Origin: Marinitoga hydrogenitolerans DSM 16785
GTDB lineage: Bacteria; Thermotogota; Thermotogae; Petrotogales; Petrotogaceae
Length of the DNA: 64,000 nt
Assembly (NCBI RefSeq): GCF_900129175.1
Contig: NZ_FQUI01000004.1
Coordinates: 1 to 64,000, forward strand
Direction of reading: 5' to 3'
Shown: positions 1 through 64,000 of the stretch, one piece after another
How the letters are laid out: each line of letters opens with the position of its first letter
Position numbering within the stretch: the first letter of the stretch is position 1
Translations under genes and position numbers: made by a program
The notes under the pieces: generated by a model
The model's database searches: none
Seen by the model: the letters and a program-made list of their open reading frames with translations, nothing else
What the model was told of the DNA's origin: nothing

Positions 1-81
1 AAAATCAAATTAAAAACAATGGGAATAGAAATTGACGAATTAACTCCAGAACAAATTGCATATTTAAATAGTTGGAAGTAA
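1..81 (+). CDS. ahcY: Adenosylhomocysteinase, C-terminal end (partial)
   Basis: The window opens inside a plus-strand gene; the last 26 codons are visible, ending in YLNSWK and a TAA stop. The peptide (KLKTMGIEIDELTPEQ region) resembles the C-terminal end of bacterial and archaeal S-adenosylhomocysteine hydrolases, which split S-adenosylhomocysteine to adenosine and homocysteine in the methyl cycle. Only the tail is present, so no catalytic or NAD-binding residue can be checked. A terminator follows 4 bases after the stop. The identification rests on recognising a short tail and should be treated as probable. Confidence 0.55.
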   Translation, partial: KIKLKTMGIEIDELTPEQIAYLNSWK

Positions 82-85
82 AAAG

Positions 86-112
86 ACAGCCCGCGTTAGC
101 AGGCTGTTTTTT
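86..112. terminator. Bidirectional terminator between ahcY and rpsO
   Basis: ACAGCC and GGCTGT form a stem around a GC-containing loop, followed by a T run on the plus strand. The minus strand also ends in a T run, so the hairpin can serve both convergent genes. The rpsO stop codon lies just beyond the plus-strand T tract. Confidence 0.8.
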
Positions 113-386
113 ATCCTCTAATTCCTAATTTTGAAATTAATTCCTTATAAACTTCTGGTCTTTCTTTCTTTAAATATTTTAACATTTTTCTTCTTTTACC
201 AACCATTTTCATAAGACCTCTTCTTGAATGAAAATCTTTGGAATGTGTTTTTAAATGTTCTGTTAAATGTCTGATTCTTGCAGTTAATAATGCAATTTGA
301 ACTTCAACTGAACCTGTGTCTTTTTCATTAATTTTGAATTCTTCAATAACTTTGTTTTTGATTTCTGGGTCTAATCCTCTTGACAT
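111..386 (-). CDS. rpsO: 30S ribosomal protein S15
   Basis: The 91-residue protein matches S15 along its whole length (family about 89). It binds 16S rRNA in the central domain and helps bridge the two subunits. Visible signatures are the [11 protein letters not shown] region, [15 protein letters not shown] and the C-terminal [12 protein letters not shown] segment. The ATG at 386 is preceded by a GGAGGT ribosome-binding site. The gene is monocistronic here, with its own promoter (461-489) and a 5' leader that folds into a long hairpin (412-453), which suggests the autogenous control known for S15 in several bacteria. Confidence 0.97.
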
Positions 387-411
387 ATTCCTCTACCTCC
401 GCATTCATATT

Positions 412-453
412 CCTTTGGCCAAGATAAGGTTTACTCCATTATCTGAGCCAAGG
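412..453 (-). promoter_or_regulatory. Leader hairpin upstream of rpsO (candidate S15 autoregulatory element)
   Basis: On the mRNA strand, CCTTGGC and AGATAA pair with TTATCT and GGCCAAAGG around an 11-base loop, with small internal bulges. The hairpin begins about where transcription from the 461-489 promoter should start and ends roughly 20 bases before the ribosome-binding site. S15 controls its own translation through 5' leader structures in several bacteria; assigning that role here is inference. Confidence 0.5.
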
Positions 454-460
454 TATTTAT

Positions 461-489
461 ATTATAATATATATTTTGTTAAAAATCAA
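461..489 (-). promoter_or_regulatory. rpsO promoter
   Basis: On the minus strand TTGATT (484-489) is followed after 17 bases by TATAAT (461-466), a near-consensus housekeeping promoter placed between the yqhQ stop codon and the rpsO leader. Confidence 0.75.
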
Positions 490-500
490 TTGATAATATT

Positions 501-1385
501 TTAAACTTCAACAATTTCTTCACCATCAAATTCTTCTTTCAATGCATATTTTAAAGAAACAATTGCAACTTCCAACTGTTTTTCATCTGGTTCTGATGTT
601 GTAATATTTTGTAAAGCCAAACCTGGCCAGGCCAAAATTCTACCAAATCTTGTATGAATTATTTTTGCAGTAAATCTTTGAAATTCATATGCAAAACCAG
701 CCACTACTGGCAATAATATAATTCTTGTTAAAACTTTTTCCCATATCGTTGTAAATCCTAATGCTCCAGTAATAGAAAAAACAACTATAGAAGCAAATAC
801 TGTTATTATTAAAAAACTCGTACCGCATCTTGGATGTAGCGTTGTATATTGTTTTGCATTTTGAACATTTAATTCTTTACCATCTTCATAATTATATACA
901 GTTTTATGCTCAGCACCATGATATTCAAATACACGTTTTATATCTTTAAATAAAGAAATTACCCATATATATAATATAACAAAGAAAGCTCTAACTATAC
1001 CTTCTATAAGTGAAAACCAAAATTCATTTTGAATATTAAATAATTTGGTTACAAGCATTGGTCCTACACCAAATCCACCAATCGCAAACAAAAAAGCCAA
1101 TAAGATTGAAATTATCATATCTTTTTTGGTTATTTCTTCCTCACCAGAGACATTTGCAGAATACGATAATGCTTCCATACCTATAATCATAGCTTTTAAC
1201 AAAACAAAAAAACCTCTTATAAAAGGAATTTTTTCAAGCCACCCAAAAGAATTTTCTTTCAATCTTTTTACCTGAATCTTCCCATCTGTTCTTCTTACTG
1301 CAACAACAGTATTTATACCTTTCATCATTACACCTTCTATAACAGCCTGACCACCTACATATTTAGGCATTTTCTTTTTCTCCAT
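501..1385 (-). CDS. DUF1385 (YqhQ-like) membrane protein
   Basis: This 294-residue protein belongs to the DUF1385/YqhQ family of polytopic membrane proteins, common in Firmicutes and Thermotogota and of unsettled function. The N-terminal GGQAVIEGVMMKG is the family signature. Four or so hydrophobic segments lie at about 85-110, 125-150, 190-215 and 215-235. Between them lies a conserved polar stretch with HGAEHKTVYNYE and LHPRCGTSFL, a His/Glu/Cys set that could bind metal. The ATG at 1385 has an AGGAGGA site and overlaps the upstream ORF by 23 bases, so translation is probably coupled. It is the last gene of the spoVS operon. Confidence 0.85.
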   Translation of the reverse strand: MEKKKMPKYVGGQAVIEGVMMKGINTVVAVRRTDGKIQVKRLKENSFGWLEKIPFIRGFFVLLKAMIIGMEALSYSANVSGEEEITKKDMIISILLAFLFAIGGFGVGPMLVTKLFNIQNEFWFSLIEGIVRAFFVILYIWVISLFKDIKRVFEYHGAEHKTVYNYEDGKELNVQNAKQYTTLHPRCGTSFLIITVFASIVVFSITGALGFTTIWEKVLTRIILLPVVAGFAYEFQRFTAKIIHTRFGRILAWPGLALQNITTSEPDEKQLEVAIVSLKYALKEEFDGEEIVEV

Positions 1386-1617
1386 CTTTTATCCTCCTTA
1401 AAATCTCCTCTACTACTTCACCTTCAGTTATCACAAAATAAAAAGTTAAAGCTTCTTTATCTACTGTTTTTTCTTTTTTTAAAATCATCGAAGCTTTTCT
1501 TCTCAACTTTAACCTCTCACTTTTATTCAATTTTGCTATATCTTTAACTATAGAAAAAATCCGCGCGTCTTTTATACACGCGGTAACTATTTCATTAATA
1601 ACTTTATTATCTATCAC
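1363..1617 (-). CDS. Hypothetical protein, 84 residues
   Basis: A small basic, mostly helical protein with no recognised domain. It starts with GTG at 1617, preceded by GAGGAG about 11 bases upstream, and overlaps the yqhQ start by 23 bases. The centre (KLNKSERLKLRRKASMIL) is Lys/Arg rich and there is no signal peptide or membrane segment. It lies 18 bases after spoVS in the same direction. Its first codons also encode a terminator-like hairpin (1553-1583), so the ORF may be partly a leader for yqhQ. Its position between spoVS and yqhQ is the only clue to function. Confidence 0.6.
   Translation of the reverse strand: MIDNKVINEIVTACIKDARIFSIVKDIAKLNKSERLKLRRKASMILKKEKTVDKEALTFYFVITEGEVVEEILRRIKDGEKENA
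1553..1583 (-). terminator. Terminator-like hairpin inside the start of the 84-residue ORF
   Basis: On the minus strand CCGCGTG and CGCGCGG form a 7-bp stem (one U-G pair) around 9 bases, followed at once by ATTTTTTC. This is an unusually GC-rich structure in a very AT-rich region, and it has the form of a Rho-independent terminator between spoVS and yqhQ. Confidence 0.5.
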
Positions 1618-1635
1618 TTACAGGCTTCTCCTCTA

Positions 1636-1920
1636 TTAAGCTTCCGCTTTTTCCTCAGAAATTTCAGCAAATACTCTAAATTTTATACCTGTTCTTTTTT
1701 CTTCACCAACTATTACTTCTACAAATCCTGGAACCACAAAAAGTTTTTTTCCACGAGTTTCAACAAATCTTCTCGCAATAGCAATAGCTTTAACTGCTTG
1801 ATTTACAGCTCCCGCCCCAATTGCTTGAATTTCAACTTCATCTGTTTTACTTAAAACACCTGCTATAGCACCAGCTACTTTGTTTGGTGATGAAGAATGT
1901 CCAACTTTTAAAACTTCCAT
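1636..1920 (-). CDS. spoVS: SpoVS-family protein
   Basis: The 94-residue protein aligns closely with stage V sporulation protein S: MEVLKVGHSSSPNKVAGAIA at the start, then EIQAIGAGAVNQAVKAIAIAR, the family's most conserved block. SpoVS is a small Alba-like dimer that binds nucleic acid and affects septation and sporulation in Bacillus. Homologues occur in Thermotogota, which do not form spores, so the role here must differ. The ATG at 1920 is preceded by a GGGGGCT site and a good promoter (1958-1986). It heads an operon with an 84-residue ORF and yqhQ. Confidence 0.93.
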   Translation of the reverse strand: MEVLKVGHSSSPNKVAGAIAGVLSKTDEVEIQAIGAGAVNQAVKAIAIARRFVETRGKKLFVVPGFVEVIVGEEKRTGIKFRVFAEISEEKAEA

Positions 1921-1957
1921 GGATAGTTCAGCCCCCTTTATTTCGTTTTCTAAAGAT

Positions 1958-1986
1958 ATTTTACCATAAAACTTTTATTTTTTCAA
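1958..1986 (-). promoter_or_regulatory. spoVS promoter
   Basis: On the minus strand TTGAAA (1981-1986) and TAAAAT (1958-1963) are separated by 17 bases. Confidence 0.7.
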
Positions 1987-2015
1987 ATGCTTATATATTT
2001 TTTTTATTTGTATTT

Positions 2016-2047
2016 AAAAAAATACCCCGCATTAACGCAGGGTATTT
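2016..2047 (-). terminator. Terminator after korA
   Basis: On the minus strand TACCCTGC and GCGGGGTA pair around GTTAAT, followed by a seven-T run. It separates the oxidoreductase operon from the spoVS promoter. Confidence 0.8.
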
Positions 2048-2048
2048 A

Positions 2049-3209
2049 TTAAAACTCTATTATTCTTCTCCAAACTGCTGTTATGGAATTTAAAATTTCC
2101 CTTGGACTGATTAAATTGCCATCTACTTTATTAACTAATTCAAGGTGTTTACCAAATTTATTAACCCTAGAAATTTCCAAAGCCATTTGTCCAAGGTTCA
2201 TTTCAGCAATTATTACAGCTTGAGATTTTCTCAATATATTTTTCATTTTTGAAACTGGAAAAGGCCATATTGAAATTGGTTTAAATAATCCAACAGGGAT
2301 TCTATCTTCTCTCGCCATCTTTACAGCTTTCATGGCACTTCTTGCTACAGTCCCATACGCAACAACAATTATTTCTGCATCATCTGTCATATATTCATCA
2401 TATATAGCAATTTCTTCAGCATATAATCTAATTTTAGAATCAAGATGTTTTATTACCTTATCCGCTACATGTGTTGAACCAACTGGAAATCCTGTTTCAT
2501 CATGAACAAGACCGGAAACATGGAATCTTGCTTTACCCATTTCTATTAATGGGTTAACAGGATAACTTTCCTCTTGAAATCCAAATGGATGAAATAAGTC
2601 TTCTTCTTTTATCTCTGATTCTGTCATTTTTTGAATAATTTCAGGATTTTCGTCTTCATCGCTCAAATAAAAACTTTCTCTCATATGTCCTAATGTTTCA
2701 TCCATAACCAAAACAACAGGTGTTCTATATGTTTCTGCATAATTAAATGCTTTTATTGTATATTTATAAGCTTCTTCCACTGTTGATGGATATAATGCTA
2801 TTATTTGTTGATCACCATGTCTTCCCCATCTAATTTGCATTAAATCACCTTGAGATGGTTTTGTAGGTAATCCTGTACTCGGACCACCTCTCATAACATC
2901 AACAAACACGCAAGGAGTTTCTGTCATCGTAGCGTATCCCAATGCTTCTTGCATTAAACTAAAACCTGGACCACTCGTTGCTGTCATAGATTTCACACCC
3001 GCTAAAGATGCACCTATTATTGCTGCAGCACTCGCTATCTCATCTTCCATTTGAATGAACTTCCCACCAACTTTTGGTAATTCTCTTGCCATTGTTTCGG
3101 CAACCTCAGTTGAAGGTGTTATAGGATATCCCGCAAAAAATCTACAACCCGCTTTAATAGCTGCTAATGCTACTGCTTCATTTCCCTGCATAAAAACTAT
3201 TCTACCCAT
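2049..3209 (-). CDS. 2-oxoacid:ferredoxin oxidoreductase, alpha subunit (KorA/VorB type)
   Basis: This 386-residue protein is the alpha subunit of the KorABCD/VorABC family, which oxidises 2-oxoacids to acyl-CoA with reduction of ferredoxin. The N-terminal half has the pyrimidine-binding domain with FAGYPITPSTEVAE, FIQMEDEIASAAAIIGAS and TATSGPGFSLMQEALG; the C-terminal half is the transketolase-C-like domain. The chosen ATG at 3209 overlaps the ferredoxin stop codon and has AAGGTGG upstream; a start 11 codons earlier would only add Lys/Arg-rich residues inside the ferredoxin gene. The TPP-binding beta subunit and the gamma subunit are not adjacent: a terminator follows directly. Confidence 0.88.
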   Translation of the reverse strand: MGRIVFMQGNEAVALAAIKAGCRFFAGYPITPSTEVAETMARELPKVGGKFIQMEDEIASAAAIIGASLAGVKSMTATSGPGFSLMQEALGYATMTETPCVFVDVMRGGPSTGLPTKPSQGDLMQIRWGRHGDQQIIALYPSTVEEAYKYTIKAFNYAETYRTPVVLVMDETLGHMRESFYLSDEDENPEIIQKMTESEIKEEDLFHPFGFQEESYPVNPLIEMGKARFHVSGLVHDETGFPVGSTHVADKVIKHLDSKIRLYAEEIAIYDEYMTDDAEIIVVAYGTVARSAMKAVKMAREDRIPVGLFKPISIWPFPVSKMKNILRKSQAVIIAEMNLGQMALEISRVNKFGKHLELVNKVDGNLISPREILNSITAVWRRIIEF

Positions 3210-3426
3210 TAGTTTCAACCACCTTTTCAACTTCCTCAACATTAATCGCTATATCAGGACATAACCTTTCACACATCAAACAACCGATACATTTATTTAT
3301 GTCTACCACAATTGGTTTCCCCAATTCAGCAGAACCCAAAGTTTTAGTTGGACAGACATTATAACATATACCACAATTTTTACAAAAAGAGTAATTAATT
3401 TCTACTTTATAACTTTTTTTAGCCAT
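3202..3426 (-). CDS. 2[4Fe-4S] ferredoxin subunit (KorD/VorD-like)
   Basis: A 74-residue ferredoxin with two cluster motifs, CKNCGICYNVCP and CIGCLMCERLCP, each CxxCxxCxxxCP. In this context it is best read as the delta subunit that accepts electrons in a 2-oxoacid:ferredoxin oxidoreductase. The gene ends inside the start of the alpha-subunit gene and begins 15 bases after the decarboxylase beta-subunit gene, so the three are cotranscribed. The start at 3426 is preceded by a GAGGTGG site. Confidence 0.9.
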   Translation of the reverse strand: MAKKSYKVEINYSFCKNCGICYNVCPTKTLGSAELGKPIVVDINKCIGCLMCERLCPDIAINVEEVEKVVETNG

Positions 3427-3441
3427 TTAAATTCCACCTCG

Positions 3442-4581
3442 TTATGAAAGTATCGACAAGAATACACCTGCTGCAACAGCAGAACCAATAACTCCGGCAA
3501 CATTTGGTCCCATAGCATGCATTAAAATAAAATTACCTGCATCTTCTGATTGCGCTATCGTATGTGCAACCCTCGCTGAATCAGGTACAGCCGATACACC
3601 TGCAGCACCTATTAATGGATTTATTTTATCCTTCGTAAATACATTTATTAACTTCGCAAACAAAATCCCAGATACCATCGCAATAATAAAAGCTACTGCT
3701 CCTAATAAAAATATCTTTAAACTGGCTGGTTTTAAGAAAATATCTGCCCTTGCAGTACTTCCTACCGAAAGCATTAAAAGTATTGTTACAGAATCTAATA
3801 TAAACCTAGATGCTGCTTCAGCTAACCTTTTTGTTACTCCAGATTCTTTTAATAAATTACCTAACATTAATAAACCTACCAAAGATAAAGCTTTTGGCAC
3901 TAACAATGCAACAACTATTGTTGTAGCAATGGGGAATATTATCTTTTCTTTTTGAGTAACGTGTCTCATTTTTTTCATTCTTATTTTTCTTTCTTCTTTT
4001 GTAGTTAATAATTTTGAAACAGGAGGTTGTAATATTGGTATTAACGCTATATATGAATACGCAGCAATAGCTATAACAGCCAATAATTCGGGAGAAAATT
4101 TAGAAGCAAGATATATTGATGTTGGTCCGTCAGCACCACCAATAATTGCAATTGATGCTGCACTTTTTATATCAAAGCCCATTAAATTTGCAACAATAAA
4201 TGTACCAAAAATTCCAACTTGTGCTGCTGCACCTAAAAAAATTAATCTTGGATCTGCTATTAAATATGAAAAATCCGTTAAAGCTCCTATACCAAGAAAA
4301 ATTAAAGGTGGATAGATACCTAAAAACATACCTTTTTGTATATACCATAACAGACCTCCCACTTGATCCCCTGATGGAGGTGTCAATATCCCTGTAACTT
4401 CAGGCGGTATGTTTGCTAAAATAATGCCAAATCCAATTGGTATTAATAATAATGGTTCGGCGTGTTTCACTATTGCTATATAAATTAAAATAGAACCAAT
4501 AACAATCATCAACAGATGTTGCCATGTAAAAAACGCAAACCCACTATTAGAAAAAAAAGCTATAAAATTAGAAAAATCCAT
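3442..4581 (-). CDS. oadB: Sodium-translocating decarboxylase, beta subunit
   Basis: A 379-residue protein with about ten membrane segments that matches the beta subunit of oxaloacetate/methylmalonyl-CoA decarboxylase sodium pumps. In these pumps it couples decarboxylation of carboxybiotin to Na+ export. Family landmarks are AASIAIIGGADGPTSIYLASK, containing the conserved membrane Asp, and the C-terminal GAAGVSAVPDSARVAHTIA and NFILMHAMGPNVAGVIGSAVAAG blocks. No alpha (carboxyltransferase), gamma or biotin-carrier gene is nearby. It is the first gene of an operon with ferredoxin and korA, with its own promoter at 4615-4643 and an AGGAGGA site. Confidence 0.92.
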   Translation of the reverse strand: MDFSNFIAFFSNSGFAFFTWQHLLMIVIGSILIYIAIVKHAEPLLLIPIGFGIILANIPPEVTGILTPPSGDQVGGLLWYIQKGMFLGIYPPLIFLGIGALTDFSYLIADPRLIFLGAAAQVGIFGTFIVANLMGFDIKSAASIAIIGGADGPTSIYLASKFSPELLAVIAIAAYSYIALIPILQPPVSKLLTTKEERKIRMKKMRHVTQKEKIIFPIATTIVVALLVPKALSLVGLLMLGNLLKESGVTKRLAEAASRFILDSVTILLMLSVGSTARADIFLKPASLKIFLLGAVAFIIAMVSGILFAKLINVFTKDKINPLIGAAGVSAVPDSARVAHTIAQSEDAGNFILMHAMGPNVAGVIGSAVAAGVFLSILS

Positions 4582-4614
4582 TTTTTTGTCCTCCTTGCAA
4601 ATTTATTCAAAGTA

Positions 4615-4643
4615 ATTATAAAACTTTATTGGCAATAATTCAA
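4615..4643 (-). promoter_or_regulatory. oadB operon promoter
   Basis: On the minus strand TTGAAT (4638-4643) and TATAAT (4615-4620) are spaced by 17 bases. Confidence 0.65.
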
Positions 4644-4673
4644 GCAGTATTTCAACTAATTATATTAAGGTAA

Positions 4674-4706
4674 AGTAAAAAAAGTAAGGCTTTAACGCCT
4701 TACTTT
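4674..4706 (-). terminator. Terminator after manA
   Basis: AAAGTAAGGC and GCCTTACTTT form a perfect 10-bp stem; on the minus strand a seven-T run follows. A TAA in another frame of the manA tail falls in the loop (see findings). Confidence 0.85.
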
Positions 4707-4740
4707 ATATCTAATCGCATTTAGTTCGATATTTTCAAAT

Positions 4741-5541
4741 TTAAAGAAAAAATAACAATCCAAATTCTTCAACCTTATAATCTAATCCTTTTGGAATAAC
4801 TATTGTTTTAAAATCTTTGAAAGACACGAAAATACCAAAACCTTTTATTATTTCATTTTTAACCTTTTTAATATTAAAATATTGTGTTTTAAATTCTTCA
4901 GGTGAATTTGCTATAACAAATGGACTATCTTTTAAAAATTTTTTACCCTTTTCTATATGAACTTCTCTAGGTCTTCCCCAATCATACAATCTATATGTTA
5001 AATCAGATGTTTGTTGTATTTCTAGCAACATAGAATTTGGACCTAATGTATGAACAACCCCTGCTGGTATAAATAATAAATCATTCTTATTTAAAATAGT
5101 TGGTTTAAAAATCTCTTCCCATTTTTGTTCTTCTATTGCTTTAATATTCTTTTTAATATCATTAGAAATAAATATTTCATTTTTCTCATTTAAAAAATAC
5201 CATGCTTCTGTTTTTCCCCATGGCTCATTCTCAATTTCATTAGCAAACTTATCGTCTGGATGAACCTGAATCGATAACCATTGGGTTGTTGATATTAACT
5301 TTAGCAATAATGGAATACGAGGGAAATCTTTCCCCAATAATTCTTTTATCATTTTAGATGGCCTACCATAACTTTTTCCACTCTTTAAGCCTATTAATTC
5401 AGTTTCATATTTTTCAACACCAGAAAATAACCACACTTCACCTATTTTATCCATGCCATTCTTTTTAAACAATTCATTTAATTTTTTATCTCCCCAAACC
5501 TTCTCAACAAAAATAGGAGAACTTATCAATACTTCATTCAT
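4741..5541 (-). CDS. manA: Mannose-6-phosphate isomerase, class I
   Basis: The protein interconverts fructose-6-phosphate and mannose-6-phosphate. It is a cupin-fold type I isomerase with zinc-site motifs: LSIQVHPDD (His ligand), GKTEAWYFL (Glu), FIPAGVVHTLG (His), then QQTSDLTYRLYDWGR with the catalytic Arg region. At 266 residues it is shorter than the roughly 300-320 of the family. The ATG at 5541 has GAGGTGG and lies 10 bases after the GH4 stop; a start seven codons earlier is less likely. The reading frame stops in FGLLFFL just after a run of six A/T, and another frame stays open to the terminator, so a frameshift may have trimmed the C-terminus. Confidence 0.9.
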   Translation of the reverse strand: MNEVLISSPIFVEKVWGDKKLNELFKKNGMDKIGEVWLFSGVEKYETELIGLKSGKSYGRPSKMIKELLGKDFPRIPLLLKLISTTQWLSIQVHPDDKFANEIENEPWGKTEAWYFLNEKNEIFISNDIKKNIKAIEEQKWEEIFKPTILNKNDLLFIPAGVVHTLGPNSMLLEIQQTSDLTYRLYDWGRPREVHIEKGKKFLKDSPFVIANSPEEFKTQYFNIKKVKNEIIKGFGIFVSFKDFKTIVIPKGLDYKVEEFGLLFFL

Positions 5542-5551
5542 AATTTCCACC

Positions 5552-7003
<1,452 letters not shown>

Positions 7004-8578
7004 CTAAAATTTGGTTAAAATATTTAATAATTTTCTTCTATCAGCACCATTTTCATAATACCAATACGAAAGAGTTGTCGGCATTTTTTTTAAAGAATAT
7101 TTTTCAACAATCCTTATTAAAAATTCTGGTAATTCTATTCTGATATTCCACTTGATATCATATCTAGAATAATTTCTTACAAATATATCCATCAACTTCT
7201 TTTCTTTTTTATTTAAATTAAAATAGTTAGCTATAAATTCATTATAACTGGACTTTTTCATTCTTTCAAAGAAATGCCTTGCTAATTCTTTTCTTGCATT
7301 TATAAATTCATTACCTTTTAACATTTCTATTATAAACCATTTCACATAAAAGTCATCGCTAAAGGTTAAATCTTTTATATCACTTAATATTACATTTGGT
7401 TTATTTAAGCTTGCTATATACATATGAACAAAAAGTCTTTTTCTTTTTTCAAAATCCATTTCTTTTAATTTTATCACAACTTTATTGAATTCTTTTTCAA
7501 AATATAATTTACCATATTCATTTATTATTGCAAAAGGTGAAAATATATCTGGTGTAATATTCAAACCTACAATAAGTTTCCTAATTGTATTTCCTTTTAT
7601 CTCTTTTACTTTTCCGTTTATAATAGCTGAAAGACTTTTCCTCGAAATATTTATTTTTTTTGATACTTCTGATATATTAACTATATAATTTTTAATAAAA
7701 GTTCTCAATTCTTCAGTAATTTTATATGAAGATTCTTTTGTAACTACAAACTTTTTTAAATAATTAAACATTGAAACATAATTTTCTTTTGAATTCCTTT
7801 TTCCTTTTTCTGGCAACCTTCCCCAATAATAAGAGATTATTGGAGCATATGAGTATAATTTCCCAATATTTTCATTATTCACTTCAAAAAATGTATCGAA
7901 AATATCAAAATAATTCATGTTATTTTCAAAATAATATCCAGTATAATACATCAATTTTTTTGAAAGATATATCGCTTTTTCTAAGTCAAATGACTTTAAA
8001 TACCATGACCAATCATTTAAAGAATTAATTATTCCAACTCTATGAGGAATTTCTTTTGATAATTTATATGATTTTTCAAAATATTTCCATGCATCTTCAT
8101 ATTCTTTTCCTTTTATTTTCTTTCTCGCCTTTCCCAAATAAATAAATGCTTCTGTTGAAGGATCAGATTCATATATTTTACCCCAAAGTCTTGTTTTTTC
8201 ATTCCATTCCATTATATTTTCTATATTAATCAAAACAGAAGAAACTATTTTTCTGGAATTTTTTGGAATCTTCGAATAATTTTCTTTTAGATAAAAATAA
8301 AGATTTTTAGCATTATCATAGTCTTTTATTAAAAATAGATAAGATAACTTTTTTGCTAAAAGTATATAATGTAATGTTTTTGAATTATTATGTATTAAAC
8401 CCTTTTCTATTTCTATTAAAGCTTCTTTTCTATTTCGTTTCCAGTCATATTCCAAACTTTTAAAAAGGTGATGCCAACCATCGTGAGTAGTTTTTAATAT
8501 CATTAAGTTTAAAAAAGGTTTTGCAAATGACCCATAATATGCTAAAATATGGAAAATTTCCTGATTTTTCTTTCTCAT
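7004..8578 (-). CDS. Large regulator with TPR-like repeats and a central HTH
   Basis: A 524-residue cytoplasmic protein with no signal peptide. Residues about 40-260 are helical repeats of TPR character (for example EAFIYLGKARKKIKGKEYED and DAWKYFEKSYKLSKE). A helix-turn-helix lies near 290-330 (VNISEVSKKINISRKSLSAI). Helical C-terminal repeats follow. TPR plus HTH recalls the RRNPP peptide-responsive regulators, but there the HTH is N-terminal, so homology is not claimed. The start at 8578 has AAGGAG. It leads the operon with the GH4 enzyme and manA and is divergent from a 52-residue exported peptide gene. Control of the sugar genes and sensing of the peptide are inference. Confidence 0.65.
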   Translation of the reverse strand: MRKKNQEIFHILAYYGSFAKPFLNLMILKTTHDGWHHLFKSLEYDWKRNRKEALIEIEKGLIHNNSKTLHYILLAKKLSYLFLIKDYDNAKNLYFYLKENYSKIPKNSRKIVSSVLINIENIMEWNEKTRLWGKIYESDPSTEAFIYLGKARKKIKGKEYEDAWKYFEKSYKLSKEIPHRVGIINSLNDWSWYLKSFDLEKAIYLSKKLMYYTGYYFENNMNYFDIFDTFFEVNNENIGKLYSYAPIISYYWGRLPEKGKRNSKENYVSMFNYLKKFVVTKESSYKITEELRTFIKNYIVNISEVSKKINISRKSLSAIINGKVKEIKGNTIRKLIVGLNITPDIFSPFAIINEYGKLYFEKEFNKVVIKLKEMDFEKRKRLFVHMYIASLNKPNVILSDIKDLTFSDDFYVKWFIIEMLKGNEFINARKELARHFFERMKKSSYNEFIANYFNLNKKEKKLMDIFVRNYSRYDIKWNIRIELPEFLIRIVEKYSLKKMPTTLSYWYYENGADRRKLLNILTKF

Positions 8579-8599
8579 ACTTCAACTCCTTTTTTTACT

Positions 8600-8628
8600 A
8601 TTATACTATATTTTTCCGAATATGGGAA
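8600..8628 (-). promoter_or_regulatory. Promoter of the regulator-GH4-manA operon
   Basis: On the minus strand TTCCCA (8623-8628) and TATAAT (8600-8605) are separated by 17 bases. The -35 is weak, as expected for an activated promoter. Confidence 0.55.
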
Positions 8629-8672
8629 GTTATTAAATAAAAAATATAAATGTTACAAAATAGCATATTTTT

Positions 8673-8691
8673 AAGTTGTTAAAAACAACTT
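8673..8691. promoter_or_regulatory. Inverted repeat in the divergent control region
   Basis: AAGTTGTT and AACAACTT form a perfect 8-bp inverted repeat around AAA, between the promoters of the regulator operon and the peptide gene. No T run follows, so an operator is more likely than a terminator. Confidence 0.5.
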
Positions 8692-8700
8692 ATACTCTAT

Positions 8701-8767
8701 CTTTCAAAACCATATGAACTTGAAAATCATATGGAATCATGTATAATATAATTGAAAACTTTGAAAG
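8701..8767. promoter_or_regulatory. Peptide-gene promoter nested in two inverted repeats
   Basis: A promoter is visible with TTGAAA (8720-8725) and TATAAT (8742-8747), spacer 16. CCATATGA (8710-8717) and TCATATGG (8727-8734) are perfect inverted arms 9 bases apart that bracket the -35. Outside them CTTTCAAA (8701-8708) and TTTGAAAG (8760-8767) form a second perfect inverted pair enclosing the promoter up to the ribosome-binding site. The layout suggests a repressor or activator operator. Confidence 0.6.
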
Positions 8768-8779
8768 GAGCGTGATACT

Positions 8780-8938
8780 ATGAAAAAAATTACTAAAACA
8801 ATAGTTATTTTAACCTTCTTGTTTGTTATATTATTCTCATCAATTACTTTTGGAGGACCTTTAGATGGTACCGATTCTACAAATATAACTCAAAATTCTG
8901 CTGTTTTTACTTTAAATAGTGTTGATTTAAATCAATAA
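8780..8938 (+). CDS. Small exported peptide, 52 residues (candidate signal peptide precursor)
   Basis: A short gene with AAGGAG nine bases before its ATG and a promoter just upstream. The product begins MKKITK, continues with a hydrophobic stretch ILTFLFVILFSSITF, and ends with a polar tail GGPLDGTDSTNITQ... to DLNQ of about 27 residues. This is a classic N-terminal export signal followed by a small mature peptide without cysteines. A terminator follows immediately. It is divergent from a TPR/HTH regulator and upstream of an HD-GYP gene. No family was recognised. A signalling role is inference from size, export signal and neighbours. Confidence 0.7.
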   Translation: MKKITKTIVILTFLFVILFSSITFGGPLDGTDSTNITQNSAVFTLNSVDLNQ

Positions 8939-8958
8939 GGGGTATCCCCCCTTTTTTT
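8937..8958 (+). terminator. Terminator between the peptide and HD-GYP genes
   Basis: AAGGGG and CCCCTT pair around a 5-base loop, followed by a seven-T run, starting at the peptide stop codon. Readthrough would be needed for the HD-GYP gene unless it has its own promoter; none is obvious in the 19 bases left. Confidence 0.7.
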
Positions 8959-8976
8959 ATAAAGGTTGGTGGATTG

Positions 8977-10326
8977 ATGAAAAAAGATACTCTCATAGTC
9001 GCAGTTGTGTTTTTTAATATCACTATATTTGGAAATAATATAGATAAAACAATCTCATTTCAAAATGGGATCTTTTATTATATCCTTTTATTTTTACTTG
9101 TCGTAACTTCTATTATTATTACACTCTTTATTGACAGAAAAACCTTAAAGAAGAAATATTTAGAAAAAGAAAATGAATTAAAAGGTTTAAATTTAGACTT
9201 AGACAGTGCTAATAAAGAGTTAGAAGATTCTTATAAAAAAATAGAAAAATTAAATTCTTCTATAATAAAAATCCTTGAATTGTCTTCATTCTTTGCTGCA
9301 CCAAAATTAATGGAGAAAGATTTTGAAAAAAAAGTTTTAGATTTAGCTATTGAAATAATAGAACCTGCAAAAAATGGCTCAATATTTTTATTTAACGATG
9401 ATAATGCAAAAATGGTTTATGCCAGAGGTTATGATTATAATAAAATTAATGAATTAAAGTTAAAAAAGCAGGATCTTATTGTTCCCGAAAAATCTAAAAT
9501 AATAAAAGAAATTCATAATGTTAATAAATATAGAATGTCTGAAGATTTATTTAATGAATTTCATAAATTAGGTGGAAATTTAAAAGAAACTCTTATTACT
9601 CCTATTATCTTTAATAGTGAAACCTTTGGTATTATAACTTTAGATATTCACAAAAACGAGTCTACAAAAAGATTTGAAGATTATCATACAAAAATTATGG
9701 ATTATTTTGGTAAAACTTTTGCGGGTTTTTTAAAAATGCTAAATTTTATAAAACAAGAAGGAAAATTCCATAAAGATATTGCATTGACTCTGGTAAAAGC
9801 TTTGGAATATTACGATGATTATACTAGAGGTCATTCTGAAAGAGTTGCAAATTGGGCTTCGTTGGTTGCTGAAAAAATGAATATGGATAAAGAAAAAATA
9901 GAAAGAATATATTGGGCTGGCGTGTTACATGATATAGGAAAAATTTTTATTCCTCAAACTATATTAAATAAGTCCGGAAGATTGACTCCAGAAGAATATG
10001 AAAAAATAAAACTTCATCCTGTAAAAGGAGAAGAATTAATTGATAAAGTTGAAGAAATGGCGGATATTTCAAAAATCATACGCCACCATCATGAAAGATG
10101 GGATGGAACAGGATATCCAGATGGTTTGCTCAGAGAAAATATTCCTTTAGAGTCAAGAATATTAGCTGTTGCTGATAGCTTTGATGCAATGATCAGCAAA
10201 AGACCTTATAAAAAACCACTTACAAAAAAAGAAGCTATCTTTGAATTAAAGCGCTTATCAATGAAACAATTTGATGGGAAGGTTGTATCCGCATTTATAG
10301 AAATAATAGAAAAAGAAGATATATAA
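8977..10326 (+). CDS. Membrane-anchored GAF/HD-GYP protein, probable cyclic-di-GMP phosphodiesterase
   Basis: A 449-residue protein. Two hydrophobic segments near 5-20 and 30-52 anchor it in the membrane. A coiled coil follows (about 55-100), then a GAF-like domain (about 105-245). The C-terminal HD-GYP domain (about 260-449) shows HSERVANWASLVAEKM, the HD pair in LHDIGKIFIP, and HHERWDGTGYPDGL. All metal ligands of an active enzyme appear present. The ATG at 8977 is preferred over an in-frame TTG one codon earlier. It follows the small exported peptide gene and ends next to the stop codon of the convergent MFS gene. Confidence 0.88.
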   Translation: MKKDTLIVAVVFFNITIFGNNIDKTISFQNGIFYYILLFLLVVTSIIITLFIDRKTLKKKYLEKENELKGLNLDLDSANKELEDSYKKIEKLNSSIIKILELSSFFAAPKLMEKDFEKKVLDLAIEIIEPAKNGSIFLFNDDNAKMVYARGYDYNKINELKLKKQDLIVPEKSKIIKEIHNVNKYRMSEDLFNEFHKLGGNLKETLITPIIFNSETFGIITLDIHKNESTKRFEDYHTKIMDYFGKTFAGFLKMLNFIKQEGKFHKDIALTLVKALEYYDDYTRGHSERVANWASLVAEKMNMDKEKIERIYWAGVLHDIGKIFIPQTILNKSGRLTPEEYEKIKLHPVKGEELIDKVEEMADISKIIRHHHERWDGTGYPDGLLRENIPLESRILAVADSFDAMISKRPYKKPLTKKEAIFELKRLSMKQFDGKVVSAFIEIIEKEDI

Positions 10327-11514
10327 TTATTTTATTGGCTTTTCATATAACTTTAGGAATACTTCGTCTTTTAAAATAGGTTTAAATAAATTTCTTAAAA
10401 GTAACAATGAAATAAAATAAAATAATGCACTAATTAAAAACAAGTATGTATACCCTCCGGAAAATGAGGTTATATATCCAAATATTAGAGCAGCAAATGA
10501 TCTAGCTATGAAATTAAGAAAATTCCTGATACTGCTTATAGTTGTTATTTTATTCTGAGGTATATAACTCATTATAATAGTTGTAGAAACCGGATTTGTC
10601 ATATTCATAAAAGAAAACCTTAAAGCATAAAGAACAGTAAATAAATATGGATCCCTTACATAAGCAAATGATATTATTAATGGTATAACAAGCATATTTA
10701 ATAAAAAAGTAAATTGATATGCTCCAAACTTTTTTGAAAGTTTCGATGAAAATATTGAACCTAATGAAGCTCCAAACTGAGCAATAGCTAGAGCTACCCC
10801 TATAATAGTTGGCTGCATATTAAACAGATCTTTAAAAATAATATTTCCAAAATTAACAAATAGCCCGGCTCCAAATCCTATTAAAAACGTTCTAATCAAA
10901 TGTATTTTTATTATATGGCCCTGTAATTTATTAAATTCTTTGAGATTAAAAATTTCTTTAATTGACACTTGAGAGTGATGCTGTTTGTTTTCGTGAACCA
11001 ATAATAGAAAGAAATTAGAAGCCAAATGTGTAATCCCAGTTATTAATAATGCCACATTAAATCCGACTATTTCACCTAATGCCCCACCTATCAAGTTCCC
11101 TATTAATCCACTTCCCATAAAAAGTCCAAAATTATATCCAAAATACTTTCCTCTATTTTCATGTGTTGTAATATCAACAATTAATGAATTAAGTAATATC
11201 ATTCTTGAAGTTAATACTCCACCATTTATCAATGCTGTGTAAATTAATATAGATTCTGTTGGTATTGAAATTCTTAAAAAAGTTATAATTGCAAAAGTTA
11301 CAGAAGAAATAATTAACATTAACTTTTTACCAAATTTATCTCCCAGTACTCCGATTAACAATCCTAAAAATGCTGATCCAACCATTTCTAAAGAGGTTAT
11401 ATGGCTAATAAATGCATTATTAAATCCTATATCTCTTAAAAAAAGATTAAAAACAATTCTATATATAGATTGTGCAATACTACTTAAAAGTGTATAATAT
11501 AACAATTTTCTCAT
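10327..11514 (-). CDS. MFS transporter
   Basis: A 395-residue major facilitator with about 12 membrane segments. The loop between segments 2 and 3 has the MFS signature LIGVLGDKFGKKLML, and the second half repeats it weakly (GSIFSSKLSKKFG). The substrate cannot be told from the sequence; the form is that of drug/proton antiporters or sugar exporters. The ATG at 11514 with GGAGTG upstream is preferred; the longer reading would place the promoter region inside the gene. Perfect inverted repeats lie just upstream (11530-11546 and 11573-11582), suggesting regulation. Confidence 0.85.
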   Translation of the reverse strand: MRKLLYYTLLSSIAQSIYRIVFNLFLRDIGFNNAFISHITSLEMVGSAFLGLLIGVLGDKFGKKLMLIISSVTFAIITFLRISIPTESILIYTALINGGVLTSRMILLNSLIVDITTHENRGKYFGYNFGLFMGSGLIGNLIGGALGEIVGFNVALLITGITHLASNFFLLLVHENKQHHSQVSIKEIFNLKEFNKLQGHIIKIHLIRTFLIGFGAGLFVNFGNIIFKDLFNMQPTIIGVALAIAQFGASLGSIFSSKLSKKFGAYQFTFLLNMLVIPLIISFAYVRDPYLFTVLYALRFSFMNMTNPVSTTIIMSYIPQNKITTISSIRNFLNFIARSFAALIFGYITSFSGGYTYLFLISALFYFISLLLLRNLFKPILKDEVFLKLYEKPIK

Positions 11515-11529
11515 TTTATCACTCCATTT

Positions 11530-11582
11530 GTTTGTTTTACAAACAATATTATACAACAAAAAATAGTTAGTTTTGTTAACAA
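11530..11582. promoter_or_regulatory. Inverted repeats between the MFS and pgeF genes
   Basis: TTGTTT and AAACAA (11532-11546) form a perfect inverted repeat around TAC just before the MFS ribosome-binding site; an alternative register pairs GTTTG with CAAAC. A second, perfect 10-bp palindrome TTGTTAACAA lies at 11573-11582. A TATAAT (minus strand) sits between them. The pair looks like an operator for the MFS gene. Confidence 0.45.
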
Positions 11583-11584
11583 TA

Positions 11585-11613
11585 TTTAAAAAATACAATT
11601 TTAATGGTATAAT
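11585..11613 (+). promoter_or_regulatory. pgeF promoter
   Basis: TTTAAA (11585-11590) and TATAAT (11608-11613) are separated by 17 bases, directly before the pgeF ribosome-binding site. Confidence 0.55.
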
Positions 11614-11629
11614 TCGTATAGGTGATAAT

Positions 11630-12439
11630 ATGAATTTAGGTAATTTTGTTTTAAAACAAAAAGAGGATATTTGTTATTTAACTATTCCTATATTTGAGAA
11701 ATATAGGAATTTATTTCATTTATTCACTACGAGAAAAACTGGATATAATGGCAAAGATTTAAATCTTGGAATTAATACTCCCACATCTTTAGAAGAAGTA
11801 TATAAAAATTATTTAAAATTATGTAGAATTCTAAATATAAATACAAAAAATATTGTTCTTTCAGATCAAGTTCATGAAGATAATATATTAATTGTTAATG
11901 ACTCATATAAATCTAGAAATTTTTTATTTGACAAAAAGGTAAAAAATGCAGACGGCTTAATAACTAACAAAAAGAATATATTTTTATTTACATTATATGC
12001 TGATTGTACCCCAATATATTTTTATGACCCAATAAACGAGGTCATTGGGGTGTCGCACTCTGGATGGAAGGGTACAATTAAAGAAATTGGAAAAAAAACT
12101 ATTCTAAAAATGAAAAGTGTCTTTAATTCTCAACCAGAAAACATTTTAATTGCCTTAGGTCCTTCTATTGGTCCCGAAAGTTTTGAAGTAAGAAAAGATG
12201 TTAAAACATTATTTGAAAAAAAATTCGGGAAAGAGGTTATCAAACCAAAAAATGAAGAAAAATTCCTTATTAATATTTGGAAAGCTATTGAAATTTCTCT
12301 AATAGAGGTTGGTATAAAAAAAGAAAATATATTAATATCAAATATAGATACTTATTCAAATACTGATCTGTTTTTTTCATATAGAAAAGAAGGAAATACA
12401 GGAAGAATGACGACCATTATGGCTCTTATTGACACTTAA
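11630..12439 (+). CDS. pgeF: Peptidoglycan editing factor / YfiH-family multicopper oxidase-like protein
   Basis: A 269-residue protein of the YfiH/PgeF family (DUF152), metal-binding enzymes linked to removal of misincorporated residues from peptidoglycan precursors and also to purine nucleoside cleavage. The conserved metal-site residues are seen in order: LSDQVHEDN (His), LYADCTPI (Cys) and GVSHSGWKGT (His), followed by LGPSIGPESFEV. The ATG at 11630 with AGGTGAT is chosen over an upstream reading that would include the promoter. The MATE promoter lies across its stop codon. Confidence 0.9.
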   Translation: MNLGNFVLKQKEDICYLTIPIFEKYRNLFHLFTTRKTGYNGKDLNLGINTPTSLEEVYKNYLKLCRILNINTKNIVLSDQVHEDNILIVNDSYKSRNFLFDKKVKNADGLITNKKNIFLFTLYADCTPIYFYDPINEVIGVSHSGWKGTIKEIGKKTILKMKSVFNSQPENILIALGPSIGPESFEVRKDVKTLFEKKFGKEVIKPKNEEKFLINIWKAIEISLIEVGIKKENILISNIDTYSNTDLFFSYRKEGNTGRMTTIMALIDT

Positions 12440-12457
12440 CCTATTTTATGTTATAAT
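12429..12457 (+). promoter_or_regulatory. MATE transporter promoter
   Basis: A full consensus promoter: TTGACA (12429-12434), 17 bases, TATAAT (12452-12457). It overlaps the last codons of pgeF. Confidence 0.85.
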
Positions 12458-12487
12458 TAGTTAGCAAGACGAACCAAGGAGGATACC

Positions 12488-13852
12488 ATGGCCAACAATA
12501 AAAATAATAACAAAGTTGATATTTTTAATAATTCTATTATTATGTCTCTTTTTCTTTTAGGATGGCCTATGATTATTTCTAATTTAATGCAAACTATGTA
12601 TAACATAGTTGATGCTTATTTCCTAGGAAAATTGGGGAAAATTGAATTTTCAGCTACTACAATTACATGGCCTATCATTTTTGTATTTATCTCTTTTACT
12701 ATTGGGTTTTCTAATGCAACAGTTGCATTAGTTTCACAGTATACCGGTGCAAAAAATAAAAAAATGTCTCAAAAAACTGCAGGGCAAGCTTATTTGATTT
12801 CTATTATTTTAGGTATAGCTTTAGCACTATCCGGAATTTTGTCTTCATCTCCTATTATAACTTCTATAGCTGGTGAAAATAGTAAAAATGTCGTACCATA
12901 TGCTATTAAATATTTTAATGTTATTATGTTAGGAATGCCTTTCGCTTTTTTATTTAATATATCTGGTGCAATTTTAAGAGGGTGGGGCGATTCGAAATTT
13001 TCAATGCATATGATGTTTTATTCCACAATAATAAATACAATTTTAGATCCTATTATGATATTTGGATTAGGACCAATTCCAAAAATGGGGGTTGTTGGTG
13101 CTGCATGGGCTACCACAATTTCACGTATTTTTATTGGCCTTGTATCTTCTTATTTGGTATTTAAAGGAGAAAGAGGTTTCAAAGTTCATGTTCACGATTT
13201 GAAATATGACCCTTTTTTAATAAGAAAAATATTATCTATTGGTTTTCCAGGGTCGATGAGTTTCACTATTACCTCTATAGGTTTTGCTGTTATTATGAAA
13301 TTCGTTTCTACTTTTGGACCAACTGTTGTTAGTGCATATGGTATTGGAAATAGAATAATCAATTTAATTACTATGATATCTTTTGGTATTAGTGCTGCTG
13401 TTACAACTATGATTGGTCAATTTTTGGGTGCTAATGATATTAAAAACGCCGAAAAAACCGTTAAAATTGCTTTTATTATTAACTTTAGCATAATTTCTAT
13501 TTTAAGCACCTTAACTTTTTTCTTTGGGGGACATTTAACTAAATTTTTCATAAATGATCCTGAAGTTATAAATATAGGAAATATTTTCTTTACCTATGTT
13601 TCTTTTTCTCTGCCCTTTTTCTCGTCTATGAGTGTATTTGTAAACACACTTGTCGGCGCAGGAAGAACAGGACAATCTATGATAATTAATATTACAAGAT
13701 TATGGGGAATAAGAATACCATTAATCGCTATTATGGCAAATAATTGGGGATTCATGGGAATTTTTTACGCTATGATTATTAGCAATATTCTTGCGATGAT
13801 ACTTGCATGGGCATTTGTTCATTTTGGCAACTGGAAAAGAACTATAATATAG
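12488..13852 (+). CDS. MATE family efflux transporter
   Basis: A 454-residue protein with about 12 membrane segments arranged as two MatE repeats. The first begins FLLGWPMIISNLMQTMYNIVD, with the family motif DAYFLGKLG; the second begins near 240 with ILSIGFPGSMSFTITSIG. These transporters export drugs or other organic cations in exchange for Na+ or H+. The start codon is ATG with GGAGG upstream, driven by a consensus promoter. The last codons lie in the stem of a terminator shared with the convergent gene. Confidence 0.93.
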   Translation: MANNKNNNKVDIFNNSIIMSLFLLGWPMIISNLMQTMYNIVDAYFLGKLGKIEFSATTITWPIIFVFISFTIGFSNATVALVSQYTGAKNKKMSQKTAGQAYLISIILGIALALSGILSSSPIITSIAGENSKNVVPYAIKYFNVIMLGMPFAFLFNISGAILRGWGDSKFSMHMMFYSTIINTILDPIMIFGLGPIPKMGVVGAAWATTISRIFIGLVSSYLVFKGERGFKVHVHDLKYDPFLIRKILSIGFPGSMSFTITSIGFAVIMKFVSTFGPTVVSAYGIGNRIINLITMISFGISAAVTTMIGQFLGANDIKNAEKTVKIAFIINFSIISILSTLTFFFGGHLTKFFINDPEVINIGNIFFTYVSFSLPFFSSMSVFVNTLVGAGRTGQSMIINITRLWGIRIPLIAIMANNWGFMGIFYAMIISNILAMILAWAFVHFGNWKRTII

Positions 13853-13877
13853 CGGAGGAAATTATTCCTCCGCTATA
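13848..13877. terminator. Bidirectional hairpin shared by convergent genes
   Basis: TATAGCGGAGGAA and its exact complement form a 13-bp stem around ATTA. The stop codon of the MATE gene and the last codons of the HD-GYP gene both lie inside it. T runs are weak on both sides. Confidence 0.7.
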
Positions 13878-15748
13878 ATTTTCAAAAAAATCTTTCCTAT
13901 TCTTGGAGAAAACTGCTTTCCTAAATTCTTTTTTATTTCTTCAATAGCCACCTCTTTTTTTAAAACATCTCTGTATGCTCTTTTTGAATTCATAGCATCC
14001 CATGCATCCGCTAAAGCAATTACTTGTGAAACAAGCGGAATTTCATCCTCTTTTAATCCATCTGGGTATCCTTTCCCATCCCACCTTTCATGATGATGAC
14101 GAATTCCGATAGCTATTTCTTTTAAACTTTCAATCTTTACTAGAGCGTTATATCCATATATTGGATGCATTTTTATTTGATTATATTCCTCATCAGACAA
14201 CTTAGCTTTCTTATTTAATATATCAAGAGGAATAATTAATTTTCCTATATCATGTAATAAAGCTGTTAAATATATCTTTTTTTGCATTTCTTTATCTAAA
14301 TTCATTTTTTCTGCTATCCTTTTAGATAATTCCGCTACTTTTTGTGAATGATTTTTTGTATACTCATCATGTAATTCTAAAAAAGACACTAATGATTTAA
14401 TAATATCTTCTCTGAATTTCTCTTCTATTTTTGCTTCATTTCTTATTTTATAAAATGCATAAGCCAATGTTTTAAATGATTCTAAAATTTCATAAGCATA
14501 CTCAGATCCAGTTTTTTCTTTTCTAAAACCTAGTTCAATATAATAATCTAGCTCATCATCAAAATCTAAATCTAATTTTATTATTTCTAAATCATCATTT
14601 AATTCTCCAATTTTTAATAATACATTTTTTTCATCTATTTTTTCGAATTTAATATATTCAACATATGGGTTAATAAATCTAAAAGCTTCTATTAATTTAG
14701 TTATATATATTTCTTCTGAAATATATTCACTCTTTCCAATATCAGACATAAGTCTTATTAATAATTTTAAAGAATCTTTTAACTTCTCATTGTTTATATA
14801 TAAACTTTCTAATTCTTCATTTTGGGCAGCAATCTCCTCATTTAACGATTTTAACTCATCATTTTTCACACTAAGAAGTATGTTCATTCTCCTTAATTCT
14901 TTTGTCCTCTTTTCAACTAACTTTACCAATATATAATGATCAACAATAAACACTATTAACACAAATAATACCAGATACATAGACATCTTTATCCATTCTG
15001 GAATTTTAAAAATTTTTTCCACATATAAATATTTGTTTAATATTTCATAATATATTGAATCTCTATTTTCTTTTAAATTTTTAAGATTAGAATCTATTAA
15101 TTTTATTATTCTATCCTTTTCTTTATAATTTTTTCTAAGCAGCATTAAAACTTTTATTGGAGAAAAAACTATATCAGTTGGTATAAGATGGTATTTTTGT
15201 TCATTTAATAATCCATATGTTCTATTTACAACACCGGCATCTATTTCATTTTTAAAAAGGGCATTAAAAATTGCATCATATGTATAATATTCTATAAATT
15301 TTGCTTTTATACCAAAATTTTCCAATTTCTTTTTTATTCCATATTCATCATCTTCATAATATATATCTTTTTTTAACACACCTATTTTTTTACCTTTAAG
15401 ATCGAAAATATTTGTTATTTTACTATTTTTATTAATATAAACTACAGCCCAATCCGACATAAATGCTTCATTATTAAATTCATATTTTTCTTCTCTCCAA
15501 ATAGAGTATCCAACACATGCAATTGCATCAATTTCGTTGTTATCAAGCTTTTTAAACAGGTTAGAGAATGTATCAAAAACATATTTGTATTCAATATTTT
15601 CTTTTTTAAATATGTAATTTAATATTTCTGGAAAAATTCCTGTCTTTCCATCTATTATTTTAGGCGGGTTATAATATATTCCTATTTTTATTGGAAACAT
15701 TATTGACACTAATAACAAAACAACTAACAACATTATTTTTTTTATCAA
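13862..15748 (-). CDS. Sensor with solute-binding (SBP_bac_3) and HD-GYP domains
   Basis: A 628-residue membrane sensor. It has a signal peptide (about 1-20), a periplasmic family 3 solute-binding domain (about 20-240, with FDLKGKKIGVLKKDI typical of the hinge region), a membrane segment at about 258-280, a coiled coil to about 345, and a C-terminal HD-GYP domain with NHSQKVAELSKRIAEKM, LLHDIGKLIIP and RHHHERWDGKGYPDGL. It should bind an amino acid or similar ligand and adjust cyclic-di-GMP. The start is TTG at 15748 behind GGTGGTGGG; the next ATG, five codons on, would shorten the basic N-region of the signal peptide. Confidence 0.88.
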   Translation of the reverse strand: MIKKIMLLVVLLLVSIMFPIKIGIYYNPPKIIDGKTGIFPEILNYIFKKENIEYKYVFDTFSNLFKKLDNNEIDAIACVGYSIWREEKYEFNNEAFMSDWAVVYINKNSKITNIFDLKGKKIGVLKKDIYYEDDEYGIKKKLENFGIKAKFIEYYTYDAIFNALFKNEIDAGVVNRTYGLLNEQKYHLIPTDIVFSPIKVLMLLRKNYKEKDRIIKLIDSNLKNLKENRDSIYYEILNKYLYVEKIFKIPEWIKMSMYLVLFVLIVFIVDHYILVKLVEKRTKELRRMNILLSVKNDELKSLNEEIAAQNEELESLYINNEKLKDSLKLLIRLMSDIGKSEYISEEIYITKLIEAFRFINPYVEYIKFEKIDEKNVLLKIGELNDDLEIIKLDLDFDDELDYYIELGFRKEKTGSEYAYEILESFKTLAYAFYKIRNEAKIEEKFREDIIKSLVSFLELHDEYTKNHSQKVAELSKRIAEKMNLDKEMQKKIYLTALLHDIGKLIIPLDILNKKAKLSDEEYNQIKMHPIYGYNALVKIESLKEIAIGIRHHHERWDGKGYPDGLKEDEIPLVSQVIALADAWDAMNSKRAYRDVLKKEVAIEEIKKNLGKQFSPRIGKIFLKIIAEE

Positions 15749-15791
15749 AGTCCCACCACCAAAATTTTATTATTTATATTTTTATTACGTT

Positions 15792-15823
15792 AAATATTAT
15801 TCTAATTAAATATTATTCTAATT
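15792..15823. repeat. Exact 16-bp tandem duplication at the MCP stop codon
   Basis: The 16-base unit AAATATTATTCTAATT is present twice with no gap (15792-15807 and 15808-15823). The copy nearer the gene contains the stop codon of the chemotaxis receptor. Confidence 0.9.
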
Positions 15824-17474
15824 TAAATTGCTCAACAATATCCATCAATCTATTTGAAAGTTCTATCATACTATTCGCTTCAGCTGTAACATTTTCAATA
15901 TTTGCAGTTTGTTCCTCCGTTGCTGCATTTATTTCTTGAACTGATGCGTTTATTTTTGTGGCATTTTCTGATAATTCTGTCATTGCGGTAGCAATTTCAT
16001 CAACTGATGCTGTCTGCTCTTCGACACTTGCAGCAATACTTTCTAATCTAGTTGTTATATCTTTTATAGCTTTTAATATTCCTTCAAGATTTTCTCCTGC
16101 ATCTTCTGAAAGTTCAGAACCTTCCTTAACTTTTTCATTAATAATATTAGATACATCCATTGCCTCATTTGAAACTGTTTGTATTCCTTCAACAACTTCT
16201 CTTATTTCATCTGCAGCTTTTCTACTTTCCTCCGCCAATACCCTAACCTCATCTGCAACAACCGCAAATCCTTTACCTGCATCACCTGCTCTTGCTGCTT
16301 CTATTGCTGCATTTAACGCTAATAAATTCGTTTGTTCTGCAATATTTGCTACAGTATCAACAAAATCATTTATCTTTTTTGCACTTACATTAAAACGGGA
16401 AACCACTTCTTCTATTTCCCTAGTTATTTCCGTTATCTCAACCATTTTATTTATAGCTTCTCTTACTATATTACCTGCTTTTTCTGCTTTTTCTGTAGAT
16501 ACATGTCCGAATTCTGCTGCTTCTGTTGCATTATCTGCAATTAATTTTGTCGCAGAAGATATCTCTTGAACAGATGCTGTTGTTTCTTCAATAGCTGCTG
16601 TCATATTCTCCATTTCTGTTGAAATATTATTTACTGCAGAAGTTGTATCCTGTAAAGATTCAGATGAAACATTCATCTCATTAACTATTTCGTGCATTGA
16701 TGATGTTAAGGTAACACTTTCACTTTTTAACTGTTTCATATCTTTTATTAATTGTCTATGCATTTCTTTAAATATTCTAATTAATTGCCCAAATTCGTCA
16801 TTGCTTTTTACTTCAGGGATTTTTACAGTATAATCTTTTTCTGATAATTTTTTTGCATATCTCATTAATATATTTAATGTTTTCATAATAGCATTTATTA
16901 AAATCATTGAAGCTAATATTCCTATAATTAAAGATGATATCATAACTATAATTCCCATTGTTTTAGATTTTTTTATCAATATAAAATTAGAATTAATTAT
17001 TTCATTGGTTTTATTATCAATCTCTTTTTGAAGAACATTAAAAGAATTTATAGCATTTTCTCCAATAGTTTTAAAATTTTTTGCATCTTTTTTTATATCA
17101 TCTATAGATTTATAACTTTTTAATAAATTCAAATATGATGACATATCTTCTATTGCCTTTTTCTTTATATCTTTTAAATCATTATCTAACATCATATTAG
17201 AAATTTTTTGTACTGTTTCCTGCATTTTATTTTCAGCATCCAATTTTAATTTTTCATTATTAAATGCGAGATATTCAGCTACCAATTTTCTTGCTTCCAT
17301 AAATTCTGTTGCATATATACCTATATTTTTCATATTTACTACATATTTTTCTCCTATTTGTTTTTCATTGTTCAAAATATTAGAAAAGGAATAGTTACTT
17401 ATTAAAAACATAGTCAACTGAAATATTAATAAAACTCCTACTAATATCCATACTTTTGTTTTTATACTCATCAT
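15813..17474 (-). CDS. Methyl-accepting chemotaxis protein
   Basis: A 553-residue receptor. The first membrane segment lies at about 8-28, followed by a periplasmic helical-bundle domain (30-170), a second membrane segment at about 177-200, a HAMP domain, and a long cytoplasmic coiled coil. The signalling tip is unmistakable: [20 protein letters not shown], then [20 protein letters not shown]. No obvious CheR-tether peptide ends the protein. The ATG-ATG at 17474 behind AAGGAGGG is chosen; the upstream extension is Lys rich and covers the ribosome-binding site. The ligand is unknown. The sensor HD-GYP gene follows 64 bases downstream. Confidence 0.93.
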
Positions 17475-17590
17475 TTTTCCCTCCTTTTTCTGATGTCCAT
17501 TTCTACTTTTTTTATTTACCATTTAAAGCTTACTTTTACTAAAAATTATAAATATCTTTTTTTAATTATTTATTACAAAAAAATTATATC

Positions 17591-17622
17591 AAAAAAGCAT
17601 GGATTTAAAAAATCCATGCTTC
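17591..17622 (-). terminator. Terminator after manC
   Basis: AAGCATGGATTT pairs with AAATCCATGCTT in the region between manC and the MCP gene; on the minus strand a TTTTTT tract follows. Confidence 0.8.
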
Positions 17623-17646
17623 TAAATTTTAGATATTTTTATAATT

Positions 17647-18657
17647 TTAGAATTCTTTTTTTTCTCTTAATTGCTTTACAATTTCCCTTATATCATTTAT
17701 CTTATCCTCTTTTGCTATTAATAATCCATTTTCTGTGTCTATTACTATAATATTCTTTAATCCTACTATTCCTACATTTTTATCCGTTTTGACATATACA
17801 TTTTTACTATCAACCAGATGCACGTTTTCATTGTTATCAGAATAACCTTCCATTTCTCTTACCGAAACCCAATTACCCACATCTGACCATTCATATTCCG
17901 CTTTCACCATATATACTCTATTTGATTTTTCCATTAATGCATAATCAATGCTTATTTTTCTGATACTTTGATATTTTTTATGTAATAATTCAATATTATT
18001 TGGATCTAAATCTTTCATATCTTTATATATATCTTCATTATATGTTTTCATTTCATCTAAAAATACTTCTTTTTTCCAAAAAAACATACCGCTGTTCCAA
18101 TAATAATTTCCCTCTTTTAAATATTTTAAAGCAGTATTAAAATCCGGTTTTTCTTTAAAATTTCTTACTTTCATTATACTATTTCCCAATTCATTTTCTG
18201 CTTCTATATAACCATATCCTGTTTCTGGTCTTGTTGGATTAATTCCCATTGTAATCAATCCATTATATTTTTTAGCAGCTAAAATCCCACTTTCAACTGT
18301 TTTCCAGAATTTTTCTTTATTTGGTATATAATGATCTGCAGGTAAAATAAAAACAACCTCATTTTCATCCGCAACTAATGTTCCTAAAAAACATGCGGGA
18401 GCTGTGTTTCTTGCAACTGGTTCCAATAATACATTTTTTTCGTTTAATTCTGGTATTTCATTTAATGTTTCTTCCTTATAATTTTCAGCTGTTACTACAT
18501 AAATATCTTTTGGTTCTAATTTATAATTTAATCTTTCAAACGTTTCTCTAATTAAAGACTTCTCTGAAAAAATTTTTAAAAATTGTTTTGGTTTTTTAGA
18601 TGTGCTTAATGGCCAGAATCTTTCACCTGAACCACCTGCTAAAATTATTGCTTTCAT
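17647..18657 (-). CDS. manC: Mannose-1-phosphate guanylyltransferase
   Basis: A 336-residue nucleotidyltransferase that makes GDP-mannose from mannose-1-phosphate and GTP. The N-terminal signature AGGSGERFWPLS, the FLKIF segment after KKPKQ, VFILPADHYI and NSGMFFWKK are all typical of the ManC/RfbM family. It is the short form, without the fused phosphomannose isomerase cupin. The ATG overlaps the stop codon of the upstream beta-helix gene by 4 bases (ATGA), indicating translational coupling. GDP-mannose could feed glycosylation of an envelope polymer; manA lies 13 kb away. Confidence 0.93.
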   Translation of the reverse strand: MKAIILAGGSGERFWPLSTSKKPKQFLKIFSEKSLIRETFERLNYKLEPKDIYVVTAENYKEETLNEIPELNEKNVLLEPVARNTAPACFLGTLVADENEVVFILPADHYIPNKEKFWKTVESGILAAKKYNGLITMGINPTRPETGYGYIEAENELGNSIMKVRNFKEKPDFNTALKYLKEGNYYWNSGMFFWKKEVFLDEMKTYNEDIYKDMKDLDPNNIELLHKKYQSIRKISIDYALMEKSNRVYMVKAEYEWSDVGNWVSVREMEGYSDNNENVHLVDSKNVYVKTDKNVGIVGLKNIIVIDTENGLLIAKEDKINDIREIVKQLREKKEF

Positions 18658-21305
18658 TTCGTTCCTCCTTTAAATATAATTTTCCCTCTATTTAGTATTT
18701 TACCTCTCTCATTAATCCATGTTGACTCAATATTCCCATCATAAAAATTTGTTACTTTGGTATTCTCCAAATATACATCATTACTACCTTCGATATATAT
18801 ATCTATTTTATTATTCTCAAAAAGGGTATTTTTTATTAAAAATTTCTTATCATTATTTGAATTAAAAACATTTAAACTTTTTTCATTATTAACAAACTTT
18901 GACGAGTCTATATTAAATGGTGACTTAAATATATCTAAAGAAATTTTATTATTAATAAATTCCACTTTTTGGATTAATAAACTTTTATCTTCTCTGGATT
19001 TTATTGTCCTATCATTATTTTTAAATGTTGTTGTGTTAATATATAAATTACTATAAGCACTGTTTATTGACTCAATACTATTTAAAAAATCAGACGTTTT
19101 TATTTTTAAATCCGAATTATACAAATCTATATCGAGCTTAGAGTCTGCCACAGACAGATTGTATAAATAAGCCTTTGAATTATAAATTCTAAATGTCGTT
19201 TCATTATCAAAAAACAATGAGTTCTTTATTTCTATATCCCCATCAACAATTTCCATACCTGTTCTATTATCAGAAATTATTACATTATATGCTTCTCCAG
19301 AAAAACCTTTTTCATAAATGCCGGTTTTGCAATTTTTTATGACTAGATTATATAAATTGAATGTATTATTAATAACAATTCCCACATTTGCATTATATAT
19401 CTCTGTGTTTTTTAAATTACCTGAATTTAATATTATGCTTTCAAAAGTATCTTTTACAGGCCTTATTATCAATTTGGAATTATTATCTTTAAATTTTATT
19501 GACCCATTTATTATAATACTTTTTTCGGGAAAAACATATATTCTTACTACACCTTCTACATCTAACTTTTCAATGTTTATATCATTAGAAATTATATATG
19601 GCGAATTATATGAATTTACTGTTTTCAATGAAGTATATAATTTTTTCCCAAATAAAAAGTTATCCTTTATATTAAATTTAAGTTCTTCTGTTTTTAACCC
19701 TTTAAATTCTCGCCATAAAATTAATGTTCCTTCATTAGTGAGAATTTCAAGAGGTATTTTTAATTTCAAAGTTTTACCGGAAAAATTTCCTTTATCTGTA
19801 TAATTTTTAAACTCAACTTTATAAAAATTGTATTTATAATCATCCAAGAATGATATTTCAAAAATTCCCACTTCCTTATTTTCAATACTTTTTACCACAG
19901 GTAATATGGGTGGCAATATTTTATTATAGATTTCTTTATTAAACTTTTCATCTATATATAATACAAATTTATATTCTTTCCCGGGTAAAAAGTTTGAAAA
20001 TGAAAATTCATTCAATTTTTTTATATTTATTCTAGTAATTAATGTATTCGCTTCATCTAAAATTCGCAATTCACAAAATTCCGATACAAAATTTTTTTCG
20101 AATTTTAGAGATACACTGTTATCAAACTCCTTTATTGTATATTCTGGAAAAGGATTTAATTTTAGTAATATTGGCTTTGATACATTATTCAATTCATCAT
20201 ATACCAATAAAGTTGCTTCTTTACCCAAAGATATAAAATCAAATGTATTTCCTTCGAAAGTATATGTACTTTCTTTGGTAATTAATTTATATTTTGCTTT
20301 TTCATTCGAAAATAAACTTAAGTTATATGTTTTATTATACTTTAATGAAAATCTTTCTAATTTTGGTGGAGTTGTATCAAGAAATATTTTTTTATACCAT
20401 GAAACTTTATTATTTATTTTTATGATTAAATTATTTTCACCTTCAACAAAGTTTTCAGAATTATATTCTTTTCCATTTAATATTATATTTCCTATATCTA
20501 TTTTAACTTCTTTTTTATTTATTTTCTCTGGTATTTCTGGTAATTTTGGTTTTATAATTTTTATTTCTTCCCCTTTATATCCAGATGGATACACAGGTAT
20601 TATTTTATATAAAACTTCATCATATGTAAACTTGTCCTTATATATCTTTTTGTTAATAGATTCAATAAATTCATTATTTTTATATATTTCATATTTTATA
20701 GGATCTATCATTTTATGATTTATTTCTAAGGATATATTTATATAATCATCTATTTTTATTTTATAATCTTTTATTTCTGACAGTGGTGCTTGTAAATTGA
20801 AATCTTTTTCATGTATTATCTTGTTTTGAATATATCCTTTAACTTTCAAGTTACCATTCACATAAGGTGATACAAATAACTTATAAACCGCTAACGATGT
20901 TTGATATTCTTTACCATCAAAATATATCTTCCAATAATCCAATTTATAGTTTTCACAGTTTAAATATATCCAAATTTCATCATAATCTTTTCTTTCATAA
21001 TCTACATTTATAATAGGCTTTTCTAATGAAATTTGGAATTTTCTTTTAGAAAACACAAAATAGGGAACTTTAAGTTCCCTTATTATTTTGTTATCACTCA
21101 ATTCTACTTCTACATTGTATTTTCCAGGGAATATCCATAATTCTGCGGAGTTTTTATATTCCCTGTTTTTTATTTTTATTACATAATTTAAACCTTTTAA
21201 ACTATCTGGAACTTCTAATGTGATCTGAATTTTAACTGGTTTTAAAAAAAGAAATAATGCAATTATGATTATAACTACACTCCAAAAAATGTGTATTTTC
21301 TTCAT
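18654..21305 (-). CDS. Exported protein with beta-helix C-terminal region
   Basis: An 883-residue protein of unrecognised family. A single hydrophobic segment (about 5-22) serves as signal anchor. Residues about 30-560 are beta-rich and contain short Ig-like or fibronectin-like stretches. From about 590 on, Asn- and Ile-rich repeats of about 22-24 residues (such as YNANVGIVINNTFN and FFDNETTFRIYN) resemble the right-handed parallel beta-helix seen in pectate-lyase-like surface proteins. The ATG at 21305 with TGGAGGT is preferred over an in-frame TTG four codons upstream. It is coupled to manC, so a link to cell-surface glycan is possible. Confidence 0.7.
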   Translation of the reverse strand: MKKIHIFWSVVIIIIALFLFLKPVKIQITLEVPDSLKGLNYVIKIKNREYKNSAELWIFPGKYNVEVELSDNKIIRELKVPYFVFSKRKFQISLEKPIINVDYERKDYDEIWIYLNCENYKLDYWKIYFDGKEYQTSLAVYKLFVSPYVNGNLKVKGYIQNKIIHEKDFNLQAPLSEIKDYKIKIDDYINISLEINHKMIDPIKYEIYKNNEFIESINKKIYKDKFTYDEVLYKIIPVYPSGYKGEEIKIIKPKLPEIPEKINKKEVKIDIGNIILNGKEYNSENFVEGENNLIIKINNKVSWYKKIFLDTTPPKLERFSLKYNKTYNLSLFSNEKAKYKLITKESTYTFEGNTFDFISLGKEATLLVYDELNNVSKPILLKLNPFPEYTIKEFDNSVSLKFEKNFVSEFCELRILDEANTLITRINIKKLNEFSFSNFLPGKEYKFVLYIDEKFNKEIYNKILPPILPVVKSIENKEVGIFEISFLDDYKYNFYKVEFKNYTDKGNFSGKTLKLKIPLEILTNEGTLILWREFKGLKTEELKFNIKDNFLFGKKLYTSLKTVNSYNSPYIISNDINIEKLDVEGVVRIYVFPEKSIIINGSIKFKDNNSKLIIRPVKDTFESIILNSGNLKNTEIYNANVGIVINNTFNLYNLVIKNCKTGIYEKGFSGEAYNVIISDNRTGMEIVDGDIEIKNSLFFDNETTFRIYNSKAYLYNLSVADSKLDIDLYNSDLKIKTSDFLNSIESINSAYSNLYINTTTFKNNDRTIKSREDKSLLIQKVEFINNKISLDIFKSPFNIDSSKFVNNEKSLNVFNSNNDKKFLIKNTLFENNKIDIYIEGSNDVYLENTKVTNFYDGNIESTWINERGKILNRGKIIFKGGTK

Positions 21306-21315
21306 ATTTACCTCC

Positions 21316-21338
21316 AAAAAGGGGCATTAGCCCCTTTA
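21316..21338 (-). terminator. Hairpin between the two exported-protein genes
   Basis: On the minus strand AAGGGGC and GCCCCTT pair around TAAT and lead into TTTTT, only a few bases before the ribosome-binding site of the next gene. It can act as a terminator or attenuator within the operon. Confidence 0.7.
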
Positions 21339-21339
21339 A

Positions 21340-23448
21340 TTATATTTCTTCAGCTATAACATAAACTATTTCCATATATTGATTCCCATATTCATCAACT
21401 TTTAAAGCTATCTGAAACCAGAGCAACATATCTCTTAAATATTCTTCACTATCATTATATAATAATTTTTTACCCTCTTTACTCATCTTACCACTTTTTA
21501 TTGTTCCATCCTTATATTTAACATACAAAAAAGCATCCGGACTAAATTTAAATGGTTCAACAAATTTCTGTGTGAATAATCTATATGTTGCTGGCTCAAA
21601 AGAAACTAACTTCCCACCATAAAATGTCCAGAAATACATTGTCATATCCTTCGGCCTTTGAATAAACTTTTCTTCTGTTAAATCAATTTTTACATTTGCT
21701 TCTGGTACAAAATATGCTTCATTCAATACTTTCATTTCATTTAATTTATTCCTTACATCTTTCCAATATGAAATAAACGTATGCTCTTCATCTTTATTTA
21801 CAGCTTCAAAATAGTTGTTATAATTACTTAAAAAAGTATTTAATGATGATAATGTTGCATATTTTTTTTCTGCATTTAATCTATCTATTACTTTGAAATA
21901 TTCCACATCTGCATTTATATAATCAGATTTTATTATTTTTGTTCTATAAATATAATCTACGTTAGTTTTAAAGAGAACCCCTATAGCATCTGGAATCTCT
22001 TCTGCACTTACTTCTTTATGCAATTTTTTATACTTTTCTGGAATTTCTGAAAGTCTTCTTTTTATCAAATGTCTCATTTTAGAGATTGTTTCAACGTCTA
22101 CAGAATACCATTTTACTTTTATATTATTTGCATCAATCTTAAATTTATCTGCTAATACTAAGTTATTTGGTATTTTTATTTTTGGATTATATTCATGATT
22201 TACATTTATTATCCACACTTCATTATTATTCTTCTTAATAGTTCCTGAACTCAAAAACTCAAATGATTCTTTATGAAAATCTTTTTTATCTAAATATTTA
22301 TAATTCATCGAAAATGTTTTTCCATTAAAATATTCTTCTTTTTGTCTTTTTAACGTTTTGGTTTGTGAAGTATTTTCAATAATATTTTCAATATAGTAAT
22401 TTGTCTTTACTGTAATCTTAGAATTATCTAAAGTAATTAACTCTCCATTTTCTATATCAAATTTCACAACATCATTTGAAAATGTATATGGTTCTATTGA
22501 TTTTATTTTTGAAATATACGGTTTCTTTATTTCAAATAAAGCCGGTTCTCCTTTTAATGATGATTTTGGCAAATATGAAATCATATTATTTAATGTCCTT
22601 ACTGGTATTAAATCTTTATCAGGAACTTGTTCTGGATCTTTCCCGAAAATAATAGCCAATAATGAATAGAAATATTTTCTATTTATGTATTCATTACCAT
22701 CGAAGATATTATCCCCTTCAAAATACGGTAATTTTATCACCGGAATAATTTTACCTTCAACTTTTATTAAAAAATACCTTTCAAAAACAGATAAATATCC
22801 TACATCTTCAGGTGTATTTATTCCTGTATTTATGTTTAACCTGGCATTCAACTTTTCTGAATAACTAACTAAATTATTCGTATTTGTCATAGGAATATAA
22901 TATCCAAAATTCCAACCCTTATTTAATGATTCAACAGTAAAAATTTTTATTATAACTTTTATTACATCTATTTTTTTTAATTTATTTAAAGGATTATTTG
23001 TATCCAATAATGGTAATCCTATTTTACTAATAAAATATTTATTCATATACTCTAAATATCCAAAATTTCTTGAAAAATCATATCCTTTTTGAACATATGA
23101 TTTTTCTAACTTTGTTTTAATATCATTAAAAGCAGGTGAAGATAATGAATATTTTTCCAAAATTTCTTTTTCTAACCCTAAAATTCTTGCTGCAGAGACT
23201 GCAACTTCAACTGCATAAACATTATCTTCAGGATAAAAATCATATGAAAATCTCGAATCAAAAAAAGAAAAATTCGTTTCAGAATCTACATTTTCATATA
23301 ATGCCAAATTCAGTAAATAACTTATGTTATTTGGCAAATCTCTTATAGAATCGTCAATCCTGAAAAACAAAACCGGCTGTTTTGGAGAATTCACTGCCAA
23401 TATAACAATACTCATAATCAAAAATACCAAAATACCAACTTTACGCAC
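21340..23448 (-). CDS. Exported protein of unknown function, 702 residues
   Basis: The product begins with a clear signal peptide (RKVGILVFLIMSIVILAVNS) and then shows no other membrane segment, so it is probably periplasmic or attached to the toga-like envelope. It contains no family signature I recognise. Long charged stretches alternate with beta-type segments. The start is most likely the GTG at 23448, with GGGGTGG seven bases upstream; the reading with three more residues begins inside that site. It precedes the beta-helix protein and manC on the same strand, separated by a terminator-like hairpin. Confidence 0.65.
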   Translation of the reverse strand: MRKVGILVFLIMSIVILAVNSPKQPVLFFRIDDSIRDLPNNISYLLNLALYENVDSETNFSFFDSRFSYDFYPEDNVYAVEVAVSAARILGLEKEILEKYSLSSPAFNDIKTKLEKSYVQKGYDFSRNFGYLEYMNKYFISKIGLPLLDTNNPLNKLKKIDVIKVIIKIFTVESLNKGWNFGYYIPMTNTNNLVSYSEKLNARLNINTGINTPEDVGYLSVFERYFLIKVEGKIIPVIKLPYFEGDNIFDGNEYINRKYFYSLLAIIFGKDPEQVPDKDLIPVRTLNNMISYLPKSSLKGEPALFEIKKPYISKIKSIEPYTFSNDVVKFDIENGELITLDNSKITVKTNYYIENIIENTSQTKTLKRQKEEYFNGKTFSMNYKYLDKKDFHKESFEFLSSGTIKKNNNEVWIINVNHEYNPKIKIPNNLVLADKFKIDANNIKVKWYSVDVETISKMRHLIKRRLSEIPEKYKKLHKEVSAEEIPDAIGVLFKTNVDYIYRTKIIKSDYINADVEYFKVIDRLNAEKKYATLSSLNTFLSNYNNYFEAVNKDEEHTFISYWKDVRNKLNEMKVLNEAYFVPEANVKIDLTEEKFIQRPKDMTMYFWTFYGGKLVSFEPATYRLFTQKFVEPFKFSPDAFLYVKYKDGTIKSGKMSKEGKKLLYNDSEEYLRDMLLWFQIALKVDEYGNQYMEIVYVIAEEI

Positions 23449-23842
23449 TACAACCACCCCCGACTATAGAATTTTCACTTGTGTTTTTATCTTTTTATTC
23501 TATTTTATCATATAAAACTATAGTAAGTCCATTACTTTATATAAAATCGACTTTATTTAACCAAACTTTAAAAATACACATAAAATTCCATTGATAAAAC
23601 TATATAGTATTAGTAATATTTTTTTAAAAATAGTAATTTACAAAAAATATACATTAATATTTATCAAGAAAATAGATATTACACACATATATATATAACT
23701 ATATTATTTTCTAAGATATTGTGATTCAAATAGTAATAAAAATTTTTTATTTTATTCATTGATATTGATTAATTATATGAGCTATAATATTTATGTATGC
23801 TATATTATTCACAAAAAATTCTAAAAAAAAGAGGTGAAAAAA
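23449..23842. other. AT-rich divergent control region
   Basis: This stretch between the 702-residue protein and amtB contains no ORF with a credible start and coding signal. It is extremely AT rich with short ATATAT tracts around 23680-23700. A promoter for amtB is visible (23759-23788). I see no clear promoter consensus for the minus-strand gene and no RNA gene. Confidence 0.5.
23759..23788 (+). promoter_or_regulatory. amtB promoter
   Basis: TTGATA (23759-23764) and TATAAT (23783-23788) are separated by 18 bases, about 55 bases before the start codon. Confidence 0.55.
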
Positions 23843-25051
23843 ATGTTTGATACTGGAAACACTGCTTTTATGTTACTTGCTACAAGTTTAGTAATGCTTA
23901 TGACACCTGGTCTTGCATTTTTCTATGGAGGGTTGGTTAGTCGAAAAAATGTTTTAACCATTATGATGCAAAGCTTTGTCTCAATGGGATGGACTACTAT
24001 TTTATGGGTAACATTTGGATTTACAATGAGTTTTGGAAATGATATTGGTGGAATAATTGGTAATTCAAAATATTTATTTCTTCATGGTATTTCCGTTACA
24101 ACACCATTTGGAGCTAACACCGGTATTCCAATGATTGTATTTGTTGCTTACCAAATGATGTTTGCTATTATAACTCCTGCTCTTATTACTGGTGCTTTTG
24201 CCGATAGAGTAAAATTTAAAGCTTATATGATATTTTTAACTATCTGGTTAATTTTTGTATATTTCCCATTAGTCCACATGGTTTGGGGTGGAGGATTATT
24301 TCAAAAGTGGGGTGTTTTAGATTTTGCTGGGGGTATTGTAGTTCATGCAAGTGCTGGTGCTGCTGCTTTAGCTTCGGTTTTTTTTATAGGAAAAAGGAAA
24401 AATGCAAATACAAAACCTCATAGTATTCCCCTTGTCGCTTTAGGTACAGGACTTTTATGGTTTGGATGGTATGGATTTAATGCTGGTAGTGAACTAAGAG
24501 TTGATGCAGTTACTGCAAATGCCTTTTTAAATACTGATGTTGCAGCATCTTTTGCTGCTATAACATGGCTAATTTTAGCTGTGATTTTTGAAAAAAAACC
24601 AAAAATTTTAGGTATGTTAACAGGAGCTGTTGCAGGATTAGCAACTATTACTCCAGCTGCTGGATATGTTACCATACAATCTTCAATGTTAATTGGAATA
24701 ATAGCTTCAATTGTAAGTTATGCTGCTGTTTATTATAAAAACAAAAAAGGTTGGGATGATGCTCTTGATGTATGGGGAGTTCACGGAGTTGGCGGATATC
24801 TTGGAATAATTCTATTAGGATTATTTGCCACAAAAACTGTAAATGCTAATGGAGCTAACGGTTTTTTATATGGAAATGCTTCGTTTTTTTGGAAAGAGTT
24901 TATCGCTGTGACTGCTGTTTCTATTTATGCTTTTATCTTTACATATGGGGCATTATGGCTAATTAATAAAGCAACTCCTATTAGAGTTAGTGGTGAAGCA
25001 GAAATAGAAGGGCTCGACAAATCAGAATTTGGAGAAGAAGCTTATTTTTAA
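23843..25051 (+). CDS. amt: Ammonium transporter, Amt family
   Basis: A 402-residue, 11-helix ammonium channel. Conserved features include the FYGGLVSRKN loop, the first pore histidine in FPLVHMVWGGG, the DFAGGIVVHASAG motif, and the second pore histidine in DVWGVHGVGGYLG. The ATG at 23843, with GAGGTG seven bases upstream, is chosen over a GTG three codons earlier inside the ribosome-binding site. Amt proteins carry ammonium across the inner membrane and are usually paired with a PII regulator gene; no glnB/glnK is present here. Confidence 0.95.
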   Translation: MFDTGNTAFMLLATSLVMLMTPGLAFFYGGLVSRKNVLTIMMQSFVSMGWTTILWVTFGFTMSFGNDIGGIIGNSKYLFLHGISVTTPFGANTGIPMIVFVAYQMMFAIITPALITGAFADRVKFKAYMIFLTIWLIFVYFPLVHMVWGGGLFQKWGVLDFAGGIVVHASAGAAALASVFFIGKRKNANTKPHSIPLVALGTGLLWFGWYGFNAGSELRVDAVTANAFLNTDVAASFAAITWLILAVIFEKKPKILGMLTGAVAGLATITPAAGYVTIQSSMLIGIIASIVSYAAVYYKNKKGWDDALDVWGVHGVGGYLGIILLGLFATKTVNANGANGFLYGNASFFWKEFIAVTAVSIYAFIFTYGALWLINKATPIRVSGEAEIEGLDKSEFGEEAYF

Positions 25052-25053
25052 TT

Positions 25054-25088
25054 AAATTAATCGGATGGATATACCATCCGATTAATTT
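25054..25088 (+). terminator. Terminator after amt
   Basis: A perfect 15-bp stem (25054-25068 with 25074-25088) with loop ATATA lies directly after the amt stop codon. The GC core is TCGGATGG/CCATCCGA. Confidence 0.85.
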
Positions 25089-25090
25089 TA

Positions 25091-25345
25091 AATAAAAATA
25101 CTTCATTTTTTAACTATTTAGCAAAACACTTTTCTACAACTAAAAGTAATATAACAAATATTATTGATAATTTGGAACAAAAATTATATTTAAGTCCTTA
25201 TAGTATTCATGCTTTACATAAATATTATAAATTTTCTCATAAAAAAGCTCAAAAAGAATTAGATTATAGTCCTCGACCTTTATATGAAACAATAAAAGAT
25301 ACAATTTCGTGGATAATAGAACACTATACTCCTTATAATATATAA
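25091..25345 (+). pseudogene. Remnant of an NAD-dependent epimerase/reductase (C-terminal end)
   Basis: The plus strand carries an open frame of about 80 codons with no usable start codon or ribosome-binding site. It ends in a segment typical of extended SDR epimerases: SPYSIHALHKYYKFSH, then KAQKELDYSPRPLYETIKD, WIIEHY and a TAA stop. This is the C-terminal portion of a dihydroflavonol-reductase/epimerase-like protein; the Rossmann half is missing. The upstream end runs into the amt terminator. It is best read as a gene fossil. Confidence 0.7.
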
Positions 25346-25347
25346 AA

Positions 25348-25378
25348 AAAAGGTGTAAAATTACACCTTTTTAATTGT
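25348..25378. terminator. Bidirectional terminator
   Basis: GGTGTAA and TTACACC pair around AA, flanked by A and T runs that extend the stem and give T tracts on both strands. It closes the epimerase remnant on one side and lies downstream of the acetyltransferase operon on the other. Confidence 0.8.
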
Positions 25379-25413
25379 TGATAGATTTTCTTTTTAATAA
25401 TTTACGTATAATT

Positions 25414-26166
25414 TTATACCTCTTTATAATATTTTTGATTTTTTAATAATTGTTCTTCTGGAACATCTTTATATATCTTAGCTGGATTTCCCATTACAAT
25501 CTTTTTTGAAGGAACATTTTTTGTAACTACAGAACCAGCAGCAACAAGTGCATCTTCACCTATTTCAATTCCAGGTAAAAGTGTAGAATTTGCTCCTATT
25601 CTTGCTCCTTTTTTTAATGTAGCTCCTTTAAAATATTTTTTTCTATCTTCTGTTCTTCCCAAAAAATTATCATTGGTAAAGGTTACTTCTGGTGCAATAA
25701 AGCAATAATCCTCTATTGTTGATAATGCCGTTATATATGCATTTGTTTCTATTTTTACTTTTTTTCCTATTTTTGTTTGATTTTCTACCGCAACACCTCT
25801 ACCAATAATAGTATATTCTCCTATTTCAACATCCTCTCTAATACTTGCTAAATCTCCTACAAAAACAAAATCATTCAAATTTACTCCTCTATATATAACG
25901 CAATTAGCCCCTATAGTTACATAATTACCAATAATTAAAGGTTTTAATTCTTTTTCTTTTGTTACTGCTGAATTTGAAGCTTTAAATGGTTTTTTCCCTA
26001 AAACTGTGTTATCTGCAATAACGCATCCTTTTTTTATAATTGTATCCTTTTTAATAACAACATTATTTCCTATTTTTACATTTTCTTCTATAATAACATT
26101 TTCTTCAATTTCGATATTATGACCTAATTTTACAGAATCATGGATTTTCGCATATTCAGAAATCAT
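25414..26166 (-). CDS. Hexapeptide-repeat acetyltransferase (WbpD-like)
   Basis: A 250-residue left-handed beta-helix acyltransferase. From residue 10 on it shows repeated [IV]-G-x-x-x-x hexads ([54 protein letters not shown]) and ends with [14 protein letters not shown], typical of acetyltransferases acting on nucleotide sugars. Its ATG overlaps the upstream oxidoreductase gene by 4 bases. With an NDP-sugar dehydrogenase and a Gfo/Idh oxidoreductase in one operon it fits WbpD, which N-acetylates the 3-amino group of a UDP-uronic acid. The substrate is inferred from context. Confidence 0.8.
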
Positions 26167-27248
26167 ATTCTCACCTTCTCAAAATAATTTTCCATTTCTT
26201 CTGTAGAAAATTCGAAAGGAAATTTTACAGGTTTCCCTTCTTTTGATGATTTATAAATAGCCAATACAATTTCTATAGCTTTTTTTCCATCTTCTCCAGA
26301 AACATATGGTTTCCTATCGTCAATTATTGCTTCATAAAAATCTTTATACAGAGGTACATGTCCTGCTCCATATACGGTATCAGGATCTGGTAAATTCTGG
26401 AATGGATGTGTGTCCTCATTTTCAAATCTCCACGTTTCTATCTTGTTTACCGCTAATCCACCTATAACTACCGTTCCTTTTTCTCCAAAGACCGCTAAAG
26501 TTTCTTCAAGATTTCTTGGATAAACATTTGCTGTCCCTTCTATAATACCAACTGAACCATTTTTAAACTTTATAATTGCACTACCAAAATCTTCCGCTTC
26601 TATATATGGATGATTAAAATTTTCTATTTTTCCTGTAACTTCATCTATTTCTCCAAATGTCCATTGTAATAAGTCTATGCCATGCGTACATTGATTCATC
26701 AATGTACCTCCATCAAGTTCCCATGTGCCTCGCCATGGAGCCTGTTCATAATATGATTTATTTCTATTCCAGCGAATAGAAATCTGACCGTGCAACAATT
26801 TTCCAAAATCCCCATTTTCAAGCTTTTTCCTTAATTCTTGAATTGGTGGATTAAATCTATTTTGAAAACACACCCCAAGCTTTAAATTTTTTTCATTTGA
26901 AATTTGTATCATGTGATCCATTGCTTTTGTTGATAATGCCATTGGTTTTTCAACAAGCACGTGTTTCCCATTATTCATAGCATCTATGGATATTTGATAA
27001 TGATATCCACTTTCTGTTGCTATAGATACCATATCTATATCTTCTCTTTTTAAAACTTCTTTATAATCTGTATATATTTCTGGTTTTTTTAATCCAGCTT
27101 CTTCCATTATACGTGCTATATTTTCTGCCTTTTCAATAACCGGATCTACAACAGCAACAAGTTCAAATAAATCTTTATTTTTTATAATAGCCTCTGTATG
27201 TTTTTTTGTTGCAATTCGTCCACAACCAATTAAAGCCATTCGAATCAT
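26163..27248 (-). CDS. Gfo/Idh/MocA oxidoreductase (WbpB-like)
   Basis: A 361-residue NAD-dependent sugar oxidoreductase. The N-terminal Rossmann motif is [13 protein letters not shown]; the [12 protein letters not shown] segment carries the conserved Lys of the family, and the C-terminal half holds [18 protein letters not shown]. It overlaps both neighbours by 4 bases, so the three genes are translated as a unit. In the WbpABED route this enzyme oxidises C3 of UDP-GlcNAcA before transamination. The family is certain; the substrate is inferred from the operon. Confidence 0.85.
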
Positions 27249-28549
27249 AACAATATCACCTTATTTTTATTTTTTTGAATATTTTTTGTTCTATTTTTCG
27301 TATCAAATAAAAATGGAGCATACTCTAATACAAATTCATAATCAATATTTGAATGTGCTGTTGTTAAAACAACTGCATCAACACTTTCTAATAATTCTTT
27401 CGTCAATTCTACACTCTTATATTCTTTACCTTTATGTTTAAATTCAGGAATATATGGATCATGTATAATAATATTTGCATGTTTTTTCTCCAAATGTTCA
27501 ATAACTTTTAATGCTGGAGATTCTCTTAAATCGTCTATATCATTTTTATAAGCAACACCAAGTAATAATACTTTAGCCCCATTTAAACATTTCCTTCTAT
27601 CATTAAGAATATCCTGAAGTCTTGAAACAACATATTCCGGCATTGCATCATTAATTTCCCCAGCCATTTCTATTAATCTTGTATGATAATCAACTGCCCT
27701 TGCTTTATAGGTTAGATAAAATGGATCTATTGGAATACAATGACCGCCAACACCTGGTCCGGGATAAAAGGGCATAAATCCAAATGGCTTTGTTGCTGCT
27801 GCATCAATAACTTCCCATATATTTATACCTAATTTCTTTGCAACAACTGCCATTTCGTTAATTAAAGCAATATTTACTATTCTAAATGTATTTTCAAGTA
27901 TTTTTGCCATTTCTGCCTCTTTGGGAGAAGATACAGCAAAAACTTCTGCTTCGAGAACATTTTCATATAATATTTTTGCGTGTCTTGTACATTCAGATGT
28001 TACACCACCAACTACCTTTGGTGTATTTTTTGTTTTATATCTTAAATTTCCCGGATCCACTCTTTCTGGAGAAAAGGCTAAGTAAAAATCTTTTCCAACT
28101 TTTAAACCTGTTTCTTCCAAAATTGGTAACATAACCTCTTCTGTTGTTCCGGGATATGTTGTACTCTCTAAAGTTATAAGCATATCTTTATGCAATCTTT
28201 TTGCTACTTCTTTTGTTGAAGCAACAACATATTGCAAATCTGGTTGTTTAAATTTATCAAGTGGTGTTGGCACACAAATCATAATAGCATCACAATTATT
28301 TAATTCATCAAAATTTGTTGTAGCTACTATTTTTCCATCCTTCACTAAATTTTCAAGTTCTTCATTGACAACATCACCAATATAATTAATTCCGTTATTT
28401 ACCATTTTAACCTTTTCTTCCTGTACATCAATCCCTATTACATTATAACCTGCTTTTGCTTTTTCCACCGCTAAAGGCAATCCAACATATCCAAGACCTA
28501 TTACACCTATTTTTGCTGTTTTGTTTTGAATCTTTTCCATTAAAGACAT
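27245..28549 (-). CDS. UDP-N-acetylglucosamine 6-dehydrogenase-like nucleotide-sugar dehydrogenase (WbpA/WecC type)
   Basis: A 434-residue protein of the UDP-glucose/UDP-ManNAc dehydrogenase family. It has the NAD-binding IGVIGLGYVGLPLAVEKAKA motif, the central TYPGTTEEV and SPERVDPGN blocks, and the catalytic cysteine in GVGGHCIPIDPFYL. These enzymes oxidise C6 of a UDP sugar to the uronic acid in two steps. The ATG at 28549 with GGAGGG seven bases upstream is chosen; the longer frame begins 16 codons earlier within the leader. It heads the operon behind a consensus promoter with a palindrome at the start point. Confidence 0.9.
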   Translation of the reverse strand: MSLMEKIQNKTAKIGVIGLGYVGLPLAVEKAKAGYNVIGIDVQEEKVKMVNNGINYIGDVVNEELENLVKDGKIVATTNFDELNNCDAIMICVPTPLDKFKQPDLQYVVASTKEVAKRLHKDMLITLESTTYPGTTEEVMLPILEETGLKVGKDFYLAFSPERVDPGNLRYKTKNTPKVVGGVTSECTRHAKILYENVLEAEVFAVSSPKEAEMAKILENTFRIVNIALINEMAVVAKKLGINIWEVIDAAATKPFGFMPFYPGPGVGGHCIPIDPFYLTYKARAVDYHTRLIEMAGEINDAMPEYVVSRLQDILNDRRKCLNGAKVLLLGVAYKNDIDDLRESPALKVIEHLEKKHANIIIHDPYIPEFKHKGKEYKSVELTKELLESVDAVVLTTAHSNIDYEFVLEYAPFLFDTKNRTKNIQKNKNKVILL

Positions 28550-28595
28550 TTCCATCCCTCCATAATCATTATATTCATTATATAATTTTATTTTC

Positions 28596-28637
28596 ATTCA
28601 CTGAGTGAATTATATCATAAAAATTTATATATGTCAA
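28596..28637 (-). promoter_or_regulatory. Promoter with a start-site palindrome, nucleotide-sugar operon
   Basis: On the minus strand TTGACA (28632-28637), 17 bases, TATAAT (28609-28614): full consensus. Immediately downstream ATTCACT-C-AGTGAAT (28596-28610) is a perfect palindrome that covers the expected transcription start, a typical repressor site. Confidence 0.75.
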
Positions 28638-28686
28638 TTTTGTTTAATTAATTTTTATCAATAATTTATGTGCTATATATAAAAAT

Positions 28687-28718
28687 AAAACCTCTGCGCT
28701 ATTTCTGCAGAGGTTTTT
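28687..28718 (-). terminator. Terminator after the PadR gene
   Basis: CCTCTGC and GCAGAGG form a stem around 9 bases, with A and T runs outside; the T run on the minus strand follows the stop codon of the regulator gene. Confidence 0.85.
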
Positions 28719-29070
28719 AGAACTTTGATGCTCTATCTATAAAAATATCTATTATATTTTTAAATTCTTCAAACTCTTTTTTAGAGTTTTTTAAAAAAGA
28801 TAATCCATCTTGAGTTATTTTATATACTTTTTTTGAAGGACCTGTGTCTGCTGTATCCCACTCTGTAACCACCAAACCCATATCTTCCAATTTTGATAAT
28901 GTTCTATACAAATTACCCATTTGACCTATACCATTTAAAATAACTCCAAAATCAGATAATTTATTCGCAATTTCATATCCGTGAGATGGTTTTTCTGCTA
29001 TAATTAAAAGCACAAAAGATTCTATCCATCCTCTTCTAAATCTACCCTGTCCTCTTCCATATCCTGGCAT
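28717..29070 (-). CDS. PadR family transcriptional regulator
   Basis: A 117-residue winged-helix regulator. The SFVLLIIAEKPSHGYEIANKL segment is the PadR N-terminal helix-turn region, followed by MGNLYRTLSKLEDMGLV (recognition helix) and the PSKKVYKITQDG wing. The N-terminus MPGYGRGQGRFRRG is Gly/Arg rich, as in many PadR proteins. The ATG at 29070 with AGGAGGT is preferred over an upstream start. It lies 14 bases after the uridine-kinase-like gene. PadR proteins often repress nearby transporter genes; the target here is not evident. Confidence 0.9.
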   Translation of the reverse strand: MPGYGRGQGRFRRGWIESFVLLIIAEKPSHGYEIANKLSDFGVILNGIGQMGNLYRTLSKLEDMGLVVTEWDTADTGPSKKVYKITQDGLSFLKNSKKEFEEFKNIIDIFIDRASKF

Positions 29071-29084
29071 TTGAAAACCTCCTA

Positions 29085-30740
29085 TCAATATTCAAAAGCG
29101 CTATCCCCAATAAACTCTCGCAATACGGAAATTTTTGGAACTTCATTAATTGCAGGCAATGGCAAAAAATAATCCAAAAATCTTAATAATCTTTTTGCTT
29201 CTGTATATTCTGGTAAAGTATTATCAATTTCTAATAATAATGGTTCTGCAAATAATTTCAATATAGGAAGCTCATACACTAAATAAGAGTTAAACATAAC
29301 ATCTGCTTCTTCCTGATATGGGAATATATTTTCTTCTTCACCTTTTCTTACTTCTGGCCAAAGTTGTAATGTTCTTAATGCTGTTGCTCCTCTAAAATTA
29401 TAATCTCTAACTATCCTTCTAATTAATCTTGTATCTGTTGTCGGAATTCTATTCATCTCATCAAGATTCATTTGAATTAAAGCACTGACATAAACTTTAA
29501 ACTTTTGATCTCTTGGTATACTTTCTGTTAATTTCTCATTTAAACCATGAATCCCTTCTATTATTATTGGTTGATCCTTTTTCACTCTGACCTTTTTACC
29601 TGTCCATTCTCTTTTTCCAGTAATAAAATTATATTTCGGTAATTCCACCTCTTTTCCCTCTATTAAATCTTTCAAATTTTTATTTAGCAGATCAAGATCT
29701 AAAGCTCTTAAAGATTCTAAATCTTTTTTCCCTTCATCTGTTAAAGGAATTTTTTCATAATCCATATAATAATCGTCCAATGATATCTGCAATGGTTCTT
29801 TACCATGAACCTTTAATTCAAGAGATATTCTTTTAGCGCTAGTTGTTTTTCCAGATGATGATGGGCCGGCTAAACATATTAACCTTACATTTTTTCTTTT
29901 TATAATTTCATCTGCAATATTTGCATATTTTTTCTCATGTAATGCTTCTGTAATTCTAATTAATTCACCGCTTTTCCTCACACCTTTTGCTATTATAGCA
30001 TTTAACTCTCCAACACTTTTTATGTTTAAAATATCCAACCACTTTTTATATTCTATAAATGTTGAAGAAAGTTTCGGCAATGGCTTAAATTCCGGAATAT
30101 TTTCAGGACTCATATTAGTTGGATGCAATAAAATAAATCCTTTGTCATAAGCTATTATATCAAATTTATCAATATATCCTGTTGATGGTGGCATATATTC
30201 ATAAAAATAATTTATATACTTTTCACATTTATAAACCTTTACTGTTGTTTTTTTTCTATATTTGAACAATAAGGCTTTATCATGCTCTTCTGATTCCTCA
30301 AAATATTTTATTGCATCAAATTTACTCAATGTTATTTTCTCAAAAAGTATATTTTCATCTATTATTTTTTTCATTTCTTCCTTCAACTTATCAATATTTT
30401 TTTCTGAATTTCTTACTCCCCTTATTTCAAAATATAGTCCTGGGCCAATGGCATGATGAACTACAAGTTTTGATTTTTTATGCATTCTTTTTAAGGCAAT
30501 ATAAATAATAAAAAGCAATGCCCTTCTATATATCCTCATTCCTTCATTGGAAGTTATATCTACAGGTTTTGCAAAACCATTATCATGTACTTTCTTCCAT
30601 AATTCCTTAATTTCATTATTAAATTTAATTGCAAGAATAGTATGCTTATTATTTTTTTGAAGCATATCTGCAACTTTAAAAAATTGTTCCCCTTTACTTA
30701 TTTTAACAACTCCAAAATCTGTGTTAACAACATAACCCAT
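29085..30740 (-). CDS. Uridine-kinase-like nucleoside kinase (TM0751 type)
   Basis: A 551-residue two-part protein. The N-terminal 250 residues resemble the editing/TGS-like region found before the kinase domain in this family (VHHAIGPGLYFEIRG). The C-terminal half is a uridine-kinase P-loop ATPase with Walker A LAGPSSSGKTTSAKR, the base-contact region SLDDYYMDYEKI and PIIIEGIHGLN. The arrangement is that of the uridine-kinase-related proteins common in Thermotogota and Firmicutes. Its ATG lies 13 bases after the permease gene stop, and the PadR gene follows. The physiological substrate is uncertain. Confidence 0.85.
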   Translation of the reverse strand: MGYVVNTDFGVVKISKGEQFFKVADMLQKNNKHTILAIKFNNEIKELWKKVHDNGFAKPVDITSNEGMRIYRRALLFIIYIALKRMHKKSKLVVHHAIGPGLYFEIRGVRNSEKNIDKLKEEMKKIIDENILFEKITLSKFDAIKYFEESEEHDKALLFKYRKKTTVKVYKCEKYINYFYEYMPPSTGYIDKFDIIAYDKGFILLHPTNMSPENIPEFKPLPKLSSTFIEYKKWLDILNIKSVGELNAIIAKGVRKSGELIRITEALHEKKYANIADEIIKRKNVRLICLAGPSSSGKTTSAKRISLELKVHGKEPLQISLDDYYMDYEKIPLTDEGKKDLESLRALDLDLLNKNLKDLIEGKEVELPKYNFITGKREWTGKKVRVKKDQPIIIEGIHGLNEKLTESIPRDQKFKVYVSALIQMNLDEMNRIPTTDTRLIRRIVRDYNFRGATALRTLQLWPEVRKGEEENIFPYQEEADVMFNSYLVYELPILKLFAEPLLLEIDNTLPEYTEAKRLLRFLDYFLPLPAINEVPKISVLREFIGDSAFEY

Positions 30741-30753
30741 TCTATCACCCCTT

Positions 30754-32031
30754 CTATATTTCTAATAAAATATATAAATATAAAGACGAAATTAATAAGC
30801 CTAAAACGGCTATCTTCATACCAAGTTTCATAAAATCCGTAAATCCAACTTTTCTGTTAAAGTTACTTTCAATCATTCCTACTATAACCATATTAGACGC
30901 AGCTCCACTTATAGTACCATTTCCACCAAAACTTGCTCCTAAAGCCAATGCCCACCATAATAAATCGCTATTGGGAAACGTTCCTATAAGTCCACGAACT
31001 ATAGGAATAAAAATTGTTGCAACAGGCACAGCCCCCATAAAAGCGGCTAAAATTCCAGATCCCCATAATACTATAAGCAATAATACATATGGATGTGAAA
31101 TAAAATTATATATCAAATTTGTTACATCTTCTATAACATGTACATCTTCCAGCGCTTTTACAATAGCAAATAATCCAACAAAGAAAAATAACGTATCCCA
31201 TTCTATTTCATGAGAAATTTCATCAAAATCCTTTTTTGATAATAATAACATTATAGCTCCACCTGTTAATGCTATTAACGCCGCTTCATAATCCAAATAT
31301 TCATGTATAAAAAAACCTAATATTACAAGAGTAAATACTATAAGACCTTTTTTTAGCAAGTTATAATCGACAATAGCTTTTTTTGGATCAGCTTTTAACA
31401 ACGTCTCTAATTTCTTTTTTTCCACTTCTTTTAATTCTTTATGTTTAGAAACAAAATAAAATATAGAAATTAAAAGAGTAGCCAAAGCAGGAATTGACAT
31501 AATCATTAAAAACTCCAAAAAACTACTTCCAGAAGCACTTCCAATTAAAATATTTGGAGGATCACCTATCATTGTTGCGGTGCCACCTATATTAGCTGCA
31601 AAAATCATTGGAAAAAGAAATATTTCTGGTTTGATTTCTATTTCCTGACAGATATATATTATAACAGGTGAAAATAGAATTAGCGTTGTTACATTATCTA
31701 AAACACTTGAAAGGATAGCAACAGCAAGAAGTGTAAAAATAAATATAGAAATTACATTTCCTTTTGACTTTCTTACAATATATATAGCTATTGCCTGAAA
31801 TAATCCTGTTGTTTTTAATATCCCAACGATAATCATCATACCAAATAAAATTCCTAATGTATTAAAATCAATAAAATCTCCCACATTTTCAACTTTTAAA
31901 TTTTCGGAAACCTTTAAAAGAGAAATCAACAATCCCATACTAAACGCAATTACTGCCTTATTCCCTTTTCCAAAAATAATCAAATAATAAGTAAAAAAGA
32001 AAATCAATAAAGTAATAATTTTCAATATCAT
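30754..32031 (-). CDS. ArsB/NhaD-family ion transporter
   Basis: A 425-residue protein with about 11-12 membrane segments in the ion transporter superfamily (SLC13/ArsB/NhaD/P protein). Landmarks are SSVLDNVTTLILFSPV, NIGGTATMIGDPPNILIG (the repeat signature of the family), and its second-half counterpart SFGGNGTISGAASNMVIV. Likely substrates are Na+/H+, arsenite or dicarboxylates; the sequence does not decide. The ATG at 32031 with GGGGGAG is preferred over the start six codons upstream. The next two genes follow at 13-14 base gaps. Confidence 0.83.
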   Translation of the reverse strand: MILKIITLLIFFFTYYLIIFGKGNKAVIAFSMGLLISLLKVSENLKVENVGDFIDFNTLGILFGMMIIVGILKTTGLFQAIAIYIVRKSKGNVISIFIFTLLAVAILSSVLDNVTTLILFSPVIIYICQEIEIKPEIFLFPMIFAANIGGTATMIGDPPNILIGSASGSSFLEFLMIMSIPALATLLISIFYFVSKHKELKEVEKKKLETLLKADPKKAIVDYNLLKKGLIVFTLVILGFFIHEYLDYEAALIALTGGAIMLLLSKKDFDEISHEIEWDTLFFFVGLFAIVKALEDVHVIEDVTNLIYNFISHPYVLLLIVLWGSGILAAFMGAVPVATIFIPIVRGLIGTFPNSDLLWWALALGASFGGNGTISGAASNMVIVGMIESNFNRKVGFTDFMKLGMKIAVLGLLISSLYLYILLEI

Positions 32032-32088
32032 TCTATCTCCCCCATTCATGTATCTATATTATACATCAACTCATTAATTTTTAGTAAT

Positions 32089-32116
32089 AAAAAATGAGGC
32101 CATAGCCCCATTTTTT
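32089..32116 (-). terminator. Terminator after thiB
   Basis: On the minus strand AATGGGGC and GCCTCATT pair (one G-U) with a TTTTTT run after the stem. It isolates the thiamine-binding gene from the transporter gene. Confidence 0.75.
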
Positions 32117-32153
32117 ATATTTATTATTTCTTTACTTTCTACATTTTTCTTTT

Positions 32154-33131
32154 TTACTGCAACATTATTTCTTCCCATTCTTCAAGCCATTTTTCCATAT
32201 TTTTGTCAATTTCTTCTGGTTTTACTGTGACTACTTTATCTGGAATAATTGCATACTTAAAAGCTTCTGGTAATTCTGTATTTACAACAGGAAACATCCA
32301 TTGATTTAAAGGAATTTCTTTTTGAAAATCATCGAACAGTAAAAATTCTATAAACCTTTTAGCTAATTCCAAATGTTTTGTTCCTTTTACAATTCCAGCT
32401 CCTTCTATCTGAACATATGCCCCTTCTTTTGGAATAAATGCTTTGTATTTTGTTGAATTATAATAATAATATGAATAAGCTCCATCTGTTGCATAACTTA
32501 CCATCATTGGTGCTTCTCCTGACTCAAACTTGGCAAAAGCTTCACTCCATCCTGGCGTTACTGTTAAAATTGCTGGTTTTAATCTTTTCCAAAAATCTTT
32601 CCATTGTTCTTTATAAACAGCTATTGTCCATAATAAAAACGCCTGACCTGTGCTTGATGTTCTTGGATCTTGAATAATAAGCTTTTTATTCAATTTTGTC
32701 AAATCTTCAAAACTTTCTGGTATGCTTTTTATTTTTTCTGGATCATAAACAATTGCAATTGCACCATAATCATAAGGAGTTAAATAATAAGTTTTGTCAT
32801 ACAACAAATCCATATTTTTTATCTTATTTATATTTAAAGGTTTATACGGAATAATAAGTTTTTCTTTTATAGCTAATACCGACAAAGATTGATCAAGTCC
32901 TATAACAACATCTGCTTTAGGATTATTCTTTTCAAGTTTTAATCTTGCTAAAACATTTCCCCCATCACCTAAAACAACAACGTTTACATCTATACCATAC
33001 ATTTTTTCAAATTTTTGGACAGTTCCTTTCTTAATCCAATCTAAACTATCATACACATAAACTGTTAGTGCATCAGAAAAGATTATCCCAATTACAAAAA
33101 GGCTCATTAATACCATCAAAACTTTCTTCAT
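32154..33131 (-). CDS. thiB: Thiamine ABC transporter substrate-binding protein
   Basis: A 325-residue exported binding protein. The signal peptide covers about residues 1-21 (MKKVLMVLMSLFVIGIIFSD) without a lipobox cysteine. The mature part opens with LTVYVYDSLDW and continues with DVVIGLDQ and SWTPGWSEAF-like segments (TPGWSEAFAKFESGEAPMMVSY), typical of ThiB/TbpA, which bind thiamine or TPP in the periplasm. A TPP riboswitch precedes it, which strongly supports the assignment. The RBS is GGAGGTG. The permease and ATPase genes (thiP, thiQ) are not adjacent; a terminator follows. Confidence 0.92.
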   Translation of the reverse strand: MKKVLMVLMSLFVIGIIFSDALTVYVYDSLDWIKKGTVQKFEKMYGIDVNVVVLGDGGNVLARLKLEKNNPKADVVIGLDQSLSVLAIKEKLIIPYKPLNINKIKNMDLLYDKTYYLTPYDYGAIAIVYDPEKIKSIPESFEDLTKLNKKLIIQDPRTSSTGQAFLLWTIAVYKEQWKDFWKRLKPAILTVTPGWSEAFAKFESGEAPMMVSYATDGAYSYYYYNSTKYKAFIPKEGAYVQIEGAGIVKGTKHLELAKRFIEFLLFDDFQKEIPLNQWMFPVVNTELPEAFKYAIIPDKVVTVKPEEIDKNMEKWLEEWEEIMLQ

Positions 33132-33169
33132 ACACTACACCTCCCTAAAAATTTAATAAAATTTTATAT

Positions 33170-33201
33170 AAAAAAATACGCCTTCCGGCATTGGAAGGCG
33201 T
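33170..33201 (-). terminator. Riboswitch terminator (expression platform)
   Basis: On the minus strand ACGCCTTCC and GGAAGGCGT form a 9-bp stem followed by ATTTTTTT. The TACGCC part of its 5' arm is complementary to GGCGTA at the 3' end of the aptamer, which gives a simple antiterminator alternative when TPP is absent. Confidence 0.85.
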
Positions 33202-33220
33202 AAATTACACTCTATTAACT

Positions 33221-33314
33221 CCCGCTCTCCCTACGCCGGTATTACCCGGATCAGGTGCTGGGGTCTAAGGCTTCCACCTTAATCTCAGCTCCGGAATAGG
33301 AGCTCCCCCGGCGG
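33221..33314 (-). ncRNA. TPP riboswitch aptamer (THI element)
   Basis: The minus strand contains the hallmark sequences of the TPP riboswitch: GCTGAGA, then ACCTGATCCGGGTAATACC and GGCGTAGGGA. The outer helix and the two sensor arms can be drawn. Its terminator downstream and thiB beyond it indicate that bound TPP switches thiamine uptake off by termination. Confidence 0.97.
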
Positions 33315-33326
33315 TTATACAAGCTT

Positions 33327-33355
33327 ATTATATCATTATTTATAATGAAAATCAA
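33327..33355 (-). promoter_or_regulatory. Promoter of the riboswitch-thiB transcript
   Basis: On the minus strand TTGATT (33350-33355) and TATAAT (33327-33332) are spaced by 17 bases and lie just before the aptamer. Confidence 0.75.
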
Positions 33356-33410
33356 GTAATAAAAAACATTAACTAAAAGTAACAATATGGTTGATATTTT
33401 TTTACACCTT

Positions 33411-33428
33411 TGACTAACCAGTCAGTCA
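33411..33428. promoter_or_regulatory. TetR operator, copy 1
   Basis: TGACTAACCAGTCAGTCA is an 18-bp near-palindrome (7 of 9 pairs match). An identical copy lies at the tetR start region. No promoter was identified beside this copy on the plus strand; the thiB promoter is about 55 bases away. Confidence 0.7.
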
Positions 33429-33516
33429 TTTTTTTAAAATAAAAAAAACTTGTTTAATTGCTACTTTTATAACTTAATAAACTGACGGTTCAATTTTATG
33501 ACTTATTTTGTCATAT

Positions 33517-33545
33517 TTGAAACTGTTTGTTAAATGTATTATAAT
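33517..33545 (+). promoter_or_regulatory. tetR promoter
   Basis: TTGAAA (33517-33522) and TATAAT (33540-33545) are separated by 17 bases; the second operator copy begins five bases after the -10 box. Confidence 0.8.
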
Positions 33546-33550
33546 ATAAT

Positions 33551-33568
33551 TGACTAACCAGTCAGTCA
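33551..33568. promoter_or_regulatory. TetR operator, copy 2
   Basis: This is an exact second copy of the 18-bp site at 33411. It covers the expected start of transcription and ends 15 bases before the tetR start codon, the position expected for autorepression. Confidence 0.8.
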
Positions 33569-33583
33569 TGAGAGGTGTTTTAT

Positions 33584-34168
33584 ATGGCAGGTAATATTTC
33601 AGAAAAAAAATCTAATTACAAAGAACAAAAAAAAAGAAAAATTGCAGAAAATGCTTTAGATCTTATTTTAAGTAAAGGATTATCTCACTTTACAATGGAT
33701 GATGTTGCTAAAGAAACGGGAGTTTCTAAGGGAACTTTATATTTATATTTTGATAGTAAAGATTCTTTGATAATCACATCTTTTGGAATACTTGTAGAAC
33801 GACTTAAATACTATTTATCAAATCTTTTACCTCAAGAAACATCAAAAGAAGAAAAAGCAAAAGCCATCATTAAACTTTATTCAAAAATAATAAAAGAATT
33901 CCCTTCTGATGACTTATTAAGACTTTTTGAGATATTGATAAATTCTATTCATGATAAAAAAAGACTTAAAGAGCTTGGCAATTTATTCCATGATTATTAT
34001 ACTCAGTTGTTTGATTTATGGTCTGAATTCGTACCTAATAAAACAACAGCTATTATATTACAGGCTATGATCGATGGAATTGGAATCTATAAATCAGTTG
34101 GGGTAGAATTTAAGGAAGAGGAACTTTGTTCATCTTTAGAATATATAATAGGAAAATTAATGGCATAA
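33584..34168 (+). CDS. TetR family transcriptional regulator
   Basis: A 194-residue repressor. The N-terminal HTH is clear: FTMDDVAKETGVSKGTLYLYFDSKDSL, read as the TetR helix-turn-helix near residues 35-60. The remainder is the all-helical ligand and dimer domain, whose ligand cannot be predicted. The ATG at 33584 with GAGAGGTG is chosen over a GTG three codons upstream inside that site. Two identical 18-bp operators flank its promoter region. A radical SAM gene follows 16 bases downstream, so both are likely under the same repressor. Confidence 0.92.
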   Translation: MAGNISEKKSNYKEQKKRKIAENALDLILSKGLSHFTMDDVAKETGVSKGTLYLYFDSKDSLIITSFGILVERLKYYLSNLLPQETSKEEKAKAIIKLYSKIIKEFPSDDLLRLFEILINSIHDKKRLKELGNLFHDYYTQLFDLWSEFVPNKTTAIILQAMIDGIGIYKSVGVEFKEEELCSSLEYIIGKLMA

Positions 34169-34184
34169 AAAGGAGGGGTTTTTT

Positions 34185-35630
34185 ATGAAAATCCTTGACA
34201 GTATGAAAAACATGATGATGAAACAAGCTTCAAAATTGGTAACTAATGTTGTACGAAACTCTGATGTGGAAGATTTAGCAAGATTATTAAGAACATTGTC
34301 GAATTTAGCAAAAGAACCAACAAAAAGTGGTTTAAGAAAATTAGCTGAAGGTGCAGAAAATCATGATCCTATGCTCGTTAACTGGTCAAATCTTTTTAAA
34401 AGATCTAATCCTAAAGTTGTAGAAAAGATTATAAACAATTTGATTATCAATGAGTTTGCTGTTGGTGAAAAAGTACGTCAGGAAAAAATGCACGAACATA
34501 AAGTTGTATTACCAAAATTGGCTGTTATTAGTCCAACTTATGCATGTAATCTAAATTGTGTTGGATGTTATGCTGGCTTGTATGGACATAAATATCAATT
34601 ATCAAAAGAAGAGTTATTTAGTATAATTAGACAATTTAATGAATTAGGAATATATTTCTTTGTTATTACAGGTGGAGAACCTTTTATATATCCTCATTTA
34701 TTTGAAATGCTCGAAGAATTTAATGACTCTTATTTCATGGTTTATACTAACGGAACATTGATGACAGAAGAAAAAGCAAAAAAATTAGCCGAATTAGGAA
34801 ATGCTACACTTTCAATATCTATTGAAGGTTTTGAAGAAATGACTGATTGGAGAAGAGGAAAAGGTGTATTCAAAAAAATCATGCATGCGTATGAATTATT
34901 AACAAAATATGGCGTAATTTATGGAGCTTCAGTTACTGCTACAAGAAAAAATCATAATTTAATTATGAGTGAAGATTTTTGGAATTTCTTAAAAGATCAT
35001 AATGTTGCTTATGTTTGGATATATCAATTTATGCCTGTTGGTATGGATCCTACAATGGATTTGGTACCAACACCTGAACAAAGATTCGAAAGATTTAAGA
35101 TTACAGAAAAAATGAGGCTTGGTGGCGATTTTGCTTTTGTAGCTGATTTCTGGAATCACGGATTCTTAACACATGGTTGTTTAGCTGCAGGTTCAAAATA
35201 TTTACATATTAATGCAAAAGGTTATGCAGAACCATGCGTTTTCCAACAATTCGCAGTTGATAATATTAGAGAAAAAACTATACTTGAAATTTTAAAATCT
35301 CCGTTCTTTGAAGCTTATAAAAAGACTATACCATACTCAAACAACCTATTTAGACCATGTCCAATTATCGATAATCCAAAAGTATTTAGAGCTATGGTAA
35401 AAAAATTCAACGCCATACCTCAACATCCTGGTAGTGAAAAAGTTATAACAGAATTAGCACCAGAAATTGATAAATTAGCTGAAGGATGGAAACCTTATGC
35501 TGATAAATTATGGTATGAAAAAGGTTATGCAGAAAAATATCCTTCCAAACGTGGAATTTATAATTATGAAACAAGGATGAGAAGATATGCTAATAATGAG
35601 GAAAAACTTGCCTTAGATAAAAAAGGATAA
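34185..35630 (+). CDS. Radical SAM protein with C-terminal cysteine region
   Basis: A 481-residue radical SAM enzyme. An N-terminal helical extension of about 110 residues precedes the core. The cluster motif is CNLNCVGC (CxxxCxxC) in SPTYACNLNCVGCYAG, followed by the SAM-binding GGEPF. The C-terminal region has CLAAG, AEPCVFQ and FRPCP, cysteines that could hold an auxiliary cluster as in SPASM-like proteins. It follows tetR closely with AGGAGGGG before the ATG. No peptide substrate gene is seen beside it. The reaction is unknown; the regulator suggests that expression depends on a small ligand. Confidence 0.85.
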   Translation: MKILDSMKNMMMKQASKLVTNVVRNSDVEDLARLLRTLSNLAKEPTKSGLRKLAEGAENHDPMLVNWSNLFKRSNPKVVEKIINNLIINEFAVGEKVRQEKMHEHKVVLPKLAVISPTYACNLNCVGCYAGLYGHKYQLSKEELFSIIRQFNELGIYFFVITGGEPFIYPHLFEMLEEFNDSYFMVYTNGTLMTEEKAKKLAELGNATLSISIEGFEEMTDWRRGKGVFKKIMHAYELLTKYGVIYGASVTATRKNHNLIMSEDFWNFLKDHNVAYVWIYQFMPVGMDPTMDLVPTPEQRFERFKITEKMRLGGDFAFVADFWNHGFLTHGCLAAGSKYLHINAKGYAEPCVFQQFAVDNIREKTILEILKSPFFEAYKKTIPYSNNLFRPCPIIDNPKVFRAMVKKFNAIPQHPGSEKVITELAPEIDKLAEGWKPYADKLWYEKGYAEKYPSKRGIYNYETRMRRYANNEEKLALDKKG

Positions 35631-35631
35631 A

Positions 35632-35663
35632 AAAAACTCCCCCCAAAAATGGGGGAGTTTTTA
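35632..35663. terminator. Terminator after the radical SAM gene
   Basis: AAAAACTCCCCC pairs with GGGGGAGTTTTT around a short A-rich loop, with T runs in both directions. Its core and loop recur at 38047-38086. Confidence 0.85.
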
Positions 35664-35664
35664 T

Positions 35665-35751
35665 TTATTGGTTTTCTTGTTTTACTGTATATTTAACTCC
35701 AATATTTGCAACAAAATGATCTAAAGAAATAAAATTATTAAAGTTATCATT
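35665..35751 (-). pseudogene. Remnant of an outer-membrane beta-barrel protein C-terminus
   Basis: On the minus strand a short open frame ends in DHFVANIGVKYTVKQENQ and TAA right at the terminator. The pattern of alternating hydrophobic residues leading to the end is like the last strand of an outer-membrane barrel. Upstream the frame stays open but turns into Ser/Phe/Lys-rich sequence without coding character and has no start. The match is short and the call is tentative. Confidence 0.4.
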
Positions 35752-35944
35752 AAAAAAATAAAAAACTAAATATGAACTAAGAAACTTTAGAGAACTTTTG
35801 CAGTTTTTCTTCGAGAAGCAAAAAATAATATAATTATGGTGTATTTTCCAAAAGTTACGAGGTAAAAAATTTTATTAATAAGCTGCATTTATACATAATT
35901 TTGTGTGTTATATTTTGTATTCAGTTTTTAGAATTATAGATATA
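35752..35944. other. Intergenic stretch beside the defence pair
   Basis: AT-rich sequence with no credible ORF. TTGCAGTTTTTCTTCGAGAAGC around 35799-35819 can form only a weak hairpin (CTTCGAGAAG). I see no promoter or RNA gene here. Confidence 0.4.
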
Positions 35945-36541
35945 TTATCTTTCATATTTTCTCAATTCTTCAACCAATTTATAAACATTTGTATATGGAT
36001 TCTTTTTAGAATAACTATTTATAACTTTCTTTTGTTTTTCCAAATTTTCAGCATTCTTTATAGCTAATTTCATTTTATCTTTTAATCTTTCATACATATC
36101 TCCAATATTTTTTTCATATTCAGGAATTTTTTCTTTTAATTTTCTCAAACAATGTTCTTTGCTCAAAGATGTTTGATAAAAAACAAAGTGCAATAAATAC
36201 CATAATTCAAAACATGGATTAGAATATATAGGATTATAACCTTTTTTCTTAATTTCTTTTATAGATTCGTCAAATTTTTGATCATCTATTTCATCTTTGT
36301 CAAATACAAGCCATACCTGATCAAATTTTTCTTTTTTAAAATATTTCTTTGCTGCTTTTAATAAAACATTTGCTCCTCTTCCTTCTCCTTCAACTTTAAC
36401 ATATGCATTTGATACTTCAAAAGAATCAAAATAATATTTTTCTGTTTTTTCACCTTCGCATACTATTAAAATCAAAGGTTTAATTTCTCTTGTATTTTTT
36501 CTTCTTTTGCCTTTTTTGCCAAAATAACCTTTTCGACTCAT
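35945..36541 (-). CDS. RloB/AbiLii-family TOPRIM-like protein
   Basis: A 198-residue protein of the RloB family. The basic N-terminus (FGKKGKRRKNTREI) leads into LILIVCEGEKTEKYYF, with the conserved Glu, and then VWLVFDKDEIDD, the DxD pair of the TOPRIM-like fold. NPCFELWYLLHF is the third family block. RloB proteins act with an AAA15 ATPase (RloA/AbiLi) in abortive phage infection, as a presumed nuclease effector. Its ATG overlaps the stop of the ATPase gene by 4 bases, which supports a functional pair. Confidence 0.88.
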   Translation of the reverse strand: MSRKGYFGKKGKRRKNTREIKPLILIVCEGEKTEKYYFDSFEVSNAYVKVEGEGRGANVLLKAAKKYFKKEKFDQVWLVFDKDEIDDQKFDESIKEIKKKGYNPIYSNPCFELWYLLHFVFYQTSLSKEHCLRKLKEKIPEYEKNIGDMYERLKDKMKLAIKNAENLEKQKKVINSYSKKNPYTNVYKLVEELRKYER

Positions 36542-37779
36542 TTGATATCAAATCCTTTTAAGATTTTCTTTAGATATGGAATAGCACCATATTTTCCATT
36601 TAAATATTCTCTTTCAAAATTCGCATTTTTTCTTACACCTTTTATTTCAAGGAGGGAATATAACTCTGATTTTCCATATTTATCTTTACTTACAAACCAT
36701 ATCTGATCTCTACTAAATAATTCCGAATCTAAAATGATTGTATTATGTGTTGTAAAAATCAACTGTGCATTCTTTTTGTTTTTTTCTGAATGAAAGAGTT
36801 CTATTATTGTTCTTAATAATAATGGATGAATTCTTGTATCAAGTTCATCTATAAATAAAACAGTCCCGTTTTTTAGGGTCGCTAATACAGGTCCTAAAAT
36901 ATTAAAATATTTTTTTGTTCCATCCGATTCTTCCTTTAAAAAATTAAATTCAACATTCTTTATATAATTATCTTCATCATCAAAAAATGGATGATATGTC
37001 ACAAGTTTATTCAAATAAAACTTTTTATCTTTTATAGATATAATTCCAATATCTCTTGAACTTAATGAAGACTCTTCATCTATTTTTAATGCTATTCTTT
37101 CGTTTTTAAAATCGTTTATTCCTATATCGGCATTTTTTAATATATTTAAAAATTCTTCCTTATCAATTATACCCTTTTCTATTAAATCTAAAGTAACTCC
37201 TGGAGGAAAATCCGGAGTAATAAAGTTTATATTTTTAAAAAACTCCACTATTCTAGTTGCAATTTGGCTGTTCCATTGAGCTAAAGAAGATAGAAAAAGT
37301 GTATTTTCTTTCGTTTTTTCTTCAACACCTTTTCCTTCAGAAAATTTTCCTCTTTTGAATTCTTGCCAATCCCTTTCAAATATCCTTGCTTCACGCCCTT
37401 TAGGTCTGTGATAAAGCCACTCGCTTTCAATTTTACTATCTTTTATTGAAAATCCATATCTATAATAAACATTATTTATAATAAATCTTCCTTCAAATAT
37501 CATAGGCTCATTTACGAGCTTTTCACTCAACTTAAACCTTTCATCAGGAATTTCAAACCCAAAAATCGCTGAATTTAAAATAAGATATATATAAAATTTA
37601 AAAGCTTTAAGTAAATTACTTTTTCCTCCTGCATTTGGACCATATATTGCTGCAGTTTTTAATAATCTGAATTTTTCAGCTTTAAAAAAATGTTTCGATT
37701 CTTTATCATCTGCTATCATTGAAAATTCCGTTTTCTTTGCAAAGGATTTAAAATTGTAAAAACTAAAATCTACTAACAT
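36538..37779 (-). CDS. AAA15-family ATPase (RloA/AbiLi-like)
   Basis: A 413-residue ABC-type ATPase of the AAA15 group. The N-terminus FYNFKSFAKKTEFSM is typical of OLD/RecF-like proteins. Walker A reads YGPNAGGKSNLLKAF, and Walker B lies in VLFIDELDTRIHP, followed by the H-loop region IFTTHN. Coupled to an RloB gene by a 4-base overlap, it forms a two-gene module like AbiL, which aborts phage infection. A consensus promoter lies upstream. The trigger that activates the ATPase is unknown. Confidence 0.88.
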   Translation of the reverse strand: MLVDFSFYNFKSFAKKTEFSMIADDKESKHFFKAEKFRLLKTAAIYGPNAGGKSNLLKAFKFYIYLILNSAIFGFEIPDERFKLSEKLVNEPMIFEGRFIINNVYYRYGFSIKDSKIESEWLYHRPKGREARIFERDWQEFKRGKFSEGKGVEEKTKENTLFLSSLAQWNSQIATRIVEFFKNINFITPDFPPGVTLDLIEKGIIDKEEFLNILKNADIGINDFKNERIALKIDEESSLSSRDIGIISIKDKKFYLNKLVTYHPFFDDEDNYIKNVEFNFLKEESDGTKKYFNILGPVLATLKNGTVLFIDELDTRIHPLLLRTIIELFHSEKNKKNAQLIFTTHNTIILDSELFSRDQIWFVSKDKYGKSELYSLLEIKGVRKNANFEREYLNGKYGAIPYLKKILKGFDIK

Positions 37780-38046
37780 AATAACACCTCACAAGTATAA
37801 ATATTTCTAACAATTTATTATACTAAAATTATATACCATAATATTTTAAATGTCAAATTTGAAATTTTTATTCATATTTTATATATAAAATTAAATTTAT
37901 CTATAAATTATTACTTAATATAACTAATAAAATGTTGGATATAGCAAAATCCATATCCTAGCTTATCTTTATATTATTTGCTTAATCGTTAAAACATTAA
38001 ACGTTCTACTTTTTACTCTGCAAATCCACAACATAATGGTAATATT
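37780..38046. other. Intergenic stretch upstream of the defence pair
   Basis: It contains the promoter at 37828-37856 and an imperfect inverted repeat GGATAT/ATATCC at 37937-37958. The rest is AT-rich sequence with no credible ORF or RNA gene. Confidence 0.5.
37828..37856 (-). promoter_or_regulatory. Promoter of the RloA/RloB operon
   Basis: On the minus strand TTGACA (37851-37856) and TATAAT (37828-37833) are separated by 17 bases, a full consensus promoter. Confidence 0.8.
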
Positions 38047-38086
38047 AATAACAAAACTCCCCCAAAAATGGGGGAGTTTTGTTATT
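38047..38086 (-). terminator. Terminator after the histidine kinase gene
   Basis: A perfect 17-bp stem (38047-38063 with 38070-38086) and a six-base loop abut the kinase stop codon. The GC core and the A-rich loop match those of the terminator at 35632-35663. Confidence 0.85.
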
Positions 38087-38087
38087 A

Positions 38088-39308
38088 TTAATGTATTTTT
38101 TGAGGAAATCTAAGCTCTACAGTTGTCCCTTCTCCGACTTTAGAATCGATACGTATTCTACCTTTTAGCTTTTCTATTAATTTCTTTACTATAGCTAAAC
38201 CCAAACCGCTTCCAGGCTTATTTTTCGCTAATCTAACAAAGGGCTTAAATACATCTTCCAACTTATCTTCAGGCATTCCTGGACCACTATCTTTTACAAT
38301 AATTATATATTCTTTTGTTTTTTCATCAAAATCTATGCTGACATTTACATACCCTTGATCTGTATATTTTATAGCATTACCAACTATATTAACCAAAATT
38401 TGTTTCATTTTAATCGGATCTGTTTCTATCATTTCAGGAATATTCTCTCCAAATTTGATATTTAATTCAACTTCAGGAGATAACTGTGGTTCAACAATAG
38501 AAATTGATTCATAAATAAGAAATTTCAAATGAACTTCTGAAATATTAAGTTCTTCTTCTCTATTTAGCTTATTAAATGTTGAAAGATCAGTAATTAATGA
38601 GTTCATATGTCTTGAACTCATATATATTCTTTTTACCAAATCTATTATTTCATCCTTTGTCAAATCTTTATTGCCTCTTAAAATACTTTCTGCATATCCT
38701 AATATTGCCGTTAACGGTGTTCTAACTTCATGCGTTATAAAACTTAAATATATACTATTTAATTCATTTGCATTTTTTTCTTCATCTCTTAGTGATTTCA
38801 AAGTTAAAAATGTTGATGCAAAACTACCAAAAATCTTTAATGATTTTTTTGCTGTCTCACTAAATCTTTTTAATTTGAAATTATCAATATAAATATGCCC
38901 TTTTACTTTGTTTCCAACTTTTAAAGGATATGCCAAAGTTATCATTGTTTCGTGTTTCGCATGAATAAGTTTTACATTATCTTGAAATAACTTTGATGGA
39001 CTTGTAAATTCCTCAAAAGAATTTATCTCAATTATATCCATAGAATCAAGATATTTATGTATATAAGCATCTTCCAACGGAACAACAAGATTTTCAATAA
39101 TTCCTTCTTTATAATTATATCCTGCTACTGCCCTATACAAAGTATTGTCTATCAACCAAATTGACCCAGCTTCTGCTTCTGGAATACTTTCAATTGCAAC
39201 TGATAATAATTTCTCCATAAATTCCTTTTCGTTTTCTTCCCCTGTAAATCTAGAAGAAAGTTCTGCCATTAGTTCAAAATTAGATAAAATATCGTTTTCG
39301 CAATTCAT
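38088..39308 (-). CDS. GAF-domain sensor histidine kinase
   Basis: A 406-residue cytoplasmic kinase without membrane segments. Residues about 20-170 form a GAF-type sensor domain. The kinase core has the H box SFITHEVRTPLTAILGYAE, the N box LVNIVGNAIKYT, and the G boxes DSGPGMPE and GSGLGLAIVKK. The ATG at 39308 is preferred over a GTG one codon upstream; GGAGGTAG precedes it. No response regulator is adjacent, so it is an orphan kinase. It has its own promoter (39340-39367) and terminator. Confidence 0.92.
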   Translation of the reverse strand: MNCENDILSNFELMAELSSRFTGEENEKEFMEKLLSVAIESIPEAEAGSIWLIDNTLYRAVAGYNYKEGIIENLVVPLEDAYIHKYLDSMDIIEINSFEEFTSPSKLFQDNVKLIHAKHETMITLAYPLKVGNKVKGHIYIDNFKLKRFSETAKKSLKIFGSFASTFLTLKSLRDEEKNANELNSIYLSFITHEVRTPLTAILGYAESILRGNKDLTKDEIIDLVKRIYMSSRHMNSLITDLSTFNKLNREEELNISEVHLKFLIYESISIVEPQLSPEVELNIKFGENIPEMIETDPIKMKQILVNIVGNAIKYTDQGYVNVSIDFDEKTKEYIIIVKDSGPGMPEDKLEDVFKPFVRLAKNKPGSGLGLAIVKKLIEKLKGRIRIDSKVGEGTTVELRFPQKIH

Positions 39309-39339
39309 CACCCTACCTCCATTTTTCTTTTTCTTTACA

Positions 39340-39367
39340 ATTATAACACATTTTTTACACTTGTCAA
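39340..39367 (-). promoter_or_regulatory. Histidine kinase promoter
   Basis: On the minus strand TTGACA (39362-39367) and TATAAT (39340-39345) are separated by 16 bases. Confidence 0.75.
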
Positions 39368-39393
39368 ATATAAAATGAAGAATTTTTCATAAT

Positions 39394-39423
39394 AAAAAAA
39401 CCGGGATTTTTCCCGGTTTTTTT
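39394..39423 (-). terminator. Terminator after cysS
   Basis: AAAACCGGGA and TCCCGGTTTT pair around TTTT, with a long T run on the minus strand. It closes the ten-gene hrcA-to-cysS run. Confidence 0.9.
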
Positions 39424-40822
39424 ATTCTATTATGTATTTTGTTCCATCTGGTGTATCTTTTAGTACTATTCCTATATTTTTCAGTGTATCTCTAATATAA
39501 TCACTTAATTGAAAATTTTTCTCTTTCCTTAATGAATTTCTTACACTTATTATCAAATTCATCAATTCTTTTGTTTTTAATGTTTTTTCCTCTTTCGTGG
39601 GTAATTCAAATATTCCTAATATTGGACCAAACTCATTTCTAATTAAATGATATGTTTCTAAAACTCTTTTTTCATTATTTTCATCAAATGATTTATTCAA
39701 TTCATTTGTTAATTCAAAAATTAACGCTATTGCTTTTGGAGTATTAAAGTCCAAAGCTAAATTTTCTATAAATTCATTAATCTTATCTTCCATATATTCT
39801 GATTTTGGTACATATGGAACATGATCGTTATATTTTTCTTCTACTCTTTTCAATGCCTCATTAACCCTTTTTACAGATTTTTTCTGTGCATTCAACCCTT
39901 CTTCTGTAAAGTCAAGCGGTGTTCTATAATGTTTAGACAAAATAAATGTTTTTATTGTATCAGGATCATATGACTTAACTAATTCTCTTACAAGCCATAT
40001 ATTACCTATAGATTTCGACATTTTTTCCCCAGAAAATTTTATCATTCCATTATGCATCCAATACTTTGCAAATGTTTTTCCATGTCTTGCTTCAGATTGT
40101 GCCTTTTCATTTTCATGATGTGGAAATACTAAATCATTTCCTCCTGCATGTATATCAAAAGAATCCCCCAAAAGGCAATTGGACATAACAGAACATTCAA
40201 TATGCCATCCTGGTCTTCCATTTCCCCATGGACTTTCCCAATATGGTTCTCCTTCTTTAGCCTTTTTCCAAAGTGTGAAATCCAAAGGATTTCTTTTCTT
40301 TTCAGATATTTCAATTCTTGATCCTGCAATCATGTCCTTTGGATTTCTATGGGACAATTCTCCATATTTTTCGAATCTTGTTACATCAAAATACACATCA
40401 CCTTGTGATTCATATGCAAAACCTTTTTTTATTAAATCTTCTATAAATTCAATTATTTCAGAAACATAATTGGATGTTTTTGGATGATAATTTGCTGGTC
40501 TGATTCTTAAATAATAAGAATCTTTCCAATATTCTACTATATATCTTTCTGCTACTTCTTCAAAAGGAACTCCTTCTTCGTTAGCTTTATTTATAATTTT
40601 ATCGTCAATATCTGTAAAGTTTTGAACCATTGTTACTTTATACCCTATATACTCTAAAAATCTTCTAAATGCATCAAAAACTATCATAGGTCTTGCATTA
40701 CCAACATGAATTAGATTATATATAGTTGGGCCACATACATACATTCTAACATGATTTTTTTCAATTGGTTCAAAATCTACTAATCCACCTTTAAGCGTGT
40801 CAAAAATTTTTACCTTTACCAT
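39422..40822 (-). CDS. cysS: Cysteinyl-tRNA synthetase
   Basis: A 466-residue class I synthetase that charges tRNA-Cys. [19 protein letters not shown] contains the zinc-binding Cys and the HIGH-like HVGN; ECSVMS and [10 protein letters not shown] supply further zinc ligands; KMSKSIGN is the KMSKS loop. The length is normal. Its start overlaps the end of gltX by 7 bases, so it is translated from the same message. It is the last gene of the run that begins with hrcA. Confidence 0.97.
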
Positions 40823-42276
40823 TTTGCCACCACTCTTTCCAATCTCTGAAGGACTCTGCTCCTTCCAATTAAATGAATAGTTTTTACTAAATCTGGGCCT
40901 TCAAAAGAATCTGTTAATATTTTTCTTAATGACATATAAAAAGGTTTTTTCTTTGGTTTTGATTCTTTCATAGCTTCTTTTATATTTTTTAATATTGTTT
41001 CTACTTTCCAATCTGGGTCATTTAAAACTTTTTCGTATATTAATTTTATTGTTGATTTTACTCCATCTGCCTTTAAGAAATCTGTTAATTCTTCATTATC
41101 AAGATCTACTTCAAAATCCTTCAAGAATGTCTCTAATTTATCTGGAATTTGAGACAAATCTTCTACTGATTCTCTTACTATATCTATAGCTTCAGTTACC
41201 CATTTTTTATTATTTTCAAATTGCTCTTCAGTTAACAAACCTTTTTCAAGAATAAAAGGTTTTGAAAGCTTTACAATTCTTTCGAGATTTGCTTGTCTTA
41301 TATATACACCATTCATCCATTTTAATTTTTCATTATCAAATATTGCTGGACTGGAATTTACCCTGTTTAAATCAAAATTTTCTATCATTTCGTTTAAAGT
41401 CAATATTTCTTTTCCTTCTGGATGTGACCAACCCAATAATGCCAAATAATTAACTAAAGCCTCTGGAAGATATCCTTTATTTCTAAACTCTTCTACAGAT
41501 GTTGCTCCATGTCTTTTTGATAATTTTTTTCCATCCGGCCCTAAAATCATTGAAACATGTGCAAATTCTGGAATTTTTACTCCAAAAGCCTCATATAATG
41601 CTACCTGTCTTAATGTATTTGATAAATGATCATCTCCTCTTATCACATGAGTAATTTCCATTGTCATATCATCAATTACAACTGCATAATTATATGTTGG
41701 TAATCCATTGCTTCGCATAATTATAAAATCTCCTATAGCTCCTTCGCCAAATGTAACGGGCCCTTTTATTAAATCGTTAATAGAAAATGCTTTTCTTGGC
41801 ATTTTAAAAAATACTACAGGTTTTAATCCTTTTTCTTCAAATTCCTTTTTTCTTTCTTCTGTGTTATATGGTTCTAATAACTCATATGAATAATGTGGTG
41901 GTTTTCCCTCTTTTGATAATTTTTCTTTTATCGCTTCCATTTCTTCAGGATAAACATAAGAATAATATGCTTTACCTTCATTTATCAATTTCTCTGCCAT
42001 TTTTTTATATATATATTTTCTTTCACTTTGCCTATATGGTCCATATTCCCCTTTTACATTCGGGCCTTCATCCCAGTCTAAACCCAACCATGTTAAAGCA
42101 TCTATCAATTGATCTTCTGATTCTTTTGTTGATCTTTCAATATCAGTATCTTCAATTCTCAATACAAAAACTCCATTATGTTTTTTTGCAAAAAGATAAT
42201 TGTATAAAGCTGTTCTTGCACCTCCCACATGTAAAAATCCTGTTGGACTTGGTGCAAATCTTACTCTAACACTCAT
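40816..42276 (-). CDS. gltX: Glutamyl-tRNA synthetase
   Basis: A 486-residue class I synthetase. The HIGH region reads [20 protein letters not shown] and the KMSKS counterpart is [10 protein letters not shown], with [11 protein letters not shown] between. No Gln synthetase-specific extension is present. Thermotogota generally have two GltX paralogues, one able to charge tRNA-Gln with Glu; which one this is cannot be decided from sequence alone. The ATG lies 2 bases after the nudix gene stop. Confidence 0.96.
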
Positions 42277-42278
42277 TT

Positions 42279-42815
42279 CTATATCCCTCCTATTAGTTTT
42301 GCTCTTGTATATGCTGCTATGGTTTTTGCATCTGTTATTTCATTATTCAAAATCATTTTTTCAAACTCTTTAATATTAATTTTTTTTACTTCTAAAAATT
42401 CATCTTCATCTAAATTCATTTCTGATTCCTCAAAATCTTTAACTAAATATAAATGAATTAATTCATTTGAAAAACCCGGTGTTGTGTGTATATATCCAAG
42501 ATAGATCCATGTTTTTGCTTTTTTTCCTATTTCTTCTTCTAATTCTCTTTTTCCACATTCTAATGGCTCTTCACCTATTTCGTCAAATTTTCCTGCTGGT
42601 ATTTCTAACAAATGCCTTTTGATAGGAAATCTATATTGCTCAACTAAATATACATAATCATCTTCAACTGGAAGTATTGCAACAGCACCAGGATGTACAA
42701 CAAATTCACGTGTTGATTTTTTTCCATTTGGTAGTTCCACAATACTTTTTCTTACATCCAATAATACTCCTTTAAAAATCTGTTCTTCATTCAATTCTCT
42801 CTCTTCAAAATTCAT
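42279..42815 (-). CDS. NUDIX hydrolase, ADP-ribose pyrophosphatase type
   Basis: A 178-residue NUDIX protein. The nudix box is readable as [23 protein letters not shown], with the catalytic Glu residues in the RELEEE segment, and [12 protein letters not shown] follows, typical of the ADP-ribose pyrophosphatase (NudF) group. It probably hydrolyses ADP-ribose to AMP and ribose-5-phosphate. It is packed between the PP2C and gltX genes with 2-base gaps. Confidence 0.93.
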
Positions 42816-42817
42816 AT

Positions 42818-45669
<2,852 letters not shown>

Positions 45670-45681
45670 TTTTAAGTCCTC

Positions 45682-46563
45682 CTATCTCAACCTTTTAAAT
45701 CCATACCCAAGTGTTTCTGAATTTGGGATTATACTTATGAAAGCTTTATCATCAATATTTTTTATAATTCTTCTGAGTTCTCCTATTTCTCTTCTTGTTA
45801 ATACAATCATTAAAATATTTTTCTCCTCTAATGTATACCCACCTTTTCCATTTAGAAGAGTTACGCCTCTATCTAACTTTTCAAAAACTTCCTTTTTAAT
45901 TTTATCATATTTTTCACTTATTACCAATACCGTTCTCGTCGCTTCAAATCCTTCAACAACTGTATCTATCATTTTAGATGTAACAAAAATGGTTATAACC
46001 CCAAACATAGGAACTATTGGATTAATCAAAAATGCTGACATTGTAACTAATGTATCTACTAATAAAAGTCCTTTTCCCGTAGAAATATGAAAATATTTAT
46101 TTATAATCATCGCTATAATGTCTGTTCCACCTGTCGAGGCATTACGCCATATAACTAATCCAATTCCAATTCCTGCTAAAACTCCTCCATATATAGCACT
46201 TATTAGCAAAGGATCTATTTGAATTTGTGTATTTAATAAAATATTTTTCATCATTGTATCTAAATGCAATACCTGTTCAAAATAATCAATTAGAAAAGAT
46301 AACAATAAAGCGGCATAGATGCTTTTAAATCCAAATCCAACACCCAAAAGCCAGAATCCCAATGCAAATAAAACTACATTATAAATCAACATTTGTAACC
46401 CTAACCACCAACCAAAAAGATTTTTCAAAACTATAGCTAATCCACTAACTCCACCTGCAACTATTGAAAACGGGTCAAGAAAAAGAACTATTCCTAAGGC
46501 AGTTAGTATTGTCCCTATTGTTATTAGTATATAATTAATACTTTCTTTTTTAAGTCTTTCCAA
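45682..46563 (-). CDS. YitT-family membrane protein (DUF161/DUF2179)
   Basis: A 293-residue protein with five or six membrane segments in residues 10-200, including GGVSGLAIVLKNLFGWWLG and NASTGGTDIIAMIINKYF, both typical of the YitT family. The C-terminal DUF2179 domain (about 215-290) has GVTLLNGKGGYTLEEKNILM and LTRREIGELRRI. Function is unknown. It begins 3 bases after dnaJ. Confidence 0.92.
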   Translation of the reverse strand: MERLKKESINYILITIGTILTALGIVLFLDPFSIVAGGVSGLAIVLKNLFGWWLGLQMLIYNVVLFALGFWLLGVGFGFKSIYAALLLSFLIDYFEQVLHLDTMMKNILLNTQIQIDPLLISAIYGGVLAGIGIGLVIWRNASTGGTDIIAMIINKYFHISTGKGLLLVDTLVTMSAFLINPIVPMFGVITIFVTSKMIDTVVEGFEATRTVLVISEKYDKIKKEVFEKLDRGVTLLNGKGGYTLEEKNILMIVLTRREIGELRRIIKNIDDKAFISIIPNSETLGYGFKRLR

Positions 46564-46566
46564 TTC

Positions 46567-47703
46567 TTATTCCCCCAATTTTTTTAATTTTGCTATCTCT
46601 TTTAATAATCTTTTCTCCCTCAATCCTGGTTTTTTAAACTTCACATTTATTTTAACATATAAATCACCGTATTTCCCCGTTCTAAAGTCTGGTAAACCAT
46701 GACCTTTTAAAACTAACACAGTTCCGGGATTGGTACCTTCTGGAATTTTAACTGTAGTCTTACCATTTAGTAATTCTAATTCAACAGTACTACCTAATAA
46801 AGCCTGAACATAATCAATATCTATACTTGTTTCTAAATTATTACCATTTCTGATGAATTTAGGATTCCTTCTAACATTTACTTTTATAATTAAATCTCCA
46901 GCAGAACCCCCATTTTTACCATCATTTCCTTTATTTGGAATTCTGAAAGTATAACCATCTTCCACACCTGCGGGTATTGTTATATCTATTTTTTCTCTAA
47001 CTATATTTTTCCCACTTCCATGACAAACATTACATCTCTCATTAATTATTTTACCTTCGCCATGACATGTTGGACATTGATAATTTCTTACAAATACACC
47101 AAAGAAGGTCCTTTCTTCTTCTTTTATAGTCCCTGAGCCATTACATCTTGGACATGTTGTGAAACTTGTTCCGTTTTTTGCTCCGGTTCCATTACATGCT
47201 TTACATGTCACATATCTATCATATTCTATATGTTTCTTTATATCATTTAAAACTTCTTTTAAATCAACAGAAATAGAGAAAAACTTATCTTCTCCTTTAA
47301 TAGGAGGTTTAGAGGTTCTCTGTCTTCTTTGTGATGTCGTGCTTCCTCCACCCATAAACATATCAAAAATATCAGAAAATGTTCCTCCAAAATTACCAAA
47401 ATTGCCGAATAAATCTTCGAATAAATCTTCGAATCCTCCTCTTCCTCCACCTTGATTAGGTGGTGGCATTCCGTTTTCTGGAACAAATCCAAATCTGTCA
47501 TATAATGCTTTCTTTTGAGGATCGCTTAATACTTCATAAGCTTCCTGTATTTCTTTAAATTTTTCCTCTGCTATATTTTTATTTTCTTGATGTCTATCTG
47601 GATGCCATTTTTTAACTAATTGTCTATATGCCTTTTTAATTTCCTCTGGTGTTGCATTTCTTGAAACTCCTAATATTTCATAATAATCTTTTCTTTGATT
47701 CAA
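46567..47703 (-). CDS. dnaJ: Chaperone protein DnaJ
   Basis: A 378-residue type I DnaJ co-chaperone. The J domain (1-70) contains the HPD motif in KKWHPDRH. A Gly/Phe-rich linker follows. The zinc region has four CxxCxGxG repeats: [24 protein letters not shown] and CNVCHGSG. The C-terminal substrate-binding domains are complete. DnaJ stimulates DnaK, whose gene is not in the window. It is preceded by grpE with a 2-base gap. Confidence 0.98.
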
Positions 47704-47705
47704 TA

Positions 47706-48338
47706 TTATTCACCCCTTTCTGCATCTTTTTTTTCATCTTCTTTTTTATCTTCTTCCTGTTTTTTTTGCGGTTTTATTGCTACTTTTACTTTTGCCGGTT
47801 CAATTATTTTGCCTTCCAATTTTATTCCTGGTGATTCCAAACTATATACATGATACTCTTCAACTTCATCTGTTTCAACTTTTTCTATTGCATCATGTTC
47901 AAACGGATCAAATTTATCATTTTTATCTGGCATAATAAATTCAATACCAATATCTTCTATTGTTTTTACAAATGATTTATAAATCATTTCAACACCTTTT
48001 GCAAATATATTAAGATTTTCTTGATTTTTCATCACGATTGAAAAGTTCTTATATATTGGTAATAACTGCTTTATAACTCCTTCTTTAGTTTCTTTTTTTA
48101 TTCTCATTTTTTCTTTTTGAACTATATCTTTATAATTTTCAAAATCAATTTTTAATGTAATTGCATAATTCTTTATTTTTTCATATTCTTCCATCAACTT
48201 TTCTTTTTCAACTTTTTGACTTTCTAATTCTTTTTTTAATTCTTCTATTTCCTTTTTTAAAGCTTCCATATCTTTATCTAATGCCTTTTCTTTATTTTTT
48301 ATTCCTTTTATTTTTTCTTGTTTTTTCTTTTGTGGCAT
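47706..48338 (-). CDS. grpE: Nucleotide exchange factor GrpE
   Basis: A 210-residue GrpE. The long N-terminal coiled coil (about 15-100) is highly charged, with [17 protein letters not shown], followed by the four-helix region and the C-terminal beta-wing with [16 protein letters not shown] and [17 protein letters not shown]. The extended Lys/Glu tails are common in thermophilic members. It releases ADP from DnaK. It lies between hrcA and dnaJ. Confidence 0.95.
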
Positions 48339-48350
48339 TAAAATCCCTCC

Positions 48351-49361
48351 TTACAAATTTTTTGATATGATTTTAGATAATCTAGAAGTATATTCATTTA
48401 AAATCGAATATATTTTTTTATAATCACTATATTTAAATGTTAGCAAAACAACCTTTCCTAAAGGATTCGCATTATGGCAATATGAAGTTTCAATCATAAT
48501 AAAATTTTTTAATTCATTCATACCAAATTCATTACCAATAGTAGCTTTTATACCAATATCAAAAGATTTTAATGAAAGCAATTGAACCTTTATTTTATCT
48601 TCTTCTACAATCTTTGATAGGAAAAGTATCTCTTTTGTGTTAAAATATCCTAGAGATATAATTCTCGCTAAACCATTTACAATAAATTTATTTCTAAAAA
48701 ATTCTTCAGCTAATAAATAAACCAGATTATATAAATTCATTAATCTAATATCCTGTTCTTTTTCAATACTTTTTGTTTTTATTAAATTAATAATTTCATG
48801 CATGGTTTTACCAACAAGCCCTTCATTTAAAATCTTTTCAAGCTCTTTAGGTGAAGGAAACCCAAACTTTTCAACAGTCCTTGTTATAGATAATCCAAGA
48901 TTGGTCATTAATGTTATTTGATAAAAATTATTTGTTAAATCTGCAACAACTGCCCTGGTAATAAATATATATCTTGAATCCGGGAGTTCTAAAATTACAA
49001 TGCTGTCGGTTAATTCTGCAAGCATTTTTGAAAATTTATCAAACATAATATTTATATCATAAAATTTATATTCTTGCGGTAATTCTATATTTTTACCTTT
49101 TACAGAAAAGCTTTCCTTTATAGCCTCAAAATATAATCTTAAAGCTTTATCTGTTGGAATTCTTCCCGCACTTGAATGCGGTTGAAATATTAAGTCTAAA
49201 TGTTGCAATTTCTGCATATCATTTCTTATAGTTGCAGAACTAACATTTAAATTAGACTTTCTTAATATTTCAGATGAACTTATAGGTTTTTTTTCTTTGA
49301 TAAAATTTTCTATAATTGAAAATAAAATTTTCTTTTGTCTATTACTTAATTCTTTTGGCAT
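48351..49361 (-). CDS. hrcA: Heat-inducible transcription repressor HrcA
   Basis: A 336-residue repressor. The N-terminal winged helix is visible (LSNRQKKILFSIIENFIKEK, then SSATIRNDMQKLQHLDLI and PHSSAGRIPTDKALRLYF, all HrcA signatures). The rest is the GAF-like and dimer domains. It binds CIRCE, and a CIRCE element overlaps its own ribosome-binding site. It heads a run of ten tightly spaced genes. Confidence 0.97.
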   Translation of the reverse strand: MPKELSNRQKKILFSIIENFIKEKKPISSSEILRKSNLNVSSATIRNDMQKLQHLDLIFQPHSSAGRIPTDKALRLYFEAIKESFSVKGKNIELPQEYKFYDINIMFDKFSKMLAELTDSIVILELPDSRYIFITRAVVADLTNNFYQITLMTNLGLSITRTVEKFGFPSPKELEKILNEGLVGKTMHEIINLIKTKSIEKEQDIRLMNLYNLVYLLAEEFFRNKFIVNGLARIISLGYFNTKEILFLSKIVEEDKIKVQLLSLKSFDIGIKATIGNEFGMNELKNFIMIETSYCHNANPLGKVVLLTFKYSDYKKIYSILNEYTSRLSKIISKNL

Positions 49362-49362
49362 T

Positions 49363-49389
49363 TTATCACTCCTTTTTTTTGAGTGCTAA
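49363..49389. promoter_or_regulatory. CIRCE operator
   Basis: TTATCACTC, nine bases, GAGTGCTAA. It differs from the CIRCE consensus (TTAGCACTC-N9-GAGTGCTAA) at one base. It overlaps the hrcA ribosome-binding site and lies just downstream of a TATAAT box on the minus strand, so HrcA should repress its own operon. Confidence 0.95.
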
Positions 49390-49413
49390 TTATATGATAA
49401 CATAAAAAAAGGG

Positions 49414-49442
49414 TTGTAAAAAATTAATTATTGGTGTAAAAT
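49414..49442 (+). promoter_or_regulatory. murE promoter
   Basis: TTGTAA (49414-49419) and TAAAAT (49437-49442) are spaced by 17 bases, divergent from the hrcA promoter. Confidence 0.65.
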
Positions 49443-49475
49443 TAGTTAAGAAATGATATATGGGAGCGTGATATT

Positions 49476-50963
49476 ATGACTGGCCATGAAATTATTGAAA
49501 TTTTAAAGGACTTGATAATTGAATATGATTTTCCTTTGGAAAAAAATTATACATTCTTTACAAATAATACAAACAAAATAAAACCGGAATCGGTTTTTGT
49601 TTGTATAAAAGGTGCTTATTTCGATGGCCATGATTTTGTAAAAACAGCAATAGAGTTTAAAGCTTCTTTAATCATTGGAGAAAACCCCAAAAAAATCCCG
49701 TTATCTCACCCTTACATTCTTGTGAGCGACACAAAAAAAGCTTATGCTTTGCTCAATTATGCATATTATAACATAAATTTTGATGATTTTAATTTCATAG
49801 GTGTTACTGGAACAAATGGAAAAACCACTGTAATTTCTTTAATCCACTACATTTTGACGCAAGGAGAAAAAAATAGTTCTTTAATTAGTACTGTTGGTAT
49901 TAAACTAAATGATGAACTTCTTTATGAACCATACAATACTACGCCAGGTGTAGATGAAATTGCAAAAATATTAAGCCTTTCAAAAGAAAGGTCTATTAAA
50001 AATATATGTCTTGAAGTGTCTTCACATGCTCTGGATCAAAAAAGAGTATACAAAATCCCATTTTCAATTGCTATTTTAACAAATATTACTCGTGACCATC
50101 TTGATTATCACAAATCATTTGAAGAATACAAACAAATCAAATTTTCATTATTTAAACAATTAAAAAAGACTGGATATGGAATCATAAATTTAGACTGCAT
50201 AAATATAAAAGAAGTTCCATTAGAAAAAGATAAAATAATTACATACGGTTTTAATGAAAATTCAGATTATGTAATTTCGAATGTTGAATACAACAATGCC
50301 CAAATGAGTTTTATTATTACCGAACCTGATGGTACAGAAAATAAAATCCATACACTTTTAATAGGTGAGTATAATGCACAAAATATAACAGCTGCATTTA
50401 TTGCTTTAAAAGTCTTAAATATTGACAATGAAATTATCAGACATGGTCTTTTAACTTTCAATGGTGTCCCAGGTCGTTTCCAACTTGTTGAAAACACCAA
50501 AGATATTGAATACAAGGTTTATATAGACTTCGCACACACTCCAGACGCACTTGAAAAAGTGTTAAAAAGCGCAAGAAAAATTACTAAAGGCAGGATAATT
50601 TTAGTTTTTGGTGCAGGTGGAGCCGCTGATATAGGAAAAAGAAAAATAATGGGTGAAATAGCTTCAAAATATAGTGATTTAATAGTCATAACAGATGATG
50701 ATCCAAAAGATGATGACCCAGAAGAAATAATAGAACATATTTTAGAAGGTATAGATAAAGAAAAAACCTTTATTGTTATCAGAAACAGAAAAACTGCTAT
50801 AAAAGCTGCTGTTAGCTTTGCTTCAAGAGATGATATTGTTATTATTGCTGGTAGAGGTCATGAAAAATTTCAATTATATGAAAATGGCAAAAAAATACCT
50901 TTCAATGACTATGAAATTGCATATGATATAGTTCAAAAGTTTAGAAAGGTGTTGAAAAGATGA
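49476..50963 (+). CDS. murE: UDP-MurNAc-tripeptide synthetase
   Basis: A 495-residue Mur ligase that adds the third amino acid to the peptidoglycan precursor. The ATP loop is GVTGTNGKTTVI, the central domain has LEVSSHALDQKR, and the C-terminal domain includes VYIDFAHTPDALEK and VFGAGGAADIGKR. At the specificity position the sequence reads DDPKDDDP. The meso-DAP enzymes have DNPR, while the Thermotoga enzyme, which accepts Lys, has DDPR. It starts the plus-strand mur cluster, divergent from hrcA, with GGGAG before the ATG. Confidence 0.96.
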   Translation: MTGHEIIEILKDLIIEYDFPLEKNYTFFTNNTNKIKPESVFVCIKGAYFDGHDFVKTAIEFKASLIIGENPKKIPLSHPYILVSDTKKAYALLNYAYYNINFDDFNFIGVTGTNGKTTVISLIHYILTQGEKNSSLISTVGIKLNDELLYEPYNTTPGVDEIAKILSLSKERSIKNICLEVSSHALDQKRVYKIPFSIAILTNITRDHLDYHKSFEEYKQIKFSLFKQLKKTGYGIINLDCINIKEVPLEKDKIITYGFNENSDYVISNVEYNNAQMSFIITEPDGTENKIHTLLIGEYNAQNITAAFIALKVLNIDNEIIRHGLLTFNGVPGRFQLVENTKDIEYKVYIDFAHTPDALEKVLKSARKITKGRIILVFGAGGAADIGKRKIMGEIASKYSDLIVITDDDPKDDDPEEIIEHILEGIDKEKTFIVIRNRKTAIKAAVSFASRDDIVIIAGRGHEKFQLYENGKKIPFNDYEIAYDIVQKFRKVLKR

Positions 50964-52216
50964 ATATCTCACATTATGAGATAGATTCCAGAAAAATAAA
51001 AGAAAATGATATTTTTATCGCAATTAAAGGAGAAAAAAACAATGGCCATGATTTTGTAAATGACGCTTTAAAGAAAGGCGCTAAAACTGCTATTGTTGAA
51101 GAAAAAAGAAATTACATTAAAGAGGTTATTTTGGTAAACAATGTTATTGACTATATAAATGAAAAAGCCTCTAAACTGCTAAAAGAAAGATCAAAGATTA
51201 GAATAGGTATAACAGGATCAAACGGAAAAACCACTACAAAATTTTTTTTATTTCATTTATTATCATATGGGTTTAATGTTTTCACAACAGAAAAGAATTA
51301 TAATACTGAAATAGGTCTCCCTTTAAGTATATTAAACAATTTTAAAAATCAACCTGTTTCTGTTTTAGAAATGGGACTTAGAAAAGAAAATGATATTGAA
51401 TATCTTTCAAAATATTATAATCCAAATATTTCTATTATTCTTAATATTGGAACAGCACATATAGAATTTTTTAAAACAAGAAAAAAGATCGCTGAAGAAA
51501 AATTAAAAATTATTTCATATGCTGAAAAACCAGGATTATTATTCATTAATGGTGATGAACCATTGTTAAATATAGAATATCCAAAAGATATTAAAGTTTT
51601 TAGATTTGGTGAAAAAAACGATAATGATGGCTATTTATTGGATTTTGAATATTTAAAGGGTAATACACGAGTTTATTATAATATTTATAATGAAAATCTA
51701 ATGCTTACTTTACCTGGAATTTGGAATAAAGGACAATTAATTGATGTTTTAGCCTCATTAATGGTTTCATTGTATTTTGAAATTCCACTTGACCCATTTT
51801 ACATTTCAAATTTTTCTTTACCAGAAAAGCGTTTTGAATTAAAAGAGGTCGGATCGAGTATAATTATAAATGATGCTTATAACGCATCAAAAGAATCATT
51901 TTTTAGTGCTTTTGAAAGTATCAAAAAAATGAATATAAACAAAAAAAAGATATTATTAATGTCCGAGGTTCTTGAAATTGGTGATATTGCCCAAAAATAT
52001 CATCAGGAAATTGTCAACAAAGCGTGTGAAATTTTTGATAAAATATACTTTTATGACCCTCAAAATAAATTTGATTTCAAAGATATTATTTTTTTAAATA
52101 AAAAAAATGACATTATAAAAATTTTAAAATCAGAAAATTCTTTGATTTACGTAAAAGGGTCAAATGGAACTGGGCTCTGGAAAATTGTTGAAGAATTTAT
52201 AGAATCATCTAAATGA
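50960..52216 (+). CDS. murF: UDP-MurNAc-tripeptide:D-Ala-D-Ala ligase
   Basis: A 418-residue Mur ligase that adds D-Ala-D-Ala to the tripeptide. Signatures are SRKIKENDIFIAIKGEKNNGHDFV at the N-terminus, the ATP loop IGITGSNGKTTTK, NIGTAHIEFF, and NDAYNASKESFFSAFE in the C-terminal domain. The ATG overlaps the murE stop by 4 bases. Confidence 0.95.
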   Translation: MNISHYEIDSRKIKENDIFIAIKGEKNNGHDFVNDALKKGAKTAIVEEKRNYIKEVILVNNVIDYINEKASKLLKERSKIRIGITGSNGKTTTKFFLFHLLSYGFNVFTTEKNYNTEIGLPLSILNNFKNQPVSVLEMGLRKENDIEYLSKYYNPNISIILNIGTAHIEFFKTRKKIAEEKLKIISYAEKPGLLFINGDEPLLNIEYPKDIKVFRFGEKNDNDGYLLDFEYLKGNTRVYYNIYNENLMLTLPGIWNKGQLIDVLASLMVSLYFEIPLDPFYISNFSLPEKRFELKEVGSSIIINDAYNASKESFFSAFESIKKMNINKKKILLMSEVLEIGDIAQKYHQEIVNKACEIFDKIYFYDPQNKFDFKDIIFLNKKNDIIKILKSENSLIYVKGSNGTGLWKIVEEFIESSK

Positions 52217-52263
52217 ATTTTCACCATATTTTGATTTTTATAGGTTGGAAAAAGGAGGAAGAA

Positions 52264-53214
52264 ATGTTATTATTATTTTCTTTAATTATTATTTTTTCTG
52301 AATTTTTATTGTATCCAAAATATATCAAGTGGGCTAAAAAGCGTCAATTCGGTCAATATATTCGCCCAGAAGGTCCAGATCTTCACGGATATAAACAGGG
52401 AACTCCTACTGCTGGTGGAATCATTTTTATCCCGACTATTGTTGTTATGAATATTGTTGCTTATTTCTTTTTAAAAGATATTATTTTTTTATACATTTCA
52501 ATTTCCTCATTGTTATTTGGATTTATAGGCTTTTTTGATGATTTTAGCTCTATTCTAAAAAAAGATGCTATGGGTTTAACTCCAAAAAGAAAATTACTCC
52601 TTCAAATATTATTTTCAATGATTTTATTTTTTTCGTTTTTTAAAGAAAATAATAATATTAATCTCTATATTCCATTTATTAAATCAGCTTTATCTGTAAA
52701 TGTAAAATTATATTTTTTATTTTATATTTTCTTTTTCACAGGTTTTTCAAATGCCACTAACCTAACAGATGGTTTAGATGGTTTAGCAGGCGGAACATTT
52801 GTAATATCCTCAATATTTACAATATTAATTGGTGTATTATTTTTTCATACACCAGTATTTTTATTGTTTACTATTACATTACCCGTCTCTATTTTTCTTT
52901 TATTTAATGCCAAACCAGCAAAAGTTTTTATGGGAGATACTGGCTCTCTTGCATTGGGAGCTATATTAGCTGCTTTAACTTCTTATTATCATATAGAATT
53001 GTTTTTAATTTTTACAGGATTTATATTTGTAGTTGAAACACTTAGTGTTATTATTCAGGTTTCTTCTTTTAAATTAAGAGGTAAAAGGGTCTTTTTAATG
53101 TCTCCAATACATCATCATTATGAATTAAAAAAGTGGCCTGAAGAAAATATTACTTTCAGGTTTATTATAATCAATATTATATTTTCATTAATAGGTCTTG
53201 GGGGTATATTATGA
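52264..53214 (+). CDS. mraY: Phospho-MurNAc-pentapeptide transferase
   Basis: A 316-residue enzyme with about ten membrane segments that forms lipid I. The Asp motifs are present: GFFDDFSSI, NLTDGLDGLAGG and FMGDTGSLALGA; the HHHYE motif lies in SPIHHHYELK. The start is taken as the ATG at 52264, which has AGGAGG seven bases upstream; the longer frame would overlap the end of murF by 4 bases and add an atypical N-terminus. Confidence 0.95.
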   Translation: MLLLFSLIIIFSEFLLYPKYIKWAKKRQFGQYIRPEGPDLHGYKQGTPTAGGIIFIPTIVVMNIVAYFFLKDIIFLYISISSLLFGFIGFFDDFSSILKKDAMGLTPKRKLLLQILFSMILFFSFFKENNNINLYIPFIKSALSVNVKLYFLFYIFFFTGFSNATNLTDGLDGLAGGTFVISSIFTILIGVLFFHTPVFLLFTITLPVSIFLLFNAKPAKVFMGDTGSLALGAILAALTSYYHIELFLIFTGFIFVVETLSVIIQVSSFKLRGKRVFLMSPIHHHYELKKWPEENITFRFIIINIIFSLIGLGGIL

Positions 53215-54518
53215 AAATCTGTCTTGTAGGTTATGGTTTAAGCAATGAAGCGCTACTTAAAAATATCTTAATTAAAGAAAATGTTGAAATAAGTGTAAGT
53301 AATAATAAGCCTTTTTCCAACAAGGATATTATCTTTTTTGAAAATAATGGTATTTTATATGAGGACAGACATGGAGATTTATTAAAAAATACTGATTTAG
53401 CAATTATCAGCCCAGGCATTCCTCCAACAAGTTTACCCATTCAAATAATAAAAGAAAAAAATATACCTTATACTACAGAAATTGCATATACATGGAAAAA
53501 AATCAAAAAAGAAAATCCTCAGGCAATGTTCATAGCAATCACAGGAACAAATGGTAAATCCACAACAACAAAATTAATAGGCCACCTCTTAGAAGATTCT
53601 TATAATATTTTTGTAGGTGGAAATCTTGGAACACCTCTTTCTAATGCTAATTTTAACAAAGAAATTTATGTCACTGAAGTTTCGAGTTTTCAATTGTTTT
53701 GGGGGAATAAGTTTATCCCAGAGCTTTCTGTTTTGATTAATCTAATGCCTGATCACCTTGATTGGCATTCATCCCTTGATGAATATTATTATACAAAAAT
53801 AAATTTAATACTTAAAAGTATTGATAATAAAGGTATTGGATTTGTTAATTCAAATTTGAAATCCTACATTAATTCCAACAATAAAAATTTATTCTTTTTC
53901 GGGGAAAATGGTGATTATTTGTGGAAAAATAACATGATAGAAACAAAAAATAATATTAATATAAAAGTAGAAAATGAAGTTTTAAGTTTAGACTTATACA
54001 GAGAAGATATATTAGCTGCAGTTGCCGTTGCATTAAACCTTGATATATCTAAAGAATTAATTGAAAAAAAGATAAAATCATTTAAATCACTAGAACATAG
54101 ATTAGAATATATCGGTGAGTATAGGGGTATTAAATTTTTTAATGATTCAAAAGCAACCAATGTTCACGCTGCATTTTCCGCTTATAAATCCTTTAAAGGG
54201 AAAAAATATATTGCTCTATTATCAGGCCGACCTAAAAATGAAGATATGACTGATTTTTTAATTGAATTACAAAATAATGCACAAAAGACCCTTGTTTTCG
54301 GAGAAATGGCTAACGAAATAAAAAAATATCCCTTTTTTACTAATTACATTATAGAGGAAAATTTAGAATTAGCTATTAGAAAGGCTGTTTCTCTGGCAAA
54401 AAAGAATTACTATATTATATTTTCACCTGCAGGTGCAAGCTACGATTTATTTAAAAATTACAAAGAGCGCGGAAAAATATTTAAAAAAGAAGTATATAAA
54501 CTTATGGAGATGGTATAG
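53211..54518 (+). CDS. murD: UDP-MurNAc-L-Ala:D-Glu ligase
   Basis: A 435-residue Mur ligase that adds D-Glu. The ATP loop AITGTNGKSTTTKLI, VTEVSSFQL, NLMPDHLDWH and NDSKATNVHAAFSAY are all MurD features. It overlaps mraY by 4 bases and ends 1 base into the ftsW start codon. Confidence 0.95.
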   Translation: MKICLVGYGLSNEALLKNILIKENVEISVSNNKPFSNKDIIFFENNGILYEDRHGDLLKNTDLAIISPGIPPTSLPIQIIKEKNIPYTTEIAYTWKKIKKENPQAMFIAITGTNGKSTTTKLIGHLLEDSYNIFVGGNLGTPLSNANFNKEIYVTEVSSFQLFWGNKFIPELSVLINLMPDHLDWHSSLDEYYYTKINLILKSIDNKGIGFVNSNLKSYINSNNKNLFFFGENGDYLWKNNMIETKNNINIKVENEVLSLDLYREDILAAVAVALNLDISKELIEKKIKSFKSLEHRLEYIGEYRGIKFFNDSKATNVHAAFSAYKSFKGKKYIALLSGRPKNEDMTDFLIELQNNAQKTLVFGEMANEIKKYPFFTNYIIEENLELAIRKAVSLAKKNYYIIFSPAGASYDLFKNYKERGKIFKKEVYKLMEMV

Positions 54519-55672
54519 TGAAAAAGTCTCAAATCTTAAGAAATAGGGCTATTTTATTTATAAGTGCTGTTGGTATGGCTTTAATCCTTGGAACATTTTT
54601 TGTATATAGTTCTTTAAAAGCTATGGAATATACATTTTCAACTGTACAAATAGATAAAATGTTTCAAAAACACATATTCACAATTTTATTTTCTTCTTTT
54701 TTAGGATTTATTGCTTTTTTCTTATCTAAACGCATTACAAAAAGCCGGCATTTTATGAATATACTTTTTGTGTTTTTTACAGTATTGCTTGTCTTAGCTC
54801 TAACTCAATCACCTATTAATGGTACTAAACGATGGATTTCTATTTTGGGGATTCAAATACAACCATCAGAGTTCATAAAATTATTTTTACCTTTATATTT
54901 ATCATGGTATTATTATAAAATTAAAGAAAAAAAATCAACATTTACATTTGGTATAGTGATTCCTTTAATAATCATATTTCTAGAAATATCTTTAATATTT
55001 TTAGAACCAGACTTAAGTTCATCAATCTTAATATTTATACTTGCAATATTGACTATCTATGTTAACGGAGTAAAAAATATACATTTTTACTTAACCATAA
55101 TCTTGATAATAATAACAGGACTATTTATTATAGCAAATACCAATTTCCTTCAAGATTATCAAAGATCACGATTAGAACAATTTTCAAATAAAGAAGAAAA
55201 CTATCAATTGCAACAATCGTTAGACGCTATAACAAGCGGAGGTTTGTTTGGATCTGGCACATTTATTGGTGAAGAAAAATACACGGTTCCATATTCATAT
55301 AGCGATTTCATTATAGCTGTAATTGGTGAAGAATGGGGAAAATTTGGAATTCTCATGGTTATTACTCTATATTTTTTAATATCTAGGGAGCTAATTTTAA
55401 TTTCAAATTATATTAAAAATTCAGCTGCACGTAATTTTATGGTTGTATTTGCATTCTGGATTTTTTTTCAAAGTTTTATTAATATCGGAGTTTCTGTTGG
55501 TATGTTGCCTACAACAGGTGTAACTCTCCCTTTAATGAGTTATGGAAACTCATCTTTATTAATTACACTAATTTCTATTGGGTATATTATGGGAATGATC
55601 TATTATGAAATAATTGAAGAAAAAGTTATAGACAAAATAGAACAAAAGGTGGAAAGCACAGATGAAATATAA
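54518..55672 (+). CDS. ftsW: SEDS-family glycosyltransferase FtsW
   Basis: A 384-residue protein with ten membrane segments. SEDS landmarks include NGTKRWISILGIQIQPSEF and FLEPDLSSSILI; the C-terminal GMLPTTGVTLPLMSYGNSSLL is the family signature. It polymerises septal glycan with a partner transpeptidase. The start is GTG at 54518, sharing one base with the murD stop codon. The position between murD and murG is that of ftsW in the division cluster, which favours FtsW over RodA. Confidence 0.92.
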   Translation: MKKSQILRNRAILFISAVGMALILGTFFVYSSLKAMEYTFSTVQIDKMFQKHIFTILFSSFLGFIAFFLSKRITKSRHFMNILFVFFTVLLVLALTQSPINGTKRWISILGIQIQPSEFIKLFLPLYLSWYYYKIKEKKSTFTFGIVIPLIIIFLEISLIFLEPDLSSSILIFILAILTIYVNGVKNIHFYLTIILIIITGLFIIANTNFLQDYQRSRLEQFSNKEENYQLQQSLDAITSGGLFGSGTFIGEEKYTVPYSYSDFIIAVIGEEWGKFGILMVITLYFLISRELILISNYIKNSAARNFMVVFAFWIFFQSFINIGVSVGMLPTTGVTLPLMSYGNSSLLITLISIGYIMGMIYYEIIEEKVIDKIEQKVESTDEI

Positions 55673-56699
55673 AATTGTTGTATCTGGCGGTGGAACTGGA
55701 GGTCATTATTATCCAGCTTACGCTGTTATTAAAGAATTAGAAAAAAATATAGATGTTGAATTAACATATTTTACTATATATAATAGATTAGATTATTTTA
55801 AGGTGCCAAAAGATTTCCCTGACGCTCAACATATCCCATTAAAGGTTAAAGGATTAATAAGACCCTTGTATTCAATAAAAAATATCAATGTGTTAATTAA
55901 TACATATATAAATTATATCAAGGTTAAAAAAATTCTTAAACAAATTACTCCAAACTTTATTATATTAACAGGAGGCTATGTGACAGTACCTGTGGGATTA
56001 GCAGCAAAAGATTTAAATATTCCTATTTTTATTCTTGAACAAAATAAAATAATGGGTGTTGCCAACAGAGTTCTTAGCAAATATGCGAAAAAAATCTTTC
56101 TTACGTATAATAATACAATAGGAAATAAATATCCTGAAAAAAGTATAACAAGTGGTAATCCTCTAAGAATACCTTCAAATATAAATAGAAATAAATTATT
56201 GAATGATTTGGATTTTAATGAATCTTTGCCTTTGATTACTATATTTGGCGGAAGTCTTGGCTCTGAATTTATTGATAATTTAATGATAGACGTATATAAT
56301 AAGATTACAAATATCAATTTTATCCATATATCAAAAAAACTAAAATCAAAATGGGAAAATGTGAAAATATTTGATTATTTGGACAATCTAACAGAATACC
56401 TCGCTATTAGCGATATGGTTATTAGCCGTGGAGGTGCGACAAGTTTATCAGAGATTGATTTTTTTGAAATACCTGCTATAATTATACCATGGGGAAATTC
56501 TGCAGAAAATCAACAATTTTTAAATGCAAAAGGTATTAATAAAGAAAATATACATATATTTACCGAAAATGACGTAAAACCACAAAGTATAATTGATATA
56601 ATATATAATGTAAAGAAAAAAAATAATTATACTATAAAAAAACAAAATCCTTCAAAATTTATTGTAAAAACAATTTTAGACTCATTAGGAGGCGCCTAA
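55662..56699 (+). CDS. murG: UDP-GlcNAc transferase MurG
   Basis: A 345-residue GT28 enzyme that converts lipid I to lipid II at the inner membrane. The G-loop GGGTGGHYYPAYAV, LTGGYVTVPVGLAAK, FILEQNKIMGVANR and SRGGATSLSEI mark the family. It overlaps ftsW by 11 bases. Confidence 0.95.
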   Translation: MKYKIVVSGGGTGGHYYPAYAVIKELEKNIDVELTYFTIYNRLDYFKVPKDFPDAQHIPLKVKGLIRPLYSIKNINVLINTYINYIKVKKILKQITPNFIILTGGYVTVPVGLAAKDLNIPIFILEQNKIMGVANRVLSKYAKKIFLTYNNTIGNKYPEKSITSGNPLRIPSNINRNKLLNDLDFNESLPLITIFGGSLGSEFIDNLMIDVYNKITNINFIHISKKLKSKWENVKIFDYLDNLTEYLAISDMVISRGGATSLSEIDFFEIPAIIIPWGNSAENQQFLNAKGINKENIHIFTENDVKPQSIIDIIYNVKKKNNYTIKKQNPSKFIVKTILDSLGGA

Positions 56700-56700
56700 A

Positions 56701-58044
56701 ATGAAATACTTTTTTTCCGGAATTGGCGGAATAGGTATGAGTTCCTTAGCACTTTATACAAAATATAAAGGTTTTGACGTAATTGGATCAAACAACCTGG
56801 AATCAGAAAGAACAAAATATTTAAAATCAAAAAATATAGATGTTAAAATTGGTCATAATAAGGAAAACATCGCAAATGCCGATTTAATAATTAAAAGTAC
56901 TGCTATAAAAGATTCAAATCCAGAAATTCAACATGCTAAAGATTTGAATATACCTATTTTAAATAGAATGGAATATTTGAATTATATCTTAAAGAGCAAT
57001 TATAGTGTTGGAATTACTGGAACTGATGGCAAAACAACCACTACTGCTATGATATCTCATATATTAAAAACTGCAAAATGTGATCCAACTGTATTTTTAG
57101 GAGGTATTCATGATAGTTTAGAAGATGGTAATTTCAGAGTTGGCTCAGGCCCTATAATTAGCGAAGTTGATGAAAGTGATGGTTTTATAAAAGATACAAT
57201 TTCAGATGTTTCAATAATAACAAATTTAAGACCTGATCATTTGGAACATTATAATAATTCTTTTGAAAATCTTATTGATTCAATATATACACATGCTTCT
57301 CATGCAAGAGACTTTGTATTATTAAATGGCGATGATTCTATATTAAATACTTTTTATGATAATTTAGTTATAAAATTTGGTTCTACAAATAGTTCAGAAT
57401 ATTATTTTACAAACAGGACCCCTTATGGATATTACCAAACCTTTGATGTAAATTATAAAAACAAATTTATTGGGCAAATTAAAATGAATTTACCAGGTGT
57501 TCATTATGCATATGATGCAATTGCTGCAATTGCATATGCTTTAGAAGCTGGAATTTCCTTCGATAAAATTAAATTTGCATTTGAAACTTTTAATTCGGTT
57601 AATAGACGTTTTAATGTATTATTTAAAAACAGTCATATTTTTGTTGTTGATGATTATGCACATACTCCTGAAGAAGTAGAACATACCATTAAAGCAGCAA
57701 AAGAATATTTCCCTGAATATCCTATAATAGCGGTCTTTCAACCTCATCGATACACAAGATTATTCAGACATTATAAACAATTTAGCGAAGCTCTAAAAAA
57801 TGCTGATAAGGTTTTTGTATACAGAATTTATTCAGCCTTCGAAGATCCAATTGATGGTATTGATGAATTAAAAATGGCAAAATTAATTGAAAATTCTGAG
57901 TTTATAAACTCAGAAAATGAAATGATTGATAAAATTTTAGATTTAAATGATGGTGTCTTTTTATTTCTTGGAGCTGGAGATATTACAGAAGTTGCAAAAA
58001 AGGTAAGCAATATATTCATAAAAAAATATGCAAATGCAATATAA
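56701..58044 (+). CDS. murC: UDP-MurNAc:L-Ala ligase
   Basis: A 447-residue Mur ligase that adds L-Ala, the first residue of the stem peptide. It has FSGIGGIGMSSLALY at the N-terminus, an ATP loop GITGTDGKTTTTAM (most MurC have GTHGKTTT), EVDESDG, and FQPHRYTRLF. It is the last gene of the cluster and is followed by a strong terminator. murB, ddl and ftsQ/A/Z are not next to it. Confidence 0.95.
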   Translation: MKYFFSGIGGIGMSSLALYTKYKGFDVIGSNNLESERTKYLKSKNIDVKIGHNKENIANADLIIKSTAIKDSNPEIQHAKDLNIPILNRMEYLNYILKSNYSVGITGTDGKTTTTAMISHILKTAKCDPTVFLGGIHDSLEDGNFRVGSGPIISEVDESDGFIKDTISDVSIITNLRPDHLEHYNNSFENLIDSIYTHASHARDFVLLNGDDSILNTFYDNLVIKFGSTNSSEYYFTNRTPYGYYQTFDVNYKNKFIGQIKMNLPGVHYAYDAIAAIAYALEAGISFDKIKFAFETFNSVNRRFNVLFKNSHIFVVDDYAHTPEEVEHTIKAAKEYFPEYPIIAVFQPHRYTRLFRHYKQFSEALKNADKVFVYRIYSAFEDPIDGIDELKMAKLIENSEFINSENEMIDKILDLNDGVFLFLGAGDITEVAKKVSNIFIKKYANAI

Positions 58045-58072
58045 AAATTCCTGGGGCTCCCCAGGAATTTTT
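58043..58072 (+). terminator. Terminator of the mur cluster
   Basis: AAAAATTCCTGGG pairs with CCCAGGAATTTTT around a four-base loop, ending in a T run. Confidence 0.9.
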
Positions 58073-58110
58073 ATTTGATTTTATTCTAAATTTTTTACAT
58101 TCATTTATAT

Positions 58111-58443
58111 TTATTTTATTTCTTCTAAAGTATCAACTATTTTTACAATTTTATCAAGTTTTGTCATCTCAAAAATTTTTCTAACCTGCGGTTGCAACCC
58201 AACAAGAATTAATTCTTTTTTTAAATTTCTTGACTCTTTTAACAAACTTACAATTGCTCCTAATCCAGCACTATCAATATAAGAAACCAAAGACATATCA
58301 ATAACATATTTAGAAAAAGACAATTCAACTAATTTTTCTTTAGTTTTTTGCTTAAACGTTGCGGAATGATAAGCATCAATTTCTCCCTCAACTTTAATCA
58401 AATAATAATTATCTTTCTCGGAAAAATCTACAGTAAAATCCAT
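58111..58443 (-). CDS. STAS-domain protein, anti-sigma factor antagonist type
   Basis: A 110-residue single STAS domain. The phosphorylation site is the Ser in VSYIDSAGLGAIVSL; the C-terminal LVGLQPQVRKIFEMTKL is typical of SpoIIAA/RsbV-like antagonists. Such proteins are controlled by an anti-sigma kinase and a PP2C phosphatase. A PP2C of the right type lies at 42818-43960, but no kinase or sigma factor is seen. The gene stands alone, with its ATG preceded by a GGAGGTG site. Confidence 0.92.
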   Translation of the reverse strand: MDFTVDFSEKDNYYLIKVEGEIDAYHSATFKQKTKEKLVELSFSKYVIDMSLVSYIDSAGLGAIVSLLKESRNLKKELILVGLQPQVRKIFEMTKLDKIVKIVDTLEEIK

Positions 58444-58574
58444 TATAACACCTCCATCTTAATTTTCTTTCTTAAATAAATTATAACATATTTCTTTTTT
58501 TATTCAAAGGTTCCCAAATTTTTATGCATCACAAAAAAATATTTATTTTGTTTTTAATTTTTTTTATGTTGAAC

Positions 58575-58603
58575 TTGATTTTTTTAAAAAAATATGATAT
58601 ATT
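58575..58603 (+). promoter_or_regulatory. Promoter of the two LiaF-like genes
   Basis: TTGATT (58575-58580) and TATATT (58598-58603) are spaced by 17 bases. Confidence 0.55.
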
Positions 58604-58653
58604 ATTTATATATATATAAGGCGTATTGCATTTTTATAATTTGGAGGTGGCTT

Positions 58654-59094
58654 ATGAAAACTTTAGCTCTCACATTTATACTTATTGGACTGGTAATAAT
58701 ATTATCGGTTTTTTGGGGATATTCTTTAACTTTCTGGAAAACATTGGAATTCATTTTGGGATTTATATTAATAATAAGCGGAATTAATCCAAAACAAAAA
58801 GTTGAACTTACAAAAAATAAGAAAAAATTAGTATTAGAGGGAAAAGAAGCAGAAGAAGTTATAGATGATATTTTAGATTCACAAAGAGGCCTGTTTTTTA
58901 AATTTCTAAAAAAAACACACAAGAATTTTAGATTTAAAACTTTTATCTTTGGATTAATATCTGGTATAACCTTAATTCTAGATAGTTTAAACATAATTGA
59001 TACCAATTTAAATTTTTGGGAGGTATTATTGGTGATTTTGGGGTCATGGTTAATCGCTTCAGGAATCTCAACTATATTTTTTAGGGGGAAATAA
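58654..59094 (+). CDS. Small membrane protein, LiaI/LiaF-like TM region
   Basis: A 146-residue protein with two pairs of membrane segments (about 4-40 and 90-140) separated by a charged cytoplasmic stretch containing KKLVLEGKEAEEVIDDI. The paired hydrophobic hairpins recall the transmembrane region shared by LiaI and LiaF. The ATG at 58654 behind GGAGGTGG is chosen; the longer frame begins in the promoter. Function is unknown. The next gene has the same type of membrane region and follows in 3 bases. Confidence 0.7.
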   Translation: MKTLALTFILIGLVIILSVFWGYSLTFWKTLEFILGFILIISGINPKQKVELTKNKKKLVLEGKEAEEVIDDILDSQRGLFFKFLKKTHKNFRFKTFIFGLISGITLILDSLNIIDTNLNFWEVLLVILGSWLIASGISTIFFRGK

Positions 59095-59097
59095 AAA

Positions 59098-60036
59098 ATG
59101 ATAATGGGAATTATTTCAATATTAATCGGAATTCTAATATTTGCAAGTTTAATATTTAAAGTGTCTTTCACAATAAGTTTAATAATTGAATTGATATTAT
59201 CTTTAATATTTATTTTTAATGGTATGAAAATATTCAAAAATTTTAAAAGTGAAAATCTTGGATATTTAATTTTTGGAATTATTCTACTTTTTGATATGTT
59301 TAATTTATTCAATTTTGACGCCTCAATGGGAGAACTTATTTTACTATTCATTGGAGCTCAATTATTAGCCAGTGGTATTGATTTTTTCATTAGAGATTTT
59401 ACTCAAAATCATTCAAAAAATACTATTTCTAAAAATGAACAATTTTTCGAATTGCAAGAAAACAAACAAATAAAAGTTTCTATGGATGTGGATTGGAATA
59501 AATGTAATATCACTTCTCATAATGAAAATAAAATTAAGATCAACAGCAAATATAACAAATCTATTTTTAAGCAAAAAATTAATTTCACAGATAATAACTT
59601 CATTTTTGAAGAAAAGTTGAGAATAAATTCTATTAACATTCCTGAAAGAGCTGAAAGCTTTATTTACCTACCATCTAAAATAAATGCTATTCTTAATATT
59701 CACTCAAATGTAAGTGAATTAGTTTTAGATTTATATGATATCAATTCGAATTATACCAAAGTAAATGCTAAAGCTTCAAAATTACATTTAATACCTTCAT
59801 CTAAAATAGATTCTAATATTGATATAAATATACAGGTAAGCAATTTAATTTTAGAAATACCTTCTAATGTGTTTGTAATTATTAATTTTATAGGAGATTT
59901 AACATTAAAAGAGTTAAATAATTTCACACAAAAAGATGATTCAACACTTGTATCAAACAATTTCAAAACAGCAAAATATACATGTAAAATTAATATATCT
60001 TCTGAAATGTCAAAGATTTCTTCTTTTACAAGCTAA
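59098..60036 (+). CDS. Membrane protein with a C-terminal adhesin-like beta domain (LiaF/DUF4097-like)
   Basis: A 312-residue protein. Four membrane segments lie in residues 1-95 (for example GIISILIGILIFASLIF and LGYLIFGIILLFDMF). From about 120 a beta-rich domain follows with INIPERAESFIYLPSK and LNIHSNVSELVLDL, like the putative adhesin domain (DUF4097) seen after such membrane regions in LiaF and related envelope-stress proteins. It forms a two-gene unit with the preceding small protein. A role in sensing envelope state is inference. Confidence 0.65.
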   Translation: MIMGIISILIGILIFASLIFKVSFTISLIIELILSLIFIFNGMKIFKNFKSENLGYLIFGIILLFDMFNLFNFDASMGELILLFIGAQLLASGIDFFIRDFTQNHSKNTISKNEQFFELQENKQIKVSMDVDWNKCNITSHNENKIKINSKYNKSIFKQKINFTDNNFIFEEKLRINSINIPERAESFIYLPSKINAILNIHSNVSELVLDLYDINSNYTKVNAKASKLHLIPSSKIDSNIDINIQVSNLILEIPSNVFVIINFIGDLTLKELNNFTQKDDSTLVSNNFKTAKYTCKINISSEMSKISSFTS

Positions 60037-60052
60037 TCAATAAATATTCTTA

Positions 60053-60082
60053 AAAAATCAGCCCTCACGGGCTATTTTTTTT
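60053..60082 (+). terminator. Terminator after the LiaF-like genes
   Basis: AGCCC and GGGCT pair around TCAC, followed by A then eight Ts. Confidence 0.85.
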
Positions 60083-60142
60083 AGGATAAGATGTTTTTCA
60101 AAAAGAAATATATTAATGAGTACTATCGCAGGAGGCGATTAA

Positions 60143-60877
60143 ATGAATAGAGGATTATATATTTCAACTATGGGAATGCTTGCAAACATGGCTCAATTAG
60201 ATAATATATCAAATAATCTATCTAATGCTGATACCGTTGGTTATAAAAAAGATGAAACCATGTTTAAAGCATATCTTGAAAAGGAATTCAGAAATTACGA
60301 TTCAAATGATATTAAAAAAGGAAAACATATTGGATATATGGAAACCGCTTTAATTGCTGATGAAACAAAACCCATTTTATCTCAGGGACAAATTGTAAAA
60401 ACAAACAATCCTCTGGATTTTGCTATATTTGGTTATGGTTTTTTTAAAATTGAAAGAAATTCTCAATTTTTTTACTCACGAAATGGTGAATTTAAAAAAG
60501 ATTTGAACGGTTTCTTAGTAACTTCTGATGGTGACTATGTTTTGGATTCTAATAATCAACGAATTCAATTACCAAAAGATTTTACTGTTGACGAATCTGG
60601 AAATATATATAACGGAACACAATTTACAGGGCAAAAAATTTCAATTGTAAATCTTAATGCTCCATCTAAATTTGGCAATAATCTTTTTACTGGTGAAGAA
60701 ATAGCCTCGAATAATTTCAAAATAATTCAAGGTAGTATAGAAAAATCAAATGTTAACACATTAAAAGAAATGATTAATTTAATAAATGCCAATAGAGCAT
60801 TTAGTATAATGGAAAAATCTATACAAACTCAAGATTTAATGACGGGTAAAATTATAGAAAGCGCTCAAAGAATATAA
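60143..60877 (+). CDS. flgF: Flagellar basal-body rod protein, FlgF-like
   Basis: A 244-residue flagellar rod protein. The N-terminus has the rod-protein motif LDNISNNLSNADTVGYK; the C-terminus QGSIEKSNVNTLKEMINLINANRAF is the matching helix. It is shorter than FlgG and precedes it, as flgF does in rod operons. It has AGGAGGCG before the ATG. The stop codon lies in an exact 18-bp tandem duplication. Confidence 0.85.
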   Translation: MNRGLYISTMGMLANMAQLDNISNNLSNADTVGYKKDETMFKAYLEKEFRNYDSNDIKKGKHIGYMETALIADETKPILSQGQIVKTNNPLDFAIFGYGFFKIERNSQFFYSRNGEFKKDLNGFLVTSDGDYVLDSNNQRIQLPKDFTVDESGNIYNGTQFTGQKISIVNLNAPSKFGNNLFTGEEIASNNFKIIQGSIEKSNVNTLKEMINLINANRAFSIMEKSIQTQDLMTGKIIESAQRI

Positions 60878-60902
60878 AATAATAAAAGAATATAAAATAA
60901 TA
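60867..60902. repeat. Exact 18-bp tandem duplication at the flgF stop codon
   Basis: The unit AAAGAATATAAAATAATA occurs twice in a row (60867-60884 and 60885-60902). The first copy contains the flgF stop codon; the second lies in the gap before the flgG ribosome-binding site. Confidence 0.9.
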
Positions 60903-60924
60903 TAATTTCAAGGAGGAAAAGACT

Positions 60925-61710
60925 ATGTTAGTATCCCTTTATTCAGCATCAACAGGAATGATTGCACAACAGAGAAGACTTGATACAATATCTAATAATT
61001 TATCCAATGTAGACACTACTGGTTATAAAGCTCAAAGGATTGAGTTTCAAGATTTGTTATATACTCCTATTAAAGAAGCGGGTACTCCAACAGCTCAAAA
61101 TTCCGTGCTACCTACAGGTGAATACGTTGGACATGGGGTACGTATCGCAGCAACCAACAGAATTTTCACTCAAGGGAATATTGAACAAACTGGTGGAACA
61201 TTTGATTTAGCTATAATGGGCGACGGTTTCTTTCAGGTACAATTACAAGATGGAAGGATTGCTTATACAAGAGATGGCTCCTTCAAAGTAGATGCTAATG
61301 GAAGACTTATTAATTCAAATGGATTGCTTTTAGTGCCTAATATTACATTACCTACAAATGCCGAAAGTGTTAATGTATCTCCAGATGGAATTATAAGTGC
61401 GAAATTACCAGATGGTACTATACAGAATGTTGGTAACTTAACACTTGTTAGATTTGTAAATCCAGCAGGATTAAAAGCAATAGGAAACAACCTATTTTTA
61501 TCAACACCAGCTTCTGGTGTTGCAACAGAGGGTATTCCTAATCAAGATGGTTATGGTTCAATAGAACAGGGTGCATTAGAAAAATCAAATGTCGATGTTG
61601 TAAAAGAAATGGTTAATATGATTGTGGCTCAAAGAACTTATGACCTCAATGCTAGAGCGGTTCAAACCGCTGATGATTTCTTAAGAACTATCGGAACATT
61701 AAAAAGATAA
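60925..61710 (+). CDS. flgG: Flagellar distal rod protein FlgG
   Basis: A 261-residue distal rod protein, the usual length for FlgG. The N-terminal motif is LDTISNNLSNVDTTGYKAQR, and the region IEFQDLLYTPIKEAG is FlgG-specific. The C-terminal EKSNVDVVKEMVNMIVAQRTYDLNARAVQTAD is complete. AGGAGG precedes the ATG. flgF, flgG and the channel gene read in one direction with short gaps. Confidence 0.95.
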   Translation: MLVSLYSASTGMIAQQRRLDTISNNLSNVDTTGYKAQRIEFQDLLYTPIKEAGTPTAQNSVLPTGEYVGHGVRIAATNRIFTQGNIEQTGGTFDLAIMGDGFFQVQLQDGRIAYTRDGSFKVDANGRLINSNGLLLVPNITLPTNAESVNVSPDGIISAKLPDGTIQNVGNLTLVRFVNPAGLKAIGNNLFLSTPASGVATEGIPNQDGYGSIEQGALEKSNVDVVKEMVNMIVAQRTYDLNARAVQTADDFLRTIGTLKR

Positions 61711-61724
61711 TAGGAGATAACATT

Positions 61725-62531
61725 ATGAACATAAATTGGAACATGATTATCGATTATTCTATACGCATTGGAATCAGTATAATTGTTCTATTTTTGTCTA
61801 AATTTTTTTCAAAAATTTTTTATTCTTCTTTGGTAAAAGTTGCAGAAAAAACGGGAAGAAGTTTATCCTATAAAAATACATTAAAAGTTTTAATAAATAT
61901 AGCTACGTATACCTTAGGTGGATTTGTTATTTTATCTCTAATTTTTAAAGATTTTATGCCTTTTTTAACAGGATTAGGTGTTTCAGGTGTAATTGTTGCT
62001 TTTGCTATTCAAGAACCTTTAGCTAATTTCATCTGTGGAATCCTTTTAATGTTTTCAAAAGCTATAAAAGAGGGTGATGCCATAGAAGTAAATGGTATTG
62101 CGGGAGTTGTTTCACAGATAGATTTAAATCATACTCTTTTAAAAACATTTGATGGAAAGCTGGTAAGAATTCCAAATAAAACCATGTGGAGCAGCTCAAT
62201 AACAAATTATTGGCCAACTGATATTAGAAGAAGTGAAATAAATATAGGTGTTTCATATAAAACAAATTTAAAAGAATTTTTAGAGTTAATAAACATTTAT
62301 TTTAAAAATTCCACTTTAATATATAAAGATGAAAATCATAATCCTTTTGTCCTATTTTCTAAATTTGGAGATTCTTCAATAGATTTTTCAATTAAATTCT
62401 GGTTAAAAAGAGAAGATTATTTCGAAGGAACTAAAAAAATCGCAACAGAAATCTTCGAACTTTTAAACAAAAATAATATTGAAATTCCATTTACTCAAAT
62501 AGATGTTAATATAAAAAACGAGAAACTCTAA
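61725..62531 (+). CDS. Small-conductance mechanosensitive channel (MscS family)
   Basis: A 268-residue channel protein. Three membrane segments lie at about 10-28, 58-78 and 86-112; the pore-lining third segment leads into VSGVIVAFAIQEPLANFICGI, followed by the beta domain with GDAIEVNGIAGVVSQIDLNHT and LVRIPNKTMWSSSITNYW. It opens under membrane tension to release solutes in hypo-osmotic shock. It begins 14 bases after flgG with AGGAGA. Confidence 0.93.
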   Translation: MNINWNMIIDYSIRIGISIIVLFLSKFFSKIFYSSLVKVAEKTGRSLSYKNTLKVLINIATYTLGGFVILSLIFKDFMPFLTGLGVSGVIVAFAIQEPLANFICGILLMFSKAIKEGDAIEVNGIAGVVSQIDLNHTLLKTFDGKLVRIPNKTMWSSSITNYWPTDIRRSEINIGVSYKTNLKEFLELINIYFKNSTLIYKDENHNPFVLFSKFGDSSIDFSIKFWLKREDYFEGTKKIATEIFELLNKNNIEIPFTQIDVNIKNEKL

Positions 62532-62555
62532 TTATAAAAGACCACTAAATATAAG

Positions 62556-62586
62556 ATAAAAGAGGCGAATAATCGCCTCTTTTTTA
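62556..62586. terminator. Bidirectional terminator between mscS and mreB
   Basis: AAAAGAGGCGA and TCGCCTCTTTT form a stem around ATAA with T runs on both strands. Confidence 0.85.
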
Positions 62587-63585
62587 TATAACTGCTATTT
62601 TAGATAACAATTCAGGATTATCCAATAAAATCCAAGCTCCTTGTGCTACACAGAGTTGTGGATTTTCTGCCACTACTGTCTTTACTCCAGTTCTCTCTTC
62701 AAATAATTGCGCTAATCCACGCAAATTAGCTGTTCCACCCGCTAAATATATTCCGTTTTTTAATATATCTGCAGACAACTCTGGTGGGGTATGCTCTAAA
62801 ACTGTTTTAGTTTTTTGTATAATTTCATTAAGCACTCCTTCAATAGCCTCAAAAATATCATCTGAATTGATTAATCTTGATGAAGGCATTCCACTAGCGA
62901 TATCCTGGCCTCTTACTTCTATTTCTAATGTTTCCATATCTTTATGTGCTTTTCCAATTTCTTTCTTTAAAAATTCTGCTGTTGCCTCACCTATTAAAAA
63001 TTTATACTTTCTCTTTATGTATTTAATAATCTCTATATCCATTGCCTCTCCAGCTAATTTTATTGATTCTGAAATTACACTTCCACTTAAACTAATCACT
63101 GCAATATCTGTTGTTCCACCACCAAGATCTACTATTAAATGTCCATTTGGTTTTGTTATATCAAGACCTATACCTATGGCAGCAATAATAGGTTCTAAAA
63201 CTAAAAACGCTTTATTTGCTCCCACTTTTTCTGCCGCATCCTTAACAGCTCTTCTTTCTACATCTGTAGTTCTAGCTGGAATTCCTATTACAAGATTTGG
63301 TTTTGAAGGTAAAAATCCTGTTTTAGCCTGTTTAATAAAAAATCTTAATAATTGTTCTATTAAAGAAGGATATGCAATTACTCCATCCTGCATAGGATGC
63401 ACTATTTCAACACCATATGGTGTTTTTCCTACCATTGCTTTTGCCTCATTACCAAATGCTGTTATAGTATTTGTTAGCTTATCTACTGCAACTACAGAAG
63501 GTTCATTAATTAATATTCCTTCATTTTTTTTATATACTATAAAAGTTGCTGTCCCTAAATCTATTCCTAAATCATGTTTAGCCAT
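62584..63585 (-). CDS. mreB: Rod shape-determining protein MreB
   Basis: A 333-residue actin homologue. The phosphate loops are DLGTATFIVYKK (first) and LIVDLGGGTTDIAVISL (second); NEPSVVAVDK and the GGTANLRGLAQLFEERTGV region near the end are family signatures. It forms membrane-bound filaments that guide lateral wall synthesis. The ATG is preceded by AGGAGG. mreC, mreD and other shape genes do not follow: a convergent terminator lies at its end. Confidence 0.96.
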   Translation of the reverse strand: MAKHDLGIDLGTATFIVYKKNEGILINEPSVVAVDKLTNTITAFGNEAKAMVGKTPYGVEIVHPMQDGVIAYPSLIEQLLRFFIKQAKTGFLPSKPNLVIGIPARTTDVERRAVKDAAEKVGANKAFLVLEPIIAAIGIGLDITKPNGHLIVDLGGGTTDIAVISLSGSVISESIKLAGEAMDIEIIKYIKRKYKFLIGEATAEFLKKEIGKAHKDMETLEIEVRGQDIASGMPSSRLINSDDIFEAIEGVLNEIIQKTKTVLEHTPPELSADILKNGIYLAGGTANLRGLAQLFEERTGVKTVVAENPQLCVAQGAWILLDNPELLSKIAVI

Positions 63586-63645
63586 ATTCTTTCCTCCTAT
63601 ACATTTTTCAACTTTAATTATACAAGAAAAAATCTAAAAAAACAA

Positions 63646-64000
63646 CTATTTATTTTTTATAATATTTTTCCACGTTGTTTCTATCCAACTTTGAAAGTCG
63701 TTATAAAAAGAGAGTGCCTTATAATCTTCGTAATAACTATTACTTAAATTAAATATATCTTCAAACATTATTCCAATACCGCTATATTGCGGATAATCAA
63801 CGCCATCAATTCTCACTACAGAATTTACAATTGCTGGGTTTACATAATTACTTAAAAATTCTCCTGTGTTTAGTATTAAGCTATTAATATCTAACATATC
63901 TGTCGGTTCTGAAACATAATTATTTCCATCATTTTTATATAAATTATAATTACTTTCTGTATTTATTATATTGTCAACCTTATTCCATATTATATTTATT
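63646..64000 (-). CDS. Probable clostripain-family (C11) peptidase, C-terminal part (partial)
   Basis: The minus-strand frame stays open from the stop at 63646 to the window edge, so the visible 117 codons are the C-terminal part of a longer gene. The segment YSGIGIMFEDIFNLSNSYYED, then YKALSFYNDFQSWIETTW, resembles the C-terminal end of clostripain-like C11 peptidases, which finish with a similar Gly-Ile/Phe-Pro strand and a Trp-containing helix. Catalytic residues are outside the window. An internal ATG at 63897 is not the true start. Confidence 0.5.
   Translation of the reverse strand, partial: INIIWNKVDNIINTESNYNLYKNDGNNYVSEPTDMLDINSLILNTGEFLSNYVNPAIVNSVVRIDGVDYPQYSGIGIMFEDIFNLSNSYYEDYKALSFYNDFQSWIETTWKNIIKNK

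Follow-up and report, generated by a model that had tools for sequence, protein, structure and literature searches.

A divergent gene pair of Marinitoga hydrogenitolerans, probably an exported peptide signal and its receptor, belongs to a Thermotogota-wide family

Does the small exported peptide encoded divergently from a helical-repeat regulator in Marinitoga hydrogenitolerans DSM 16785, a member of the thermophilic, sheathed Thermotogota, act as a signal for that regulator? The question was raised by an earlier note on a 64,000-nucleotide stretch of contig NZ_FQUI01000004.1 (the window), which proposed that the peptide, or a fragment of it, controls the regulator and thereby links population or envelope signals to sugar use and cyclic-di-GMP. 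The three open reading frames on which that proposal was built were found where it had placed them: a regulator of 524 aa (7004–8578, minus strand), a 52-aa propeptide with an ATG start (8780–8938, plus strand; MKKITKTIVILTFLFVILFSSITFGGPLDGTDSTNITQNSAVFTLNSVDLNQ) and a membrane HD-GYP protein of 449 aa (8977–10326, plus strand), for which ATG at 8977 is a likelier start than TTG at 8974. The promoter and ribosome-binding site of the peptide gene were also found, the former with a −35 element TTGAAA (8720–8725), a 16-bp spacer and a −10 element TATAAT (8742–8747), the latter as the Shine-Dalgarno sequence AAAGGAG (8764–8770, plus strand), which orthologs keep. Promoter and conserved box, a putative operator of the regulator, together span 34 bp (8715–8748, plus strand; ACTTGAAAATCATATGGAA; PWM score 31.6). 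As had been described, the HD-GYP gene lies behind a terminator, a hairpin and T-run 3′ of the peptide gene (8937–8958, plus strand) that is visible in the sequence and kept in the ortholog alignment, with a folding energy that is ordinary within the window (z −0.15). On the minus strand, a GH4 alpha-glucosidase gene (AglA; 5552–6991; NCBIfam NF041089) begins 12 bp behind the regulator and is followed by a manA-like mannose-6-phosphate isomerase gene (4741–5562; Pfam PF20511, 2.5e-7; TIGR00218 below cut-off), both of them weakly linked neighbours. We also noted a second conserved element, ATAACTTCCCAT, at 8621–8635 of the window and in orthologs, which reads towards the regulator and lies near its own −35 element.

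The peptide evolves as a protein. It is present in 6 of 6 Marinitoga, among which dN/dS is 0.08 in the signal part and 0.37 in the mature tail; the propeptide carries an export signal at about residues 1–24 and a polar tail at about residues 25–52 (GGPLDGTDSTNITQNSAVFTLNSVDLNQ) with a TDS core. Homologs of the regulator occur in 43 of 61 close genomes and, often in several copies, in 61 of 103 Thermotogota genomes and 32 of 38 genera. When 84,980 species genomes were searched with two sequence patterns, the family turned up in Thermotogota-type genomes and, outside these, in a single Dictyoglomaceae MAG. Pairing was scored at about 100 loci under fixed rules (an ORF of 28–125 aa with a Shine-Dalgarno sequence of at least 4 bases, a positive start and a hydrophobic segment, divergent and starting within 450 bp), with 405 other genes of the same loci as controls, a set from which small ORFs overlapping large genes were also left out. 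A divergent exported small ORF (median 47 aa) accompanied 63 of the 97 full-length homologs whose upstream DNA was long enough (64 before removal of the doubtful L049) and none of the 405 control genes; an earlier, stricter test had given 23 of 43 homologs against 0 of 192 controls, and a few further peptides beyond the rule-passing set were recognised by eye. All three regulator copies in the M. hydrogenitolerans genome are paired, and two copies are cut by contig ends. A chance small ORF was rejected on the control count and the coding selection. Peptide and regulator are, close to certainly, real and co-inherited pairs, and the pair in the window is one member of a Thermotogota-wide family. 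Two outcomes had been named beforehand as speaking against the proposal, homologs mostly lacking an exported ORF and an unconserved peptide; the majority of homologs proved to be paired and the peptide to be under coding selection.

The architecture of the regulator is given with high confidence by an AlphaFold2 model (mean pLDDT 92.3, pTM 0.90), which predicts a TPR-like helical domain at residues 1–283 (helical repeats to residue 277), a Cro/C1-type (XRE-type) HTH in the middle at about residues 284–346 (7541–7729, minus strand) and an all-helical C-terminal domain at residues 349–524, for which PDB searches gave no match. The HTH, whose Cro/C1-type domain lies at about residues 290–346, was also called by Pfam (HTH_3/HTH_26) and gave a SinR-like HTH match with Foldseek. 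The TPR-like helices and HTH that had been read from the sequence are thus borne out by the model, the Pfam HTH and the detection of TPR_12 in 7 of the 39 homologs scanned, although Pfam calls no TPR family in the 524-aa regulator itself. Because the protein is all-helical, contains an HTH and has no evident membrane segment, its ligand should be cytoplasmic. An anti-phage defence family was rejected, as PADLOC gave no consistent match.

Peptide promoters across the phylum have in common a box, ACTTGAAAAYCATATGGAA, that runs from the −35 element into the spacer and is followed by TATRAT. A matrix built from 38 sites gave 88 matches in 900 kb of loci and 0 in 451 kb of shuffled sequence; since the 900 kb include the sites used for building the matrix, independent support comes from the sites at other positions. 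Such sites precede target operons (L039, L110, L113 and L114), orphan peptide and RiPP cassettes (L046, L049 and L068) and regulators whose peptide had been missed, and the box was also present at L194, one of the three pairs of this genome, which was fetched after the matrix had been fixed. The sole perfect match in the M. hydrogenitolerans genome is the peptide promoter of the window (8719–8734). As only peptide promoters stood out in a genome-wide search (at C4 for the window pair, C67 for the second pair and C71 for the third), a wider box regulon in this genome was rejected; a one-mismatch site lies at C60 inside CRISPR-like genes, and the HD-GYP gene of the window has no box of its own. 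The regulator may bind this box.

Among 90 loci with 2 kb of DNA on the peptide side, a radical-SAM gene (recognised by CxxxCxxC, within 3 kb) was co-oriented with the peptide in 35, compared with a background in the window of 1 in 52 genes that serves as a rough guide only, and a radical-SAM RiPP cluster is the commonest peptide-side operon; an HD-GYP gene was found in 6 of the 90. The earlier note had missed both these clusters and the operator-like box in the peptide promoter. Scans of representatives confirmed the HD_5 domains and the radical-SAM domains, the latter being for the most part nearest to maturases of the SPASM peptide type; they are related to the CefB, PapB, CcpM and TIGR04463 maturases, yet below those cut-offs. 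In the RiPP loci the radical-SAM gene comes after a small Cys-rich precursor: the second pair of this genome (L152, G000:C67, 304–2711) heads a RiPP-like cluster made up of the peptide, a 29-aa precursor (MNILKRIVSGKIPLGGCTNRSQRCADLTQ), a radical-SAM maturase and an ABC ATPase, and near-identical precursors occur in L146 and L046. Given this separate precursor ORF, the exported peptide was rejected as the RiPP precursor of these loci. It might still be a product in its own right, an antimicrobial or surface peptide whose regulator responds to something else, as its small size, its export signal and the neighbouring RiPP clusters with ABC exporters would allow. We consider this very improbable, because in RiPP loci a separate precursor ORF already adjoins the radical-SAM gene, as in L152, only 5 of 55 exported peptides have a Cys in the tail, and one-to-one pairs of peptide and regulator keep recurring in the phylum.

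The window pair itself has the HD-GYP gene in place of a radical-SAM RiPP operon. The product had been described as a membrane GAF/HD-GYP protein, of which the HD-GYP part stands, with a Pfam HD_5 match (4e-48) and intact HD and GYP motifs (HDIGK 318, HHER 371, GYP 379) from which activity is predicted; Pfam finds HD_5 but no GAF domain in this protein, and a weak GAF_2 match in the HD-GYP analogue of L054. All six Marinitoga genomes retain the peptide, HD-GYP and MFS genes in synteny, and an HD-GYP neighbour recurs in two other lineages (L052 and L054), so the adjacency first noticed in the window is a conserved one. It raises the alternative that peptide and HD-GYP protein form the working unit, in which the peptide would act on the enzyme at the membrane and the regulator would control only peptide synthesis. 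In G006 (L035), where GH4 is interrupted and the reading frame of the regulator is broken, peptide and HD-GYP gene are both intact, which suggests that the peptide may have another use. The majority of pairs, however, have no HD-GYP neighbour, and the HD-GYP protein of the window appears from its sequence to expose only a short stretch outside the membrane, so that we regard such a unit as quite unlikely. With the peptide taken instead as a signal to the regulator, the peptide or its HD-GYP neighbour may link that signal to cyclic-di-GMP control. The proposed general link to sugar use was not upheld: GH4 is missing in one Marinitoga (G005) and interrupted in another (G006), elsewhere in the family other genes adjoin, and any link of the pair to sugar use is weak. 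In Marinitoga lauensis (L038) frame breaks affect GH4, manA and PgeF as well as the regulator and therefore look like assembly errors, and they were left out as evidence of decay.

The family comprises 55 distinct peptides in 31 genomes, with up to six different ones per genome. A T-x-[SG]-like core, defined only after the sequences had been inspected, is present in 37 of the 55 (shuffled mean 13, maximum 20). An internal repeat of about 13 residues is present in two propeptides that come from other families of the phylum, ANDPPDVDNLESV occurring twice in that of L052 and DYDPPDGEVVDGV twice in that of L054, as expected of a precursor trimmed to the repeated unit. The repeats have DPPD in common, and both propeptide genes (L052:4233–4484 and L054:5818–6042) are followed by a 36-aa ORF and an HD-GYP gene. 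Distances between mature peptides covary with those between TPR parts (r 0.36, p 0.005) and least with those between HTHs (0.11); the covariation vanishes when only pairs with under 50% regulator identity are considered, and common descent may account for it. These tails bear on a further alternative, in which the peptide is read in its own cell as a monitor of secretion or of the envelope: slow export or envelope stress would leave unexported propeptide or returned fragments to bind the regulator, and no signal would pass between cells. Such a monitor would have the same anatomy of exported peptide and cytoplasmic receptor, and the slow evolution of the signal part agrees with it, but tails that are diversified between paralogs and repeated within two propeptides are more in keeping with specific signals than with a general sensor of export, and the usual outputs are RiPP clusters; we think it unlikely.

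The divergent genes are probably a peptide-signal and receptor pair in which a tail fragment returns to bind the regulator, the peptide being the likely ligand. The propeptide would leave the cell through the Sec pathway, and trimming would reduce it to a fragment of the polar tail. This fragment would re-enter the cytoplasm, probably via an oligopeptide importer (the genome encodes four SBP_bac_5 importer proteins), and bind the helical-repeat part of the regulator. Through its central HTH the regulator would occupy the box over the −35 element of the peptide promoter, and the pair would thus control its own signal. Because this promoter is near consensus, our best guess is repression that is relieved by the peptide, giving positive feedback. 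The output would be the genes behind the peptide, mostly a radical-SAM RiPP cluster and in Marinitoga the membrane HD-GYP enzyme, reached by read-through or from a promoter of its own. On balance, and with less assurance, we favour the broader view that separately evolved intracellular peptide-pheromone receptors (TPR, central XRE HTH and a new C-terminal domain) provide phylum-wide quorum sensing in Thermotogota, with many parallel channels per genome; these would govern radical-SAM RiPP clusters, to which Marinitoga and two other lineages would add the turnover of cyclic-di-GMP. To our knowledge, Gram-positive bacteria and their phages are the only described sources of intracellular peptide-pheromone receptors. 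If our reading is true, intracellular peptide signalling arose, or spread, beyond the Gram-positives and has a phylum-wide counterpart in Thermotogota; candidate genes would be at hand for the peptide signalling that has long been reported from Thermotoga, along with testable signals, operators and dozens of RiPP clusters, as yet uncharacterised, from heat-loving bacteria.

The nearest likeness is to streptococcal Rgg/SHP systems such as PdrA/SHP with wgk of S. mutans (PMC8092268), which also combine a divergent small exported peptide, a cytoplasmic regulator with HTH and helical repeats, an adjoining radical-SAM RiPP operon (in Thermotogota a feature of the family, at the 35 loci counted above) and a promoter box near −35, AATTGTXTATATGGGAT in streptococcal Rgg (PMC8092268) and the phylum-wide box here. 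Sharing of the box between peptide and target promoters is seen at family level (L039, L110, L113 and L114), and in this genome the box marks peptide promoters only. Unlike Rgg/SHP, the pair belongs to Thermotogota, its TPR-like part precedes the HTH, its C-terminal domain has no PDB match, and its peptides combine a full Sec-type signal with a polar, acidic tail where SHP is a short hydrophobic peptide; a sequence relation between the two was not detectable. RRNPP(A) systems more widely (Rap, Rgg, NprR, PlcR, PrgX and AimR) resemble it in a receptor gene adjoining a propeptide gene, here short and exported, at 63 of 97 homologs and at none of the 405 controls, in helical repeats with an XRE-type HTH, and in many paralogs per genome with distinct peptides. 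RRNPPA receptors, described from Firmicutes and their phages, carry the HTH at the N-terminus and have five or nine TPRs (PMC12700828, PMC10075063), whereas here the HTH at 284–346 lies between helical repeats and a further, C-terminal domain. The Pfam scan of 39 family members listed HTH and TPR families only and no RRNPP-specific family, PDB profile searches returned only generic TPR proteins and HTHs, and Foldseek gave nothing at E ≤ 0.001, with RapF at rank 44 (E 0.09) for the full length and PlcR at rank 12 (E 1.0) for residues 280–524. RRNPP membership was rejected on the central HTH and the lack of a profile or fold match. By analogy, the layout would work like RRNPP, above all like Rgg/SHP with RaS-RiPPs, though the regulator fails the RRNPP definition.

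No description of the regulator and peptide family was found in the literature covered, which omits most subscription journals, and to that extent we agree with the earlier note that no system with this layout has been described. A large RRNPP survey covered Firmicutes and viruses only (PMC10075063), and a survey of thermophiles gave no complete peptide system, citing only a report from Thermotoga maritima (PMC6022435). According to the survey, that report (Johnson et al. 2005, cited in PMC6022435) connects a small peptide with population density and exopolysaccharide; the phylum and the small size of the peptide are what it has in common with the present pair. Most genomes of the T. maritima group lack the regulator. 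The T. maritima signalling peptide, TM0504, presumably sits at the groES locus, and at that locus of T. maritima-related genomes we found no exported small ORF of this family.

The family also includes loci of other composition. About one third of regulator homologs have no detectable peptide, some still keeping the box; at L060, L098, L103, L106, L116, L125, L143 and L144 the box is kept with no recognisable peptide, and ABC, MFS or other genes lie behind it. The homolog in the Dictyoglomaceae MAG (L181, JAPYWU010000110.1) is the C-terminal part of a regulator at a contig edge and a possible contamination. Peptide cassettes with the box, some with RiPP genes, occur without an adjacent regulator at L046:7557–9359, L068:8986 and L049:8000, and are possibly served by a neighbouring pair. 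A branch of regulators of about 475 aa (L071, L130, L133, L134 and L136) differs in its promoter element, AAATTTGAGCCTCAGAAAACATTGTG, and in the greater length of its peptides.
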